Assembly: GCA_031272505.1 (NCBI GenBank)
Contig: JAISTQ010000057.1
Location: 1 to 59,024 of the forward strand
Reading direction: 5' to 3'
Length of the DNA stretch: 59,024 nt
Source: Propionibacteriaceae bacterium
GTDB lineage: Bacteria; Actinomycetota; Actinomycetes; Propionibacteriales; Propionibacteriaceae
Shown: piece after piece, positions 1-59,024 of the stretch
Position numbering within the stretch: position 1 is the first letter of the stretch
How the letters are laid out: each line of letters opens with the position of its first letter
Made by a program: the position numbers and the translations under genes
Notes under the pieces: model-generated
Database searches by the model: none
What the model was told of the DNA's origin: nothing
The model's input: only the letters and a program-made list of their open reading frames with translations

Positions 1-971
1 GTGTCCGGGTCGGGATTGAGGTCGAAGGCGGGGGCGAGCCGCCAGCCGTGTTTCGCGCGCAGCATTCCGTGGTTGCGCAGGTGGTCGTCGGTGTTGTTGA
101 CGAGGTAGGAGAACGCCGCCCGGCGGAAGAGTTGCTCTAAATCCGCAGAGGGCTGGACGCTCACCCGGGCCATTTCCTCGGCGATGTCGAGATAGTCGTA
201 ACGGTCGCCATCGTTGGCCCGCAGCAAAGTGAGCGCGCTCAGGTAGCCGACCCGCTGGCCGTGATGCCGGTCGAACCGTTCCTCCAGCAGCACCTGGGCG
301 CCGCTGACGGAAACCAGCCGGTGGGGAGCCACGTCGATTCCGCATTCCGCTGCCAGCGCCAAGCAGTTGTGTTCGGCCACTACCACGTCATACCGGTCCT
401 GCGGCTGGGGGAACTTCGCCAGATAGAGCCGGTCAGCATCGCGGACCAGGGCCTTGGGGCGCGCCCCGCCGAGGGTGGCGCTGCCCACGTCAAGCAGCAG
501 CTTCACGGCGTCCGGATGGGCGGCCGCGTCTTGGGCGACCAAGGTGGCCGCGTCCAACAGCCGAGGCAGATCGATCAGCTTGGGGATGTCGGGCAGCGGG
601 CTGCGGAACGGCCCCGATTCGTCCAGCTTGAAACGCAGCGCTCCCTGACGGCCCAGATCGCCCACCCCGAGCAGATAATCCCGCTCATCAAGCGACTGCT
701 TGCCTTCGAGCAGCGCCTGGCGGCGGATCAGATTCCGGCCCCACCGATCCGGCGCGGCATCCAGAAACGCCCGCGGGAGCGGGGAAGACACCGCGAGCTG
801 GCCCACGGTGAGCGGCAACTCCGGATCGAGTTCGTAGGCTGACGGGAGAGCCAGGTAGGCGTCGTCATACGAGAAAGTTGACGTGAGCCGCCCGCGACGC
901 AACGACACGTACGCCCGGCCGGCCAGGATCGTCGTGCCGTCGATCTCGACGTAGGTGAGTAGCTGGCTCAT
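1..971 (-). CDS. hipA: HipA-family serine/threonine kinase toxin (3' end outside window)
   Basis: HipA-type kinase toxin of a type II toxin-antitoxin pair; known HipA proteins phosphorylate translation factors such as glutamyl-tRNA synthetase and cause dormancy. About 323 residues are visible. The N-terminus (MSQLLTYVEI) is followed by a GGARPK nucleotide-binding loop near residue 155, LLEERFDRH, the catalytic-loop motif NTDDHLRNHG near residue 305 and FDLNP near the left edge. The ATG at 971 overlaps the hipB stop by 4 bp (ATGA), so the pair is translationally coupled. The missing part should be the last 80-100 residues. The catalytic Asp and the Asn/His of the loop are intact in what is visible, so the kinase looks functional rather than decayed. 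Confidence 0.9.
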   Translation of the reverse strand, partial: MSQLLTYVEIDGTTILAGRAYVSLRRGRLTSTFSYDDAYLALPSAYELDPELPLTVGQLAVSSPLPRAFLDAAPDRWGRNLIRRQALLEGKQSLDERDYLLGVGDLGRQGALRFKLDESGPFRSPLPDIPKLIDLPRLLDAATLVAQDAAAHPDAVKLLLDVGSATLGGARPKALVRDADRLYLAKFPQPQDRYDVVVAEHNCLALAAECGIDVAPHRLVSVSGAQVLLEERFDRHHGQRVGYLSALTLLRANDGDRYDYLDIAEEMARVSVQPSADLEQLFRRAAFSYLVNNTDDHLRNHGMLRAKHGWRLAPAFDLNPDPD

Positions 972-1270
972 CCGCGCACCCGCTTCGGCAGGACTTGATC
1001 CGCCCGCGCCCGGCCCAGGTCGGTCTCGTAGGGATCGGTGGCCGCGACGACGCGATCCAGCACCCCGAGCGCCCAACTGACTGACAACACCGCCGCAAAA
1101 CTGACGCCCGCGTCCCCATGCTCGATCTTGGCCAACGTGCCGCGCGCGATGCCCGCCCGATCCGCCACCTGCGCCGCCGTCAAAGCGAGCAGCTTGCGCC
1201 AAGTGGCCAACTGCTCTCCGATGCTGCCTGCCGCCGCCACCACCGGCCGGGCTGGCTTCCGCGAACCCAT
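968..1270 (-). CDS. hipB: HipB-like XRE-family antitoxin/repressor
   Basis: A 100-residue helix-turn-helix protein and probable HipA antitoxin. An XRE-type HTH spans about residues 20-75 (QLATWRKLLALTAAQVADRA, then GIARGTLAKIEHG), preceded by a basic tail. It starts at the ATG at 1270 behind a strong ribosome site (AGGAGG) and overlaps hipA by 4 bp. HipB proteins normally neutralise HipA and repress their own operon; two CCCTAAAC repeats around its promoter are candidate operator sites. The HTH is clear, and the antitoxin role rests on the coupling to hipA. Confidence 0.85.
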   Translation of the reverse strand: MGSRKPARPVVAAAGSIGEQLATWRKLLALTAAQVADRAGIARGTLAKIEHGDAGVSFAAVLSVSWALGVLDRVVAATDPYETDLGRARADQVLPKRVRG

Positions 1271-1291
1271 AACAACCTCCTAATGCGCACA

Positions 1292-1337
1292 ATCATAGCC
1301 CTAAACTCGTTCTCCGTCCAAATACACAACCCTAAAC
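1292..1337 (-). promoter_or_regulatory. hipBA promoter with paired operator-like repeats
   Basis: On the minus strand, TTGGAC (1316-1321) and TATGAT (1292-1297) are separated by 18 bp upstream of hipB. Two exact CCCTAAAC copies (plus-strand reading, 1299-1306 and 1330-1337) begin 31 bp apart, about three helical turns. One lies between the -35 and -10, the other just upstream of the -35. This is a plausible HipB operator pair, by inference. Confidence 0.5.
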
Positions 1338-1420
1338 ATGATGCTCCGCCTCCCCGTGGTTCGGTGATGAGTTCTTGTAGTTGACGCGCCGCCGGAACTA
1401 CAACAACTCAAATCTGAACG

Positions 1421-1499
1421 CAGGCTTGATGGGGGCCCCGCATGGGGGTGCTTGGTGCGGCAGGCTTGATGGGGGCCCCGCATGGGGTGCTTGGTGCGG
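1421..1499. repeat. Tandem 40/39-bp direct repeat
   Basis: Two nearly identical units (1421-1460 and 1461-1499) differ only by one G in a G-run, and the first bases of a third unit follow at 1500. Each holds GGGGGCCCCGCATGGGG. The repeat lies in the 310-bp gap between hipB and the DUF559 gene, which otherwise shows no gene. Only two units and no spacer are present, so this is not a CRISPR. Confidence 0.85.
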
Positions 1500-1580
1500 C
1501 AGGTTTGCGAAAAAGCAGTTTGGCGTAGCGACTCGTAGTAGTGTCGTCTGTGTTCGCGGGCAGCTTGCGCGAGTGGGGAG

Positions 1581-2480
1581 TTGGGCTCGGAGGTTGCGTT
1601 GGGACGAGGCAAGCTGGGTGTGGTTTTCACGACGGCGGAAGGGCGGGCTGCCGGGTGGAGCCCAGGTGAGATACGCGGGCCGCAAACAACGCGGGTGTAT
1701 CGGGGAGTGTTCACGCTCGCAAAGCCGCCGCTGAATCTACACGTAAAGGCCGCCGCGGCGCTGAAAGTGGCGGGGCCGAAAGCGCGCCTGTGCGGGTGTA
1801 CCGCTTTGGAGTTGGCCGGGGTGCCGGTATTGCGCAGTGCGCCGGAGGTGGAGATATGGGTACCGGCCAAGACGTGTGGCACCCAGCGGACGGGGATCAA
1901 GGTGCGACGAAATCGGCTGTTACGTCCGACGACTGATGTCGGCGGGCTGCCATCGATTAGCCTCATGGAATGCTGGTTGCATCTCGCCGAACATGCCAGC
2001 CTGGAAGAGTTGGTGGTGGTGGCTGATGGCCTCACCCGCCGTCAAAAGCCATTCACGTTTACCGAGGATCTCGCCGAGTTGCTGGCCGAGCCCGGTCGGC
2101 GCACCGGTATCCAGCTGGCCCGACAGGCACTTGAATTGACGGAATCGGGCACGGATTCCCCGATGGAAACCCTGCTCCGGTTGCGCCTGGTGAACGCCGG
2201 TCTGCCCACACCCGTCGTCAACTATCCAATCCCGTGGCCGGACGGCGGGGTCCGATACTGGCTGGACATGGCCTACCCCGACCACCTGGTGGGAGTGGAG
2301 TATGACGGGTCCGTCCACGTGCATGATTTTGCCCAAATGCGCTCCGACATCACCCGCCGCCGAAACTTGGAGGATCTCGGCTGGCGAATCATCACCGGCA
2401 CTTCGAGAGACATCGCCAAACCCGACAAATTCATCCGCTCCGTCCGGCAAGCCCTCACCCGCCCACCCGAACTCACGTGA
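1581..2480 (+). CDS. DUF559-type protein with VSR/endonuclease-like C-terminal domain
   Basis: A protein of up to 299 residues of the actinobacterial type in which an N-terminal AbiEi/transcriptional-regulator-like region (about 15-110) precedes a C-terminal DUF559 domain (about 205-290). The C-terminal part shows the very-short-patch-repair-like pattern LDMAYPDHLVGVEYDGSVH followed by RRRNLEDLGWRII. Function is unknown; the fold is that of restriction-like nucleases. The first start is TTG at 1581; GTG at 1620 is an equally good in-frame start, so 13 residues are uncertain. It points away from hipBA and toward a tRNA, in a stretch that looks accessory. Confidence 0.7.
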   Translation: MGSEVALGRGKLGVVFTTAEGRAAGWSPGEIRGPQTTRVYRGVFTLAKPPLNLHVKAAAALKVAGPKARLCGCTALELAGVPVLRSAPEVEIWVPAKTCGTQRTGIKVRRNRLLRPTTDVGGLPSISLMECWLHLAEHASLEELVVVADGLTRRQKPFTFTEDLAELLAEPGRRTGIQLARQALELTESGTDSPMETLLRLRLVNAGLPTPVVNYPIPWPDGGVRYWLDMAYPDHLVGVEYDGSVHVHDFAQMRSDITRRRNLEDLGWRIITGTSRDIAKPDKFIRSVRQALTRPPELT

Positions 2481-2507
2481 ACCCATCACACCGCTCTCTA
2501 GGATGAG

Positions 2508-2604
2508 TTCGCGCCCGCTCGGGTTTGAACGGCGATAAGAAACGTGATAGAGAAAGAGAGACGGCGGCTGCGCCGAACGCGCCCTCTCGGGTTCGAATCC
2601 CTCG
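2508..2604 (+). other. Duplicated tRNA T-arm-like debris
   Basis: Two related segments (about 2508-2533 and 2576-2601) share CGCGCCC-CTCGGGTT-GAA. The second carries the T-loop string GGGTTCGAATCCC. Only three T-stem pairs form and no acceptor, D or anticodon arm can be folded upstream, so this is not a working tRNA. It may be a remnant of a tRNA 3' end or an attachment site; see findings. Confidence 0.4.
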
Positions 2605-2612
2605 CTCCACGC

Positions 2613-2638
2613 AAAAAGCCACCGAAAGGTGGCTTTTT
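2613..2638. terminator. Bidirectional intrinsic terminator
   Basis: AAAAAGCCACC, loop GAAA, GGTGGCTTTTT: a perfect 11-bp stem with A/T runs on both sides, able to stop transcription in either direction between the DUF559 gene and tRNA-Ala. Confidence 0.85.
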
Positions 2639-2647
2639 CCGGGGGTT

Positions 2648-2667
2648 CGCGGGGGTCGTCCCCCGCG
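2648..2667. repeat. GC-rich perfect hairpin
   Basis: CGCGGGGG, TCGT, CCCCCGCG: an 8-bp stem directly downstream of the terminator. It has no T-run, so termination by itself is not supported. Confidence 0.5.
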
Positions 2668-2718
2668 TGTTTGACGGACGACTAGGCTCGCTATGCGAGC
2701 ACACTACGCCTGAGGACG

Positions 2719-2791
2719 TGGAGCATACGGGATTCGAACCCGTGGCCTCTTCCATGCCATGGAAGCGCGCTACCAACTGCGCCAATGCCCC
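2719..2791 (-). tRNA. tRNA-Ala(GGC)
   Basis: Full cloverleaf on the minus strand. The acceptor GGGGCAT pairs with ATGCTCC plus discriminator A. The anticodon stem CTTCC/GGAAG encloses loop ATGGCAT with anticodon GGC (reads GCC). The T-arm ACGGGTTCGAATCCCGT is perfect. CCA is not encoded. Confidence 0.97.
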
Positions 2792-2841
2792 GAAACAACG
2801 GAGTACTACTATAGCCCCGGTTGGGCGGTTTGGACAAGCCG

Positions 2842-3510
2842 CTATCGCATGACGGCGAGGCCGATGGCGACGAAGTGGCAGGCGGCGGCCAGCACGGTGC
2901 ACAGGTGGAACATCTCGTGGAAGCCGAAGACGCCGGGCCAGGGGTTGGGCCATTTCTTCGCATAAAAGAAGGCGCCGATTGAGTAGACCACGCCGCCGGC
3001 GATCAGCAGCCAGACGATGGCCGGGCCTCCCACGTTCCAGAACTCCGGCATCCACCACACGGCCGCCCAGCCGATGAAGACATACAGCCCGGCGGTGATC
3101 CAGCGCGGCGCCGTCAGCCAGAAGATGCTCACCGCGATCCCGGCCACTGCCGCGATCCAGATCACCAGCAGAATCGCCAGCCGCGACCCGCCCGCGAGCA
3201 GGGCCACCGACAGCGGGGTGTACGTGCCCGCGATGAACAGGTAGATGTTGGAATGATCGACGCGGCGCAGCACCGCCTTCACCGGCGGCGACCAGTTGAA
3301 GATGTGATACACCGCCGAGTTCCCGAACATGATCAAGCTGGTGACCAAGTACACCACCATCGCGCCCTTCAACTCCAGACTCGGAGCCAGGCACAAGAAC
3401 ACGATCGATGCCGCCAACACCATCGGGCACGTGAACGCATGTAACCACCCGCGCAACAGCGGCTTTCGCTCTACTTGGTGGACCACATCCTCTTCAATCA
3501 CTGCCGTCAT
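2842..3510 (-). CDS. trhA: TrhA / hemolysin III family membrane protein
   Basis: A 222-residue integral membrane protein of the PAQR-like hemolysin III family, with seven predicted membrane segments. Family marks include GNSAVYHIFNWSPP with LRRVDHSNIYLFIAGTYTP (residues about 63-100) and the C-terminal GFHEMFHLCTV. The His residues in these motifs match the metal-binding positions of the family. The role is poorly defined; homologues affect membrane fluidity or energetics, and the 'hemolysin' name is historical. It is a single gene facing away from the ABC exporter's promoter side. The start is ATG at 3510 behind GGTGGGGG. Confidence 0.9.
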   Translation of the reverse strand: MTAVIEEDVVHQVERKPLLRGWLHAFTCPMVLAASIVFLCLAPSLELKGAMVVYLVTSLIMFGNSAVYHIFNWSPPVKAVLRRVDHSNIYLFIAGTYTPLSVALLAGGSRLAILLVIWIAAVAGIAVSIFWLTAPRWITAGLYVFIGWAAVWWMPEFWNVGGPAIVWLLIAGGVVYSIGAFFYAKKWPNPWPGVFGFHEMFHLCTVLAAACHFVAIGLAVMR

Positions 3511-3637
3511 ACCCCCACCCTATACGCCTTTCTTGTGCGTTGTCCCTGAGAGTTGACGAACGTGGACTGGACCACGAGCACAGCCGGTTGTGACAGGCGA
3601 AGCCGAGCAGGTGAAGGCTCCTGGGCTCTTCAGTCAA

Positions 3638-3678
3638 CGCGGGCCATTGGGTGTGCATATCGAGACACTTGGCCCGCG
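3638..3678. repeat. GCGGGCC...GGCCCGC hairpin repeat, solitary copy
   Basis: CGCGGGCCA (3638-3646) pairs with TGGCCCGCG (3670-3678) around a 23-nt loop containing GTGTGCAT. Related hairpins occur at 57884-57922, 58487-58525 and 58765-58803. It lies in the gene-free stretch 3511-3747, whose last 60 bases are G-rich. Confidence 0.65.
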
Positions 3679-3747
3679 AATCCGGGCGGCGACATTGATA
3701 AGGGTCCGGGGGTGGAGGGGTGGAGGGGCAAAGTGGGAGGAGGAGCG

Positions 3748-4941
3748 TCAGGACTTGAGGTGGATGAAGGGGTTGATGGCTTTGGAGTAGGAGATGAGGC
3801 CGTATTGGGCGATGCGGGCGGCGAGGGCGAGGACGGCGAGGCCGACGCCGAATTGGACGGCGATCACGAGGGCGGATTCCCACAGGGACAGGGAGCCGAA
3901 GGCGTTGCGGACCAGGCTCGTCACCCCGCCGGACCAGGGGAAGTACGTCAGGAATTGAACGAAGGGGTTGTCGGGCGAGGAGATCATCAGCATCACCGCG
4001 TAGAGCGGCATGATGGTGATCAGCAGGATCGGCGCGAAGAGGTTCCCAGCCTCTTTCTGGGTGGGCATGATCATGCCCACGATCACCACGGAGATCATAT
4101 AAAGGAAGAAAGCGGCGAGCAGGATCAGCAGCCCGACCGCCATCCGCGCCGGATCAAAGACCAGGGTGAGCCAACCCCCTTGGGAGGAGTTCCAGATCGT
4201 CACCATGATCACAGTGGGGATCATGAAGACCAGAATTTGGATCACCCCGGCCACCGCCAAGCTGAGCAGCTTGCCCACCAGCAGCTTGCGCGCCGAAATG
4301 GTGGTGAGGATCATCTCCGCCACCCGGTTCTCCTTCTCTTCGAGGAAGGCGGCGAGCATCTGGTTGCCGAGCATCACCACCAGCAGGAAGAAGATCACCG
4401 CATAGAGCAGCGGCGCGATCACTTCGCCGAAACCGGCCGTCGCCTCCCCGTCCAGGTAGGTGGTGGTGACGGTCATCGGCCCGTTGACGAGCAGCGTCAC
4501 CGCCTGCGGATCGGCGAGCTTGGTCTTCACGCTGTCTTGGAGCAGGCTGGTGGCCAGATCGCTGTACGCGAAGGATTCGAAGACGCCCGCGTCCACCCCG
4601 GAAACCTGCACCGGCTGGGTGGAGGGATCGGGCGGGTAGTAGAAGTAGGCGTCCACCGTCCCCGCCTTCACGTCAGCGAGCCCCTGGCCCAGATCGGTGA
4701 TCGCGGTGCCCTTGAGCGCGGTCGCCTGCGCGGGGTCGATCAGGCCGGAGGCGTCGGTGTATTCGAAGACGATGGTGTTTTCCTCGACGCCGGAATCCGC
4801 CATGGCGGACATGTTGGCCATCGCGCTGATCAGCCCGGCGGCCCCGATGATCAGCGGGGTGCCCAGGGTGCTGATCCAGAACCCAGGCTTCTTCAACGTG
4901 CGCAAGACCTCGAAGGAGATCACGGAGCCGATGACGCTCAT
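3748..4941 (-). CDS. ABC-2 type permease (NatB-like)
   Basis: A 397-residue permease of an ABC-2 exporter. A first membrane segment near residues 20-45 is followed by a large extracytoplasmic domain (about 45-200, starting around MADSGVEENTIVFEYTDASG). Five or six membrane segments follow from about 210 on, including LLYAVIFFLLVVMLGNQML, followed by LEEKENRVAEMILTTIS. This layout is typical of NatB sodium-exporter permeases and of YhaP-like transporters. The ATG at 4941 is chosen because it directly follows the ATPase stop (4943) by one base; longer upstream reading overlaps the ATPase gene. The substrate cannot be read from the sequence. Confidence 0.88.
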   Translation of the reverse strand: MSVIGSVISFEVLRTLKKPGFWISTLGTPLIIGAAGLISAMANMSAMADSGVEENTIVFEYTDASGLIDPAQATALKGTAITDLGQGLADVKAGTVDAYFYYPPDPSTQPVQVSGVDAGVFESFAYSDLATSLLQDSVKTKLADPQAVTLLVNGPMTVTTTYLDGEATAGFGEVIAPLLYAVIFFLLVVMLGNQMLAAFLEEKENRVAEMILTTISARKLLVGKLLSLAVAGVIQILVFMIPTVIMVTIWNSSQGGWLTLVFDPARMAVGLLILLAAFFLYMISVVIVGMIMPTQKEAGNLFAPILLITIMPLYAVMLMISSPDNPFVQFLTYFPWSGGVTSLVRNAFGSLSLWESALVIAVQFGVGLAVLALAARIAQYGLISYSKAINPFIHLKS

Positions 4942-4942
4942 C

Positions 4943-5866
4943 TCACACCTCCTGCGGGTGTTCGCCGTACACTTCGACGAAGATCGAATCCAACGAGCGG
5001 CGGCTCGGGGTGAACGCGGAGACGCGCACCCCGGCGTCAATCAACTGCTTCAAGATGACGTCGGTGGGCACGCCCGGCTGGGGCACCAACTCCACGTTGC
5101 CAAAGCCGTCATCGTTGACCACCGGGGTGGACGAGTAGCTGAACAGCCCCTCGGGAATCGAGCCCTGGTAGCGCACCTTGATGGTGCTGCCGCCAAACTC
5201 GTCCTGCACCTGCTCCACGGAGCCATAAGCGCGGGCCACCCCGTCCTTGAGCAGCAGGATGCGATCACAGAGCCGCTCGACCTCCTCCATCTGGTGGGTG
5301 ACCATCACCACCGTGGCCCCGGCCTGCTTGTGCTCGGCGATGATGTCGAGCAGCAGCCGCCGGTTCACCGGATCGAAGCCCTTGGTGGGCTCGTCCAAGA
5401 TCAAGAGCTCCGGGCTGTTCATGATGGTGACGCCCAACTGGATCTTCTGCTGCTGGCCGCCGGAGCACTTGTCCAGCCGCAGCTTCGCCTTGTCCGCCAG
5501 GCCGACCCGCTCCAAGAATCCCAACGACCACCGCTTCGCCGCCGCCGCGCTCATCCCTTTCAGCCGCCCGAAGTAGATCATGGTGTCCAGGATCGGCTCT
5601 TTCTTGTACAAGCCGCGTTCCTCGGGCAGATAGCCCAGCGTGCGCGACTTGTCCGCGTGGAAAGGCTCGCCGTCGATCAGCAGCCGCCCGCCCGTCGGAT
5701 AATAGATGCCCAGCAGCGCCCGGATGGTGGTGGTTTTGCCCGAGCCGTTCGAGCCCAGGAACCCGAACGTCTCCCCCCGGAAAACCTCAAACGAAAGGTC
5801 GCGCACCACCGTGTTCGAACCGAAATCCATTCGGAAATGCTCGACGTCAACTACCGCAGTGTCCAT
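4943..5866 (-). CDS. ABC transporter ATP-binding protein (NatA-like)
   Basis: A 307-residue ATPase partner of the downstream permease. It has Walker A GSNGSGKT (about 37-44), a Q-loop, signature SGGQQQKIQLG (about 136-146), Walker B LLILDEPTKG (about 154-163) and switch His in VMVTHQMEE. The C-terminal 80 residues are the extension common in NatA/YhaQ-type ATPases. The DEPTKGFDPVN string is characteristic of that subgroup. It starts at ATG 5866. A two-gene operon; the exported substrate is unknown. Confidence 0.92.
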   Translation of the reverse strand: MDTAVVDVEHFRMDFGSNTVVRDLSFEVFRGETFGFLGSNGSGKTTTIRALLGIYYPTGGRLLIDGEPFHADKSRTLGYLPEERGLYKKEPILDTMIYFGRLKGMSAAAAKRWSLGFLERVGLADKAKLRLDKCSGGQQQKIQLGVTIMNSPELLILDEPTKGFDPVNRRLLLDIIAEHKQAGATVVMVTHQMEEVERLCDRILLLKDGVARAYGSVEQVQDEFGGSTIKVRYQGSIPEGLFSYSSTPVVNDDGFGNVELVPQPGVPTDVILKQLIDAGVRVSAFTPSRRSLDSIFVEVYGEHPQEV

Positions 5867-5891
5867 GACTGCCCCCGCTAAATCGCCCGTT

Positions 5892-6269
5892 TCAGCTAGC
5901 TAGCGCCAACTTCGATGTTTCCAACGCTATCACCGGACAGTCTTTCCAGAGCCGATCCAGTGAATATAGCTCACGGGCATCCTTGTGCTGCACGTGGACG
6001 ACGACGTCCAGATAGTCGAGCAACACCCATTGCGCTTCGCGATCCCCCTCGCGGCGTACTGGTTTGAAGCCCGCCTCCAGCAGCTTCTCCTCGATATTGT
6101 CGACGACCGCGCCCACCTGCCGCTCGTTCGCCGCGGTGGCGATCAAGAAGGCGTCGGCGAGCGGCAACCGCTCCGAAACGTCAAAGGCCACCATGTCGGT
6201 GGCCATTTTCTCCTCTGCCGCCTGCGCGGCTAGCTGCACGATCTGGTTCGCTTGAATGTTTGGCATCAT
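5892..6269 (-). CDS. rsfS: Ribosomal silencing factor RsfS
   Basis: A 125-residue RsfS/Iojap protein that binds uL14 and blocks subunit joining in starvation. The family core is present: DAFLIATAANERQVGAVVDNIEE, then REGDREAQWVLLDYLDVVVHV and FYxLDRLW-like LYSLDRLWKDCP. It starts at ATG 6269 behind GGGAGG. It follows nadD on the same strand (88-bp gap), the usual actinobacterial order nadD-rsfS. Confidence 0.95.
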   Translation of the reverse strand: MMPNIQANQIVQLAAQAAEEKMATDMVAFDVSERLPLADAFLIATAANERQVGAVVDNIEEKLLEAGFKPVRREGDREAQWVLLDYLDVVVHVQHKDARELYSLDRLWKDCPVIALETSKLALAS

Positions 6270-6357
6270 CCTCCCGGCGGTCGGTTGCTTCTACCCTACT
6301 CCACGCTTCCCACTTTGACGACACTTCTTGCCGGGGCGTGTCTCCTGACAGTGCTCG

Positions 6358-6951
6358 CTAGTGTTGGAGGTCCATGTAGAGGCCGAAGGTGGCGATGAGG
6401 TCGGCGACGGCGTCGGGGACGAGGTAGCGCAGCGGGAGGCCGAGGGGGACGCGGGCGCGGCATTCGGTGGAGGAGATGGCGACGCCGGGGGCTTCGATGC
6501 GGATGAGTTCGACGGGTTGGGCGCGCAGCGCGGTTTCGGAGAACGGGGTGCCGGGACGGGTGACCGCGACGAAGTTGGCCAGCTCGGCGAGCTGGTCGGC
6601 CTGGTGCCAGGCGTGGATGGTGAGGGCGGCGTCAGCGCCGACGATGAAGTACAGCTCGGCGCCGGGATACTCCCCCTGGATGTCGCGCAAAGTGTCGACG
6701 GTGTAGGTGGGGCCGGGGCGGAGCACGTCCACCTCGGAGATGCTGAACGAGTGGTTGCTCTCAATGGCAAGCCGCGTCATCAAGACCCGGATGTCGGCGT
6801 CGGTGACGTCATCGCGCTCCTTGAGGCGAGGCTCGCCGGCGGGCACGAAGACCACTTCGTCGAGCGCGAGTTGCACCAACACCTCGTTGGCGGCAGCTAA
6901 ATGCCCTAGATGCGGAGGGTCAAAAGTCCCCCCTAGAATCCCCAGCTTCAT
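6358..6951 (-). CDS. nadD: Nicotinate-nucleotide adenylyltransferase
   Basis: A 197-residue NadD joining ATP and nicotinate mononucleotide in NAD synthesis. It has the nucleotidyltransferase motif GGTFDPPHLGHL at residues 7-18, the RPGPTYTVDTL substrate loop near 93-103, and the C-terminal ISSTECR motif (about 160-166). The ATG at 6951 lies exactly 6 nt after a minus-strand TAGGCT, so the mRNA is probably leaderless. The opposite strand carries DUF2017 with a mirrored arrangement. Confidence 0.95.
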   Translation of the reverse strand: MKLGILGGTFDPPHLGHLAAANEVLVQLALDEVVFVPAGEPRLKERDDVTDADIRVLMTRLAIESNHSFSISEVDVLRPGPTYTVDTLRDIQGEYPGAELYFIVGADAALTIHAWHQADQLAELANFVAVTRPGTPFSETALRAQPVELIRIEAPGVAISSTECRARVPLGLPLRYLVPDAVADLIATFGLYMDLQH

Positions 6952-6957
6952 ACGGAA

Positions 6958-6963
6958 AGCCTA
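6958..6963 (-). promoter_or_regulatory. Leaderless -10 of nadD
   Basis: TAGGCT on the minus strand, then six bases, then the nadD ATG. No Shine-Dalgarno sequence is present. Confidence 0.6.
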
Positions 6964-7041
6964 GTGGAGGCGGGATTCGTACAGGCGAATAACCAAATAG
7001 TTGACGTCCAGCCGGTCATCGCGAGTTGCGATGTGAGACGG

Positions 7042-7047
7042 TAGTCT
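7042..7047 (+). promoter_or_regulatory. Leaderless -10 of the DUF2017 gene
   Basis: TAGTCT followed by six bases and the ATG at 7054, the same spacing as at nadD, mtrA and valS. Confidence 0.55.
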
Positions 7048-7053
7048 GTAGGG

Positions 7054-7572
7054 ATGCGATTGCGCTTTGCCCCCGAGTACCAGGCCATCTTGGCCTCGCT
7101 GTTGGAACAGCTAGGGGTGCTGGTCTCCGGTTCCGGGCGCACCGAAACTGCCACGCCGGACGATCCGTTCCTGGCGTGGTCGAACGAGCTGGCGGGGCTG
7201 GAGCCGATGGACCGCTCCGATCCGGCCATCGAGCGGCTCTTCCCGGCGGCCTACCGCGAGGACTGGCAGGCGCAGGCGGAATTCTCCCGGCTCACCGAGA
7301 CGGATCAGCGGCTGCAGATCGTGCGCAACGTGCAGCAGGTGTTGGACGACCTGGGCGCGGCGAAGGGCGATCAGGTGGACGTCTCTGAGTTGGAGCCGTG
7401 GATCAAGGCCGTCAACATGCTGCGGCTCACCCTGGCGGTGCGGCTGAACGTGCAGACCGCTGACGATCTGGACGCCCTCGACCTCATCGAGGAGCCCTCC
7501 CCGATGGCCTACCTGGTGCGGGTGATGCACTGGCTGGGCATGTTGCTGGAGACCCTGGTCACCAAGGCCTGA
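7054..7572 (+). CDS. DUF2017 domain protein
   Basis: A 172-residue protein of the actinobacterial DUF2017 family, recognised by MRLRFAPEYQAILASLLEQL and the C-terminal AYLVRVMHWLGMLLETLV. Function is unknown; in many actinobacteria it sits beside clpS or the Mec/CysK cluster, which is not the case here. It is acidic and soluble with no signal or membrane segment. It is divergent from nadD with a 102-bp promoter region, and the start fits a leaderless mRNA. Confidence 0.8.
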   Translation: MRLRFAPEYQAILASLLEQLGVLVSGSGRTETATPDDPFLAWSNELAGLEPMDRSDPAIERLFPAAYREDWQAQAEFSRLTETDQRLQIVRNVQQVLDDLGAAKGDQVDVSELEPWIKAVNMLRLTLAVRLNVQTADDLDALDLIEEPSPMAYLVRVMHWLGMLLETLVTKA

Positions 7573-7635
7573 CCCCCGCCCCGCGCGAGCGTCAAGAGCA
7601 CTAAATCCCATATTTTGAAACATTCGCGTTGCATA

Positions 7636-7671
7636 TTTACATGGCCAAGAAATTAGGTTAGCCTAACCTTA
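7636..7671 (+). promoter_or_regulatory. IdeR/DtxR iron box on a leaderless promoter (FTR1 operon)
   Basis: TTTACA (7636-7641), a 17-bp spacer, TAGCCT (7659-7664), six bases, then the FTR1 ATG at 7671. The IdeR/DtxR palindrome TTAGGTTAGCCTAACCTTA (7653-7671) covers the -10, the transcription start and the A of the ATG. It matches the known 19-bp consensus at nearly every position. Iron-loaded repressor should therefore block the operon completely. Confidence 0.9.
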
Positions 7672-8951
7672 TGCGTAGCGCGCGAGTGGGGACAGCCAGA
7701 CGGCTGTCCTCGTTCGCGTTAATCGTGGTGGCCCTGCTCGTCAGCCTCTCCCCCGCCGCCCACGCGGAGGCCGAGACCTGGAGTGACGTGGCCGAAGAGA
7801 TGGCCACCGTGCTCGCCACCGCCGGGGAGACCTACGCGGCTGGCGACGCCGAGGCCGCCAAGGAGCAGGTGAACACCGCCTACTACGGCTACTACGAAAA
7901 AGAAGGCTTCGAGAAGACGGTGATGGCCTACATCTCCGGCGATCGGGCCGCCGAGGTCGAATACCAGTTCTCCTCCATTAAGAAAGCGATGCTGGCCGGA
8001 GCCGCGCAATCGGAGGTGGATGCGGCGCTGGACACTCTCGCCGAGATGCTGCGCACCGACGCGGCCCAATTGGACGGCAAATCTGACAACCCGATCTGGG
8101 ATTTCCTCGGCGCGCTGATCATCATCCTGCGCGAAGGCTTCGAGGCGATCTTGGTGGTGGTGGCCATCGTCGCCTATCTGGTGAAAGCCGGGCAGCAGGC
8201 GGCCGTCCGGCAGGTGTATTGGGGGGTGGCGGCGGCCTTGGTGGCCAGCGTCATCCTGGCCTGGATCTTCGGCTCGCTGAGCGCGGCCGCGGGTGCCTCG
8301 CAGGAGATCTTCGAGGGCGTCACCATGATCGTGGCGGTGTTGATGCTGATCTGGGTGAGCAACTGGATCCTCTCCAAGGCGGACGCGAAAGCCTGGAGCG
8401 GCTACATCAAGGAGAAATCGGCCACCGCGTTGAGCACCGGCTCCATGTTGACGCTGGCGCTCACCGCCTTCCTCGCCGTCTTCCGCGAAGGCGCGGAGAC
8501 CATCATCATGTACGCGGCCTTGCTGGGCCGAGCCCCGGATTCGGCGGTGCCGATCTGGGTCGGGCTGGGCACCGGACTCGTCGCCCTTCTGGCAGTCTAT
8601 GCGGCGATCCGGCTGCTCAGCGTCCGGATTCCGCTCCGGCCCTTCTTCCTCGCCACCTCGGTGTTGCTGGCGGTGATGGCCGTCAGCTTCGCCGGCGGTG
8701 GGATCAAGGAGTTGCAGGAGGGCGATTTGGTGAGCGCCACCCCGGTGGCCGGCATCGGCTCGGTGGATCTGCTGGGGTTCTATCCGACGGTGGAGACGCT
8801 CAGCGCCCAGGCGGTGGCGCTGGCGGCAATCGTGATCTTGGGGGTCCTCGGTGTGCGCCGGGGGTGGGGACGGGCAACGGAGGGCCCGCCCGAAGTGACA
8901 GCGGGCAGCCCAACCGGGGCCGCCCCGACCCTGACAAAGGAGAAACCATGA
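7671..8951 (+). CDS. FTR1-family high-affinity iron permease
   Basis: A 426-residue membrane permease moving ferric iron inward. A signal-like segment (about 14-32, ending SPAAHAEA) and an extracytoplasmic helical domain (about 33-140) precede the seven-helix FTR1 domain. Both iron-binding REXXE motifs are intact: REGFE at about 154 and REGAE at about 272. The stop overlaps the next ATG (ATGA). First gene of an eight-gene iron operon resembling the Campylobacter FTR1-P19 locus. The start at 7671 has no ribosome site but perfect leaderless spacing; GTG 7686 is a less likely alternative. Confidence 0.93.
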   Translation: MRSARVGTARRLSSFALIVVALLVSLSPAAHAEAETWSDVAEEMATVLATAGETYAAGDAEAAKEQVNTAYYGYYEKEGFEKTVMAYISGDRAAEVEYQFSSIKKAMLAGAAQSEVDAALDTLAEMLRTDAAQLDGKSDNPIWDFLGALIIILREGFEAILVVVAIVAYLVKAGQQAAVRQVYWGVAAALVASVILAWIFGSLSAAAGASQEIFEGVTMIVAVLMLIWVSNWILSKADAKAWSGYIKEKSATALSTGSMLTLALTAFLAVFREGAETIIMYAALLGRAPDSAVPIWVGLGTGLVALLAVYAAIRLLSVRIPLRPFFLATSVLLAVMAVSFAGGGIKELQEGDLVSATPVAGIGSVDLLGFYPTVETLSAQAVALAAIVILGVLGVRRGWGRATEGPPEVTAGSPTGAAPTLTKEKP

Positions 8952-9529
8952 AATTCAAGCTCGCGACCGCCTTGGTCGCCCTGCTCGCCTTCGCCGGATG
9001 CGGAGCCGCCGAAGACACCGGCGCCCCCGCGGACGAAGGCCCCGCCGCCCCCGGAGAAGTGGCCGGATTCGAGGAATTCGAGATCGGCGACGACATCGAG
9101 GTGGGCCCGCTGAACGTGGCGGGCGTCTACTTCCAGCCGGTCGACATGGAGCCGGCCATGGGGCTGAGCGCCGCCGAGTCGGACATCCACATCGAGGCGG
9201 ACATCACCGCGCTAGCGGGCAACGAACTCGGCTTCGGCGCCGGCGACTGGGTGCCGAACCTCACCGTCGACTACGCGATCACCGGCCCGAACGGATTCGC
9301 GGACTCCGGCACCTTCATGCCGATGAACGCCTCCGACGGCCCGCACTACGGGGCCAACCTGAAGCTCGGTGACGCGGGCACCTACGACGTGAAGTTCACC
9401 ATCCACTCCCCCGCCGAGAACGGCCACCTGATCCACACCGACGCCACCACCGGCGTCACCGGTCGTTTCTGGGAGGAGCCGCTGGTCGCCGAGTGGACGG
9501 ACTTCCAATACACCCCGCGCGACTGGTAG
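8948..9529 (+). CDS. P19/Tp34-type periplasmic iron-binding lipoprotein
   Basis: A 193-residue lipoprotein of the P19/Tpd family, which binds iron (and copper) outside the membrane and hands it to FTR1. The signal peptide ends in lipobox FAGC (Cys18), followed by an acidic Ala/Pro linker. The family pattern is clear: VYFQPVDMEP, DIHIEADI, and AENGHLIHTDATTGVTGRFW near the end; the His/Met/Glu residues here are the usual metal ligands. It starts at ATG 8948, overlapping the FTR1 stop by 4 bp. Confidence 0.9.
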   Translation: MKFKLATALVALLAFAGCGAAEDTGAPADEGPAAPGEVAGFEEFEIGDDIEVGPLNVAGVYFQPVDMEPAMGLSAAESDIHIEADITALAGNELGFGAGDWVPNLTVDYAITGPNGFADSGTFMPMNASDGPHYGANLKLGDAGTYDVKFTIHSPAENGHLIHTDATTGVTGRFWEEPLVAEWTDFQYTPRDW

Positions 9530-9556
9530 TGCCCGTCCGATCCGAGTACGAGAATA

Positions 9557-10708
9557 ATGGCCGTTTTCGTAGACACCCTGTATCTGCTGCTCCCCGGTTT
9601 GCTGGTGGTGACGGTGGCGATCCGTCCCACCCGCGCCAAGTGGTGGGTGCTGGGTGCCGTCATCGCCGCGCTGGGGCTGGCGGTGCTGCGGAAGGCCACC
9701 AATTGGATCAACAACGAATACCTGGTTTTGACGCTGCTCGTCATCGGTTTGTGCTTGGTGTCGATGCTGGCCATAGCGTCAAAAGGGCGACGCCAGTTGG
9801 CCGCCCGGGCGTTGACGGCGACGATCTTGATCAGCGTCGTCCCCGATACCGCCTTGGCGGCGCTGGCGATCGTCCCCGGCGGCGAGACGCTGCTCAGTGC
9901 CACCGCGCTCGCAAACCTCGCCGGATACCTCGGGGCGTTGGCGCTGACGGCGATCACCTGCGGCTGCCTTGCCCGGTATGCGCTCCACCGTTTGGCACGG
10001 GCTGGGTTGCTCTTGCTATGGTGTTTCCAAGCAGTGATTGAGATCACCAAGGTGGTCTTCAATCGGGGGTGGTTACCTAAATGGCCGGGGCTGTTTGATG
10101 TTTTGGCATGGGCTCTGAATCATCGCACCGCACTGGCTTGGCTGATGCTGGGCATGGCCTGCCTGGCGTGTTGGCCGCCCAGGTTGGACATCCCTTCATC
10201 GTCCCTGGACGCGGCGCAGGGCCGCGTCAGGCGGGCCGCCCAGCTCAGTCGCCGTCGTTTCCTCGCCACCGGGTTGGGCGCCGCCACCCTGGTGGTGGCC
10301 ACCGGCATCTGGGGACGCCAGTTGGCGGGCAGCGCCCCCACCCTCTCGGAGCCGGAGCCGTGGGAAGACGTCGGCAATGACGTGGCGGTGCCGCTCGCCC
10401 AGATCAGCGACGGCCATCTGCACCGGTTCGCGCTCACCGTCCCGCCGGGCACCGAGGTGCGCTTCATCGTCATCCAAAAACCCGAGGGCGCCTTCGGGGT
10501 GGGCTTGGACGCCTGCAACGTCTGTGGGCCGACCGGCTACTACGAGCGCGACGGCCAGGTGATCTGCAAGATGTGCGAGGTGGCGATGAACATCCGCACC
10601 ATCGGTTTCGCGGGGGGCTGCAACCCGATCCCGCTGGATTTCCGCTTGGACGGCGGCAAACTGCTGGTCGCCAAGCGGGACCTGATCGCGGCCGCCGAGG
10701 TGTTCTGA
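9557..10708 (+). CDS. DUF2318 Fe-S membrane protein with internal twin-arginine segment
   Basis: A 383-residue membrane protein of the DUF2318 family, the Cj1660-type partner of FTR1 and P19. About seven membrane segments (residues 1-210) precede a basic cytoplasmic loop and a final segment introduced by SRRRFLATG (Ser231), a textbook Tat motif. The outer domain that follows carries CNVC (320-323), CKMC (337-340) and a further Cys in GGCNP, likely cofactor or iron ligands. This suggests an electron-transfer step on the outer face during iron uptake. The last base of the stop is the first of the next ATG. Confidence 0.85.
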   Translation: MAVFVDTLYLLLPGLLVVTVAIRPTRAKWWVLGAVIAALGLAVLRKATNWINNEYLVLTLLVIGLCLVSMLAIASKGRRQLAARALTATILISVVPDTALAALAIVPGGETLLSATALANLAGYLGALALTAITCGCLARYALHRLARAGLLLLWCFQAVIEITKVVFNRGWLPKWPGLFDVLAWALNHRTALAWLMLGMACLACWPPRLDIPSSSLDAAQGRVRRAAQLSRRRFLATGLGAATLVVATGIWGRQLAGSAPTLSEPEPWEDVGNDVAVPLAQISDGHLHRFALTVPPGTEVRFIVIQKPEGAFGVGLDACNVCGPTGYYERDGQVICKMCEVAMNIRTIGFAGGCNPIPLDFRLDGGKLLVAKRDLIAAAEVF

Positions 10709-11949
10709 TGTTCGTCAAACTGACGGCCCGTTCGCTGACCCGCTCGACCGCGCACTGGCTGCTCGCGCTCACCGTGGCGCTGGGAGCCGCGTTGACGACG
10801 GCGATCACCACCCTGGTGGCCGGTTCCGCGGAGCAGGTGAGCCAGCAATTGAAGGTGTATGGGTCGAACATCACCATCCGGCCGCAGCAGGCGGCGGCGC
10901 TGGACGAACTCTATGGGACGACCGGCAGCGCCACCTTGAGCCTGGCCGCGCTGCCCCAGATCAAAACCATCTTCTGGGCCTACAACATTTTGGATTTCTC
11001 TCCGTTTCTGGAGACCACCGCGCAGGTGGACGGGCAGGAGGTCCGGGTCGTCGGGGTGTGGTTCGACGAAACGCTGACCACTCCTGCCGGTGAGGAGCTC
11101 ACCACTGGGGTACACCCCCTACGACAGTGGTGGGAGGTGGACGGCGAATGGGCCAGTGGGTCGGCAGCCATGCTGGGCCAAAATCTCGCCGCCACCCTCG
11201 GACTCCCCGTCGGGGCCAACCTCCGAATGGCCGGGATGCCGGAAATTCCGATTTCCGGCGTCTTTGATTCCGGCGGGGAGTTCGATGACGCGGTGCTGCT
11301 GCCCATCAGCCTGGCCGGGCAACTGGCTGGCGATGCGGACGCCGCCAACTGGGTGGAGGTGATGGCGCTCACCACCCCCGACAACGAGTTGGCCCGCCGC
11401 GCGGCCGCCGATCCGCAGGCGCTCTCGGCGAAGGATTGGGAGACCTGGTATTGCACCGCCTACGTCTCGTCCATCGCCTACCAGATCGAGGAGGTGTGGG
11501 ACGGCGTGGTCGCCCGCCCGGTGCGGCAGGTCGCCCAAGCCGAGGGCGAGGTGATCTCCCGGATCACCCAACTGCTGCTCGGCGTGGCCGGGCTCACCTT
11601 GCTGGCCACCGCGATCGCGATCGCGAACCTGGTCACCAAGTCGGTGCTGGAGCGTTCCGCCGAGCTGGGGCTGCTGAAGGCGCTGGGCGCGTCCAACCTG
11701 GCGGTACTGGCCCTGGTGGAGGTGGAGACGCTGCTGGTGGCGGTGGTCGGCGTCGGCGCCGGGATGGTGGCCGGGGTGGGCTTGGCGCAGTGGGTCGGCT
11801 GGCAGGCGTTCGGTTCGGCTGTCGCGGCTCCCGCCGCGGTGTTGGCGCTGTTGGTGGCGTTGCTGCTGCTCGCGGTGCTGCTGGGCACCTGGCCCGCCGG
11901 TCGGCTGCTCTGGCGGCTGAAGCCGCAGGAGGTGCTGCATGGCGCGTAG
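10708..11949 (+). CDS. ABC permease with FtsX/MacB-like domain, first of two
   Basis: A 413-residue permease. The order is an N-terminal membrane segment (about 20-40), an extracytoplasmic MacB-like domain (about 45-300), then the FtsX domain with three membrane segments (about 310-400). It contains ERSAELGLLKALGASNLAVL, the family's coupling segment. The ATG at 10708 overlaps the previous stop by one base; upstream in-frame codons belong to the DUF2318 gene read in another frame. It corresponds to Cj1661/Cj1662 of the P19 iron locus. Confidence 0.87.
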   Translation: MFVKLTARSLTRSTAHWLLALTVALGAALTTAITTLVAGSAEQVSQQLKVYGSNITIRPQQAAALDELYGTTGSATLSLAALPQIKTIFWAYNILDFSPFLETTAQVDGQEVRVVGVWFDETLTTPAGEELTTGVHPLRQWWEVDGEWASGSAAMLGQNLAATLGLPVGANLRMAGMPEIPISGVFDSGGEFDDAVLLPISLAGQLAGDADAANWVEVMALTTPDNELARRAAADPQALSAKDWETWYCTAYVSSIAYQIEEVWDGVVARPVRQVAQAEGEVISRITQLLLGVAGLTLLATAIAIANLVTKSVLERSAELGLLKALGASNLAVLALVEVETLLVAVVGVGAGMVAGVGLAQWVGWQAFGSAVAAPAAVLALLVALLLLAVLLGTWPAGRLLWRLKPQEVLHGA

Positions 11950-13045
11950 CTTTTTCTTCACGCAGTTGCGCGCGGCCGTCTTCCGGCGGCGTTCGCGGGC
12001 AATCGCGGCGGCCCTGGCGGTGGCGGTGGGCACCACCACGCTCACCGCGTTGACGTCCGTGGCGCTCGACCTGCACGACCAGTTGGCCCGGCAGTTGCGC
12101 GCCTATGGGGCGAATCTGGTGGTGACGGCGGAAGCTGGCCGCTTGGACGCGGCCCAAGTGGCGGCGGCGGACACGGCGTTGGCGGACGCCGAGTTGGTGG
12201 GCCAGGCCGTCTACCGCTATGAGAACGCGCAGTTGAACTGGCAGCCGGTCGAGTTGCTGGCCACCGACGTCACCGCCGCGCTGAGCGTGCGCCCCTATTG
12301 GGACATCTCCGGGGAACTGCCCGGCGCCAACGAGGTGCTGCTGGGCCGCGATGTGGCCGAGTTGACGGACACCGGCGTCGGCGACGAGATCACCTTGCTG
12401 CCGTTGGATTCGACGGCGTTGACGGGCGTGCCGGTGCGGGTGGCCGGCATCTTGGTCTCCGGCGGTGCGGAGGACGCGCAAATCGTCGCCAACCCGGCCA
12501 CCGCCGTAGAGCTGTTCGGGCAGCCGGACGCCGTCGACCTGATCGAATACAGCGTGGTCGGCGACCCCCAGCCGCTGGCCCGCGCCCTGCAGCAGCAAGG
12601 CGTGCAAGCCGCCGTGGTGAAACGCCTGGAGGGCTCGCAGGCCCAGGTGCAGCAGGCCCTCGGGGCGCTTTTGTGGCTGGTGGCCGCCCTGGTGCTCACC
12701 CTGATGCTGCTCTGCGTGGCCACCACCACGCTCGCCCTGGTGGCGCAAAGGCAGGGCGAGATCGCCTTGCGCAAGGCGTTGGGCGCTTCCGACCAGGCCG
12801 TCCGCCGCGAGATCCTGGCCGAGTCGGTCACCCTGGGCGTGCTCGGGGGCGTGGTGGGCGCGGGGTTGGGCCTGGGGTTGGCCGCGCTGGCGAACCAGCA
12901 GGTCTTCGGCCATCCGCTCGCCCCGCAGTGGCTGCTGCTGCCCGCCGCGCTGGTGGTGGCCGCCGGGGTCACCGCCGTCGCCGCCTGGCCGCCGGTGCAG
13001 CGGGCGCGCCGCGTCAATCCAGCCATCGTATTGAGCGGGGAATAG
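11939..13045 (+). CDS. ABC permease with FtsX/MacB-like domain, second of two
   Basis: A 368-residue paralogue of the preceding permease and probable heterodimer partner. The same layout applies: a membrane segment at about 17-37, an outer domain to about 235, then three membrane segments with RQGEIALRKALGASDQAVR as coupling helix. The ATG at 11939 overlaps the upstream gene by 11 bp, indicating translational coupling. The first residues (MARSFFFTQLRAAVFRRRSR) are basic and cytoplasmic. Confidence 0.87.
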   Translation: MARSFFFTQLRAAVFRRRSRAIAAALAVAVGTTTLTALTSVALDLHDQLARQLRAYGANLVVTAEAGRLDAAQVAAADTALADAELVGQAVYRYENAQLNWQPVELLATDVTAALSVRPYWDISGELPGANEVLLGRDVAELTDTGVGDEITLLPLDSTALTGVPVRVAGILVSGGAEDAQIVANPATAVELFGQPDAVDLIEYSVVGDPQPLARALQQQGVQAAVVKRLEGSQAQVQQALGALLWLVAALVLTLMLLCVATTTLALVAQRQGEIALRKALGASDQAVRREILAESVTLGVLGGVVGAGLGLGLAALANQQVFGHPLAPQWLLLPAALVVAAGVTAVAAWPPVQRARRVNPAIVLSGE

Positions 13046-13052
13046 GAGCGAA

Positions 13053-13697
13053 ATGAGCCTGATCGAACTCAACGGGGTCGCCAAAGCCTACGGGGATCTG
13101 CTGGCGCTGGACGACGTCAGCCTGAGCGTGGCGGCGGGCGAGTGGCTCTCCATCATGGGGCCGTCCGGGTCGGGCAAGACCACCTTGATGAATCTGATCG
13201 GCGCGCTGGACACCCCCACTGCGGGCACGGTGGTTTTGGACGGGCACGATCTCAGCCGGGCGTCGGCGAGGGAACTCACCCAGATTCGCCGCCAGACCAT
13301 CGGGCTGATCTTCCAGAAATTCCATCTGATTCCGCAGTTGACCGCCATCGAGAACGTGATGGTGGCGCAGTATTACCACTCGCTCACCGACCGGGCGGAG
13401 GCCTTCGCAGCGCTGGAACGGGTGGGGTTGGCCGAGCGGGCGGATCATCTGCCCCGGCAGCTTTCCGGCGGCGAGCAGCAGCGGGTCTGCGTGGCGCGGG
13501 CGCTGATCAACTGCCCGAAGCTGGTGCTGGCGGACGAGCCCACCGGCAACCTGGACGAGGAGAACGAGGCCCAGGTGCTGCGGCTTTTCGCGGAGCTGCA
13601 CCAAGGGGGAACCACGCTGATTGTGGTCACCCATGATCCGGCGGTGGCCGCGTTGGGCGGACGGACGGTGAAGCTCAGCCACGGGAGAATCAAATGA
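13053..13697 (+). CDS. LolD/MacB-type ABC ATPase of the iron operon
   Basis: A 214-residue ATPase energising the two FtsX-type permeases. It has Walker A GPSGSGKTTLMN (about 37-48), signature LSGGEQQRVCVARAL (about 138-152), Walker B LVLADEPTGNLD (about 160-171) and switch His in VVTHDP. The DEPTGNLD string is typical of the LolD/MacB/FtsE branch. ATG 13053 follows a GGAG site seven bases after the permease stop. Its target in iron uptake is unresolved even in the Campylobacter system. Confidence 0.92.
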   Translation: MSLIELNGVAKAYGDLLALDDVSLSVAAGEWLSIMGPSGSGKTTLMNLIGALDTPTAGTVVLDGHDLSRASARELTQIRRQTIGLIFQKFHLIPQLTAIENVMVAQYYHSLTDRAEAFAALERVGLAERADHLPRQLSGGEQQRVCVARALINCPKLVLADEPTGNLDEENEAQVLRLFAELHQGGTTLIVVTHDPAVAALGGRTVKLSHGRIK

Positions 13698-14122
13698 AAT
13701 ATCGCATATTTGCTATGGTGCCGCTGTTGGCGGGCTGCGCGGCGGCCGATCCCCTAGCCGATCTAGATCTCACCAAGCTGCGTGACGGCACCTATTCCGG
13801 GGTGAGCGAGGTGGACGCGCTGGGGGCCACCGGGGAGATCGAGTTGACGATCACCGACGGCGACATCACCGACGTGCGCTTTCAGGTGCGCCAATCCGAT
13901 GGCAGCTTGAAGGACGCCGAGTACGGCAAGGTGGCGGGCAAGATCGTCGCCCAGCAGACCTACGACGCCGCCCAGCGGGCGGTGGCCGCCCAAGCCGTCT
14001 ACGCGGAGCAGTTGGAAGAGGTGGACGACCCGCGCGAGGTCGATCTGGTCACCGGCGCGTCCGTCACCTATTCGTCCTTCCTGGGCGCGGTGGCCGACGC
14101 CTTGGCGAAAGCGCGGGCCTGA
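13694..14122 (+). CDS. FMN-binding domain lipoprotein
   Basis: A 142-residue lipoprotein (lipobox LLAGC) with an FMN_bind domain from about residue 33. Near the C-terminus it carries DLVTGASVTYS, the flavinylation motif where ApbE attaches FMN to Thr/Ser through a phosphoester. The neighbouring apbE gene supports covalent flavinylation. Probable role: extracytoplasmic electron carrier, perhaps reducing Fe3+ near P19/FTR1 or feeding DUF2318. The ATG overlaps the ATPase stop (ATGA). Confidence 0.87.
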   Translation: MKYRIFAMVPLLAGCAAADPLADLDLTKLRDGTYSGVSEVDALGATGEIELTITDGDITDVRFQVRQSDGSLKDAEYGKVAGKIVAQQTYDAAQRAVAAQAVYAEQLEEVDDPREVDLVTGASVTYSSFLGAVADALAKARA

Positions 14123-14799
14123 TGCTCACCCACGGCTATTTCACCGCGATGCACACCGTGGTCTCGCTGGCCCTGGCCGGGCCGGACGCCGAAGCCGCGA
14201 TTGCGGTGGCGGAGCGGATCGCCGTCGAGTTGGACGGGCGGCTCTCGCGTTTCCGGCCCACCTCCGAGGTGGCCGCGCTCAACGCCTCCGACAAACCGAT
14301 TCACGTTTCCGACGCGGTGGATCGGGTGCTCGGCCTGGCCGTCCGGTACCGCCAAGAGACCGAGGGGCGCTTTGACGTCACCTTGGGAACCGGCGGGCTG
14401 CGCCGCCGGGAGCCGGGCGTGTGGCAGGCGGACGGGAAGGTGGACTTGGGCGGGATCGGCAAGGGCTTTTGCGTCGACGAGATTCTGGCGGCTTGGCAGG
14501 GTCTGGATTTGGAATACGGGTACCTGAGTTTCGGGCAGTCCTCCATCGGCTGCTTCGGCGAGCACACCTGGCGGCTGGGCATCCGCGCGGGCGGGCAGTT
14601 GCTCGGGCCGGTCGAGATCGGGGCGGGCCGGGTTTCCACCAGCGCGGCAGCGGGCTACCCGGAGGCCGGGCTGCGGTTGGCTACCGTTTTGGGGGATGCG
14701 GCGGCAGCTTGCGAGGCGTGGTCGACGGCGCTGGTCGTCGGCGGTGAGCGGCTGCTGGCCCGACTGCCCAAAACCATGCGAACCATTCTCAAGAGGTGA
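14122..14799 (+). CDS. apbE: ApbE family FAD:protein FMN transferase
   Basis: A 225-residue ApbE that transfers FMN from FAD to Thr/Ser of FMN_bind proteins. The FAD-binding signature KVDLGGIGKGFCVDEIL (about 111-127) and the Mg/FAD-binding C-terminal pattern DAAAACEAWSTALVV (about 193-207) are present. It is short compared with the usual 300-350 residues and has no signal peptide, so it may act on the cytoplasmic side or represent a compact form. The final gene of the operon, overlapping its FMN-binding substrate gene by one base. Confidence 0.88.
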   Translation: MLTHGYFTAMHTVVSLALAGPDAEAAIAVAERIAVELDGRLSRFRPTSEVAALNASDKPIHVSDAVDRVLGLAVRYRQETEGRFDVTLGTGGLRRREPGVWQADGKVDLGGIGKGFCVDEILAAWQGLDLEYGYLSFGQSSIGCFGEHTWRLGIRAGGQLLGPVEIGAGRVSTSAAAGYPEAGLRLATVLGDAAAACEAWSTALVVGGERLLARLPKTMRTILKR

Positions 14800-14802
14800 A
14801 TT

Positions 14803-14821
14803 TTAGGGTAGCCTAACCTAC
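14803..14821 (+). promoter_or_regulatory. IdeR/DtxR iron box on a leaderless promoter (feo operon)
   Basis: TTAGGGTAGCCTAACCTAC is a second iron-repressor box. Its TAGCCT (14809-14814) can serve as -10, seven bases before the feoA ATG at 14822; TTCTCA (14786-14791) is a weak -35 at 17 bp. The layout mirrors the FTR1 box, giving two separately transcribed, co-repressed iron operons four bases apart. Confidence 0.88.
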
Positions 14822-15055
14822 ATGGCTGCCGACATGACCTTATTACGCGCGCCCATTGGGCTGCCGTTGGTGCTGGACGAGGTGTCCACTTCCCCCGTCG
14901 CCGCGCGGCGGCTGCTCACCTTTGGGCTGCGCGAGGGGGCCAGCCTCACCCTGTTGCAGCGGACGGCCTCGGGCGGCCGGATCGCGCTGGTGGGCGAATC
15001 GCGGATCGCGCTGGGCAAGGACGTGTGCAAGCAGTTGGGGGTCTCGCGTGGCTGA
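14822..15055 (+). CDS. feoA: FeoA domain protein
   Basis: A 77-residue SH3-like FeoA partner of the ferrous transporter FeoB. Family pattern: RRLLTFGLREGASLTLLQR, then SRIALGKDVCKQLGV at the end, where FeoA proteins have the RxxAxxI-like strand. It starts at ATG 14822 immediately after the iron box with no ribosome site, consistent with a leaderless mRNA. It overlaps feoB by 8 bp. Confidence 0.88.
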   Translation: MAADMTLLRAPIGLPLVLDEVSTSPVAARRLLTFGLREGASLTLLQRTASGGRIALVGESRIALGKDVCKQLGVSRG

Positions 15056-17087
15056 GACGCTCACTATGCGGGCCGCCTGCTGCGCTGGCCCGGCGAACAC
15101 TTCCGCGGGCCCGGATGCCGCGGTGGTCGCCATCGTGGGCGCCCCGAACACCGGCAAGTCCACGCTCTTCAACTCGCTCACCGGCGCCAAGGTGACGATG
15201 GGGAACTGGCCCGGCACCACCGTCGAGGTCTCGCACGGGCGCTGGCAACTCGGCGACCAGGCGGTCACCGTGATCGACCTGCCCGGCGCCTACTCGCTTG
15301 ATCCGCAATCCCCGGACGAGCAACTCACCCACGACCTGCTGCTCGACCCCGATCCGCGCGAGCGCCCCGACCTCACCATCGTGCTCGCCGACGCCTCCCG
15401 CCTGGCCCACTCGCTGTACCTGATCTCGCAGATCCGCGAGCACCGGATCAACTTCGTGGTGGCGCTCACCATGGGCGACATCGCCGCCAAGCGGGGCATC
15501 GAGATTGACGTCGACGCCCTCGCTACCGCCATCGGCGCTCCCGTCGTCCCCACCAACCCCCGGCACCGCACCGGCCTCAAAGACCTGGCCGCCACCGCGT
15601 CGTCCTCGCTGACGCTCGGGCACCCACTGTTCGCTCCAAGCGCTGACGCGCGTCGCTCACTGGATTCCCAGCCTTCGGCTGAGAATGACGGAAAAAAGGG
15701 TGACGGACACACATCAGTCAAGGACGGTAAAGGGGATGCCTGTTGCTGTGTGAGCGAAGCGAACGCCGAAGAGCGGTTCGCGTGGATCGCGCGGACGGTG
15801 GCGGCGACTACGAATGCGCCGCAGGGGTATCGGCAGTCGTTCAGCGACAAGGTGGACCGGGTGGTGACGGCGCCGGTGGTCGGGCCGTTGATCTTCCTGG
15901 GGGTGATGTGGGTGGTGTTCCAGATCACCACCGCGGTGGCCGCGCCGCTGCAGGACTGGCTGGACCAGCTCTTCTCCGGGCCGCTCTCGGACTGGACGCG
16001 CGACGGTTTGGGCGCCATCGGCATGGGCGGCACCTGGCTGGAGGGGCTGCTGGTGGACGGCCTGATCGCGGGGGTGGGCGCGCTGCTCACCTTCGTGCCG
16101 CTGATGGCGTTGATGTTCATCTTGCTGGCGCTGCTGGAGGACTCCGGCTACCTGGGCCGGGCCGCGCTGGTGGCGGATCGGATGATGCGGGTGCTGGGCC
16201 TGCCCGGCAAAGCCTTCCTGCCTTTCATCGTCGGCTTCGGCTGCAACGTGCCCGGCGTCGCCGCCACCCGCATTTTGCCCGACGCCGCCCAACGCATCCT
16301 GACGTGCCTGCTGGTGCCGTTCACCGCCTGTACCGCGCGGCTCACCGTCTTCGTGATGATCGGCACCACCTTCTTCGGCGCCTGGGCGGGCACCGCCGTC
16401 TTCGTGATGTACCTGATCTCCATCCACCTGATCATCGGCATGGGCTGGCTGCTGCGCAAATGGCTCTGGCCGAACCTCGTCGAAGACCCGCTGGTGCTCG
16501 ACCTGCCCCCCTACCAGATCCCCACGCTGCGGATCACCGCCTCGGTGGCCTGGCTGCGCCTGAAGGGCTTCCTGCAGACCGCCTCGGGCATCATCGTGGT
16601 GACGGTCTGCGCGGTCTGGCTGCTGCAGTCGATCCCGGCGGACGGCAAATCAGGCTTCGGCGCGGTGGAGGTCGGCGATTCCGCCTATGGGGTGGCCGCG
16701 AAGGCGATCACCCCGGTCTTCGAACCCACCGGCTTCGCGAGCTGGGAGACCACCTCGGCCGCCATCGTCGGCTTTGTCGCCAAGGAGGCGGTGATCTCCT
16801 CCTGGGCGCAGACCTACGCGCTGGCCGAGCCGGAATCCGACACCGAGCCCGGCTCGCTGGGAGCGCGCATCCTCACCGACTTCACCAAGTCCTCCGGCGG
16901 CCACCCGATCCCGGCCGCGCTGGCCTTCATGGTCTTCCTGCTCGCCTACACCCCGTGTGTGGCCACCCTGGCCGCGCAAGTGCGCGAGATCGGGCTGAAG
17001 TGGACGCTCTTCGGGGTAGCGCTGCAGCTGGTCACCGCCTGGCTGCTCGCCGTCGCCTTCTTCCAAGTGGGGAGGCTGATCGCATGA
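15048..17087 (+). CDS. feoB: Ferrous iron transporter FeoB with in-frame palindrome insertion
   Basis: A 679-residue ferrous-iron transporter. The cytoplasmic G domain has G1 GAPNTGKS (about 30-37) and G3 DLPG; the G4 position reads TMGD instead of the usual N-x-x-D. The membrane part (from about 270) has the Feo gate motifs, including GFGCNVPGVAATR and VPFTACTARLTVF. Between the G domain and membrane core lies a roughly 50-residue hydrophilic stretch (about 195-243) partly encoded by a dispersed palindromic repeat; normal FeoB sequence resumes at ERFAWIA. GTG 15048 is chosen for its overlap with feoA and a weak GGGGG site; ATG 15066 is the alternative. Confidence 0.92.
   Translation: MAETLTMRAACCAGPANTSAGPDAAVVAIVGAPNTGKSTLFNSLTGAKVTMGNWPGTTVEVSHGRWQLGDQAVTVIDLPGAYSLDPQSPDEQLTHDLLLDPDPRERPDLTIVLADASRLAHSLYLISQIREHRINFVVALTMGDIAAKRGIEIDVDALATAIGAPVVPTNPRHRTGLKDLAATASSSLTLGHPLFAPSADARRSLDSQPSAENDGKKGDGHTSVKDGKGDACCCVSEANAEERFAWIARTVAATTNAPQGYRQSFSDKVDRVVTAPVVGPLIFLGVMWVVFQITTAVAAPLQDWLDQLFSGPLSDWTRDGLGAIGMGGTWLEGLLVDGLIAGVGALLTFVPLMALMFILLALLEDSGYLGRAALVADRMMRVLGLPGKAFLPFIVGFGCNVPGVAATRILPDAAQRILTCLLVPFTACTARLTVFVMIGTTFFGAWAGTAVFVMYLISIHLIIGMGWLLRKWLWPNLVEDPLVLDLPPYQIPTLRITASVAWLRLKGFLQTASGIIVVTVCAVWLLQSIPADGKSGFGAVEVGDSAYGVAAKAITPVFEPTGFASWETTSAAIVGFVAKEAVISSWAQTYALAEPESDTEPGSLGARILTDFTKSSGGHPIPAALAFMVFLLAYTPCVATLAAQVREIGLKWTLFGVALQLVTAWLLAVAFFQVGRLIA
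15630..15768 (+). repeat. Palindromic repeat copy inside feoB
   Basis: 15630-15691 matches intergenic copies at 47278-47340 and, inverted, 43.0, 50.3 and 56.2 kb: TTCGCTCCAA, a short hairpin, GTCGCTCACTGGATTCC, then CCAGCCTTCGGCTGAG and AATGACGG. A second family module, GTGAGCGAAGCGAACGCC, lies at 15751-15768. The open reading frame passes through all of it. Confidence 0.85.
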
Positions 17088-17326
17088 ACCCGCTGACGAT
17101 CGTGCTCGACGGGGTGCGCGACGGCCGACACACCCTCGCCGAGATGGCCCAGGCCAGCAACTCCCCGCTGTCGGTCTTGGAGGCCGCCCGCGACCACCTG
17201 CTCTACACCGGCCAACTGGTGCGCTCCCCGCTCTGCCCGCCGACGAGTTGTGGCGGCTGCCCGCTGTCCCGCACCGGCTGCCGCCCAGGTTTGGCCACCC
17301 TGCAGTTAGCTACGCAAACTTCGTAA
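17084..17326 (+). CDS. FeoC-like winged-helix protein
   Basis: An 80-residue protein overlapping feoB by 4 bp. The N-terminal half resembles a small winged helix (GRHTLAEMAQASNSPLSVLE). The second half carries four cysteines as C-x4-C-x2-C-x6-C (CPPTSCGGCPLSRTGC), close to the FeoC arrangement thought to bind an Fe-S cluster or sense iron/oxygen. Position after feoB fits FeoC. The assignment rests on size, cysteine pattern and place, not on strong similarity. Confidence 0.7.
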   Translation: MNPLTIVLDGVRDGRHTLAEMAQASNSPLSVLEAARDHLLYTGQLVRSPLCPPTSCGGCPLSRTGCRPGLATLQLATQTS

Positions 17327-17363
17327 TTTCCGTCAAACGAAACTATTTCCCATTATCTGGACA

Positions 17364-17375
17364 TTGGTGCGCCAA
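17364..17375. promoter_or_regulatory. Possible operator palindrome upstream of the GH3 gene
   Basis: TTGGTGCGCCAA is a 12-bp near-perfect palindrome in the 286-bp gap before the glycosidase, of the size bound by LacI-type sugar regulators. A TTTGGG...CCCAAA pair also lies near 17510-17537. No clear -35/-10 pair was found. Weak evidence. Confidence 0.25.
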
Positions 17376-17612
17376 CGGCTGAACGGATTGCCAAATCCGC
17401 TACCCAACCGCTCAAATAGCGGCCATTTTTGAGACTCCCGCCCGAAAGTTGAGACGTCACGTCACCTTCACTTCTCCCAACATTTTTCAAAAAAGCCGCT
17501 GTGCGCAGTTTGGGAGTTTTCTGAGCCCCCAAAAGTGGACAAAGATAGAGCTTGACGAGGTGCTGGCAAGGCTGACAGCCGCGTCGTCCCATCATCCAAA
17601 GAAAGGGAAGTC

Positions 17613-20600
17613 ATGATTTCATCAAAGCTGTCCCGCATTACCCGAGCCCTGGTGGTAGCGTCCGTCGCCGGGGCTTTGGCTGTGACGGGTCTTCCGTCTG
17701 CCCCCGCCGTCGCCGACCCATCTGCGGCGCCGATCTGGCAAGACGATTCGGGCAAATACACTTTTGAAGAGCGGGCCGCCGATCTGGTGTCCCGGCTCAC
17801 CGTCGCCGAGAAATACAACCAACTCCGCGACAATCCCCCCGCCATCACCCGGTTAGGCATCCGCTCCTACGGCTATTGGAACGAGGCATTGCACGGCGTA
17901 GTGGGCTATTCCGGGGCCACCATGTTCCCCTCCGCCACCGCGATTTCGTCTACCTGGAACCGCGGCCTGGTGCGCCAGTTGGGCACCATCATCGGTGACG
18001 AGGCCCGGATGGCGAACAACACCACCAACAAAGGCCTGTCCTATTGGTCCCCCACGTTGAACATCTACCGCGATCCGCGCTGGGGCCGGGCGGACGAATC
18101 GTACGGCGAAGATCCGTACCAGATCGGGCAGATCGGCGCGGAGTTCGTGCAGGGCGTCCAAGGCGACGACCCGACGTACCTGAAGGCCGTCTCCACCCCG
18201 AAGCACTTCTTCGCGAACAACTCCGAGTCGAACCGCCGCCATGGCAACTCGGTGGTCACCGAACGCGAGATCCGCGAGTACTACACCCCGGCCTTCGCCT
18301 ACGCGCTCTCCCCCGAGGTTGGCGCGTACTCGTATATGACGGCCTACAACCGCGTCAACGGCGTGCCGATGACCGATTCGTACGAGTACCTGGACACGCT
18401 GGTGAAGCGCACCTGGGGCTTCGAGGGCTATGTCACCACCGACTGCTCCACCATCAAGGATTCGACGGTGCGGCACCTCTGGGTGCCCGACGGCTGGGAT
18501 CACCCGGTCGACCTTGTGGAGGCCACCGCCTGGGGGATCAAGGCCGGCGCCGACATCGACTGCCAGGATTACTACTACCGCGACTACATGCAGCAGGCCT
18601 ATGACCTCGGCTACGTCACCAACGCCGAGCTTGATTCGGAGCTGCAACTGCTGCTCACCGCCCGCTTCAAGTTCGGCGAGTTCGACACGGCGTCGAAGGT
18701 GCCTTACCGAAACACGACCGTCTATAACACCGCCAACCGCGGCTCCTTGAATCCGGATTCGCAGGCGGTTTCGCTGGCGGTAGCGCACGAGTCTCCGATC
18801 CTGTTGAAGAACAACGCGATCACCTCCACCGCCACCAAGGGCCTGCCGCTCACCGCCGCCGATGACGACATCGTGGTGATCGGCCCGTATGCGAACACCT
18901 TCACCGCGGGCGGCTACTCCGGCTCCGGCCAGACCGACTCGCGCTCCTTCGTCACCGCGTTGACGCAGGTGGCCGCCGAGGTCAACCCGGACGCCACCGT
19001 CACCTATTTGGGCGCGGGCGTCACCCCGGGCAGCGGGTCCGGCAAGCCCGGCGTCCAAGGCGTCACGTTCAAGAACGCCGGCGCCGATGTGCAGACCATC
19101 CGCACCTCGCAGACCGTCAACGGCTATCCGCTCTCCACCTCTGATAACCCGGCTCCCGGCCAGTTCATCAAGTGGGAAGGCTGGATGGGCATCAGTTGGG
19201 GCGCGGCCGACTACATGAGCGCCTCGCAGGTCTGGGGCGGTTATCTGACGGCCCGCGTCGACTTCACCACCATGAGCGCCGACTCAATGTGCATGATCCA
19301 GAACGGCTCGGCTACGGCCGCTCCCGCCGGGGCGGTCTTCGACGTCCACCTGGACGCCATGGACGGGCCGATTGTGGCCACCGTGCCGGCTTCCGGCGTG
19401 GCCGGGGCCTGCGGGCAGCCGGGCGCGGACGGCGCGTTGGATCCGTCGGTGCTGGGCGGCATCCATGATCTCTACATCGTCTGGAATCCGGGCACCTTGG
19501 GCGCTGTCGGGCAGGCGGGCACCGTTGGGCATCCGTGGGCGTACAACTTCACCCCGGCGCAAGAGCAGGTGATTCGGGACGCCGACGCGGTGCTTGTCTT
19601 CCTCGGCACCACCACCGCCCATTCCACTGAAGAGATGGACCGCACCAACATCGACTTCCCGCTCTTCCAGGATCAGCTCACCGCCAAAGTGGCGGCATTG
19701 AACCCGCACACGGTGGTCTGGATGCAGACGGTGGGCCAGATGAACATCGAGGCCTTCCGCTCGCTGACCAACATCCCGTCGATTGTCTGGACGAACTACA
19801 ACGGCCAGCACCAAGGCGTCGCCGCCGCGGACATCATCTTCGGCCGCGCCAACCCCTCGGGCAAGCTGCCGATGACGTGGTACTCGAACCTGGCGCAGCT
19901 CGGCTCGGTCTGGGATTACCAGATCACCCCGGATGCCGACCACTACGGGCGGACGTACCAGTACTTCACGGGCACGGTCTCGTATCCGTATGGCTATGGC
20001 CTGTCGTACTCGTCTTACCAATATTCGAACCTGCGGCTGGACGCTTCCGCCTATGCGGGAGACGACACTTTGACGGCCTATGTGGACGTCACCAACTCGT
20101 CGAGTATCCCCGGCAAGGAGACGGTGCAGCTTTATGTGACGGCTCCGGGCGCCGACGGCGTGAACCGGCCGATCAAGCAGTTGAAGGGCTTTGAGAAAGT
20201 CTCCCTGGGAGCGTTCCAGACGAAGACCGTGGCCATTGAGGTGGACCTCAAGGACTTGTGGTTCTGGGATGACGTGAAGCACTCGAAGACCTGGGATCTG
20301 GGCACTTGGAAGGTCTTCGTCGGGCCGTCCTCGACGATTGGCCAGGTGAAGCAGTTCGAGCTGGTCAGCGCTCCGCTGCCGTATCTCGACGTGGTGCAGT
20401 CGGTGCCGGACGGCTTGGTGTTGAACACCGCCAGCCCGGACACCGTGATCCACTCGAACCTGTCCGCCACCCGCAACGACCAGACCTTCCTCGATCTCGC
20501 CGCTCCGGATGTCGAAGTGGTCTACACCTCCAAGAATCCGCAAGTCGCGAAGGTGGACGCGGACGGCCTGGTCTACCCGGTCAGCCCCGGCGTCACCACC

Positions 20601-21713
20601 ATTTCGGTGGCGGTCACCTGGCTGGGCACCACCAAGACCGACTCCTACCCGGTGGTGGTCGAGGGTGACGACGCGGACCCGGTGATCAACGTCGCCGACC
20701 AGGTGGTCGAGCTGTCCAAGGCTGGCTCGATCCCGGTGAACGCCGAAGTGAAGCTGGCCGCCGACGGCGCCGTCATCTCCTACGATTACCTGATCGCGGG
20801 CATGGACGAGAACACCGCGGGCGCCACCATTGATCCGCTCACCGGCGTGGTCTCCGCCACCCAAGTGGGCAAGGTGCGCTTCACCGTGGTCGCGGACATT
20901 GACGGCGTGAAGCTGCCGCAATCGGCGGAGATCACCATCGTCCCAGACGGGGCGCTGACTCCGAACCCGGCGGCGCTCAACGCGGCAATCGCGGACGCCG
21001 AAGCGCTGGCCAAGACGGCGACCGCCGCCTCGGTGGCCTCCTCCGGCCTGAATGCGGCGATTGCCACTGCCAAGAACGCGGTGCTCACCGCCACCACCCA
21101 GAAGGATCTGGATCGGGCGCTGGAGGCGCTGCAAGCGGCGGTGACGGCCGCCACCTCGGGGTTGGTGCTCACCGACAGTCCGTCAGCCCGCGCGGCGATG
21201 GCGGACGTGGTGCAGGCGGCGATCTCGACGGCGGAGGCGATCAAGTCCGACGGCTACACGGCGGCGAGCTACGCGCTGCTGGTGACCGCGATCGCGCAGG
21301 CGAAGGGCCTGCCGGCCGGGGCCACGGTGGCGCAGTCGCAGGCGGCGTTGGATGCCATCAACGCGGCGATCAAGGGCTTGACGCACACGCCGGCCCCAAC
21401 CACCCCGGACACCAAGACGGGCAAGGTGACCACCACGTCCGTCACCGTCTCCGGCGCGGCGTTCAAGAAGAACACCAAGCCGAAGGTGACGGTGGTCGTC
21501 AAGCTCTCCAAGGGCTATGCCAAGGGCAAGGTGGCGATCTACGTCGGCGGCAAGAAGGTGAAGTCCTTCAACGCCATCAAGACGAAGACCACCGTCACCC
21601 TGCCGAAGAAGTACGCCAAGGCGATCAAGGTCAAGGTGAAGTACACCCCGGTGAGCGCCACCTACGGCACCACCAAGGCGTCCGCCACCAAGACCGTCAA
21701 GATAAAGAAGTAA
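17613..21713 (+). CDS. Secreted glycoside hydrolase family 3 multidomain protein
   Basis: A 1366-residue secreted exo-glycosidase, probably beta-xylosidase or beta-glucosidase. Signal peptide 1-35 (ends SAPAVA). The GH3 N-terminal barrel runs to about 360, with nucleophile Asp277 in GYVTTDCST. The GH3 C-terminal domain (about 390-780) is interrupted at roughly 510-640 by a PA14/CBM-like insert and contains the STEEMDR region expected near the acid/base. Then come a fibronectin-III-like domain (about 805-910), a BIG2 Ig-like domain (about 965-1018), FIVAR-like helical repeats (about 1115-1250) and a Lys-rich C-terminal Ig-like domain. No LPXTG anchor is present. It starts at ATG 17613 behind AAAGGGAAG. 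The substrate is not decidable here. Confidence 0.9.
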   Translation: MISSKLSRITRALVVASVAGALAVTGLPSAPAVADPSAAPIWQDDSGKYTFEERAADLVSRLTVAEKYNQLRDNPPAITRLGIRSYGYWNEALHGVVGYSGATMFPSATAISSTWNRGLVRQLGTIIGDEARMANNTTNKGLSYWSPTLNIYRDPRWGRADESYGEDPYQIGQIGAEFVQGVQGDDPTYLKAVSTPKHFFANNSESNRRHGNSVVTEREIREYYTPAFAYALSPEVGAYSYMTAYNRVNGVPMTDSYEYLDTLVKRTWGFEGYVTTDCSTIKDSTVRHLWVPDGWDHPVDLVEATAWGIKAGADIDCQDYYYRDYMQQAYDLGYVTNAELDSELQLLLTARFKFGEFDTASKVPYRNTTVYNTANRGSLNPDSQAVSLAVAHESPILLKNNAITSTATKGLPLTAADDDIVVIGPYANTFTAGGYSGSGQTDSRSFVTALTQVAAEVNPDATVTYLGAGVTPGSGSGKPGVQGVTFKNAGADVQTIRTSQTVNGYPLSTSDNPAPGQFIKWEGWMGISWGAADYMSASQVWGGYLTARVDFTTMSADSMCMIQNGSATAAPAGAVFDVHLDAMDGPIVATVPASGVAGACGQPGADGALDPSVLGGIHDLYIVWNPGTLGAVGQAGTVGHPWAYNFTPAQEQVIRDADAVLVFLGTTTAHSTEEMDRTNIDFPLFQDQLTAKVAALNPHTVVWMQTVGQMNIEAFRSLTNIPSIVWTNYNGQHQGVAAADIIFGRANPSGKLPMTWYSNLAQLGSVWDYQITPDADHYGRTYQYFTGTVSYPYGYGLSYSSYQYSNLRLDASAYAGDDTLTAYVDVTNSSSIPGKETVQLYVTAPGADGVNRPIKQLKGFEKVSLGAFQTKTVAIEVDLKDLWFWDDVKHSKTWDLGTWKVFVGPSSTIGQVKQFELVSAPLPYLDVVQSVPDGLVLNTASPDTVIHSNLSATRNDQTFLDLAAPDVEVVYTSKNPQVAKVDADGLVYPVSPGVTTISVAVTWLGTTKTDSYPVVVEGDDADPVINVADQVVELSKAGSIPVNAEVKLAADGAVISYDYLIAGMDENTAGATIDPLTGVVSATQVGKVRFTVVADIDGVKLPQSAEITIVPDGALTPNPAALNAAIADAEALAKTATAASVASSGLNAAIATAKNAVLTATTQKDLDRALEALQAAVTAATSGLVLTDSPSARAAMADVVQAAISTAEAIKSDGYTAASYALLVTAIAQAKGLPAGATVAQSQAALDAINAAIKGLTHTPAPTTPDTKTGKVTTTSVTVSGAAFKKNTKPKVTVVVKLSKGYAKGKVAIYVGGKKVKSFNAIKTKTTVTLPKKYAKAIKVKVKYTPVSATYGTTKASATKTVKIKK

Positions 21714-21742
21714 GTGGTCCTTTCCTATCAAGTTGGAGATGG

Positions 21743-21774
21743 GTGGGGGAGCGTCGAATCGCGGCGCTCCCCCA
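21743..21774. terminator. Bidirectional terminator hairpin
   Basis: GTGGGGGAGCG (21743-21753) pairs perfectly with CGCTCCCCCAC (21764-21774) between the convergent GH3 and SepIVA-like genes. There is no long T-run, as is common for actinobacterial terminators. Confidence 0.7.
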
Positions 21775-21795
21775 CGCCATTAACGTCAGCAGGGT

Positions 21796-22311
21796 TTATT
21801 TGGCGATGTCGCCGTATTGGTTCAGATCCGGGAGCGGCTCGGAGTTTTCCTCGTCCAGCTTGGAGCGGTCGGAGAGCTTGGAGCGCATGGTGCGGATCTG
21901 GTTCAGGGTGGAGATCAGGGCGGCCTCGAAGGTAGCGATGCGCTGGTCCACGAAGGTGTCCGTCTCGCGGCGCAGCGCCTTGGCTTCGCGTTCGGCCTTG
22001 GCCTCGGTGTCGGCGGCCCGCTTGATCGCCTCGTTCATCACCTGCGTCTCGCCGGCGAGGTACTTGGCCCGCTCCTCGGCGTTCTTGATGATCTGCTCGG
22101 CCTCTTCCTGGGCTCGCTGCAGCGTCTCCAGTGAGGTGGCCATCACCCGTTCCGCCTCCCGGATGTCGGATTTCAGCGCCTCGCCGAGTTGATCCAAAGT
22201 CTCCAAAGTCTCGTTGCGATTCAACATGCAAGAGGCGCTCATCGGCACGCTCTTGGCGTTCTGCACTGTGTTGCGCAGCTCTTTCAGGATGCCTTCAGCC
22301 TTTGAAGCCAT
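21796..22311 (-). CDS. SepIVA/DivIVA-like coiled-coil division protein
   Basis: A 171-residue, almost entirely helical coiled-coil protein (about 40-150), rich in Glu/Lys/Ala heptads such as AQEEAEQIIKNAEERAKYLA. Size, composition and position next to coaD match mycobacterial SepIVA and related DivIVA-domain septation factors. These act at the membrane to organise division and polar growth. The classical DivIVA N-terminal membrane-binding motif is not obvious. ATG 22311 lies three bases after the coaD stop. Confidence 0.75.
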   Translation of the reverse strand: MASKAEGILKELRNTVQNAKSVPMSASCMLNRNETLETLDQLGEALKSDIREAERVMATSLETLQRAQEEAEQIIKNAEERAKYLAGETQVMNEAIKRAADTEAKAEREAKALRRETDTFVDQRIATFEAALISTLNQIRTMRSKLSDRSKLDEENSEPLPDLNQYGDIAK

Positions 22312-22314
22312 GCC

Positions 22315-22785
22315 TTACTCCTTCCTCGCGGCGATCGCCTTCGCCACCTCGACAGGCACGAAGGCTGAAACGTCTCCCCCGGCCAACACCACTTCGCGGA
22401 TCATCGTCGCAGATAGCGTACCGAAAGGCGACGTGGCGGGCAGCAGCAACGTCTCAATCCCACCAAGCTCATCATTTATTTTCGCCATTTGCAACTCATA
22501 GTCAAAATCGGAGCCGAATCGCAGCCCTTTGACGACGGTGTCCGCCCCCACCGCGGCGCAGAAATCCACCAGCAGGCCCTCAAGTTGCAGCACCCGCACG
22601 TTCGGCAGGAAGGCGGTGGCTTCCCGCGCCAACTCCAGCCGCTCACCGGGGGTGAACAGGTAGTTCTTGGTGATGTTGACGCCCACCGCGACCACCACTT
22701 CGTCGAAAAGCTGGGCAGCCCGGGTGACCACGTCGAGATGCCCGAGATGGAAGGGGTCGAACGAGCCCGGCACGACCACGATCAC
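22315..22785 (-). CDS. coaD: Phosphopantetheine adenylyltransferase
   Basis: A 156-residue CoaD, the penultimate step of coenzyme A synthesis (4'-phosphopantetheine + ATP to dephospho-CoA). It has PGSFDPFHLGHLDVV (about 6-20) with the HxGH nucleotide motif, KGLRFGSDFDYELQM (about 86-100) and the C-terminal LSATMIRE in place of the usual SSTxxRE. The ATG at 22785 overlaps the rsmD stop by 4 bp. Complete and typical in length. Confidence 0.96.
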   Translation of the reverse strand: MIVVVPGSFDPFHLGHLDVVTRAAQLFDEVVVAVGVNITKNYLFTPGERLELAREATAFLPNVRVLQLEGLLVDFCAAVGADTVVKGLRFGSDFDYELQMAKINDELGGIETLLLPATSPFGTLSATMIREVVLAGGDVSAFVPVEVAKAIAARKE

Positions 22786-23363
22786 TGCGGTTCCTCCCTC
22801 GTCCAGAAAACCAACACGGTCTCACCGTAGCGGCGAATCGGCAACGGATGGAACCCTTTTGGAATATCCAGCGCTTCGCTGCGCGTTGAACGTTCAACGA
22901 TTACTAGAGCGTCAGCGGCCAGGTGCCCGGCGTCGGCGAGTGCCGCGATCGCGGTGGTGACGCTGCCGCCAGCCAGCGCGTAGGGCGGATCGGCGTAGAC
23001 GACGTCAAAGCTCCCCGTGAGGGCGGCGGTGTTGACGGACTGGGCCAGCACCTGCACCGAAAGGCCGGTGCGCTGCGCGTTCGCCTTGATCAGCGCGGCC
23101 GTCTTCGGGTTCTGTTCGACGGCCACCACCGGCGCCGCCCCGCGCGAGGCGGCCTCCAAGGCCACCGCTCCGGAACCGGCGTAGAGATCGAGGAAGGAAA
23201 AGCCGCGCAAGGCGGTCTCCGGCGGCTCGGACACCGTCCCCGCCCAATCCAGGATCAGCGAGAACACCGCTTCGCGCACCCGATCCGTGGTGGGCCGGGT
23301 GTCGGCCCCGGCGGGTGCGGCCAGCCGTTGGCCTTTGGCGCTGCCGGCGATGATCCTGGTCAT
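22782..23363 (-). CDS. rsmD: 16S rRNA (guanine966-N2)-methyltransferase
   Basis: A 193-residue RsmD that methylates G966 of 16S rRNA. It has MTRIIAGSAKGQRL at the N-terminus, TRPTTDRVREAVFS, the AdoMet motif FLDLYAGSGAVALEA and the catalytic DPPY (VVYADPPYAL). The ATG at 23363 is chosen over upstream in-frame codons because it overlaps the recG stop by 4 bp and begins the conserved MTRIIxG string. Confidence 0.94.
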   Translation of the reverse strand: MTRIIAGSAKGQRLAAPAGADTRPTTDRVREAVFSLILDWAGTVSEPPETALRGFSFLDLYAGSGAVALEAASRGAAPVVAVEQNPKTAALIKANAQRTGLSVQVLAQSVNTAALTGSFDVVYADPPYALAGGSVTTAIAALADAGHLAADALVIVERSTRSEALDIPKGFHPLPIRRYGETVLVFWTREEPQ

Positions 23364-25621
23364 CCGTTCTCCATCAGCTCGCCGTCGGCCAGCAGTTCGG
23401 TGATGGTCACCGCGTCTTGGAAGCCGGGGGTGGCGCATTGCGGGTCTTCGCGCACCGCCCGTTCCGCCAGCTCGCGGGCCTTCTCGATCAGCTCGGTGTG
23501 CTCCAGCACCCGCAGCAGCCGCAGCGACGAGCGCGTCCCCGACTGCCGGTCGCCCAGCACGTCGCCTTCGCGGCGGACCAGCAAATCCAGCTCCGCCAGC
23601 TCGAAGCCGTCTCGGGTGGCGGCCAAGGCGGCCAGCCGCTGCTGCGCCTCCACCTTCACGCCCGGGCCCTCCTCCTTGCCATCGATGTTTCGCTTCCCCG
23701 TGTCCGCATTCTCGCGGCGCGGATCATAGATGAGCAGGCAGACGCCCGGCCATTCGCCGCGGCCGATCCGGCCCCGAAGCTGGTGCAACTGCGAGATGCC
23801 GAAGCGGTCCGCGTCCCAGACCACCATCACGGTGGCGTTCGGGACGTCCACCCCCACCTCGATCACGGTGGTGGCCACCAGCACGTCCAGCTTCCCGGCC
23901 GCGAAGGCCGACATCGCGGCCTCTTTGTCTTCGGTGGGCATTTGCCCGTGCAGCATCCCCAGCCGCAGCCCGGCCAGCGGCCCGGCCTGCAAATCCGCGA
24001 ACAACTCCACCACGCCCTTGCCACTCTCGGAGTCTTCGTAGAGCTTCGGCTTCTTCTCGGCGCTCGGCCCGCCGATCCGGGGGCACACCACGAACGCCTG
24101 CCTCCCGGCGGCGACCTCTTCCTTGATCCGCTCCCAAGCCCGATCCACCCAAGCCGGGTGCGCGTAGGAATCGACGACGACGGTGGCCACATCCGCCCGC
24201 CCGGCCGGCACCTCGTAGAGGGTGGAGACCTCCAGATCGCCGAAAACCGTCATCGCCACCGAACGCGGGATCGGGGTGGCGGTGAGCACCAGCGTATGCG
24301 GCTTCGCCCCGGCTTTGGAGGCGATCAAAGCCCGTTGTTCCACGCCGAAGCGGTGTTGCTCGTCAATCACCACCAGCCCCAGTCGGAAGAAGGACACCTT
24401 CTCGCTGAGCAGCGCGTGGGTGCCGATCACGATCCCGGCGTCCCCGCTGGCGATGCGCAGCATGATGTTGCGCTTGGTGACCGCCGACATCGAGCCGGTG
24501 AGCAGCGTCACCTCGGGAGCGTGCTCCACCCCGTCGAGCAGCCGGGTGATGGTCTGGTAGTGCTGGGCGGCGAGCACCTCGGTGGGGGCGAGCAGCAGCG
24601 CTTGGGCGTCGGCGTCGTGGACGGCGAGCATCGCCCGCAGCGCCACCACCGTCTTGCCCGAGCCGACCTCGCCCTGCAGCAGCCGCTGCATCGGCCGGGT
24701 GCGCTCCAGATCGGCGAAGATGTCCTCACCCACCTGCCGCTGCCCGTCCGTCAAGGCAAAGGGCAACGCGGCGTCAAAGGCCGCCAGCGCCCCGTCTGGC
24801 TGGCGGGTGAGCGCGAAGGCCTGGTTGTTGGCGGCGTCCGCGCGCCGATAGGCCATCGTCAACTGGGTGGCGAAGGCCTCGTCAAACCGCAGCCGCTCGG
24901 CCCCGGCTGCCGCCTGCCCCAGGTCGACGGGCCGGTGTACGTAGTTCATCGCGGTGGTCTCGTCCACCACATCTCCGCCCTCGCGCACCCAGGCGGGCCA
25001 GGGATCGTCGCTGGGCAGCACCGAGAGCAGAATCCGGGCGCATTCGGCGATCTGCCAGGTTTGCAGCTTCGCGGTGGCCGGATAGACGCCCACCAGGCCG
25101 GATTCCACCAAAGTGGCCAGCCGCGCTTTCTCCTCGCGGGCCTCCTCCCGGTAGACGCCCACCACCCGGTTGTTGGCGTCCAGCATCACGAATTGCGGGT
25201 GGCTCATCTGCAACTGGTCGCGAAAACGGCTCACCTTGCCCACGAACACCCCGCTCACCCCGGAGTTCAACTGCCGCGTCCACCAATCCAGCAGGTGCGT
25301 CTTGCCGAAATAGGTGAGCCGGAGCTTGCCCTTGCCGTCGCCCACGGTGACTTCGAGGCGGCCGGGGGCTTTGGAACGCGGGGAGGGCTCCACCCGTTCG
25401 ATGTGTTCGACGCGGGCGGTGACCGCGACATGCTCGCCTTCTTTGAGCGAGGAGAGATCCGTCAGATCGGTGCCGGAAAGATAGCGGCGCGGCACCTGGC
25501 GAAGCAGATCCCCGACGGTGTGAATCCGCAGTGGGGTAAAAAGTTTGGCCGTCTTCGGCCCAAGATAATCGGCAAGCGGCTGCCCAAAGAACTTATACGA
25601 TTCCGTCTGCCAAGCAACCAC
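23360..25621 (-). CDS. recG: ATP-dependent DNA helicase RecG
   Basis: A 753-residue RecG, which reverses stalled forks and processes Holliday junctions. An N-terminal wedge/OB domain (about 55-160) is followed by helicase motifs: Walker A GEVGSGKT (about 318-325), motif II VIDEQHRFG, motif III LTATPIPRS, and motif VI region LHQLRGRIGRGEWPG. The GTG start at 25621 sits six bases behind TAGGCT, indicating its own leaderless promoter downstream of rpmB. Length is normal. Confidence 0.96.
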   Translation of the reverse strand: MVAWQTESYKFFGQPLADYLGPKTAKLFTPLRIHTVGDLLRQVPRRYLSGTDLTDLSSLKEGEHVAVTARVEHIERVEPSPRSKAPGRLEVTVGDGKGKLRLTYFGKTHLLDWWTRQLNSGVSGVFVGKVSRFRDQLQMSHPQFVMLDANNRVVGVYREEAREEKARLATLVESGLVGVYPATAKLQTWQIAECARILLSVLPSDDPWPAWVREGGDVVDETTAMNYVHRPVDLGQAAAGAERLRFDEAFATQLTMAYRRADAANNQAFALTRQPDGALAAFDAALPFALTDGQRQVGEDIFADLERTRPMQRLLQGEVGSGKTVVALRAMLAVHDADAQALLLAPTEVLAAQHYQTITRLLDGVEHAPEVTLLTGSMSAVTKRNIMLRIASGDAGIVIGTHALLSEKVSFFRLGLVVIDEQHRFGVEQRALIASKAGAKPHTLVLTATPIPRSVAMTVFGDLEVSTLYEVPAGRADVATVVVDSYAHPAWVDRAWERIKEEVAAGRQAFVVCPRIGGPSAEKKPKLYEDSESGKGVVELFADLQAGPLAGLRLGMLHGQMPTEDKEAAMSAFAAGKLDVLVATTVIEVGVDVPNATVMVVWDADRFGISQLHQLRGRIGRGEWPGVCLLIYDPRRENADTGKRNIDGKEEGPGVKVEAQQRLAALAATRDGFELAELDLLVRREGDVLGDRQSGTRSSLRLLRVLEHTELIEKARELAERAVREDPQCATPGFQDAVTITELLADGELMENG

Positions 25622-25627
25622 AGGCTC

Positions 25628-25633
25628 AGCCTA
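25628..25633 (-). promoter_or_regulatory. Leaderless -10 of recG
   Basis: TAGGCT on the minus strand, six bases before the GTG start; no ribosome-binding site in between. Confidence 0.5.
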
Positions 25634-25666
25634 TCGAAACGACTGGTGCGTTTTGTCCCAACGCCG

Positions 25667-25852
25667 CTAGCGGGAAACCCGGCCCGCCTTCAAGCAGGAG
25701 GTGCAGACGTTCAGCTGCTTCGGGGTGCCGTCGATCTTGGCGTGGACGCGCTGGATGTTCGGATCCCAACGGCGGTTGGTCTTCTTCTTCGACCAGGGGA
25801 CGTTGTGCCCAAAGCCGGGGCCCTTCCCACAAATATCGCAGACCGCTGCCAT
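25667..25852 (-). CDS. rpmB: Ribosomal protein bL28
   Basis: A 61-residue bL28 starting MAAVCDICGKGPGFGHNVP. Two cysteine pairs (CDIC and CTSC) mark the zinc-binding form (C+), which in actinobacteria often has a zinc-free paralogue induced by zinc starvation. ATG 25852 is preceded by AAGGAG; a longer in-frame reading upstream overlaps the promoter and is rejected. It is the first gene of the rpmB-recG-rsmD-coaD run. Confidence 0.96.
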   Translation of the reverse strand: MAAVCDICGKGPGFGHNVPWSKKKTNRRWDPNIQRVHAKIDGTPKQLNVCTSCLKAGRVSR

Positions 25853-25896
25853 TTCAATCTCCTTAGCTTGCTTCGCACCAACAGGCGCAAGGAGAA

Positions 25897-25926
25897 AGTT
25901 TACACCAAGCGCCCACATCTTGCCAA
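25897..25926 (-). promoter_or_regulatory. rpmB promoter
   Basis: TTGGCA (25921-25926), an 18-bp spacer and TAAACT (25897-25902) on the minus strand, giving a leader of about 35 nt with an AAGGAG site. Confidence 0.65.
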
Positions 25927-26024
25927 CTGCTCGGAGAACCGGACATGCGGCACCGCAAACCGCAGGCTATACCGTTGCCGGGGCATCCCGAGTACAATCG
26001 TCACTAATCTAACGAAGGGGTGAG

Positions 26025-27026
26025 ATGAACGCAAAGCAGCGGGTGTTGGGGCGCATCCGGGGGGAAGCCACCGACCGGATGCCAAATCTGTGCATCCTGA
26101 TGTTCCTCGCCGCCAAGGAGATCGGGGTCACCTACGGCGAATATGTGCGGGATTACCGGCACCTGGTGGCCGGGAATCTGAAGGCGATCCCCAAGTATGG
26201 GATTGACGCCGTCTCCACCATTTCCGACCCGATGCGCGAGGGCTCCGACCTGGGCATGGAGTTGGAGTACCCGCCCGACGGGGTGCCCCGGCCCAAGCAC
26301 GGCTACCTCGTCAACGACGCCGCCGATCTGGCCAAGCTCCAGCCGATCACCTCCGGCCCGCGCATGGAGGACCGGGTGCGGGGCGTGGCCGCGCTGAAGG
26401 CCGAGGTGGGCGACGACTACCCGATCATCGGCTGGGTGGAGGGCGCGTTCGCGCAGGCGGCCGACATCCGGGGCATCAACGACTTCCTGGTGGACACCCT
26501 GATCGAGCCGGAATTCGTCACCGACCTGCTGGAGTTCACGCTCGCCGTGGAGATCGCCTTCGCGAAGGCCCAGATCGAGGCCGGGGCGGACATCATCGGT
26601 GTCGGCGACGCGATCACCTCGGTGGCCGGACCGGACGCCTACGCCCAATTCGCGCTGCCCTACGAGCGCAAGCTGCTGCGGGCGATCAAGGATTTCGGGG
26701 CCGCCACCAAGCTGCACATCTGCGGGAACACCGCCCCGTTCATGGACCAGTTGCCCGTCGATCTGGTCGACATCCTGGACGTCGACTGGATGGTGCCGCT
26801 GGATCAGATGTCCGCGCGATACGGCGAACAGACGGTGGTCTCGGGCAACTACGACCCGGTGCAGGTGCTCTTGCAGGGCTCGCCCGCAGACGTCCGCGCG
26901 GCGGTCACCGCTTGTGCAGCACAGGCGGGCCCGCACGGGGCGAGCGCCGGGGGCTGCGAGGTGCCGGTGGACACCCCGGAGGAAAACTTGTTGGCCGTCA
27001 CCGAAACTTTGGCGGCGCTGGCCTGA
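26025..27026 (+). CDS. MtaA-like corrinoid methyltransferase (UroD superfamily)
   Basis: A 333-residue TIM-barrel protein of the uroporphyrinogen decarboxylase superfamily. It resembles MtaA/MtbA/CmuA-type methyltransferases rather than HemE: it has the zinc motif H-x-C-x77-C (HICGN near 238-242, final Cys in GGCEVP), which HemE lacks. Such enzymes move a methyl group from a methyl-corrinoid protein to a thiol or folate acceptor. First of three coupled genes; ATG 26025 behind AAGGGGTGAG, with TACAAT (25993-25998) as probable -10. The acceptor is unknown; actinobacteria do not normally use coenzyme M. Confidence 0.82.
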   Translation: MNAKQRVLGRIRGEATDRMPNLCILMFLAAKEIGVTYGEYVRDYRHLVAGNLKAIPKYGIDAVSTISDPMREGSDLGMELEYPPDGVPRPKHGYLVNDAADLAKLQPITSGPRMEDRVRGVAALKAEVGDDYPIIGWVEGAFAQAADIRGINDFLVDTLIEPEFVTDLLEFTLAVEIAFAKAQIEAGADIIGVGDAITSVAGPDAYAQFALPYERKLLRAIKDFGAATKLHICGNTAPFMDQLPVDLVDILDVDWMVPLDQMSARYGEQTVVSGNYDPVQVLLQGSPADVRAAVTACAAQAGPHGASAGGCEVPVDTPEENLLAVTETLAALA

Positions 27027-27712
27027 TGGATTTCGCCGCCCTCGCCCTGACTCCGCGCAAGGTATACGCCGAGATGGGCATCCGCCATGCCAAGGTGGAC
27101 GAGCAGACGGCCGCCTTGACCGCCGAGTATCTGGAGCAGTTCAGTGCCTGGGTGCGGCCGCGCTACTCCTACCGGATCGTGGACGGCGAGGTGGACGGTG
27201 ACGCGGTGGTGCTGGCCAGCGGGACCCGCTTCCAAGTGGGCGAGGTGCTGGCCCGGCTGCTGCGCGGCTCGCGGCAGTTCGCCGTCTTCGCGGCCACCGC
27301 CGGGCAGCCCTTCCAGGATTTCCAGGACACGTTGAAGCTGGAGGGCGACATCTTCAAGGACTATGTGGCCGACGCCATCGGGTCCTGCATCGCCGAGGCC
27401 GCCGGCGACGTGATGGAAAAGGACGTGGCCGCCCAGGTGCCCGGCTGGCGGCACACCAACCGGGTCAGCCCCGGCTACTGCGGCTGGCCGCTGCTGGAGC
27501 AAAAGGCGCTTTTCGCCGAGTTGGACGACCAGCTCGGCATTTCGCTTTCCGACGTCTGCCTGATGCGGCCGATCAAATCCATCTCCGGGATGATTGGCAT
27601 CGGGCCGGACGTGCTGGAACGGCAATACGGGTGCGGCTACTGCACCATCGAAAACTGCTACCGGCGCAAACACGAGCCGGTGAGCTTCATCCAACCCACC
27701 CGACAGGAGTGA
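27026..27712 (+). CDS. MetH-activation-domain-like protein
   Basis: A 228-residue protein resembling the C-terminal AdoMet-binding activation domain of cobalamin-dependent methionine synthase. It has HTNRVSPGYCGWPLLEQ (compare the R-x-x-PGYP motif that binds AdoMet) and MRPIKSISGMIGIG (compare the MxPxxSxSG loop). Free-standing versions accompany corrinoid methyltransferase genes and probably re-methylate oxidised cob(II)alamin. A C-rich tail (CGYCTIENC) is unusual. It shares one base with the upstream stop. Confidence 0.78.
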   Translation: MDFAALALTPRKVYAEMGIRHAKVDEQTAALTAEYLEQFSAWVRPRYSYRIVDGEVDGDAVVLASGTRFQVGEVLARLLRGSRQFAVFAATAGQPFQDFQDTLKLEGDIFKDYVADAIGSCIAEAAGDVMEKDVAAQVPGWRHTNRVSPGYCGWPLLEQKALFAELDDQLGISLSDVCLMRPIKSISGMIGIGPDVLERQYGCGYCTIENCYRRKHEPVSFIQPTRQE

Positions 27713-27713
27713 C

Positions 27714-29084
27714 ATGCGACACACCACCTTGGCCATCGCCGATGAGCGGCAACTCGTCTTCGGGCAGGCGCCCAAACCCGTCACCACCCGCCGCGGCCTG
27801 GTGTTTGGCGGCGGGCTGGTCTACCCGGAGCTGAACTTCACACTGCCGCCGATGAGCATCACCGCCGCGACCATGGGCGAGGTCCGCGAGCACTACCGCT
27901 CCATCGTCTCCGAGGCCATCGACCACGCCCGGCACTTGGACGCCCACGGGCTGGTGCTCGAATTCGAGACGCTGCTGGAGCTCACCCAGCATCCCGACTG
28001 GGGCGTGAGCGTGGTGGAGCTGATGGAGGAACTGTGCGAAAAGGCCTGGGACGAGCACCACTTCCCCACCGCGATCCGGCTCACCCCCAACGACCTGCGC
28101 GAGTTCGACCGGCCGCCGAAGAACCGCACCTCGTCCTACCTGGACGCGATGTTCGAGCTTTTTGAGCGGGGCGCGGCGGCGGGCGGGGATCTGCTCTCGA
28201 TTGAGAGCACCGGCGGCAAAGAAGTGCACGACGAGGCGCTGATGATGTGCGACCTTTCCGGGGTGGTCTTCTCGCTCGCGGTGCTCGGGGTGCGCGACAT
28301 GGCGTTCCTGTGGCCGCAGATCGTCGAAATCGCGGGCAAACATGGCCGGATTCCGGGCGGGGACACCGCCTGCGGTTTCGCCAACACCGCGATGGTGCTC
28401 GCCGAGCAGGGCTTCATCCCGAAGACCTTCGCCGCTTTGGTGCGGGTGATCTCGGCGGTGCGCACCCTGGTGGCGGTCGAGGTGGGGGCTTTGGGGCCGG
28501 ACAAGGACTGCGGCTACGAGGGCCCGTTCCTGAAAGCGATCACCGGCACCCCGATCTCCATGGAGGGCGCCCCGAGTGCCTGCGCGCACTTCTCCCCTGT
28601 CGGCAACATCGCCGCCTGCGCGGCCGACCTGTGGAGCAACGAGTCCGTCCAGGACGTCAAGCTGCTGGCCGGGATGGCCCCCATCGTCAGCTTGGAGCAG
28701 CTCGAATACGACTGCCGCTTCTTCAACCAGGCCACCGCCGCCGGGCCCGCTTCCGCGCTCGCGGTGCGCAACCTGCTGGCCGGCTCGGATCAGTACCACG
28801 ATCCGCAGGCGCTGGTGCTCGCCCCCGAAAACGTGATCGCCATCTCGAAGGCGATCGTCTCGGCCGACTCCTACGTGGGAGCCGCGATTGACGCCGCGGG
28901 CAAGGCGCTGGAGATCATCAAGGCGGCCACCGCCTCCGGGCAACTGGAGCTGCCCGAGATCGAGCAGCCCTGGCCGGACATGCTCGGCGACGCCTTGGCC
29001 GCCGTCCCGCGCGACGAGGGCGAGCTGACCGAGCAGATGTTGGGCGCTTACGGCGACAAATACCTCCCCGCCGAGTACTGCTGA
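27714..29084 (+). CDS. mtaB: Methanol:corrinoid methyltransferase MtaB-like
   Basis: A 456-residue MtaB-type barrel. In Methanosarcina MtaB the catalytic zinc is held by Glu164, Cys220 and Cys269; here Glu164 (SIESTGG), Cys220 (GGDTACGFANTAMVLA) and Cys266 (GPDKDCGYEGP) occupy equivalent places. It should activate methanol, or a similar C1 compound, and methylate a corrinoid protein. The expected corrinoid partner MtaC is not in the window. The start follows the upstream stop by one base in a GGAGTGAC context. The substrate is inferred from family only. Confidence 0.85.
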   Translation: MRHTTLAIADERQLVFGQAPKPVTTRRGLVFGGGLVYPELNFTLPPMSITAATMGEVREHYRSIVSEAIDHARHLDAHGLVLEFETLLELTQHPDWGVSVVELMEELCEKAWDEHHFPTAIRLTPNDLREFDRPPKNRTSSYLDAMFELFERGAAAGGDLLSIESTGGKEVHDEALMMCDLSGVVFSLAVLGVRDMAFLWPQIVEIAGKHGRIPGGDTACGFANTAMVLAEQGFIPKTFAALVRVISAVRTLVAVEVGALGPDKDCGYEGPFLKAITGTPISMEGAPSACAHFSPVGNIAACAADLWSNESVQDVKLLAGMAPIVSLEQLEYDCRFFNQATAAGPASALAVRNLLAGSDQYHDPQALVLAPENVIAISKAIVSADSYVGAAIDAAGKALEIIKAATASGQLELPEIEQPWPDMLGDALAAVPRDEGELTEQMLGAYGDKYLPAEYC

Positions 29085-29151
29085 GCCACCCTGCACCTTC
29101 TCCAAGCCCCGTATACCGGGTTTGCACGTTTGACCAGGCTTGCGTGGGAGA

Positions 29152-29180
29152 TTGATTTCAGGTGGTATGGCACGTACCGT
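29152..29180 (+). promoter_or_regulatory. Promoter for the 33-residue peptide gene
   Basis: TTGATT (29152-29157), a 17-bp spacer, TACCGT (29175-29180), about 55 bp upstream of the peptide ATG. Confidence 0.45.
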
Positions 29181-29235
29181 TGTAACTAGCTCGTAACACA
29201 AACTACGAGAGGTGAACCACTAAAGAGGAGCAAAA

Positions 29236-29337
29236 ATGCCCGAGTTCGACACCGAAGCCATCCTTGGCCTTTCCCTCGTTGTCGTATACCTGATTGGCCT
29301 GTTCGCACGTCCGCGTCAAGCCGGCGAACGCATCTGA
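29236..29337 (+). CDS. Small single-span membrane peptide, 33 residues
   Basis: A short open frame with a strong ribosome site (AAAGAGGAG) five bases before ATG 29236. The peptide has an acidic head (MPEFDTEA), one hydrophobic helix (ILGLSLVVVYLIGLF) and a basic tail (ARPRQAGERI), so it should insert with the C-terminus inside. It has its own promoter-like sequence and a hairpin after the stop. No family is recognised. The signals look real, but conservation is untested. Confidence 0.6.
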   Translation: MPEFDTEAILGLSLVVVYLIGLFARPRQAGERI

Positions 29338-29361
29338 GTAGACACTCCAAGGTTGACCGTT

Positions 29362-29379
29362 AGCCGCCGCTGGGCGGCT
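29362..29379. terminator. Hairpin between convergent genes
   Basis: AGCCGCC, loop GCTG, GGCGGCT between the small peptide gene and the 3' end of rne. Confidence 0.55.
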
Positions 29380-29382
29380 CCC

Positions 29383-31695
29383 CTACTGCTTCCGTTTCTT
29401 CGCAGCGGGCTTGCCCGTTGATTTCCCCTTCGCGGAAGACTTGCGCTTCTTCATCTCGCGCTCGCCGCCGTCCGCCGGCGCTTGCGAGGCTACCGGGGCG
29501 TCGTGGATGTGATAGCCACGCCCGCCGCACGTCTCACACGGGACGGTGAAGGCCTCGGCCAAACCGGTGCCCACCTTCTTGCGCGTCATCTGCACCAGAC
29601 CGAGGCTGGTCACCTCGGCGACTTGGTGCCGGGTGCGATCCCGGCCCAGGCATTCGATCAGGCGGCGCAGCAGCAGCTCGCGGTTGGAAGGCAGCACCAT
29701 GTCGATGAAGTCGATCACGATGATGCCGCCGATGTCCCGCAGCCGGAGCTGGCGCACAATCTCCTCGGCCGCCTCCAGGTTGTTCGCGGTGACGGTGGCC
29801 TCCAGGTTGCCCGCGCTGCCGGTGAACCGGCCGGTGTTCACGTCGATCACCGTCATCGCCTCGGTGCGGTCGATCACCAGCGAACCGCCGGACGGCAGGA
29901 ACACCTTGCGCTCCAGGGCCTTCATCACCTGTTCTTGCACCCGGTGGAAATCGAAGAGGTCGCCGGAGGTCTCCCGATCCCAGCGGACCAGCCGCTCGGT
30001 CAGGCTCGGGGCGACGTGCTCGATGTAGGCGGAGATGGTGTCGTAGGCGTCGTCCGCCTGGCCATTGCCGTCAATCACCAAGCGGGAGAAATCCTCGTTG
30101 AACAGATCGCGGACGATTCGGATCGTCAAATCCGGCTCGGAGTAGAGCAACGAGGGGGCGGATTCCTTCGCCGCCCGCTTCTCGATGACCTCCCATTGCG
30201 CCTTCACCCGGTTGACGTCATGCGTCAAGTCTTCCTCGGAGGCGCCTTCGGCGGCGGTGCGCACGATCACGGAGGCGTTCTCGCCGATCTGCTCGTCGAG
30301 CACCTCCTTGAGGCGATGCCGCTCGCCGTCGGGCAGCTTGCGGGAGACGCCGGAAAGGTGCCCGCTGGGCGAATAGACGATGTAGCGGCCCGGAATCGAG
30401 ATGTGCGCCGTCAAGCGGGCGCCCTTGGTGCCCACCGGATCCTTGCTCACCTGCACGATCACCGCCTGGCCGGAGGTGAAGACGCTTTCGATCTTCTTCT
30501 CCGCGCCCTCCAGCTCGGCCGCTTCCCAATCCACCTCGCCGGAATACAGCACCGCGTTGCGGCCCCGGCCGATGTCGATGAAGGCCGCCTCCATGGACGG
30601 CAGCACGTTCTGCACGCGGCCCAGGTAGATGTTGCCGATCAGCGAGTTCGCGGACGCGCGGTCCACATAGTGCTCGACCAGCACGCCGTCTTCGAGCACC
30701 GCGATCTGCGCGTAATCCTCAGCTTGGCGGATCAGCATCATCCGATCCACGTTCTCGCGGCGGGCGAGGAACTCGGACTCGGCGAGGATCGGGGCGCGAC
30801 GCCGGGTGGACCGGCCTTCGCGGCGACGCTGTTTCTTGGCCTCCATCCGGGTGGAGCCTTCGATGCCGGTGACGTCTTCGGAAGCCTGCGCCTTCTCTTT
30901 GGCTTTGCGCGGCTCGCGGACTTTCACCACCACGTCGACGTCCGGCTCGTCCTCGGCGGCGTCCACGTCTTCTCCGCGACGCCGACGCCGACGCCGGCGC
31001 CGGGTGCCCTCCACGGACTCCTCTTCGGCCTTGGCTTCGTCAGCCTTGGCGGCCTCGGCCCCGACTTTCGGCGGGCTGGGCAGCTTCGGCTTGGCGGGCT
31101 TTTCGGGCTCGACGGCCGCAGTCGCCTCCGTGGCTTCGGGCTCTTTCTTGGTGGTGCGGCGGGCGCGCTTCGGCGTGTACTCCGCGGCGGGCGTCTCGGC
31201 GGGCGTCTCCGCAGCGACCTCGGCGACTTCCTCACCGTTCTTGGAGCGCCGCCTGCCCCCGCGACGCCGACGGCGATGCGAGGCGTCCTCCTCGGATTCG
31301 GAGGCCGGGCTGATCGAATCCAGCTCCTGCACCGGCACGGTGGGCAGCACCGGGCCGGAATCGTCTCCCGCGATCACGTTCGCCAAGGCGCTGAGCGCGT
31401 CATCCTTCTTCGGGGCGGCCTTGCGGCGGCCCTTCGAGGTGCGCTTCAGCTCCGCCAGCGAGGCGGCCAGGGCGTCCTCACCGGTGAAGGTGGGCACCAA
31501 CGTGGGCGCGAGCGGCAACTGCGGCTCGGATGCGGGAGCCGCCGGTTCCGGGGCGGGCGGCTCGGGAGCCGCTTGGATCGGGGCCGGTGGCGTCAAAACT
31601 GGGGCGGGCGGTCCGGCTGGCCTACTGGCCGCGCGGCGCCGCTTAGCTGGTTTTTCGGGGTTGTTCAATACTTGTTCGTTGCCTTCGTCAGGCAT
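29383..31695 (-). CDS. rne: Ribonuclease E/G
   Basis: A 770-residue endoribonuclease for mRNA turnover and rRNA/tRNA processing. Residues 1-290 are low-complexity (Pro/Ala-rich, then Glu/Arg-rich with an RRRRRRRR run), the N-terminal extension typical of actinobacterial RNase E. The catalytic region starts near residue 310 and includes an S1 domain (GNIYLGRVQNVLPSMEAAFI), the DNase-I-like motifs VIDVNTGRF and IVIDFIDM with the two catalytic Asp residues, and the zinc-link CETCGGRGY near the end. It starts at ATG 31695 behind TTAGGAG. Usual neighbours rplU-rpmA are absent downstream. Confidence 0.94.
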   Translation of the reverse strand: MPDEGNEQVLNNPEKPAKRRRAASRPAGPPAPVLTPPAPIQAAPEPPAPEPAAPASEPQLPLAPTLVPTFTGEDALAASLAELKRTSKGRRKAAPKKDDALSALANVIAGDDSGPVLPTVPVQELDSISPASESEEDASHRRRRRGGRRRSKNGEEVAEVAAETPAETPAAEYTPKRARRTTKKEPEATEATAAVEPEKPAKPKLPSPPKVGAEAAKADEAKAEEESVEGTRRRRRRRRRGEDVDAAEDEPDVDVVVKVREPRKAKEKAQASEDVTGIEGSTRMEAKKQRRREGRSTRRRAPILAESEFLARRENVDRMMLIRQAEDYAQIAVLEDGVLVEHYVDRASANSLIGNIYLGRVQNVLPSMEAAFIDIGRGRNAVLYSGEVDWEAAELEGAEKKIESVFTSGQAVIVQVSKDPVGTKGARLTAHISIPGRYIVYSPSGHLSGVSRKLPDGERHRLKEVLDEQIGENASVIVRTAAEGASEEDLTHDVNRVKAQWEVIEKRAAKESAPSLLYSEPDLTIRIVRDLFNEDFSRLVIDGNGQADDAYDTISAYIEHVAPSLTERLVRWDRETSGDLFDFHRVQEQVMKALERKVFLPSGGSLVIDRTEAMTVIDVNTGRFTGSAGNLEATVTANNLEAAEEIVRQLRLRDIGGIIVIDFIDMVLPSNRELLLRRLIECLGRDRTRHQVAEVTSLGLVQMTRKKVGTGLAEAFTVPCETCGGRGYHIHDAPVASQAPADGGEREMKKRKSSAKGKSTGKPAAKKRKQ

Positions 31696-31851
31696 CCTGT
31701 TCTCCTAAATAAGCGGGTAACCCGCTCTGTTTGTCTGCGCGTAGCAGAGAAGCCTATGGGTGCAGTTCCCGTCGCCTCCGCGGTCAGTCTCCCGTCGCGG
31801 CTAAGCAACAACTGCTTGGACAAGTATTACACACAACTGTGCTTATCCCAA
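31696..31851 (-). promoter_or_regulatory. rne promoter and structured leader
   Basis: TTGGGA (31846-31851), a 16-bp spacer and TAATAC (31824-31829) predict a leader of about 120 nt before the rne ATG. Just upstream of the ribosome site is GCGGG-TAA-CCCGC (31713-31725). RNase E is autoregulated through its leader in enterobacteria; the same here is a guess. Confidence 0.4.
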
Positions 31852-31882
31852 TGATTTCACCCGCTGATCTCAATGACCCGCC

Positions 31883-32578
31883 TCAGAAAAGCTCAACCAA
31901 CTCGTCATCGCGCAGGTGTCCTTGGGCGAGCCGGGTGATCCGGGCGGTGTAGCTTTCGCCGGCGATTTCGGCGAGCGCGTTGAGCACGTCGTCGGGGCGG
32001 ACCAGCGGGCTGGAGGTCTTGATGGTCATTTCCAAAACGCCGGGCGCGGTGAGTTCCAAACGGGCCAACCGTTCCCGCACGTCCACATCCCGATTTTTGG
32101 CCTCCCGCCGCACCAAATACGACGAAGTCGCTAGTAAAACTGAAATTGCGGTATCCAAATTTGGGCCCATCGGGGTAAACTCGATACGCCAGCGGGAGGC
32201 GCCATCCACCTCAGTCTCCTGCTGGCCTTTTAGTACCAGCGGAGAATCGAGGGACCAGGCGGTGATCTCAAACCCGTCGGGAAGCGCGTCGTTCAGCCGG
32301 GCCACCAGCTCCACCACGTCCACCTCCCGCGCCAACGCCAGGGTGAGATATTCCGCCTCGCTGGCCGCTCCGGTGGGGGCCGCGTTGTAATACGAAATCC
32401 GCGGATGCGGCGAAAAACCCGACGAAAAAGCCATCGGCACCTCGGCGCGTCGCAGCGCCCGCTCGAAGGCGCGGGCGAAGTCGCGGTGGGAGGCAAAGCG
32501 GGCCCGGCCGCGTTTCGCATAGCGCAGCGCCACCCGCATCACCGGCGGCGGCTGTTGGCGTTCGGGCTGGCGGCTCAT
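31883..32578 (-). CDS. TIGR03936/DUF2344 radical-SAM-associated protein
   Basis: A 231-residue DUF2344 protein that regularly accompanies the TIGR03960 radical SAM protein, either fused or adjacent. Typical strings are RYAKRGRARFASHRDFARAFERA and MAFSSGFSPHPRISY. Function is unknown; an RNA-related role is suspected because the pair sits next to rne in most actinobacteria. The ATG at 32578 overlaps the upstream stop by 4 bp. Confidence 0.88.
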   Translation of the reverse strand: MSRQPERQQPPPVMRVALRYAKRGRARFASHRDFARAFERALRRAEVPMAFSSGFSPHPRISYYNAAPTGAASEAEYLTLALAREVDVVELVARLNDALPDGFEITAWSLDSPLVLKGQQETEVDGASRWRIEFTPMGPNLDTAISVLLATSSYLVRREAKNRDVDVRERLARLELTAPGVLEMTIKTSSPLVRPDDVLNALAEIAGESYTARITRLAQGHLRDDELVELF

Positions 32579-34470
32579 CGCGGCACCCCGGCCAACTCAA
32601 TGTCGACGTCAAAGCCGGGGCAGACCCCGCAGTCGTTGCAGCCCGCCCAGCGGCAGTCGTCCACCTCTTCGGCGTTGATGGCGGCCTGGTAATCCGCCCA
32701 GAGCCAATCGAGATCCAGCCCGGCGTCCAGATGCGCCCAGGGCAGCACCTCCGCGCGGGGGCGTTCGCGGGTGGTATACCAATCGACGCTCAAGCCCAGC
32801 GGCGTCAACACCGCGGCGGCCGCCTGCTGCCAGCGGTCATATGAGAAATGCTCGATCCAGCCGTCAAACACTCCCCCGTCCCGCCACACCGCCTCGATCA
32901 CCGCGCCCAGGCGGCGGTCCCCACGCGCGAGCAGCCCCTCGATGATGCCGGTGGAGCCCTTGCCATAGCGCAAGTTGATCGCCCGGCCATAGCGGCGGTC
33001 GGCGATGATCGCCTCCTTCAGCACCTGCAGCCGGTGGTCGATCATTTCGGCGCTGGCTTGCGCCGCCCATTGGAAGCTGGTGTGCGGCTTGGGTACGAAC
33101 CCGCCGATGGAAAGCGTGCAGTGGATGTCGCGGCTGCCGGTCACCTGCCGTCCGGTGGCGATCACCCGCGCGGCCAGGTCGGCGATGGCGAGCAGGTCGT
33201 CGTCAGTCTCGGTGGGCAACCCGCACATGAAGTAGAGCTTCACCGAACGCCAGCCCTGCGAGAAGGCGGTGCTCACCGTGCGCAGCAGGTCCTCGGCGCC
33301 CACCATCTTGTTGATCACCGCCCGCATCCGATCCGAGCCGCCCTCGGGCGCGAACGTCAGGCCGGAACGCCGTCCGCCACGGTTCAGCTCGTGGGCCAAA
33401 TCCAGGTTGAAGGCGTCCACCCTGGTGCTGGGCAGCGAGAGCGACACCTGCGATTCCGCGTACTGGTCGGCCAGCGTCTTCGCGATCTCGCCGATCTGGG
33501 TGTGGTCGGCGGACGAGAGGGAGAGCAGGCCCACCTCGTCCAGGCCGGTGGCGGCCAGTCCGGTCTCCACCATCTGTTGGATGACGGGGAGGCTGCGCTC
33601 GCGGACCGGACGGGTGATCATGCCCGCCTGGCAGAAGCGGCAGCCCCGGGTGCAGCCCCGGAAGATCTCCACCGAGTAGCGCTCGTGGATGGTCTCGCCC
33701 AGCGGCACGATCGGGTGTTTCGGGTAGGGCCAGTCGTCGAGGTGCTCCAAAGTGTGCTTGGGGACGCGGGCCGGGACGTTCGGGCCATTCGGCGTGACGG
33801 CGCTGATCGCCTTGGTTTGCGGATCGTAGGCGACATCGTAGAACTGCGGGACGTAGGCCAGCCCGTCGGCTGCCAGGCGCTCCAGCAGGCCTTCCCGGCC
33901 GTCTGGACGGCCCTCGGCTTTCCACTGCCGGATGCGTTTGGAAACCTCCACCACGGCTTCCTCGCCGTCACCCAGGATCACCGCGTCCAGGAAGTCGGCC
34001 ACCGGCTCGGGGTTGAAGGCCGCGTGCCCGCCGGCGATCACCAGCGGGTCTGCGTCCCCGCGATCGCGGCTGCGCAACTCGATGCCAGCCAGGTCGAGCG
34101 TCTCCAGCAGGTTGGTGTAGCCCAACTCGGTGGCGAACGAGACGCCCAGGACGTCAAAATCCTTTACCGGCAAATGTGATTCCCAGGTGAACTGCGGCAA
34201 CCCATGCTCGCGCAGCAGCGCCGCCAGATCGGGCCAGATGGTGAAAGTGCGCTCGGCCACCACCCAGTCCAGCTCGTTCAGGACCTCATAGAGGATCGCC
34301 AGCCCCTGGTTCGGCTGGCCCACCGCGTAGGTGTCCGGGTAGAGCAGCGCCCAGTGGACGTCCACCGAGTCGAAGGGTTTGGAGACGGAGTTGACCTCAC
34401 CGCCCACGTATTGCACCGGCTTGGAGACTTGCGCCAGCAGCGGTTCCAGGCGATCAATCAATGGGGTCAT
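32575..34470 (-). CDS. TIGR03960 family B12-binding-domain radical SAM protein
   Basis: A 631-residue radical SAM protein. A cobalamin-binding-like Rossmann domain (about 50-190, with GVSFATELGYTNLLETLDLAG) precedes the radical SAM core with its Fe-S triad CTRGCRFCQAG (about 260-270). A Cys-rich C-terminus (CRWAGCNDCGVCPG) may hold a second cluster. Function is unknown; it is paired with DUF2344 and RNase E. ATG 34470 (MTPLIDRLEPLL) is chosen because earlier in-frame codons run far into the upstream gene; a 17-bp overlap remains. Confidence 0.88.
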   Translation of the reverse strand: MTPLIDRLEPLLAQVSKPVQYVGGEVNSVSKPFDSVDVHWALLYPDTYAVGQPNQGLAILYEVLNELDWVVAERTFTIWPDLAALLREHGLPQFTWESHLPVKDFDVLGVSFATELGYTNLLETLDLAGIELRSRDRGDADPLVIAGGHAAFNPEPVADFLDAVILGDGEEAVVEVSKRIRQWKAEGRPDGREGLLERLAADGLAYVPQFYDVAYDPQTKAISAVTPNGPNVPARVPKHTLEHLDDWPYPKHPIVPLGETIHERYSVEIFRGCTRGCRFCQAGMITRPVRERSLPVIQQMVETGLAATGLDEVGLLSLSSADHTQIGEIAKTLADQYAESQVSLSLPSTRVDAFNLDLAHELNRGGRRSGLTFAPEGGSDRMRAVINKMVGAEDLLRTVSTAFSQGWRSVKLYFMCGLPTETDDDLLAIADLAARVIATGRQVTGSRDIHCTLSIGGFVPKPHTSFQWAAQASAEMIDHRLQVLKEAIIADRRYGRAINLRYGKGSTGIIEGLLARGDRRLGAVIEAVWRDGGVFDGWIEHFSYDRWQQAAAAVLTPLGLSVDWYTTRERPRAEVLPWAHLDAGLDLDWLWADYQAAINAEEVDDCRWAGCNDCGVCPGFDVDIELAGVPR

Positions 34471-35131
34471 GGAACTCGAGCGCGTTGTCCACCACAATGT
34501 CAGCCTTGAACGCCGGATCCGTCTCCTCCAGATAATGCAAAAGCCCGGAATAGAACCGCTCATTTGATTCGGCGAGCGGGTTCGCATCCAGGCCTGCGGA
34601 TTCGTGGAGCCGCCGGAAGGCCTCGTCGAAGGGCACTTCCAGCCACACCGAGATGTCCCAGAACTTCTTGCCGTTCTCGTCAAAGAAGATCTTGCGGTGC
34701 AGGAACAGCCCGTCGACGATGGCCACCGAGTTGTCCGGCGCCAAGGACCACTTGTGCGGACAGTCGCAATCGGTGTCGCCGTCGTAGTACTTCTCCAGGT
34801 AGCGGCCGGAGCCTTCGTTGGAGAGCGGCTCGATCACCTTGTCGATGAAGGCCTGGTAGTTGAAGGAGTTCATGTACCACTTCAGGCCGTCCTCGTCGCC
34901 GAGCAGCTCGCGCACCTCCTTGGGGTGCATGAAATCTTTCATGGAAAGCCGAATCACGGTGATGCCCGATTCGCGCAGCAATTCCGCCAACTCGTCAGCG
35001 AATTGCGCCTTCCCGGAGCCCAGAATGCCGTCGATGCCGATCAGGGTGCGCCCGTTGCGGGCCCGAATTCTGGCCCGCAGCAGCTTCAACGCCTGCGGCG
35101 CGTCAACAATTTCGATTTCTCCGTCAGTCAC
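34454..35131 (-). CDS. Uridine-kinase-like P-loop protein with altered Walker A
   Basis: A 225-residue P-loop NTPase similar to uridine kinase/phosphoribulokinase-type enzymes. The Walker A reads GIDGILGSGKA (about 32-42): the Mg-binding Ser/Thr after the Lys is replaced by Ala. A Cys pair, DTDCDCPHKW, sits near residue 118. A lid-like region and terminal NERFYSGLLHYLEE helix follow. The substrate is unknown, and loss of the Ser/Thr questions catalysis. It overlaps the CPBP gene by 4 bp upstream and the radical SAM gene by 17 bp downstream. Confidence 0.7.
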   Translation of the reverse strand: MTDGEIEIVDAPQALKLLRARIRARNGRTLIGIDGILGSGKAQFADELAELLRESGITVIRLSMKDFMHPKEVRELLGDEDGLKWYMNSFNYQAFIDKVIEPLSNEGSGRYLEKYYDGDTDCDCPHKWSLAPDNSVAIVDGLFLHRKIFFDENGKKFWDISVWLEVPFDEAFRRLHESAGLDANPLAESNERFYSGLLHYLEETDPAFKADIVVDNALEFHDPID

Positions 35132-36291
35132 TTCGCCTCCGAAAACTGTCCCAGCGCACCAGCGGCCGTCACGTTGCTTGCCAGCGCGGCAGCCGTTGGT
35201 AGCTTCCTAGCTTGCCATAGAATCCCCAGAACCGCTAAAACGATGGCCGCTACTTGGATAAGCACCCAAGGCGAGCCCACCCCGACCTCGCGGTCAAACA
35301 TGTCGACGTCCGGAGTGAAAGGCATCAGCGCCTCGGAGACCCAGTTGTTGGCGGCGTGCAGCGCGATCGCCGCCTCCAGGCCGCCGGTCCGCCACACCAG
35401 CACGCAGGCACCCACCCCCACGGTGAAGTAGACGAGGATCAGCCACGGATCGAGGGAGCCGTGCAGCGCGGTGAAAATCAACGCGGAGGCCAGCCCGCCG
35501 ACGATCAGGCCGGCCGTCCGATTCGGGAACGCCGAGCCGATGGACCGGAAGGCGATGCCGCGGCAGAGGTACTCCTCGCCGGCGCATTGGAACGGGGTGG
35601 CGAAGATCACCACCAGCAGCATCGGGATGGTCTGTTCGCTGAACTGCAACTCCGGCATCCCGGTGACCCAATAATCGGCCACGGCCATCACGATGAAGAG
35701 CGGCAGGACGACGAGCAGGGCTTTGAGGCACACCTTCCAGCGGAAGCGGCCTTGGATGGAGGCCAGCCAGCCGGGTTTCTGGCCCATCCAGGCACGGTGC
35801 AGGCCGATGCAGATGGGGATGGCGGCGGCGATGGAAAGATCGACGAGCAGCAGCAGATCCCAGCTCATGTAGCCGCCGGTCAGGCTGGTCATCAGGCCGC
35901 CGAGGTCGTCCATGGACATCAAGACCATGATGAAGGCGAACACCACGTTCGCCACGATGAAGCCGAGGGCGACGGTGATCAGCAGCACCCAGGGCTTCCA
36001 CGCCTGGTAGGCCGGGGTGCGATAGAACTCGTGGTACTGCTTCGGCTCGACCGGGAGCGTCAGCGGCTTCCACTGGACGCGCGGGGCCGGCGGGAACGAT
36101 GAGATGGAAGCGGTTGGAATGCCGGGCGTAGGGGCTGGAACACTGCTCGTCGCCACTGGGGTGTGCTGCCAGCGCGGCGGCGGCGGAATCGGCGTCCCGA
36201 AAGCGTCGTATCGGATCCCCGGCACGTCATTGGGCCGAGGAGCCACGGCGCCTAGCTCATCGGGAACGCGGGAAAGATCCATTTCAGTCAT
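35128..36291 (-). CDS. CPBP (CAAX-like) intramembrane metalloprotease
   Basis: A 387-residue membrane protein of the CPBP/Abi family. A Pro-rich cytoplasmic N-terminus (about 1-95) precedes about eight membrane segments. All three family motifs are present: EEYLCRG (EExxxR), FTALHG (FxxxH) and IALHAANNW, which together hold the active-site metal. Bacterial members process membrane proteins or act in immunity; the substrate here is unknown. ATG 36291 overlaps the folC end by 8 bp; start codons at 36297 or 36282 are possible. Confidence 0.85.
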   Translation of the reverse strand: MTEMDLSRVPDELGAVAPRPNDVPGIRYDAFGTPIPPPPRWQHTPVATSSVPAPTPGIPTASISSFPPAPRVQWKPLTLPVEPKQYHEFYRTPAYQAWKPWVLLITVALGFIVANVVFAFIMVLMSMDDLGGLMTSLTGGYMSWDLLLLVDLSIAAAIPICIGLHRAWMGQKPGWLASIQGRFRWKVCLKALLVVLPLFIVMAVADYWVTGMPELQFSEQTIPMLLVVIFATPFQCAGEEYLCRGIAFRSIGSAFPNRTAGLIVGGLASALIFTALHGSLDPWLILVYFTVGVGACVLVWRTGGLEAAIALHAANNWVSEALMPFTPDVDMFDREVGVGSPWVLIQVAAIVLAVLGILWQARKLPTAAALASNVTAAGALGQFSEAK

Positions 36292-37600
36292 TCGCATCGA
36301 CTCCAACCAACAGGGTTCTTGCTTCACCGGCAGCTACCACAGAGCCGGCAAACAAAATGCCAGCCCCTACACCGGCATCGTCTGCCAAGGATACCCCCAG
36401 TTCAAGCGCAGCCGGAATGTCGGGTGCGACATGCACCATCTCAGCGGCGAAACAAGCCTTGGCCTTTTCGGCGAGCGTTTCCGGGGCGAGCGCGCGGTCA
36501 GTTTGGGCGGTGGTGACGACAATGCTCGTCATCCCGACGGCGAACTCTTCCAGCACTCCCTCGACGTCCTTGTCGGCCATGATCGCCACCACCCCGATCA
36601 GCGGCTCGAAGTCGAAAGCCTCGCGCATCGCGTCCATGGTGGCCTTCGCGGCGGCCGGGTTGTGGCAGGTGTCCAGCACGATGGTCGGATCGCGGCGCAC
36701 CACCTCCATGCGGGCTGGGGCTTTGACGGCGGCGAACCCCTCGGCGACCACCTCCGGCGGCAGCGCCCGTCCACCCAGGAAGGCCTCCACGGCCCCCAGC
36801 GCCAGCCCGGCGTTGCGGGCCATGTGCTCTCCGAAGAGCGGCAGGAAGATGTCGCCCAGCGGGCCTGCGGCCGTCTCCAGCCGGATCACCTGGCCGCCCA
36901 CCGCCGGGGTGCGGTCGATCAGCCCGAAGTTCAGCCCCTCGGCGCTCACCTTCACGCCCAGCTCGGCGCAGCGGGAGATCAACGCCTTCGCCGCTGGCGG
37001 CTCCTGCCCGGCGAGCACCGCCCACGAGCCGGGCTTGATGATGCCCGCCTTGTCGGTGGCGATTTTCGCCAGGTCGTCGCCCAAAATGTGGGTGTGGTCC
37101 AGCGAGACAGGGCAGATCACCGCCACCTGGGCGTCGGCGACGTTGGTGGCGTCCCAACTGCCGCCAAGCCCCACTTCCACCACGGCCACGTCCACCGGAG
37201 CCTGGGCGAAGGCTTCGAAGGCCAACCCCGTCATCACCTCGAAGAAGCTCAGCGGCTGCGCGTCCGCCTCCAGCATCTCCACCAGCGGCAGCACATCGGC
37301 GACCAGCTCGTCAAAAATGAGATCCGAGATCGGCTCGCCGTCGATGGCGATCCGCTCGTTCACTCTTTCCAAGTGGGGTGACGAATACCGCCCCACCCGC
37401 AGGTTCATCGCGCGCAGCAGGGATTCGACCATGATCGCGGTGGAGCCCTTGCCGTTCGTGCCGGCGACGTGGATCACCGGGTAGGAGCGCTGCGGCTCGC
37501 CCAACAGCTCGCAGAGCTTGCCGATGCGCTCCAGCGAGGGAGCGATCCGGTGTTCGGGCCAGCGGGCTTGCAGCGCGCTGACGATCTCGGCGTGGCTCAC
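36284..37600 (-). CDS. folC: Folylpolyglutamate/dihydrofolate synthase
   Basis: A 438-residue FolC, a Mur-ligase-fold enzyme adding glutamate to folates (and in many bacteria to dihydropteroate). P-loop HVAGTNGKGSTA (about 45-56), VGRYSSPHLERVNERI, a VVEVGLGGSWDATNV motif and the LDTCHNPAAA loop are present. The GTG at 37600 overlaps the valS stop by 4 bp; longer reading upstream lies inside valS and is rejected. valS-folC order is common in actinobacteria. Confidence 0.95.
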   Translation of the reverse strand: MSHAEIVSALQARWPEHRIAPSLERIGKLCELLGEPQRSYPVIHVAGTNGKGSTAIMVESLLRAMNLRVGRYSSPHLERVNERIAIDGEPISDLIFDELVADVLPLVEMLEADAQPLSFFEVMTGLAFEAFAQAPVDVAVVEVGLGGSWDATNVADAQVAVICPVSLDHTHILGDDLAKIATDKAGIIKPGSWAVLAGQEPPAAKALISRCAELGVKVSAEGLNFGLIDRTPAVGGQVIRLETAAGPLGDIFLPLFGEHMARNAGLALGAVEAFLGGRALPPEVVAEGFAAVKAPARMEVVRRDPTIVLDTCHNPAAAKATMDAMREAFDFEPLIGVVAIMADKDVEGVLEEFAVGMTSIVVTTAQTDRALAPETLAEKAKACFAAEMVHVAPDIPAALELGVSLADDAGVGAGILFAGSVVAAGEARTLLVGVDAND

Positions 37601-40125
37601 GCCTGCAGCTCCGCCGCCACGGTGATCGCGTCGGCCTCGCGCCATTCGATCTCGCCCACGATCCGTCCCACCGCCTTGAGGTCGGCGGTGACCGTCTGCA
37701 GGCCAGCCAGGGCGTCCGCCGGGGCGGAGACGGTGGCCGCGGTGATCTCGGTCTTCATGGAGACCTTCGCCTCCGACTTCGCGCCCCGCAGCCCGACCAG
37801 CACCTCGCCGACCTGGTCGAGCAAAACCGGATCGCCGGTGTTTGGCAGCTCGGCGACCGACGGCCACGCGGCCAGGTGCACGCTCGAATCTTCGCCGTGG
37901 TACCAGCTCCACACCTCTTCGGTGACGAAGGGCAGGAAGGGGGCGAAAAGCCGCAGCAGCACGTCCAGCGCCAGCCGCAGCGCCGCCTGCGCGGAGGCCG
38001 CCTCGGCTGCGCCCTGCGAGCCATATGCCCGCTCCTTGACCAGCTCCAGGTAGTCGTCGCAGAACGTCCAGAAGAAGCGTTCCGTCACCTCGATGGCGTC
38101 GGTGTACTCATAAGCCTCGAAGGCCTCGGTGGCCGCGGAGACCACGGAAGCCAACTGCGCCAGCATCGAAAGATCGGCCGGGTTGGTGATCGGGGCCGCG
38201 TGGTCGGTGGCCATGCCGAGCACGAACTTCGCCGCGTTCAGCACCTTCATCGCCAGCCGGCGGCCCACCTTCATCTGCAGCTTGTCGAAGGGGGAATCGG
38301 TGCCGGGCCGGGCACTGGCCGCCCGCCAGCGCACCGCGTCGGCGCCAAACTCGTCCAAAATGTCCGAGGGGACGATCACGTTACCCTTCGACTTGCTCAT
38401 CTTCTTGCGGTCGGGATCGACGACGAAGCCGGAGACCGCCGCGTGATGCCAGGGCAGCAAACCGTGCTCCAGGTGCGCGCGCACCACCCGCGAGAACAGC
38501 CAAGTGCGGATGATGTCGTGCGCCTGCGGGGCCATGTCCATCGGGAACGTCAAGCCGAAAAGCTCCGGATCGCCCACCCAGCCGCAGGCGATCTGCGGGG
38601 TGAGCGAGGAGGTGGCCCAAGTGTCCATCACGTCCGGATCGCCGATGAAGCCGCCGGGCACGCCGCGCTGCTCCTCGGTGAAGCCGGGGGCGGGCTGATT
38701 CGCCGGATCGACGGGCAGGCTGGCTTCGTCAGCCATGATCGGGGCGGCGTAATCCGGGTTGCCTTCGGCGTCTAGCCGGTACCACACCGGGAAGGGCACC
38801 CCAAAGAAGCGCTGCCGGGAGATCAGCCAGTCGCCGTTCAGACCCTCCACCCAAGCGGTGTAGCGGTGCCGCATGTACTCGGGCACCCAATCCAACTCTT
38901 CGCCGCGGGCGATCAGCGCCTGGCGCAGCTCGTCGTCGCGGCCGCCGTTGCGGATGTACCACTGCCGGGTGGAGATGATCTCCAGCGGCTTCTCGCCCTT
39001 CTCGAAGAAGTTCGTCATCCGCATGGTGGGCTTCGGCTCACCGTCCAGATCGCCGGATTCGCGCAGCAACTGCACGATGGCCTCGCGGGCGCTGAAGGTG
39101 GTCTTGCCCGCCATCTCCGCATAGGGAGCTGGGTTCGCCAACCATTCGGGCGCCTCGGCGAGCAGCCGTCCGTCGCGGCCCAGGATCACCCGGGTGGGAA
39201 GCTGCAGCTCGCGCCACCACTGCACGTCCGTCAAATCGCCGAAGGTGCAGCACATCGCGATGCCCGCGCCCTTGTCCGGCTCCGCCTTGAAGTGCGGCAG
39301 CACCGGAATCTCGACGTCAAAGAGCGGGGATTTCACCGTGGAGCCGAACAGCGGCTGGTAGCGCGGGTCGTCCGGGTGGGCGATCAGCGCGCACACCGCC
39401 GGGATCAGCTCGGGGCGGGTGGTCTCGATGTAGACCGGGGCGTCCGGGCCGTGGAAGGCCACCCGGTAGTAGTGGCCGGCGTACTCGCGATCCTGCAGCT
39501 CCGCCTGGGCGACGGCCGTCTGGAAGGTGACGTCCCAGAGCGTCGGCGCCTCCGCCATGTATGCCTCGCCACGGGCGTAGTTGCGCAGGAACGCCTGCTG
39601 CGCGTTGTGCTGCGCGTGCGGCGAGATGGTGGTGTACAGGTACGACCAGTCCACGCTCAGCCCCAGGGTGCGCCAGAGCGCCTCGAAAGCCTGCTCGTCG
39701 ACGGCGGTGAGCTGCAGGCAGAGCTCCACGAAGTTCTGCCGCGAGATCGGCACCTGCCGCTTCGGGTCGGGCTGCTCCGGCGGGGTGAAATCCGGATCGT
39801 AGGGCACCGAGGGGACGCAGCGCACCCCGTAGTAGTTCTGCACCCGCCGCTCGGTGGGCAGGCCGTTGTCGTCCCACCCCATCGGGTAGAAGACGGCCTT
39901 GCCGCGCATCCGCTGGTAGCGGGCGATCAGATCGGTGTGCGTGTACGAGAAGACGTGGCCCACGTGCAGCGAGCCGGAGACCGTCGGGGGCGGGGTGTCG
40001 ATGGAGAACACCTGCTCGCGGCTGGCGGGCCGCTGGAAAGCGTAAGTGCCGCGCTCAGCCCAAAGCTGCTGCCATTTGGTTTCCAGCCCTTCCAAGGCTG
40101 GCCGCTCCGGAATAGAAAAAGTCAC
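37597..40125 (-). CDS. valS: Valyl-tRNA synthetase
   Basis: An 842-residue class I synthetase charging tRNA-Val. It has the HIGH-type motif LHVGHVFSYTH (about 54-64), an editing CP1 domain (about 200-330), KMSKSKGN (about 575), an anticodon-binding helical domain, and a C-terminal coiled coil truncated relative to E. coli. The GTG at 40125 lies six bases after TAGACT on the minus strand, supporting a leaderless transcript and this start. It heads the valS-folC-CPBP-NTPase-radical SAM-DUF2344 chain, most genes of which overlap. Confidence 0.96.
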   Translation of the reverse strand: MTFSIPERPALEGLETKWQQLWAERGTYAFQRPASREQVFSIDTPPPTVSGSLHVGHVFSYTHTDLIARYQRMRGKAVFYPMGWDDNGLPTERRVQNYYGVRCVPSVPYDPDFTPPEQPDPKRQVPISRQNFVELCLQLTAVDEQAFEALWRTLGLSVDWSYLYTTISPHAQHNAQQAFLRNYARGEAYMAEAPTLWDVTFQTAVAQAELQDREYAGHYYRVAFHGPDAPVYIETTRPELIPAVCALIAHPDDPRYQPLFGSTVKSPLFDVEIPVLPHFKAEPDKGAGIAMCCTFGDLTDVQWWRELQLPTRVILGRDGRLLAEAPEWLANPAPYAEMAGKTTFSAREAIVQLLRESGDLDGEPKPTMRMTNFFEKGEKPLEIISTRQWYIRNGGRDDELRQALIARGEELDWVPEYMRHRYTAWVEGLNGDWLISRQRFFGVPFPVWYRLDAEGNPDYAAPIMADEASLPVDPANQPAPGFTEEQRGVPGGFIGDPDVMDTWATSSLTPQIACGWVGDPELFGLTFPMDMAPQAHDIIRTWLFSRVVRAHLEHGLLPWHHAAVSGFVVDPDRKKMSKSKGNVIVPSDILDEFGADAVRWRAASARPGTDSPFDKLQMKVGRRLAMKVLNAAKFVLGMATDHAAPITNPADLSMLAQLASVVSAATEAFEAYEYTDAIEVTERFFWTFCDDYLELVKERAYGSQGAAEAASAQAALRLALDVLLRLFAPFLPFVTEEVWSWYHGEDSSVHLAAWPSVAELPNTGDPVLLDQVGEVLVGLRGAKSEAKVSMKTEITAATVSAPADALAGLQTVTADLKAVGRIVGEIEWREADAITVAAELQA

Positions 40126-40131
40126 GCGGAG

Positions 40132-40137
40132 AGTCTA
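40132..40137 (-). promoter_or_regulatory. Leaderless -10 of valS
   Basis: TAGACT on the minus strand, six bases (CTCCGC), then the valS GTG. The hexamer is identical to those at mtrA and the nitroreductase. Confidence 0.65.
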
Positions 40138-40641
40138 CCGACTCCAGTCTTTCAACGCATCCCAACGGGGATCGGTGGCTGCCTCGTGCGCGTGCTCCGG
40201 ATCGTCATTGAGGTTGAACCCGCACTCCGCGCAGAGGCCGAGGCAATCCGGAGTGCACAGCGGCGAGAAGGGCAGCGAGAGCAACACCTGGTCGCGCAGC
40301 AGCGGCTCCAGGTCGACATGGTCGTCAATGACGGCGCTGGCGTCGTCGTCCTCCAGATGCTCGGGGTAGAAGTAGAGCTCCTCGAAATCCGTCTCGTCGT
40401 CATAGTCGATGTCCCGCAGGCAGCGCGAACAGTTGCCGTGCAGCGGGTAGGCGGCGGTACCCGTCACCCAGATGCCGTCTCCGGCGGCCTCCAACGTCAC
40501 TTCCAGATCGACTGGCGAGCCAATCGGGACGCCGATCAGGTCCGTTCCCCAGTCTTCCGGTGCCGGCGCCTCGCGCTCATAGCTTTTCGCCGCGCCCACC
40601 CGGCCAGTCAGCTCGCGGGCCGAGAAGCTGAACTCACTCAT
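40135..40641 (-). CDS. DUF177 (YceD-like) protein
   Basis: A 168-residue DUF177 protein, the family that in most bacteria precedes rpmF and influences 23S rRNA. Cysteine pairs CSRC (about 103) and CTPDCLGLCAEC near the C-terminus form the expected zinc site. ATG 40641 follows TACTAT by six bases (leaderless). Here rpmF does not follow; valS does. The common actinobacterial neighbours (coaD, SepIVA, rnc) lie 18 kb away or outside the window. Confidence 0.88.
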   Translation of the reverse strand: MSEFSFSARELTGRVGAAKSYEREAPAPEDWGTDLIGVPIGSPVDLEVTLEAAGDGIWVTGTAAYPLHGNCSRCLRDIDYDDETDFEELYFYPEHLEDDDASAVIDDHVDLEPLLRDQVLLSLPFSPLCTPDCLGLCAECGFNLNDDPEHAHEAATDPRWDALKDWSR

Positions 40642-40647
40642 GGGGCA

Positions 40648-40653
40648 ATAGTA
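40648..40653 (-). promoter_or_regulatory. Leaderless -10 of the DUF177 gene
   Basis: TACTAT on the minus strand with exactly six bases to the ATG at 40641. Confidence 0.55.
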
Positions 40654-40693
40654 CGGGGTGGGCCATAGGTGTGCCAGCCATCGGCCAACTCTG

Positions 40694-40710
40694 TGACATT
40701 GATATGACAT
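40694..40710. promoter_or_regulatory. Repeated TGACAT motif upstream of dhaKLM
   Basis: TGACAT at 40694-40699 and 40705-40710, one helical turn apart, about 85 bp before dhaK. A possible regulator site; CATAAT near 40750 could be the -10. Confidence 0.25.
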
Positions 40711-40789
40711 CTGATAGTTTTCGAGATTTCCGCCCGCCTGATGGGGGCATAATAGGCAGTGGTATATCCCCCTACTCAAAGGAGAGTCC

Positions 40790-41794
40790 ATGAAGAAACT
40801 CATCAATGACCCGCAGAACGTAGTACCGGAAACCCTCGCCGGGTTCGAGGCAGTCTATGCCGACTACGTCAAGGTCTACTATGACGAGGACGACAACCCC
40901 TACGTGGTGCGCGCAGACGCCCCCGTGGCGGGCAAGGTCGCCCTGGTCTCCGGCGGCGGCTCCGGCCACGAGCCGCTCCACGCTGGTTATGTTGGTATGG
41001 GCATGTTGGACGCCGCCGTGCCTGGCGCCGTCTTCACCAGCCCCTCCCCCGGCCCGATTCTGGAAGCCACCAAGGCTGTGAACGCGGGCGCGGGCGTGCT
41101 GCACATCGTGAAGAACTACACCGGCGACGTGCAGAACTTCGAAATCGCCGCCGAAGACGCGGCTGACGAAGGCATCGAGGTCAAGGCCATCGTCGTCGAT
41201 GACGACGTAGCCGTGCAGGATTCCCTGTGGACGACCGGCCGCCGTGGCGTGGCCGGCACCGTGCTGCTGGAGAAGATCGTCGGCGCCGCCGCCCAGGCTG
41301 GCAAGAACCTCGACGAATGCCTCGCCCTTGCCGAGAAGGTGAACGGCCAAGTGCGTTCGATGGGCGTCGCGCTCACCGCCTGCACCGTCCCGCACGCGGG
41401 CAAGCCCTCATTCGACCTTCCGGATGACGAGATTGAGGTCGGCATCGGCATCCATGGCGAGCCGGGCCGTCGTCGCGAGAAGTACACCAGCGCCGACGCG
41501 ATCACCGACGAGCTGATCAAGCCCGTCCTCGATGATCTGAAGGCGCCCGCCGGCTCCCAGGTGCTGTTGTTCGTCAACGGCATGGGCGGCACCCCCGAGT
41601 CCGAACTGTACATCGTCTACAAGCACGCGCGCGAAGTCGTCGAGTCTTACGGCTTGAGCGTGGCCCGCTCGCTGGTCGGCAACTACATCACCTCCTTGGA
41701 GATGCAGGGCTGCTCGGTGACGGTCCTCTTGCTGGACGACGAGCTGACCGGCTACTGGGATGCCCCGGTGGACACCCCGGCCATGAAAAAGTAA
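40790..41794 (+). CDS. dhaK: Dihydroxyacetone kinase subunit DhaK
   Basis: A 334-residue DhaK, which binds dihydroxyacetone covalently through a His. It has MKKLINDPQNVVPETLAG at the start, SGGGSGHEPLHAGYVG (about 55-70) and GIGIHGEPGRRR (about 221-232) with the substrate-binding His. Together with DhaL and DhaM it phosphorylates dihydroxyacetone using PTS phosphate, feeding glycolysis from glycerol. ATG 40790 behind AAAGGAGAG. Its G+C is slightly lower than its neighbours', as in highly expressed genes. Confidence 0.96.
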   Translation: MKKLINDPQNVVPETLAGFEAVYADYVKVYYDEDDNPYVVRADAPVAGKVALVSGGGSGHEPLHAGYVGMGMLDAAVPGAVFTSPSPGPILEATKAVNAGAGVLHIVKNYTGDVQNFEIAAEDAADEGIEVKAIVVDDDVAVQDSLWTTGRRGVAGTVLLEKIVGAAAQAGKNLDECLALAEKVNGQVRSMGVALTACTVPHAGKPSFDLPDDEIEVGIGIHGEPGRRREKYTSADAITDELIKPVLDDLKAPAGSQVLLFVNGMGGTPESELYIVYKHAREVVESYGLSVARSLVGNYITSLEMQGCSVTVLLLDDELTGYWDAPVDTPAMKK

Positions 41795-41802
41795 GGACAC
41801 AA

Positions 41803-42444
41803 ATGAGTGACACTCTGGATACCGCCTGGGCGCTCAACTGGATCCGCACCGCGCAGGAAGTCATCTCCGAGCATCGCATGGAGTTGATCGACCTCGACCG
41901 CGAGATCGGTGACGGCGACCATGGCGAGAACATGTATCGCGGCTTCACCAAAACAGTCGAGAAGCTCGCTGACGGCACGGACAGTATCGCCAGCGCGCTC
42001 GGCACCCTCGGAAAGACGCTGCTGGCGACCGTCGGCGGCGCGGCCGGCCCGCTCTATGGGACGGCATTCCGGGAAGCCGGCAAGGCTGTGGAAGGGCAAG
42101 AGACCATCGACGCGAACGGGGTGGTAGCCATCATCCAGGGCGCGTTGGACGGGATCGTCAAGCGGGGCAAGGCCACCACCGGCGAGAAGACGATGGTGGA
42201 CGCCTGGACTCCGGCGCTGGAGGCGGCGAAAGCCGCCGCGGCGGCTGGCAAGTCTCCGGCGGAGGCCTTCAAGGTGGCTGCCGAGGCGGCTGCCGCGGGG
42301 GCCGAGGAAACCATTCCGATGCTGGCCACCAAGGGCCGCGCGTCCTATCTGGGCGAGCGTTCCATCGGCCACAAGGATCCGGGCGCCACTTCGACGTCCT
42401 ACATCCTGGCCGTCGCCGCTGACACCGCCGAGGCCGCTCAATGA
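41803..42444 (+). CDS. dhaL: Dihydroxyacetone kinase ADP-binding subunit DhaL
   Basis: A 213-residue DhaL holding ADP, which is phosphorylated by DhaM and phosphorylates DhaK-bound dihydroxyacetone. It has LDREIGDGDHGENM (about 29-42) with the Mg-binding Asp residues, GGAAGPLYGTAF and GRASYLGERSIGHKDPGATS. It starts at ATG 41803, eight bases after dhaK, and overlaps dhaM by 4 bp. Confidence 0.96.
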   Translation: MSDTLDTAWALNWIRTAQEVISEHRMELIDLDREIGDGDHGENMYRGFTKTVEKLADGTDSIASALGTLGKTLLATVGGAAGPLYGTAFREAGKAVEGQETIDANGVVAIIQGALDGIVKRGKATTGEKTMVDAWTPALEAAKAAAAAGKSPAEAFKVAAEAAAAGAEETIPMLATKGRASYLGERSIGHKDPGATSTSYILAVAADTAEAAQ

Positions 42445-42830
42445 GTGTCGCCTTAGTGATCGTCTCCCACTCGGCTCAGCTGGCCTCCGGGCTGGCTGAG
42501 CTGGCTGGGCAGATGGCCAAAGACGTGACGATCCTGCCCGCTGGCGGCACCGACGACGGGCGGATCGGCACCTCTTATGATTTAGTTGAAGCCGCCGTCG
42601 CGCAGGCCCGCGCGGCTGGCCACGATGTCGCCATCCTCTCCGATCTGGGCTCCGCCAACATGACCATCGAGGCTGTGCTTGACGATTTGAGCGACGCCGA
42701 CCGCGACCACGTGGTCTTCGCCGAAGGCCCGCTGGTCGAAGGCGCCGTCGCCGCCGCCGTCACCTCCCAAATCGGCGGCGACCTCCCCGCCGTCACCGAA
42801 GCCGCCAAAGCCCGCGAACTCTTCGCCTGA
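42441..42830 (+). CDS. dhaM: PTS-dependent dihydroxyacetone kinase phosphotransferase DhaM
   Basis: A 129-residue EIIA(Man)-like DhaM with the phosphorylated His in VIVSHSAQLA (His10) and the SDLGSANMT loop. It passes phosphate from HPr to DhaL. Only the EIIA domain is present, without the HPr and EI-like domains of E. coli DhaM, so general PTS proteins must be encoded elsewhere. Last gene of dhaKLM. Confidence 0.93.
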   Translation: MSVALVIVSHSAQLASGLAELAGQMAKDVTILPAGGTDDGRIGTSYDLVEAAVAQARAAGHDVAILSDLGSANMTIEAVLDDLSDADRDHVVFAEGPLVEGAVAAAVTSQIGGDLPAVTEAAKARELFA

Positions 42831-43093
42831 GCCTCCCCTCTTTCTGCGGTGATGCCTCTTTGCACTTCCGCGCGCCCCGCGTAACCCACTCCCTTCGCCT
42901 AGCTTGGACGCCACCCATTGCCGTCATCCTCGAGCCGAAGCTCGGGGATCTTCGCGCAGTCCGAGAAATGAGTCTCCCGGCACTCATTTGCCGTCATCCT
43001 CGAGCCGAAGGCTCGGGGATCCATCGCGACGCACCGGAGGTGCTTGGAGTGAAACAGAACGCGGGAGCGTAGCGACCACCGCTTCCTCGCGTC
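42831..43093. repeat. Palindromic repeats after dhaKLM
   Basis: No gene is seen. A short copy at 42921-42950 and a full copy at 42991-43074 of the dispersed palindromic family are present. The full one reads CCGTCATCCTCGAGCC-GAA-GGCTCGGGGATCC, then GCACCGGAGGTGC, then GGGAGCGTAGCG. Confidence 0.8.
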
Positions 43094-43632
43094 ACCCCCA
43101 CACCTCCCTCACCCCCTGTGGGAACCCAAAACTACTCAATAGATTGCTAAACTGGCCCTCTTGGAAAACGATTGAGTAGTTTCAGGCCGAAAAACGGCCG
43201 TTTTGGGCCTTTTCGAGGGAAAAATCACTCAATCGTTTTGAAAACAGGCGTTTTCAGGCATCCATTGAGTAGTTTCCCTCCTCACCCCTTTTTCGATGCT
43301 GCGTCCTCACTGGCAGGCCCGACCGCTCCGCCATGGCCGTCTGTTGGCCGGCCCGCACAGCACCTCTTCCCGGCGGTATCGGCCCCAATCCTTCGGAAAT
43401 CACCGGTTTTCAAGAATCGGGGCCGCTCCTGACCGTCGCACCGGGGATCGCTGAGCGTAGCTGGGCTCCGTCCCGTGCGCCGAAACGGCCCCGATACCAG
43501 GAAAAGGCCGAATTCTTCATGATTGGGGCCGCTCCCCCACAAATACGCCGACGCCCTGGCAGGACTCTTCTTCTTCCGGCGGCTGCTCTTGGGGGTTGGC
43601 TCTCCGACGGGATCAAAAGCCGATCCGCCGGA
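43094..43632 (+). repeat. 540-bp structured intergenic element, copy 1
   Basis: Collinear with the reverse complement of 58206-58759. Order: CACCCCCAC...GTGGGAACCC; four ACTCAAT/ATTGAGT motifs around a GGCCGAAAA...TTTTGGGCC palindrome (43129-43276); a GGCCCGC hairpin (about 43311-43357); two hairpins with CGGCCCC/GGGGCCG arms (about 43379-43425 and 43486-43532); then a very similar 3' block from CACAAATACGCCG to GCCGATCC. No frame stays open and conserved in both copies. No gene lies between dhaM and lysC. Confidence 0.88.
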
Positions 43633-43710
43633 AAAGAGGGGGGGGAAGTGGGTTCTGGGGGCGGAGGGGCCGGGCGATTCGAGAAGGCGCGTCCAGGCTC
43701 GTCAGGCGTG

Positions 43711-43737
43711 TAAACTCTTACTGTTTCAAAAGGAGGC
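43711..43737 (+). promoter_or_regulatory. lysC -10 and ribosome-binding site
   Basis: TAAACT (43711-43716) and a strong AAAAGGAGG at 43728-43736, four bases before the lysC GTG. Confidence 0.55.
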
Positions 43738-43740
43738 GCG

Positions 43741-45006
43741 GTGCGGATCGTCCAGAAGTTTGGCGGGTCGTCGGTTGCGGATGCGGACAGCATCAAGCGG
43801 GTGGCCCGGCGGGTGGTGGCTACCAAGGCGGAGGGCAATGACGTGGTGGTCGTCATCTCGGCGATGGGCGACACCACCGATGAGCTGATGGATTTGGCGA
43901 AGCAGGTCTCTCCGGATCCGCGGCCCCGCGAGTTGGACATGCTGCTCACCGCCGGGGAGCGGATCAGCGCGGCGCTGCTGGCGATGGCGATCAACGATCT
44001 GGGGTATGACGCCCGTTCGTTCACCGGGTCGCAGGCCGGTGTGATCACCACGGCCGCGCATGGCGACGCCCGCATCATCGACATCACGCCCGGCCGGATC
44101 AAGTCCGCGTTGGAAGACGAGGACATCGTGATCGTGGCCGGATTCCAGGGCGTCTCGCAGACCACCAAGGACGTCACCACCTTGGGACGGGGCGCGTCAG
44201 ACACCACCGCGGTGGCGCTGGCAGCCGCGTTGGGCGCCGATTATTGCGAGATTTACACCGACGTCGCCGGCGTCTTCACCGCTGATCCGAGGATCGTGCC
44301 CAGCGCCCGTCGGATTCCGCAGATCGGCTACGAGGAAATGCTGGAAATGGCCGCGTCGGGGGCGAAGGTGCTGCATCTGCGCTGCGTCGAGTATGCGCGC
44401 CGCGAACACGTACCCGTACACGTCCGCTCGTCGTTCTCCGACAAGCCGGGCACCTGGGTGAAAGACATCGAGACCAAGGAGGATTCCGTGGAGCAGCCCA
44501 TCATCTCAGCGGTCGCGCATGACCGTTCGGAGGCCAAGATCACCATCGTCGGGGTGCCGGACGTGATCGGCAACGCCTCGCGCATTTTCCGGGCGATCGC
44601 CGCCGCCGACATCAACGTGGACATGATCGTGCAGAACGTCTCCACCGTGCACGATGGCCGCACCGACATCTCCTTCACGCTGCCGCAGAGCGCGGAAAAG
44701 GAGGCGCTGGCCGCGCTGGCCGCCATCAAAGCCGAGGTCGGCTTCGAGGACGTCATCTTCAACGCCGCCATCGGCAAAGTCTCCGTGATCGGCGTCGGGA
44801 TGCGCACCCATCCGGGCGTCACCGCCCGCTTCTTCGAGGCGCTGGCCGCCGCGGGCGTCAACATCGACATGATCTCCACCTCCGAGATCCGCATTTCGGT
44901 GGCGGTGGCTTCCGAGAATGTGGACAAGGCCGTCCAGGCGGCGCATACCGCGTTCGAGCTGGACGCCGAAGACGAGGCCATCGTCTACGCGGGTACCGGC
45001 CGTTAG
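43741..45006 (+). CDS. lysC: Aspartokinase
   Basis: A 421-residue aspartokinase, the first step toward lysine, threonine, methionine and diaminopimelate. It has [17 protein letters not shown] at the N-terminus, the kinase domain to about 240 (including [18 protein letters not shown]), then two ACT domains (about 265-415) that bind feedback inhibitors. GTG start 43741 behind AGGAGG. A strong internal start at codon 250 predicts an alpha/beta product pair as in Corynebacterium. asd lies 5 kb away, not adjacent as usual. Confidence 0.96.
44476..45006 (+). CDS. lysC: Internal start: aspartokinase beta subunit
   Basis: AAGGAGG (44476-44482) lies five bases before an in-frame GTG at 44488 (codon 250). 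The resulting 172-residue product starts (M)[16 protein letters not shown] and contains both ACT domains. Corynebacterium lysC makes its beta subunit in the same way from a GTG at the matching place, so dual translation is very likely. Confidence 0.8.
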
Positions 45007-45042
45007 AGGCGTGGACAATCCAGAATGCGCCGTCGCATCCGA

Positions 45043-45048
45043 TAAGGT
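45043..45048 (+). promoter_or_regulatory. Leaderless -10 of the LytR_C gene
   Basis: TAAGGT, six bases, then GTG 45055; no ribosome site. Confidence 0.5.
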
Positions 45049-45054
45049 ATATCC

Positions 45055-45672
45055 GTGGCTCGAACTGTCCGGTTAGTGTTGACCCCGATCGTGCTGCTTG
45101 CGCTGCTGGGTTTCTTGGTCTGGGGCGCCTGGTGGGGTTACGAGCATCTGCAGATGACCCCCGAAAAACCCCAAGCCGAATGCGTGATGACCAACGTCGG
45201 CACCGAGCTCACGCCCCCGTCGGTCACCGTCCGGGTTTTGAACGGCGGGACGTCTGGCGGCCTGGCCCGCCGCACCCGCACCTACCTCAACTCTTTCCAG
45301 TTCCGGGTGATCGCGGTGGGCAACACCGAGCGGGAGATCACCAACACCGTGATCGTGGGCAGTAGCGCCACCGATCCGGAAGTGCAGCTGCTGATGGGCT
45401 TCTTCACCGGCGCCACCGCCGAGGGTGACGGCCGAGTGGACCACATCGTCGACGTGCTGGTCGGCTCCGATTACGCCACCCCGGAGGATCGCACCGCCAT
45501 CCCGGTGTCGTATCCGGTGAGCGGGCCGGTGTGCCTGCCGCCGATCACCAGCACCTCCACCACCACGGCCACCGCCAGCGCCGTCCCGGAGGCCACCGAG
45601 GAGATCATCGTTGACGATGAAGTCACCTCGCCCACACCGTCAGAATCCGCGACGAAGAAGAAAAAGAAGTAG
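45055..45672 (+). CDS. LytR C-terminal domain envelope protein
   Basis: A 205-residue membrane-anchored protein. One membrane segment (about 8-30) is followed by an extracytoplasmic LytR_C domain (about 55-150, VTVRVLNGGTSGGLARRTRTYL). A Thr/Ser/Glu-rich linker and a Lys run follow at the C-terminus. LytR_C domains accompany LCP cell-wall ligases, but the catalytic LCP domain is missing. GTG 45055 fits a leaderless start. Convergent with the antiporter gene, with a two-base gap. Confidence 0.8.
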   Translation: MARTVRLVLTPIVLLALLGFLVWGAWWGYEHLQMTPEKPQAECVMTNVGTELTPPSVTVRVLNGGTSGGLARRTRTYLNSFQFRVIAVGNTEREITNTVIVGSSATDPEVQLLMGFFTGATAEGDGRVDHIVDVLVGSDYATPEDRTAIPVSYPVSGPVCLPPITSTSTTTATASAVPEATEEIIVDDEVTSPTPSESATKKKKK

Positions 45673-45674
45673 CG

Positions 45675-47162
45675 TCACTTATTCCATTTGGCCAGCCGGC
45701 CCTTGTCGGACAGGTCGCGCAACCGCCGCTCCACCTTGCCCCGGTCGGCCGCCCGGGTGACGATCAACAGATCATCGCCGGTGGCCAGCCGGTCGTCAGC
45801 GTGCGGGGTGAAGGTGGTGCCCTCGCGGATCACCAGCGAGATCACCGAGTTGCGCGGCAGGCGCAGCTCGCGCAGGCTGATGCCGTGCAGCCTGGAGCCC
45901 TCCTCGATGCGGACCTGCATCATGTCGGCCTGGATGTTGTCCAGCGGGGCGAACTCGATGTCGAGATCGGTGGAATCGTTCGGGCCGGAGACTTTGGTGA
46001 GCCGGGCCACCAGCGGCAACGTGGGGGCCTGCAGCACCGTGAAGATGACGACGAAGCAGAAGACGGTGTCAAAGAGCAAGTCGGCGTCCGGCACCTTTTC
46101 GGCCAGCGGCACCAGCGCCATGATGATCGGCACCGCGCCGCGCAGCCCCGCCCAGGAGTAGAAGAATTGCTCGCGCAGCCCGATCCGTTTCCAGGCGGCG
46201 CAGATGAAGACCGCGATGGGCCGGGCCAGCAGGGTGAGGAAGGCGCCGACGGCGATGCCGCCGATGGCCGCCGAGGCCGAGATGCGCATCGCGTCCGCCA
46301 ACAACCCGAGCATCACGAACAGGCCGATCTGGGCGATCCAGCCCACTCCCTCGGCGAACGAGCGGGTGGCGTTGCGGTGCGGCAGCTTCGAGTTGCCGAG
46401 CACCACCGAGGCCACGTAGACGGCCGCGAATCCGCTTAGGTGCAGGTAGGTGCCAAACCCGTAGGCAAAGACCGCGAAGCCCATTGCCGCCAGCGGGTAG
46501 AGGCCGGACGACGGCAGCGCGATGCTGCGCAACACCTGGGCCCCGAACCAGCCGATCACGATGCCCATCAGCAGGCCGCCGATCAGCTCTCCGCCGACGG
46601 TGGCGATCAGCTCGCCGGGATGCTCGTCCATCCCGTAGACCGCCCAGTGCGAGGCGGTGGTGACCAGCAGCACGATCGGCGCGTCATTGAAGCCGGACTC
46701 GGCCTCCAAAGTGGCCCGGATGCGGGCCGGAAGCGGCACTTTGCGCAGCACCGAGAAGATCGCCGCGGAATCTGTCGGCGACGTGATCGCGCCCAACAGG
46801 ATTGACGTCATCATGCCCATGCCCAGCACGTAATGCGCGAACAGCGCCACCAGCGCCACCTGCACGCCCACGCCCACCGTGGCCAGCAGGATCGCCACCG
46901 GCAGCGCGCCCTTGATCTCGCTCCACTTGGTGGTAAAACCGCCCTCGGCCAGAATCAACACCAGCGCCGCAAACCCGAGCGCGTGCGCCAACGAGGCGTC
47001 CGCAAACCGGAAGCCGAACCGGGCGCTGATCTCGCCCACCACCATGCCCAGCGCCAAGAACAGCAACAGCGACGGCAGCCCCAGCCGCGACCCGATCCGG
47101 GCCGACAAGATACACACCAAGAGCACTACTGCACCAAGCAACAACGCTTGATCCAGGCTCAC
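45675..47162 (-). CDS. CPA1-type K+/H+ or Na+/H+ antiporter (NhaP2/CvrA-like)
   Basis: A 495-residue cation/proton antiporter. About twelve membrane helices (1-390) include ITSPTDSAAIFSVLRKVPLP with the conserved Asp, LEAESGFNDAPIVLLV (ion-binding ND motif) and SWAGLRGAVPI. A TrkA-C/RCK_C domain (about 405-480) probably senses a nucleotide or ion. This combination matches NhaP2. GTG start 47162 behind AAGGAGG. Role: cytoplasmic pH and K+ control. Confidence 0.9.
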   Translation of the reverse strand: MSLDQALLLGAVVLLVCILSARIGSRLGLPSLLLFLALGMVVGEISARFGFRFADASLAHALGFAALVLILAEGGFTTKWSEIKGALPVAILLATVGVGVQVALVALFAHYVLGMGMMTSILLGAITSPTDSAAIFSVLRKVPLPARIRATLEAESGFNDAPIVLLVTTASHWAVYGMDEHPGELIATVGGELIGGLLMGIVIGWFGAQVLRSIALPSSGLYPLAAMGFAVFAYGFGTYLHLSGFAAVYVASVVLGNSKLPHRNATRSFAEGVGWIAQIGLFVMLGLLADAMRISASAAIGGIAVGAFLTLLARPIAVFICAAWKRIGLREQFFYSWAGLRGAVPIIMALVPLAEKVPDADLLFDTVFCFVVIFTVLQAPTLPLVARLTKVSGPNDSTDLDIEFAPLDNIQADMMQVRIEEGSRLHGISLRELRLPRNSVISLVIREGTTFTPHADDRLATGDDLLIVTRAADRGKVERRLRDLSDKGRLAKWNK

Positions 47163-47741
47163 AAATCCTCCTTCTCCCCCATTGTAGTGGACAACCCGCC
47201 CCAGTTTCCGCGAAAACGTCTTCGCACTTCGTGCTCGGGCTCCGCGAAATTGTCCTCGCTGCGCTCGGGCTCAGTTGTTCGCTCCAAATGCCTACGGCAT
47301 GTCGCTCACTGGATCCCCGGCCTTCGGCCGAGGATGACGGCCTTTGAGTGCCGGGAGACCTTCCCTTCGGACTGTGGGTGCAACCTTAGCGGCAGTACGC
47401 AGCATCAGTCTCCACGCAGCCCCCTGGCCGTCATCCTCGGGCGCAGCCCGGAGATCCAGACGATTGAGGAGCGAGGAAGCGAGCTCGCTCATTTCCGAGT
47501 GACGAGTGAGTCTGATAGGCGAAGCCGAACATACGCGCCTGGCGCGAAGCGCTGCGGACCGTAGCGGAGCGAAGGTTCGTTATGGCGCGTTAATCACGAG
47601 TGAGCGAAGCGAACGCGACGCGGAGCGAACGCGACAGGCAGTGAAGACAATTTCGGGCGGGGAGTTTCCGAACTGGGGGAAAGCGGGTAAGATTGCGTAA
47701 TTGGCTGGGTTGTCCAGCCAATGAGTATGAAAGGGCATCTA
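47163..47741. repeat. Repeat-mosaic intergenic region
   Basis: No gene is seen in 579 bp. It holds a full palindromic copy (47278-47340, GGATCCCCGGCCTTCGGCCG orientation), an inverted short copy (47428-47459), and several small inverted repeats of the GCACTTCGTGC or GCGCGAAGCGC type. The string AGGCGAAGCCGA at about 47517 also occurs near 3597, and several GAGCGAAGCGAACGC-type modules lie near 47560-47635. Confidence 0.75.
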
Positions 47742-47843
47742 GTGGGTTCGGTCATTAAGAAGCGTCGCAAGAGGATGGCGAAGAAGAAGCACCGCAAGCT
47801 GCTGAAGCGCACACGCATCCAGCGTCGCCGCGCCGGTCGCTAG
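47742..47843 (+). CDS. bS22/AURKAIP1-COX24-type ribosomal micro-protein
   Basis: A 33-residue, extremely basic peptide starting (M)[15 protein letters not shown] and ending RRAGR. This is the near-invariant actinobacterial AURKAIP1/COX24-domain protein found on the 30S subunit (bS22 in mycobacteria). GTG 47742 is preceded by AAAGGG at good distance. Too short for most gene finders but highly characteristic. Confidence 0.93.
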
Positions 47844-47855
47844 TGCCCCAGGGCC

Positions 47856-48473
47856 ATGAGCACCGCCGTCGTCCACTGTGTCCGCCACGGGCAGGTGGAA
47901 AACCCTGACGGGGTGATCTATGGCCGTCTGGACGGCTTCGCGCTCACCGAGTTGGGCCAGCAGATGGCCGCGCGGCTCGGGGAGCATTTCGCCAACACCA
48001 ACATCAGCTATCTCGTCACTTCGCCGCTGCTGCGGGCTACGCAGACGATGGCGCCAATCGCCGCCCGTCACCCGCAGATTGAGGTCGTCGAAGACCCGCG
48101 GGTGATCGAGGTCACCAACGTCTTCCAAGGCAAGTCTTTGGGCAAGCACCACTGGCGGCTGCTGCTGCCGCCGAACCTGTGGCAGATCCGCAACCCGATC
48201 AAGCCCAGTTGGGGCGAGCCCTACCGCAGCACCGTCACGCGGATGCGCGACGCGATCAAGGACGCCGCCCGGCACTGCCCGGATGCGGAGGCCGTCATCG
48301 TTTCCCATGAGCTGCCCATCTGGCTGGCCCGCCTCGCCGTCGAGCATCGGCCTTTCGTGCATGATCCGCGCAAACGCGAAGCCCGGCTGGCCTCCGTCAC
48401 CAGCTTCCATTACATCAACGGCAAACTGGTGAACCTCACCTACAGCGAGCCCGCCGCCGACCTGTACGAGTGA
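47856..48473 (+). CDS. Histidine phosphatase (phosphoglycerate-mutase-like)
   Basis: A 205-residue histidine-phosphatase-superfamily protein. Catalytic RHG at 10-12 (VRHGQVE), TSPLLRATQT (second Arg), and the second His in VIVSHELPIWLA (about 150-161). Actinobacterial GpmB-like members with this layout often neighbour cytochrome-c maturation genes, which are absent here. The substrate is unknown. ATG 47856 follows bS22 by 12 bases. Confidence 0.88.
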   Translation: MSTAVVHCVRHGQVENPDGVIYGRLDGFALTELGQQMAARLGEHFANTNISYLVTSPLLRATQTMAPIAARHPQIEVVEDPRVIEVTNVFQGKSLGKHHWRLLLPPNLWQIRNPIKPSWGEPYRSTVTRMRDAIKDAARHCPDAEAVIVSHELPIWLARLAVEHRPFVHDPRKREARLASVTSFHYINGKLVNLTYSEPAADLYE

Positions 48474-48497
48474 CGCCCGCGGGCGCTACTCCCCGCG

Positions 48498-49475
48498 TCA
48501 CCCATCCACTGTTAGCGACGCAATCGCCTTGTCCACGTCCGGATCCAGGTAGCTGGAGGTGTTGGGCACCGACGAGTAGAAGATCGACCAGCCGGAGGTC
48601 GTCGTCTGCACCAGGATGATCTTGACCCGCTCGCTGGTGGCGTTCAGCCCTTCGATGTCGAAGTGGAAGGTCGAATCGATCATCCAGCCGTTGTGGCCGG
48701 AAATGGTGGTGGCGGAGCTCTCCAGGATCTCCACCGTCAGCTCGTTGTCGCCGTAAAACTCGCCTTGGAGGCAGCGGAAAAGCAGCTCGGCCCCCTGTTC
48801 CGGGGAGGCGAAGCCGTCACCGATGGCCAGTTCGCCGATCACCACCGAGGCCACCCAGGCGGACCCCGGAACGTCGGGATCATAGTTTTCCTGATCCATC
48901 ACCGTCTGCGAGCCGACCATGTAGCTGTAGGCCACCCGGTTTTCGTATTGCACCGAACTCCACGGATCGCCCAGCTTCTCGTAGCTCATCAAGCCGCCAT
49001 AGACGCGGTTGGCTTCCTCGCGGGGCACGGGCGCGTTATCGCCCTCCGGGATCTTCGGGCAGGCGTTCGCCGACGCGGTGCCGGACGGCTGCACCTCGCC
49101 GCTGCCGCCACCACCCCACCAGTTGCCGATGTTGGAGGTGACGTACCAGATGCCGACGCCGAGCACCAGCACCACGGCGACCAGCACGATCCACCATTTC
49201 TTGGACGTCTGCGGCTGGGCGTAGTAATCCGGGTAGGGATTGACGTTATAGGGATCGATGCCGCGCACCTGCCCGTAGTTGCCCGAGGGGTATTGCGAGC
49301 CGCGGATCGGCTCCGAGGCGGCCGGTTGGGGCGCGGGCTGTGCGGGCTGTGGCGTGGGCGTCCCACTGGCGGCCAGCGGATTGTCGGTGACTGCCGTCGT
49401 CCAAGCGGAGCCATTCCAGTACCGGTACATGCCCGGCGCACCACCCGGATCCGGGTACCATCCTGCTTGATTCAT
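48498..49475 (-). CDS. DUF2510 membrane-anchored protein
   Basis: A 325-residue protein. The DUF2510 motif AGWYPDPGGAPGMYRYWNGSAW sits at the N-terminus, in parts typical of actinobacterial surface or regulatory proteins. A Pro/Gln-rich linker, a single membrane helix (about 93-115), a Gly-rich spacer and an extracytoplasmic domain (about 135-325) follow. Function is unknown. ATG 49475 behind AAGGAG. Confidence 0.85.
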   Translation of the reverse strand: MNQAGWYPDPGGAPGMYRYWNGSAWTTAVTDNPLAASGTPTPQPAQPAPQPAASEPIRGSQYPSGNYGQVRGIDPYNVNPYPDYYAQPQTSKKWWIVLVAVVLVLGVGIWYVTSNIGNWWGGGGSGEVQPSGTASANACPKIPEGDNAPVPREEANRVYGGLMSYEKLGDPWSSVQYENRVAYSYMVGSQTVMDQENYDPDVPGSAWVASVVIGELAIGDGFASPEQGAELLFRCLQGEFYGDNELTVEILESSATTISGHNGWMIDSTFHFDIEGLNATSERVKIILVQTTTSGWSIFYSSVPNTSSYLDPDVDKAIASLTVDG

Positions 49476-49551
49476 CTCACTCCTTAACCGGGCGACACCC
49501 AAAGCCCGTCCTTGACGGCATTTTAGGGCACATTTCTGAGACTATGGTGTC

Positions 49552-50319
49552 ATGCAGCTTTGGGCACATCGTGGCGCGAACCGGAAGGCGCCGGAAAACA
49601 CGCTGGCCGCGTTCCAGTTGGCGGTCGAGGCGGGCGTGGACGGGGTGGAGTTTGACGTGCAGCTCAGCAACGATGGGCATCCGGTCGTCATCCATGACGA
49701 GAAGCTGGATCGGACGACGGACGGTACCGGCTGGGTGGCCGTCTACCCGCTGGAGTCGCTGCAGGAGCTGGATTGCGGCGACGGGCAGCACATCCCCACT
49801 TTGGACGAGGTGCTGGAGTTGCTCGCCCCCACCGAGGTGCGGCTCAACGTGGAGCTGAAGAACTCGGTGGTACCCTATCCCGGCCTGGAGGCCAAGGTGG
49901 TCTCCGCGTTGGCCCGGCATGGCTTGTTGACGCGGGCGGCTAGCGTGGAGCCGCGCGTGGTGCTCTCCAGCTTCGATCTGGAATCGGTGCGCCGCCTCGC
50001 CCGGATGCGGCTCGCCGCCGAAGTCGCCGCCCTCTACGAATACCCGATCTTCTTCCCGTTCCGCCGCACCCGGAACTTGGGGGCCACCGCCATCCACCCC
50101 CACGCGGTCGCCGTCCGCTCCGCCCGCTACGTCGAACGCGCCCACGCCGCCGGCCTGAAAGTGCGCGTCTGGACCGTCGACGACCCCACCCGCCAAGCCG
50201 AACTCGCCGCCTGGGGCGTAGACGGCATCTTCACCAATTCCGTCCCGTCATCCTCGACCAAAGGTCGGGGATCCAGTCCGACCATGCCGGAGGCATTCGG
50301 GAGGACCAAGAACGTGTGA
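49552..50319 (+). CDS. Glycerophosphodiester phosphodiesterase with repeat-derived tail
   Basis: A 255-residue GDPD releasing glycerol 3-phosphate from glycerophosphodiesters. It has WAHRGANRKAPENTLAAF (catalytic HR-E), VDGVEFDVQLSNDGHPVVIHD, NVELK and WTVDD near the end. The expected domain ends at GVDGIFTNS; the last 24 residues (from VPSSSTKG) are read from a dispersed palindromic repeat. No signal peptide is present, so it is cytoplasmic. ATG 49552. Confidence 0.92.
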   Translation: MQLWAHRGANRKAPENTLAAFQLAVEAGVDGVEFDVQLSNDGHPVVIHDEKLDRTTDGTGWVAVYPLESLQELDCGDGQHIPTLDEVLELLAPTEVRLNVELKNSVVPYPGLEAKVVSALARHGLLTRAASVEPRVVLSSFDLESVRRLARMRLAAEVAALYEYPIFFPFRRTRNLGATAIHPHAVAVRSARYVERAHAAGLKVRVWTVDDPTRQAELAAWGVDGIFTNSVPSSSTKGRGSSPTMPEAFGRTKNV

Positions 50320-50333
50320 GCGTAGCGAACGCC
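50244..50333. repeat. Palindromic repeat at the GDPD/asd junction
   Basis: CCCGTCATCCTCGACC-AAA-GGTCGGGGATCC, a second hairpin ATGCCGGAGGCAT, then GTGAGCGTAGCGAACGCC. It includes the GDPD stop and ends one base before the asd stop (50335), so it may also terminate both convergent genes. Confidence 0.85.
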
Positions 50334-50334
50334 A

Positions 50335-51420
<1,086 letters not shown>

Positions 51421-52050
51421 CTACGCGCGGGCGATGACGGCGGCGCCGAGGACGGTGTTGCCGGCGGCGGTGCAGGCGCGGGCGGCTTCGGCGATGGTGG
51501 CGCCGGTGGTGTAGATGTCGTCAATGATGATGATGGGGGCGCGGGCGGGGCGGCCACGCCAAGTGAAGGCGCCGATCAGGTTTTCGCGGCGTTCGGCCTG
51601 GGACAGCTCGGATTGGTCGGCGGGTTTGCGGGTGAAGCGCAGGGCTTGGCGCACACTCACCCCGTCAAGCTGCCGGGCGGTGCGTTCGGTGAGGGCCCGG
51701 GTGAGATCGATGCCGCGTTGGGCGATGTGGGAGAGCTGCGTGGGAATGGGAACCAGCACCGGGTGGGTGATCGGCCCGTAGTTCCCGGCGGTGACGATGG
51801 CGTCGGTGAGCAGGGTGGCGAGCCGGGGGATCATGCCCAGCGCCCCGCGCTCTTTGGCGCTCAGGATCACGTTGCGCAGCACCCCGGTGTACGAGCCGGC
51901 CCAGACCAGCCAGCGCCCGTCCACATTGTCGCCCATGGGTGGCACGTTCAGCCGATCCGAGCAGTTCTCGCACAACCCGAGTCGAGGCGCGGCGCAACCG
52001 GGGCACTCGGCCCCGAAGAACAGATCGCCAAACGCGTCGATAACCCTCAT
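51421..52050 (-). CDS. ComF-family phosphoribosyltransferase-like protein
   Basis: A 209-residue ComFC-type protein. An N-terminal zinc ribbon (CPGCAAPRLGLCENC, about 16-30) precedes a phosphoribosyltransferase fold with PRPP loop IIIIDDIYTTGATI (about 173-186). ComF proteins assist DNA uptake or recombination where studied. In many actinobacteria comF follows lpqB; here it is divergent from mtrA. ATG 52050. Confidence 0.88.
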   Translation of the reverse strand: MRVIDAFGDLFFGAECPGCAAPRLGLCENCSDRLNVPPMGDNVDGRWLVWAGSYTGVLRNVILSAKERGALGMIPRLATLLTDAIVTAGNYGPITHPVLVPIPTQLSHIAQRGIDLTRALTERTARQLDGVSVRQALRFTRKPADQSELSQAERRENLIGAFTWRGRPARAPIIIIDDIYTTGATIAEAARACTAAGNTVLGAAVIARA

Positions 52051-52125
52051 TCACAAAGGTATACCAGCCGGAGCAAACCGGGCCGCCCAACCGTCAACCT
52101 TGCAGTTGGAGCCAAGCAAACCCAC

Positions 52126-52131
52126 TAGACT
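52126..52131 (+). promoter_or_regulatory. Leaderless -10 of mtrA
   Basis: TAGACT, six bases, ATG 52138, with no ribosome site. TTGCAG (52100-52105) is a possible -35 with a long 20-bp spacer. Confidence 0.65.
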
Positions 52132-52137
52132 GCTCCC

Positions 52138-52845
52138 ATGAGCGATTCCAAGGGGCTGCGGATCTTGGTTGTCGAGGACGACGAGGCGTTGGCCGAGATG
52201 CTTTCGATCCAGTTGGGCGCAATCGGATATGAGGTGCGGGTCTGCCATCGTGGGGATCGCGCCTACCGCGAGTTCGCCAAGTTCAAGCCGCATCTGGTGC
52301 TGCTCGACGTGATGCTGCCGGGGCGGGACGGGGTGGACGTCTGCCGGGACATCCGCGCGGAATCGGACGTCCCGATCGTGATGCTGACGGCGAAGTCGGA
52401 CACGGTGGACGTGATCCGTGGGTTGGAGGCCGGGGCGGACGACTACGTCTTCAAGCCGTTCAAGACGGACGAGTTGGTGGCCCGGATTCGGGCCCGGCTG
52501 CGGCGGCAGCGCCCGGTGGACGACCGGGAGCCGCTGCGAATCGGCGATTTGACGATCTACGTGCCGGAACACCAGGTGATGCGCGCGGGCACGGAGATCA
52601 ACCTCACCCCGTTGGAGTTCGATCTGCTGCTCACGTTGGCCCGGCATCCGAAGAAGGCCTTCACCCGCGAGCAGCTCCTTGAGGACGTCTGGGATTACCA
52701 TCATGCCGGTGACACCCGGCTGGTGAATGTGCACGTGCAACGGCTGCGCGCCAAGGTGGAGGTCGATCCGGAGAATCCGGAGATCGTGCTCACCGTGCGC
52801 GGCGTGGGCTATCGGGCGGGCGCGGTGAAGGGCGCCGAAGCGTAA
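52138..52845 (+). CDS. mtrA: MtrA response regulator
   Basis: A 235-residue OmpR/PhoB-type regulator. The receiver domain (about 7-120) has EDDEALAEM, the phospho-acceptor Asp57 in LVLLDVMLPGRDG and Lys in PFKTDEL. The winged-helix domain (about 140-228) ends LVNVHVQRLRAKVEVDPENPEIVLTVRGVGYR. In actinobacteria MtrA links cell division, DNA replication and wall remodelling. Operon mtrA-mtrB-lpqB. Confidence 0.95.
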   Translation: MSDSKGLRILVVEDDEALAEMLSIQLGAIGYEVRVCHRGDRAYREFAKFKPHLVLLDVMLPGRDGVDVCRDIRAESDVPIVMLTAKSDTVDVIRGLEAGADDYVFKPFKTDELVARIRARLRRQRPVDDREPLRIGDLTIYVPEHQVMRAGTEINLTPLEFDLLLTLARHPKKAFTREQLLEDVWDYHHAGDTRLVNVHVQRLRAKVEVDPENPEIVLTVRGVGYRAGAVKGAEA

Positions 52846-52860
52846 GCTCCGGGAGGAGAA

Positions 52861-54411
52861 GTGGCCAGGTTCCCGACGCCGAAGCGGCTGTGGAACTCGT
52901 CGCTGCCGTTCCGGGTGGTGATGATCACCATGGCGGCCACCGTGGCCATCCTGTTGGCGACCGGCTGGGTGCTGCTGAGCCAATCCTCCCAGGGCATCGT
53001 GGCGGCGAAGACGCAGTCGGCGGTGGCCGAGGCGACGTCCGTCCTGCGTTCGATGCAGGACGAGCTGGCGGCGGCGGACACCCGGGTGCTTTCGGCGAAC
53101 GAGGTGGTTTCCCGGCTGGCGCGGGAGGCGGCGAACCGGGGTACGGTGGGCAATCAGTACTATGTGCTGGCGCAGACGCCGGTCACCCAGATCGGCTCGG
53201 CGGGCGTCTCGCAGACCAGCCTGCCCGCGGATTTGCGCAACTCGGTGACGGGCGAGTCCGGGCTGTGGAGCGCGGCCACCACAATCTCCTACACGGACGG
53301 GCGCGACGCGGAGCCGGGGCTGGCGGTGGCGGGCGCGCTGGAGTCGGCCGAGGGCGAGCTTTACCCCATCTATTTCATCTTCCCGACCACCGCGGAGCAG
53401 CAGACGTTGGCGGTGGTGCAGCAGGCCACCATCGTGGCGGCCGGGTTGCTGCTGGTGGCGATGACGGTGACGGTCTATCTGGTGGCGGTGTCGGTGCTGC
53501 GTCCGGTGCGGGCGGCGGCGGTGGCGGCCGAGCGGCTGGCGGGCGGCAACCTGGAGGAGCGCCTGCCCGTCAAAGGCAGTTCGGATTTGGCCTCGCTGGC
53601 CACCTCGATGAACTTCATGGCGGCCGAGTTGGATCTGAAGATCACCGAGTTGGAGAAGATCTCGCAGGTGCAGCAGCAGTTCGTGTCGGACGTCTCGCAT
53701 GAGCTGAAGACCCCGCTCACCACCATCCAGATGGCCACCTCCATGATTGACGCGCATCGCGCCGAGCTGGAGCCGGTGGCCGAGCGTTCGGCGGAGTTGC
53801 TCTCCAAGGAGGTGGGCCGCTTCTCGGATCTGCTCGCCGACTTGCTGGAGGTCTCGCGGTTTGACGCGGGAGCGGCCTCGCTCAGCCTCGACGACGTCGA
53901 TCTGGGCAAGCTGGTCTCCGCCGAGGTGGACGGGGTGCTGCCGCTGGCGAACCGGGCGGGCGCGGAGATCACCGTGGCGGCGTCCGGGGAGTTCACCGCC
54001 GAGTTGGACCGCACCCGGGTGCGGCGGATTCTGCGCAACCTGCTCACCAACGCGATTGAGCATGGCGAGGGCAAACCCATCGAGGTTGACGTGGGCGGAA
54101 ATGATGACGCGGTGGCGGTCACCGTGCGCGATCACGGCGTCGGGCTCGACCCGCAGCAGGTGCAGCAGGTGTTCACCCGTTTCTGGCGCGGCGATCCGTC
54201 GCGCAGCCGGCAGTTGGGCGGGGTGGGCCTGGGGCTGGCCATCGCCTTGGAGGACGCCAAGCTGCATGGCGGCAAGCTGGGCGTGTGGGCGGCGCTGGAG
54301 CAGGGGGCGTGTTTCCGGCTGGTGCTGCCCCGGCATCCGGGTGGCGAGATCGTCCCCGAGCCGCTGGAGTTGGCGCCCGAGGGTGAGGGAGGCAGCGTCC
54401 ATGAGCCGTAA
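52861..54411 (+). CDS. mtrB: MtrB sensor histidine kinase
   Basis: A 516-residue membrane kinase. Membrane helix about 18-40, extracytoplasmic sensor (about 42-185), second helix about 187-210, HAMP (about 210-262), H-box SDVSHELKTPLTTIQ with His280, and an ATPase domain with NLLTNAIEHGEG (N-box), DHGVGLDPQ (G1) and GVGLGLAI (G2). GTG 52861 behind GGAGGAG. It phosphorylates MtrA; LpqB modulates it in mycobacteria. The stop overlaps lpqB by 11 bp. Confidence 0.95.
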   Translation: MARFPTPKRLWNSSLPFRVVMITMAATVAILLATGWVLLSQSSQGIVAAKTQSAVAEATSVLRSMQDELAAADTRVLSANEVVSRLAREAANRGTVGNQYYVLAQTPVTQIGSAGVSQTSLPADLRNSVTGESGLWSAATTISYTDGRDAEPGLAVAGALESAEGELYPIYFIFPTTAEQQTLAVVQQATIVAAGLLLVAMTVTVYLVAVSVLRPVRAAAVAAERLAGGNLEERLPVKGSSDLASLATSMNFMAAELDLKITELEKISQVQQQFVSDVSHELKTPLTTIQMATSMIDAHRAELEPVAERSAELLSKEVGRFSDLLADLLEVSRFDAGAASLSLDDVDLGKLVSAEVDGVLPLANRAGAEITVAASGEFTAELDRTRVRRILRNLLTNAIEHGEGKPIEVDVGGNDDAVAVTVRDHGVGLDPQQVQQVFTRFWRGDPSRSRQLGGVGLGLAIALEDAKLHGGKLGVWAALEQGACFRLVLPRHPGGEIVPEPLELAPEGEGGSVHEP

Positions 54412-56071
54412 ACGTTGGTTGCCCGGCCTGCTCGCCGCGTCACTTTGCCTGAGCGCGTGCGGCACCATCGGGGTGCCCGAAAGCGGTGAGGTGCAGTTCC
54501 ACCCGATGTCCTCGGTCCGCCCGGTCACCGAGGTGCAGGTGGAGGCGATGCCGCCCGCCGCGGACGCCGATCCGGCCACCATCGTCGAGGGTTTCCTGCA
54601 CGCCATGGGTGTCTACCAGAACAACTACGCCATCGCCCGGCTCTACCTCACCGCGGAGGCGAGCGCGAATTGGATGCCCACCTCCGGGGTGAAGATTTAC
54701 CAGGACGGCGCCCTGCCCCGCGTCGTCGAGGATGACGTGCTGCTCAACGCGCCCTTGGAGGGCGAGTTGGACGCGGTGGGGGCCTTCCGGCCGGCTTCCG
54801 GACAGTTGCGCCACGATTTCGCTTTGGAGCAAAACGAGCTGGGCCAGTGGCGGATCTCCAACCCGCCCGAGGGGCTGCTGGTTTCGCGCTATCTGTTTGA
54901 CGAGGGTTGGACGGGCGTCAATCTGTACCTGGCCAAGTACGGCTCCACGCTGCTGGTGCCCGAGCTGCTGCAGTTGCCGCTGGGCGATTCGCTGCTGGAG
55001 ACCACCGTGGAGCGGTTGCTGTTGCACACCGGCGGCTGGCGCGGCGCGGCGCGCGAGGCTTTGGGGCTGACGTTGGTGTCGGCCACCACGCAAAACGGCA
55101 CCGCCACCTTGGATCTGGGCGGGGCGACGCTGATGCTCACCCAGGAGGATCGAAGCCACCTGCTCGCCGAGCTCACCTTGACGCTCACCCAGCTCAACGG
55201 GGTCACCGGGGTGACGGTGATGGCGAACGGCGTGCCCTGGACGATCCCCGGCCACGACGACCTGGTGTTCCGGGCGGCTGATTTCGCCAGCCGCGATCCG
55301 GGGGCGCGACAGGCGCAGCTCTACGTGACTTCGTCGGCGCTCGCGTTGGCCCCCGAGGATCAGGAGATGATCACGCCGGTGCTGGGGGTGAGCGGCCAGT
55401 TCGCCGTCTCCGCGAGCACCAACCAGGTGGCCTACCTGGCTGCCGACGCCGCCACCGTCTATGTGCGGGATCGCAGCGCGACGGCTGCCGCCGAGTTCAC
55501 CGGCGAAGCCTGGCTTCGTCCGGATTTCGATACCCTGGGGCGGCTTTGGATCGCGCAATCCAGTTCGCTGGCCTCGCTGCAGACCGTGGTGGGGGCGGTG
55601 GCCATCCCGGCTGTCGGGGAAGGGCTGCCCGAGGGCACGCTGGTGGCCTTCCGCGTCTCCCCCGAGGCGGCCCGGGTGGCGGCGGTGCTGCGCGGCGCCG
55701 ACGGCTTTTCCCTGGGGCTGGCCTCGCTCGCCGTCACCGACAGCCAGGTGACGCTCTCGGCCTGGACGCAGATCGCGCTGCCTTTGGCGGAGGGCAACGA
55801 GTTGCTTGACGTCGGCTGGTCCGGCGTGAACGAGCTGGAAGTCCTGGTGAGCAACGCCCAAGCGGACACCAACGTCTACCAGGTCAGCGTCGACGGGGCC
55901 CGGATCACCGATCTCGGCCCCTCCTCGGCCACCGGCCTGGTGGAACTCGCCTGCGCCCCCGGCGTGGAGACCGTCGCGCGCGCCGCCACCGGCAACGTCT
56001 ACCGCCTGGAGGGCGAGTTCGATTGGCCGCTGCTGCTCACCGGCGCCACCGGCATCGACTACGGCAGATAG
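54401..56071 (+). CDS. lpqB: LpqB lipoprotein, MtrB partner
   Basis: A 556-residue lipoprotein. The signal peptide ends in lipobox LSAC. An N-terminal domain (about 45-180) is followed by a GerMN-like domain (about 180-280) and a predicted beta-propeller (about 290-550), the standard LpqB layout. It binds the MtrB sensor outside the membrane and tunes MtrA phosphorylation. ATG 54401 overlaps mtrB by 11 bp. Confidence 0.93.
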   Translation: MSRKRWLPGLLAASLCLSACGTIGVPESGEVQFHPMSSVRPVTEVQVEAMPPAADADPATIVEGFLHAMGVYQNNYAIARLYLTAEASANWMPTSGVKIYQDGALPRVVEDDVLLNAPLEGELDAVGAFRPASGQLRHDFALEQNELGQWRISNPPEGLLVSRYLFDEGWTGVNLYLAKYGSTLLVPELLQLPLGDSLLETTVERLLLHTGGWRGAAREALGLTLVSATTQNGTATLDLGGATLMLTQEDRSHLLAELTLTLTQLNGVTGVTVMANGVPWTIPGHDDLVFRAADFASRDPGARQAQLYVTSSALALAPEDQEMITPVLGVSGQFAVSASTNQVAYLAADAATVYVRDRSATAAAEFTGEAWLRPDFDTLGRLWIAQSSSLASLQTVVGAVAIPAVGEGLPEGTLVAFRVSPEAARVAAVLRGADGFSLGLASLAVTDSQVTLSAWTQIALPLAEGNELLDVGWSGVNELEVLVSNAQADTNVYQVSVDGARITDLGPSSATGLVELACAPGVETVARAATGNVYRLEGEFDWPLLLTGATGIDYGR

Positions 56072-56076
56072 TCGAA

Positions 56077-56133
56077 TAGACTTCGTCCATGGATAAAGCC
56101 GCCCAACATCTCACCGACTACCGCGCCCTTTAG
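56077..56133 (+). CDS. Leaderless 14-codon micro-ORF after lpqB
   Basis: TAGACT (56077-56082), six bases, then ATG 56089 opening MDKAAQHLTDYRAL and a TAG at 56131-56133. The promoter-to-start layout is the same as at mtrA. It could be a leader peptide or, more likely, the surviving start of a gene cut off by the palindromic repeat that begins 30 bases later. Confidence 0.35.
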
Positions 56134-56162
56134 CCAAGCTGAGCCCCCCCGGCACCCCACCG

Positions 56163-56250
56163 CCGTCATTCTCGGACGAAGTCCGGGAATCCATCGCGCG
56201 ACGCACCAAAGGTGCTTGGAGCGCGTCGAGAGCGTCTGAGCGTAGCGAAG
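56163..56250. repeat. Palindromic repeat between lpqB and the nitroreductase
   Basis: CCGTCATTCTCGGAC-GAA-GTCCGGGAATCC, then GCACCAAAGGTGC, CTTGGAGCGCG and CTGAGCGTAGCGAAG: all three modules of the family in the same order as at 43.0 and 50.3 kb. The rest of 56134-56284 shows no gene. Confidence 0.85.
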
Positions 56251-56275
56251 TCCACCCACTCGGGGCTGCTCCGAT

Positions 56276-56281
56276 TAGACT
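56276..56281 (+). promoter_or_regulatory. Leaderless -10 of the nitroreductase gene
   Basis: TAGACT followed by six bases and GTG 56288. This spacing favours the second of two adjacent GTG codons. Confidence 0.55.
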
Positions 56282-56287
56282 GGCGTG

Positions 56288-57079
56288 GTGAACATCGTTG
56301 AGGCGATTCAGGCGCGGCGGTCGACGCGCGCCTATGACAATGCCCCGCTGACTGCGGAGGACCACGATGCGGTGGCCCAGTTCATCGCGCAGACCGCTCC
56401 CCCGTTTGGGGTGCAGGCCCGGGTGGAGTTGATCCACCATGATTTTGGGATGGAGCGCCAGAAGCTCGGCTCGTACGGCTCGGTGAAGGGGGCCTGCGAT
56501 TTCATGGGCCTGATCCACCGTCCGGGGCCGCTGGCCGCCGAGGGGGCGGCGTACTGGTTCGAGCAGGTGGTGCTGCATTGCACGTCCTTGGGGTTGGGCA
56601 CGTGTTGGCTGGCGGGTTTCACGCACTCGAGTTTCTCGAAGCATGTGACGCTGGAGGCCGACGAGAAACTAGCCTACGCCTCGCCGGTCGGGTACGTGGG
56701 CGGGGTGAAGCCGCTCTTTGAGCGCCTGAAGCTCTTCGATTCGGAGAAGGCGCACATCACCAAGAAGCCGTTCGAGACGCTCTTCCTGCGTCCGGACGGC
56801 TCGGGGCTGACGGCGGCGGAGGCGGGCCGATACGCGGAGCCGTTGGAGTTGACGCGGATCGCCCCGTCAGCGAAGAACCAGCAGCCCTTCCGGGTGATGC
56901 TGGACGGCGAACGGCTGCACTTCTATGCGATGGACGGGCTTTTCGCGCACACCGATCTGGGCATCGCGATGTGCCACTTCGAGCAGTCTGCGCGGTTCCT
57001 GGGAATCGAGGGCGGGTTCGAGGTGCTGCCTGACGCGCCGGGCGGGCCGGACCTCGAATACGTGATCTCCTGGGTGTAG
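56288..57079 (+). CDS. Nitroreductase-family flavoprotein
   Basis: A 263-residue protein of the nitroreductase superfamily, long type with two half-domains. The FMN-binding start is (M)NIVEAIQARRSTRAYDN; WFEQVVLHCTSLGLGTCWLAGF is the dimer/FMN helix, and RIAPSAKNQQPFRV a second FMN-contacting segment. The physiological substrate is unknown; relatives handle nitro compounds, quinones or flavin. The 3' end is duplicated downstream. Confidence 0.87.
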   Translation: MNIVEAIQARRSTRAYDNAPLTAEDHDAVAQFIAQTAPPFGVQARVELIHHDFGMERQKLGSYGSVKGACDFMGLIHRPGPLAAEGAAYWFEQVVLHCTSLGLGTCWLAGFTHSSFSKHVTLEADEKLAYASPVGYVGGVKPLFERLKLFDSEKAHITKKPFETLFLRPDGSGLTAAEAGRYAEPLELTRIAPSAKNQQPFRVMLDGERLHFYAMDGLFAHTDLGIAMCHFEQSARFLGIEGGFEVLPDAPGGPDLEYVISWV

Positions 57080-57173
57080 CCATGAAGTTCCAGCCATTGT
57101 CCGCGCCGAAAACCGCCACATCGTCAAAAAGAACCTGGGTGTAGCCATGGAGTTCCAGCCATTGTCCGCGCCG
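57069..57173 (+). repeat. 40-bp direct duplication at the gene junction
   Basis: 57069-57108 and 57134-57173 are identical except for one base (A/G in codon 2). They carry the last codons of the nitroreductase, its TAG and the first codons of the next gene. The first copy opens a 20-codon decoy frame from ATG 57082 that ends at a duplicated TAG. Confidence 0.95.
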
Positions 57174-57701
57174 GGTTTGGTGCTGGATTTGTTCACCGAG
57201 GCGGACGAGCCGCTGGTGGCCGAGTACTGCCGCGATCCGGAGATCCCGCGCTGGACTCCGTTGCCCGCCGACTACTCGCTGGAAGACGCGCAGCGCTATG
57301 TGCGTCATTTTGTGCCTGACGGCTGGGCTGACGGGAGCGCGCTCACCTGGGCGATCCGCGAGATCCTTCCAGACGGCTCGCCGCGGCTCGTGGGCTCCAT
57401 CGGCACCAAGCACACCGACGCAGTCCAAGGGGAGATCGGATACTGGCTCGCCGCCTTCGCGCGCGGGCGCGGCCTGACTGAGCGGGCGCTGCGGGCGGTG
57501 CTGCACTGGCTGCTCTCCCCCGACGGCCTGGGCCTGCAGACCGTGCTCTGGAAAGCCGGGGTGGGCAACCACGCCTCCCGCGCCATCGCCGAACACGTCG
57601 GCTTCCAAATCGACCCCGGCTCCCGCCCCCTTGACTGCGGCGCCTCCGTCGAAATCTGGTCCGGAAACCTCACCTGGCCCGCCCTCCTCGCCGCCAGCTA
57701 A
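57147..57701 (+). CDS. GNAT N-acetyltransferase (RimJ/RimL-like)
   Basis: A 184-residue GNAT acetyltransferase of the RimJ/RimL type, using acetyl-CoA. Strings include LVLDLFTEADEPLVAEYCRDPEI at the start, GEIGYWLAAFARGRGLTERALRAVLHWL (acetyl-CoA loop, Q/R-x-x-G-x-G/A variant ARGRGL) and NHASRAIAEHVGFQ near the end. The substrate is unknown. ATG 57147 is in the second copy of the junction duplication; the first copy's ATG (57082) leads to an early stop. Confidence 0.87.
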   Translation: MEFQPLSAPGLVLDLFTEADEPLVAEYCRDPEIPRWTPLPADYSLEDAQRYVRHFVPDGWADGSALTWAIREILPDGSPRLVGSIGTKHTDAVQGEIGYWLAAFARGRGLTERALRAVLHWLLSPDGLGLQTVLWKAGVGNHASRAIAEHVGFQIDPGSRPLDCGASVEIWSGNLTWPALLAAS

Positions 57702-58205
57702 CCGCACCGCCGTCCCAGCCACCGAAGAATGTGCAGTTCCGGCGCTAATACTGCAACTCTCGCCTCCGGAACCGCTCATTCTTTCTCCCTTCCCACTCAC
57801 CTCTCGCATCTCCCCGCCTCTCCACTTCGCCGCACCCCGCACCCCGCACTTCGCACCCCTCCTTCAACCGCGCTGCCCGATGTGCGGGCCAACCGTCTCC
57901 CCATGGCCTGCTGACGGCCCGCGTTGGGCGAAGAGTCTGGGCGCGTTGGCCTGTGGTTGCCTTGACTCTCACCTTCGCGGGCGGCCACCGCCCACCCGCC
58001 TGTCGGCCCACCTCCCACAACCCTCTGTGCCCGTGGTTCAGTTTGCTGCTTAGTTTTATGAAGATCATCATTGATGGGGTTGTGGGGCTCAACCACCGAC
58101 TGGCACCCAGTAGCGAAGTTGCGCCCGCCTGTCCATCCCGGCCATTCAACTTGCGGGACGGTCAGCCCGGCCAGTTTCGGGAAAAGTCGGTCCGACGGCC
58201 AAACC
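57702..58205. other. Gene-free stretch with one hairpin repeat
   Basis: No credible gene. The first 180 bases are pyrimidine-rich. GTTCCGG/CCGGAAC arms lie at about 57734-57772, and a member of the GCGGGCC...GGCCCGC hairpin family is at 57884-57922. Confidence 0.6.
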
Positions 58206-58759
58206 CGGAGGATCGGCTTTTGATCGCGTCGGAGAGCTAACCCCAAAGAGCAGCCACCGGAAGAAGAAGAGCCCGCCCAGGGCGTCGGCGTATTTGTGGG
58301 GGAAGCGGCCCCAATGCTGGAGAATTCAACCGGTTTGCGATTTTGGGGCCGTTTCGGCGGACTGGATGGAGCCCGGCTACGCTCAGCGATCCACGGTCCT
58401 GCGTCCGAGAACGGCCCCGATTCATGAAAACTGGCGTTTTTCGAAGGATTGGGGCCGTTATCGCCGAGGAAGAGGTGCTGTGCGGCGCGGGCCAACGGGT
58501 GTGCATGACGAGAAGCCGGGCCCGCGAGTGGGGCGACCGGCGGATTTGGGGAAGGGGCGGGGGGGAGGGGAGGGTAAAACCACTCAATAGATGCCCCAAA
58601 AGGGCTGTTTTGAAATCTGTTGAGTGATTTTTCCCTTGAAAACCCCTAAAACAGCCGTTTTTCGGCCTGAAACCACTCAATCGTTTTCAAAGAAGGCCAA
58701 TTCTGCGATCTATTGAGTAGTTTTGGGTTCCCACGGGAGTGGGGAGATGTGGGGGGGTG
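58206..58759 (-). repeat. 540-bp structured intergenic element, copy 2 (inverted)
   Basis: The reverse complement follows copy 1 at 43094-43632 throughout. The best preserved parts are the 3' block (58206-58310), the two CGGCCCC hairpins, the GCACAGCACCTCTTCC string and the ACTCAAT cluster (58575-58735). It includes a GCGGGCC hairpin at 58487-58525. No coding frame is shared by both copies. Confidence 0.88.
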
Positions 58760-58764
58760 TCGGT

Positions 58765-58803
58765 GCGGGCCACCAGCCGTCCATAGAGGGAGGTCGGGCC
58801 CGC
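58765..58803. repeat. GCGGGCC...GGGCCCGC hairpin repeat
   Basis: GCGGGCC (58765-58771) pairs with GGCCCGC (58797-58803), about 25 nt loop, just outside the large element. Confidence 0.55.
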
Positions 58804-58951
58804 GAGGGAGGGGCGCCTGACAGGTAAGGGGGTGAGGGGAATGGAGGAGTAAGGGGAAGGGTGCTGTGTGGTGTGGGTGGGTTGTCGTATTGTTGGTGGG
58901 ATTGACGAGAAAAGGGTATTTGTCCACGATTTGGGAAATGTTGGTTTGGGG

Positions 58952-58981
58952 TTGACAGGTAGCACGCCCGTACGATAAGGT
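58952..58981 (+). promoter_or_regulatory. Strong consensus promoter near the right edge
   Basis: TTGACA (58952-58957), 18-bp spacer, TAAGGT (58976-58981): the best -35 in the window. Confidence 0.65.
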
Positions 58982-58996
58982 ATTTATTGTTGGTGG

Positions 58997-59024
58997 ATGT
59001 CAGCGGGGCCATCTACCGGCACCA
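58997..59024 (+). CDS. Start of an unidentified gene (cut by window end)
   Basis: ATG 58997 sits behind GGTGG and the consensus promoter. Nine codons are visible (MSAGPSTGT). Product unknown. Confidence 0.4.

What the first reader, a model, noticed from the sequence alone, without database searches (positions are those of the whole stretch)
43094..43632. Large structured intergenic element present twice in inverted orientation
About 540 bp upstream of lysC aligns end to end with the reverse complement of 58206-58759. By eye the match is strongest in blocks, with GAAGAAGAAGAG...GCGTCGGCGTATTTGTG and GATCGGCTTTTGATC nearly unchanged while linkers drift. Neither copy keeps a common open frame. 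Conserved hairpins with diverged linkers suggest a structured RNA family or a non-autonomous mobile element, of a kind I do not recognise.
Basis: partly seen in the sequence, partly recalled or inferred. Interest (0 to 1): 0.78.

Follow-up and report, generated by a model that had tools for sequence, protein, structure and literature searches.

The report
Mosaic double-hairpin repeats between genes
This bacterium carries dozens of non-coding repeat patches between its genes, built from paired DNA hairpins whose four arms have changed sequence together; they look like small passenger mobile elements whose mover is not known.

Summary
In detail: 43095-43631 matches the reverse complement of 58205-58755 at about 81%, with no shared reading frame and no Pfam family above cut-off. 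It is not a pair but part of a genome-wide set of intergenic mosaic "islands", usually ordered double hairpin, C1, C2, M. The key part is a 156-nt, dyad-symmetric double hairpin (B type in the window, 43378-43533). Subfamilies B, E and F align with gaps only near the ends, and the four arms of a copy change together. Family A (148 nt, 43129-43276) has the same layout. Model search finds 24 places in this genome and 2 convincing copies in 1 of 29 same-genus genomes, a Propionibacteriaceae MAG. Rfam, plasmids and phages give nothing. Y1/RAYT, IS110, DDE_1 and rve transposases are absent from this genome; REP tags and target duplications were not found. The C2-M body shows almost no covariation. 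Best reading: non-autonomous, strand-symmetric repeats, once mobile, shuffled by recombination; mover unknown. New variant of a known kind.

The parts
42909..43631 (+). Island 1: mosaic repeat block in the dhaM-lysC spacer (gene names by eye from the ORFs, not searched)
   Evidence: covered by matches to other fetched segments, depth up to 14
43129..43276 (+). Family A double hairpin, 148 nt, four alternating arms of the type ACTACTCAAT / ATTGAGTAGT
   Evidence: 9 full-length places in own genome; the repeat finder I1, I4
43313..43352 (+). G hairpin region (weak copy of the CGCGGGCC...GGCCCGCG module)
43378..43533 (+). Family B double hairpin, 156 nt, dyad-symmetric; hairpins 43379-43426 and 43486-43531
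   Evidence: alignments A1, A2; model R2 141.4 bits, R2 having been built with this copy
43380..43389 (+). arm M1 (CGGCCCCAAT)
   Evidence: columns 3-12 of A1
43416..43425 (+). arm M2 (inverted)
   Evidence: columns 39-48 of A1
43486..43495 (+). arm M3
   Evidence: columns 109-118 of A1
43522..43531 (+). arm M4 (inverted)
   Evidence: columns 145-154 of A1
43555..43631 (+). Module C1 (CTCTTCTTCTTCCGG and GATCAAAAGCCGATC blocks)
   Evidence: 17 places among the fetched segments; alignment
57710..58815 (-). Island 2: fuller mosaic repeat block near the contig end
   Evidence: depth up to 21
58577..58723 (-). Family A double hairpin, copy 2
58486..58526 (.). G hairpin, copy 2
58304..58459 (-). 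Family B double hairpin, copy 2
   Evidence: R2 138.8 bits
58205..58281 (-). Module C1, copy 2
58027..58199 (-). Module C2 (about 174 nt, not found in island 1)
   Evidence: 21 places among the fetched segments
57942..58002 (-). Module M (GCGGGCGG..CCGCCCGC hairpin)
57725..57783 (-). Module H hairpin (AAGAATGAGCGGTTCCGG.. type)

Best explanation
The two copies are islands of a family of non-autonomous intergenic mosaic repeats. The basic unit is a double-hairpin DNA element of about 150 nt with dyad symmetry: two imperfect hairpins whose four arms carry one motif in alternating orientation, around a 40-60 nt centre. Proposed mechanism: the arms are read as sequence by a trans-acting protein (a transposase or other hairpin- or repeat-binding enzyme, now lost, unassembled or of a family not tested), which once copied the unit between intergenic sites; divergence of that protein's specificity let the four arms change together into the A, B, E and F types. 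Later, homologous recombination between islands swapped double hairpins in the slot before C1 and made chimeras. Shown: copies, symmetry, concerted arms, recurring order, intergenic location, chimeras, presence in one other species. Inferred: past transposition, the protein, recombination as the shuffler, and that A belongs with B, E and F.
For: 24 R2 places in the own genome: 17 of 150-156 nt (two of them reaching a contig end), 5 cut by contig ends, 2 partial (counted by me from 47 rows; contig-end copies may be one copy seen twice). Arms within a copy differ by 0.079 on average, against 0.268 between different arms and 0.261 between the same arm of different copies; 0 of 2000 shuffles as low (13 copies). 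Arm positions C6, C7, C9, T12 and their M2 partners never vary in the 13 copies. 22 copies tested (20 own, contig-cut ones included, 2 G006) overlap no gene called by my simple caller. Of 17 C1 copies found, 13 are preceded by a B or E double hairpin and 1 by A; two lie near contig starts and one (C33:24903) has none. Chimeras: C25 (M1 F-type, M2-M4 B-type) and C47 (B-like and F-like halves, by eye). Copies in G006 with the same layout and an F-like arm but another centre, found by model R1 built without them.
Against: No target-site duplication: mean 2.0 nt against 2.34 in shuffles, 422 of 500 shuffles at least as high (24 copies). No empty site could be shown; the nearest relative by LysC is at 84% identity. 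No Y1, IS110, DDE_1 or rve transposase in the 98% complete genome, so no candidate mover; other families were not searched. Recombination alone, without transposition, could have spread pieces. All but two of the copies in A2 are from one genome, so relatedness inflates the shuffle statistics. Family A shows no covariation beyond shuffles in either pairing.
Confidence: 0.57

Rival explanations
1. A structured RNA family: the islands are transcribed and the hairpins act in cis in mRNA leaders or tails, or as a multicopy small RNA.
For: Folding z-scores -3.7 and -5.1 for the two strands of 43120-43640; compensatory changes in the hairpins, 11 pairs in A1 against a shuffled mean of 7.3.
Against: Two exclusive pairings are supported equally (90.1% and 89.7% of cells; covariation scores 0.426 and 0.406); within family A neither pairing exceeds shuffles; body C2-M has almost no covariation; models score both strands because the element is dyad-symmetric; no Rfam match at E<=1 in 6 loci; islands sit between genes of every relative orientation.
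Confidence: 0.17
2. REP/BIME/REPIN elements mobilised by a RAYT (TnpA-REP) single-strand transposase.
For: Palindromic units in inverted pairs with a spacer, intergenic, several sequence classes per genome: the REPIN layout (PMC3116915 abstract; PMC3733652 abstract and section 14).
Against: No Y1_Tnp in the own genome, while the control rings in 5 of 14 genomes. The GTAG/CGTC tag is absent from most feet: 8 of 52 feet in 13 copies hold one, 6 of them the same foot of six related E copies. Blocks also lie between divergent genes, 6 of the 19 with both neighbours called, while REPs are said to lie mainly between unidirectional or convergent genes (PMC3733652 abstract).
Confidence: 0.12
3. Bidirectional terminators or transcription insulators selected at their places.
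For: Strong hairpins in spacers.
Against: Of 19 blocks with both neighbours called, 2 lie between convergent, 11 between tandem and 6 between divergent genes; several hairpins in a row and a conserved body without supported structure are not needed for termination (inference).
Confidence: 0.07
4. A decayed known transposon, phage or protein gene.
For: Long ORFs by chance in the GC-rich sequence; an ATG-led open stretch in C2 of some copies (by eye).
Against: Frame-breaking indels and no common frame; 8 ORFs from the two islands give no Pfam family above cut-off (one sub-threshold Toxin_7 match, E 0.057, 14.1 bits against a cut-off of 27); no plasmid or phage match.
Confidence: 0.05

Closest known systems
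REPINs / BIMEs (REP doublets)
   Same: Intergenic palindromic units in inverted pairs with a spacer (20-100 bp in most REP dimers, PMC3733652 section 14), several sequence classes, non-coding
   Different: Units of about 44-54 nt against 20-40 (PMC3733652) or 20-50 (PMC8266576 passages); no GTAG/CGTC tag rule; no Y1 gene found in the genome; embedded in an ordered larger island (C1, C2, M)
[quoted passage not shown]
   Same: Composite, modular intergenic repeats (named in PMC3049150 passages; further detail recalled)
   Different: No sequence relation tested; order here is largely fixed; the slot before C1 holds alternative double hairpins
Pneumococcal BOX elements
   Same: Modular boxA-boxB-boxC repeats of 67-637 bp (PMC3049150 passages)
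   Different: BOX varies in number of boxB modules; here the variable module is replaced by a diverged homologue
Double-hairpin elements and GC clusters of mitochondria
   Same: Palindromic mobile units that merge and shuffle into new elements (PMC4478555 abstract; double-hairpin elements seen only in a search listing)
   Different: Organelle; no sequence relation tested
MITEs
   Same: About 150 bp, inverted ends of about 50 bp, non-coding
   Different: No target duplication and no parent insertion sequence found

Membership tests
REP / REPIN / BIME | Palindromic units in inverted pairs in spacers | tested here: met
REP / REPIN / BIME | GTAG or CGTC tag at the foot of the palindrome | tested here: not met
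   8 of 52 feet in 13 copies, 6 of them one foot of related E copies
REP / REPIN / BIME | RAYT (Y1 transposase) in the genome | tested here: not met
   PF01797 no match in own genome; genome is a draft, 98.35% complete
MITE | Terminal inverted repeats, short, non-coding | tested here: met
   arms of 51 and 54 nt, 71% and 74% complementary
MITE | Target-site duplication | tested here: not met
   24 copies, mean 2.0 against 2.34 shuffled; ends are inferred and many copies share flanks
MITE | Parent insertion sequence with matching ends | tested here: inconclusive
   PF01797, PF01548, PF01609, PF00665 absent; other transposase families not searched
Rfam RNA families | Covariance-model match | tested here: not met
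   window, gathering: one tRNA only; 6 loci, E<=1: none
Structured RNA gene | Covariation for one structure on one strand | tested here: inconclusive
   two exclusive pairings supported alike; family A neither; body hardly any
Mosaic intergenic repeats (NIME/BOX-like in kind) | Modules recurring in composite arrays in spacers | tested here: met

The most novel reading that the evidence does not exclude
A separate class of dyad-symmetric double-hairpin elements, whose four arms co-evolve as one recognition code into subfamilies that replace each other in a fixed slot of a larger non-coding unit, spread by an enzyme that is not a REP transposase; a double hairpin with quite other arms in another genus of the family (G034) could be a further branch.
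Probability: 0.2. Interest if true: 0.65.

Novelty: new variant of a known kind. Interest (0 to 1): 0.43.

Why it matters
It shows a REPIN-like layout without the REP tag or a Y1 transposase in an actinobacterial lineage, with arms that change in concert. The subfamilies, their chimeras and a second species make the question of what reads the arms testable. Such islands also break draft assemblies: 15 blocks reach a contig end (contig lengths). My literature searches were made; the listings show no paper that is visibly about this family, which is weak evidence of absence.

Tried and rejected
Rejected: decayed transposon or protein gene; Rfam family; RAYT-driven REP; convergent-gene terminator. 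Model hits in relatives, read by eye: G021 (tandem GGGGACTGTCCCC palindromes), G053 (a short palindrome), G012 four places (one 70-nt palindrome family with CAAACGCCCCCGAA arms, order forward-forward-reverse-reverse), G011 and G005 (no layout seen) were set aside. G034 (same family, other genus; R1 E 0.099) was read last and does hold a double hairpin with four alternating arms, hairpins of about 70 nt, duplicated in tandem with a 193-nt step, but with unrelated arms (AACCGGTCAC); descent from the same ancestor is not shown. The 30-base blastn match in G034 looks like chance in a repetitive coding-like stretch. First genome contigs pattern, from C1, gave nothing. Viral pattern scan for E gave nothing. 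Flanking duplication test gave nothing. The family A model finds only the own genome among 30; 6 of its 29 rows are weak (22-23 bits): 5 on a hairpin of E or F copies, 1 on a partial A copy. lysC upstream spacers (own 910 nt; 25 relatives 24-823, median 116; one further relative gave no value) show only that this spacer is long; the upstream gene differs and the caller is crude. Paper search for JAISTI was useless; the termite search gave a listing only, so the host of the relative stays unstated.

Full report
Observation. The stated match is real and lies where stated, within a few bases: 43095-43631 against 58205-58755 reversed, 81%, E 4e-139; 440 of 537 aligned bases identical with frame-breaking gaps. 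Conservation is blocky: 43555-43631 69/77, 43534-43554 21/21, 43129-43276 125/148, 43378-43533 124/156, 43277-43312 22/36.

Extent. The query gives 40 rows in the own genome of 2,233,753 bases in 67 contigs, itself and its own reverse palindrome included; island 2 as query gives 70 rows and an island of contig C33 gives 57; the three lists overlap and some places give several rows. Self-comparison of the fetched segments shows repeat blocks of up to 1,722 bases. I padded 37 blocks and called genes with a simple codon-usage caller trained on 23 window ORFs: 997 of 25,502 block bases fall in called genes. Of the 37, 19 have a called gene on both sides: 6 ++, 5 --, 6 -+ (divergent), 2 +- (convergent); the window's gene pairs are 17 ++, 17 --, 7 -+, 6 +-. 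Fifteen blocks reach a contig end, so some contig-end copies may be the same copy seen twice.

Modules. Seed searches over the fetched segments only (not the whole genome) count M 21, C2 21, C1 17, H 14, G 13, E 12, I 9, A 9, K 6, B 5, F 3, J 3; the seeds were chosen from these segments and one F row overlaps a B copy. The order double hairpin-C1-C2-M recurs on either strand: 13 of the 17 C1 copies are preceded by B or E, one (C45:18630) by A, two lie near contig starts, one has none; in the window A and B both stand before C1. Many modules contain hairpins of 40-63 nt with different arms.

The double hairpin. Families B (window), E and F align over 156 columns with gaps only near the ends. 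The layout is two hairpins, paired as i+j=51 and i+j=263, and at the same time a single palindrome, i+j=157. Both pairings score alike: 90.1% and 89.7% of cells paired, 11 and 13 pairs with changes on both sides, slid controls 24-51% and 26-47%. With 13 copies including the second species: 88.7% and 87.7%; one measure, further pair types, is then no better than shuffled (245 and 303 of 500). Shuffle controls ignore relatedness. The arms of one copy agree with each other better than with arms of other copies: 0.079 against 0.268, 0 of 2000 shuffles. The arm letters C6, C7, C9, T12 and their M2 partners are invariant in 13 copies. E, B and F share TGAGCGTA in the centre; the G006 copies do not. 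Family A has 9 full copies and 3 partial ones; inside A covariation is no better than shuffled in either pairing, so placing A with the others rests on layout and on weak cross-matches of its model to E and F hairpins (E 0.005-0.009).

Spread. blastn of the window stretch over 60 genomes: own, plus one 30-base match in G034 that looks like chance. Model R1 over the same number of relatives: six genomes with E<=0.1, of which own and G006 hold the element. Model R2 over 30 genus genomes: own 47 rows (24 distinct places), G006 two places at 112 and 105 bits, and weak hits in G021, G012 and G011, which on reading are other palindromes or nothing. R2 was built with the G006 copies in it; R1, built without them, found them at E 5.5e-12 and 3.8e-8. 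The weak R1 hit in G034, another genus of the family (E 0.099), is on reading a spacer with a double hairpin of four alternating arms, in tandem duplicate, with quite different arms and longer hairpins; whether it is related or only similar in layout I cannot tell. A pattern scan of 84,980 species genomes for the F-type hairpin hit only two records, JAISTI010000047.1 and JAISTI010000177.1, titled Propionibacteriaceae bacterium isolate Md513_bin133; their lengths, 13,796 and 10,335, equal those of G006 C119 and C24, so G006 is very likely that MAG and the window's organism a congener (inference). Of three own islands compared with the four G006 loci, only the double hairpin matched, weakly. Both G006 copies overlap no called gene.

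Coding and known families. Eight ORFs from the two islands have no Pfam family above cut-off; one has a sub-threshold Toxin_7 match, E 0.057. Rfam: only a tRNA in the window and nothing at E<=1 in six island loci. Plasmids and phages: no match to 43378-43631. Viral contigs: none with the E pattern. Transposases: Y1, IS110, DDE_1 and rve families all without a match in the own genome while controls ring; a multicopy insertion sequence could be lost from a draft assembly.

Mechanism. Inverted ends, strand symmetry, lack of coding, intergenic scatter, chimeras and patchy presence fit non-autonomous DNA elements. That all four arms change together is what a single reader of the arms would impose; it could also come from alternative pairing of one RNA or DNA strand, or from duplication of one hairpin. 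Against transposition stand the missing target duplications and the lack of an empty site. The recurring order and the exchange of A, B and E in one slot point to recombination between islands. Which strand, if any, is transcribed is unknown.

Comparison. REPINs are the nearest described layout (abstracts of PMC3116915 and PMC3733652; section 14 of the latter; passages of PMC8266576). The tag and the transposase, two defining features, were tested and not met, so I do not file it as REP. The modular islands resemble BOX and NIME repeats (passages of PMC3049150) in kind, not in sequence. Verdict: real, multicopy, not seen in print in the searches named, of a known general kind; moderately interesting.

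Noticed in passing
window 42918-43021: Two direct copies of TTGCCGTCATCCTCGAGCCGAAG followed by GCTCGGGGATC, 70 bases apart, just before the island; related sequence also in contig C65.
   Followed up: no
window 47208-47611: Another repeat block matching other fetched segments, depth up to 7.
   Followed up: no
window 58906-59024: The last 119 bases are identical to the first 119 of contig C52, so C52 probably continues the window.
   Followed up: no
L158:1879-2053 and 2277-2451: In G006 one double hairpin lies between two direct copies (88%) of a 175-nt repeat, upstream of a gene that looks like purA by eye.
   Followed up: partly
L131:1377-1834: G034, another genus of the family: a spacer with alternating AACCGGTCAC-armed hairpins, a double-hairpin unit in tandem duplicate (186 nt, 93%, step 193).
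   Followed up: partly
L133, L159, L164: G021 of the same genus carries tandem arrays of another palindrome, GGGGACAGTCCCC.
   Followed up: no
L165, L167, L176, L177: G012 of the same genus has a 70-nt palindrome with CAAACGCCCCCGAA arms at four places.
   Followed up: no
window 17585-18671: A 1,087-base stretch matches contig C44:2862-3948, probably a paralogous gene.
   Followed up: no
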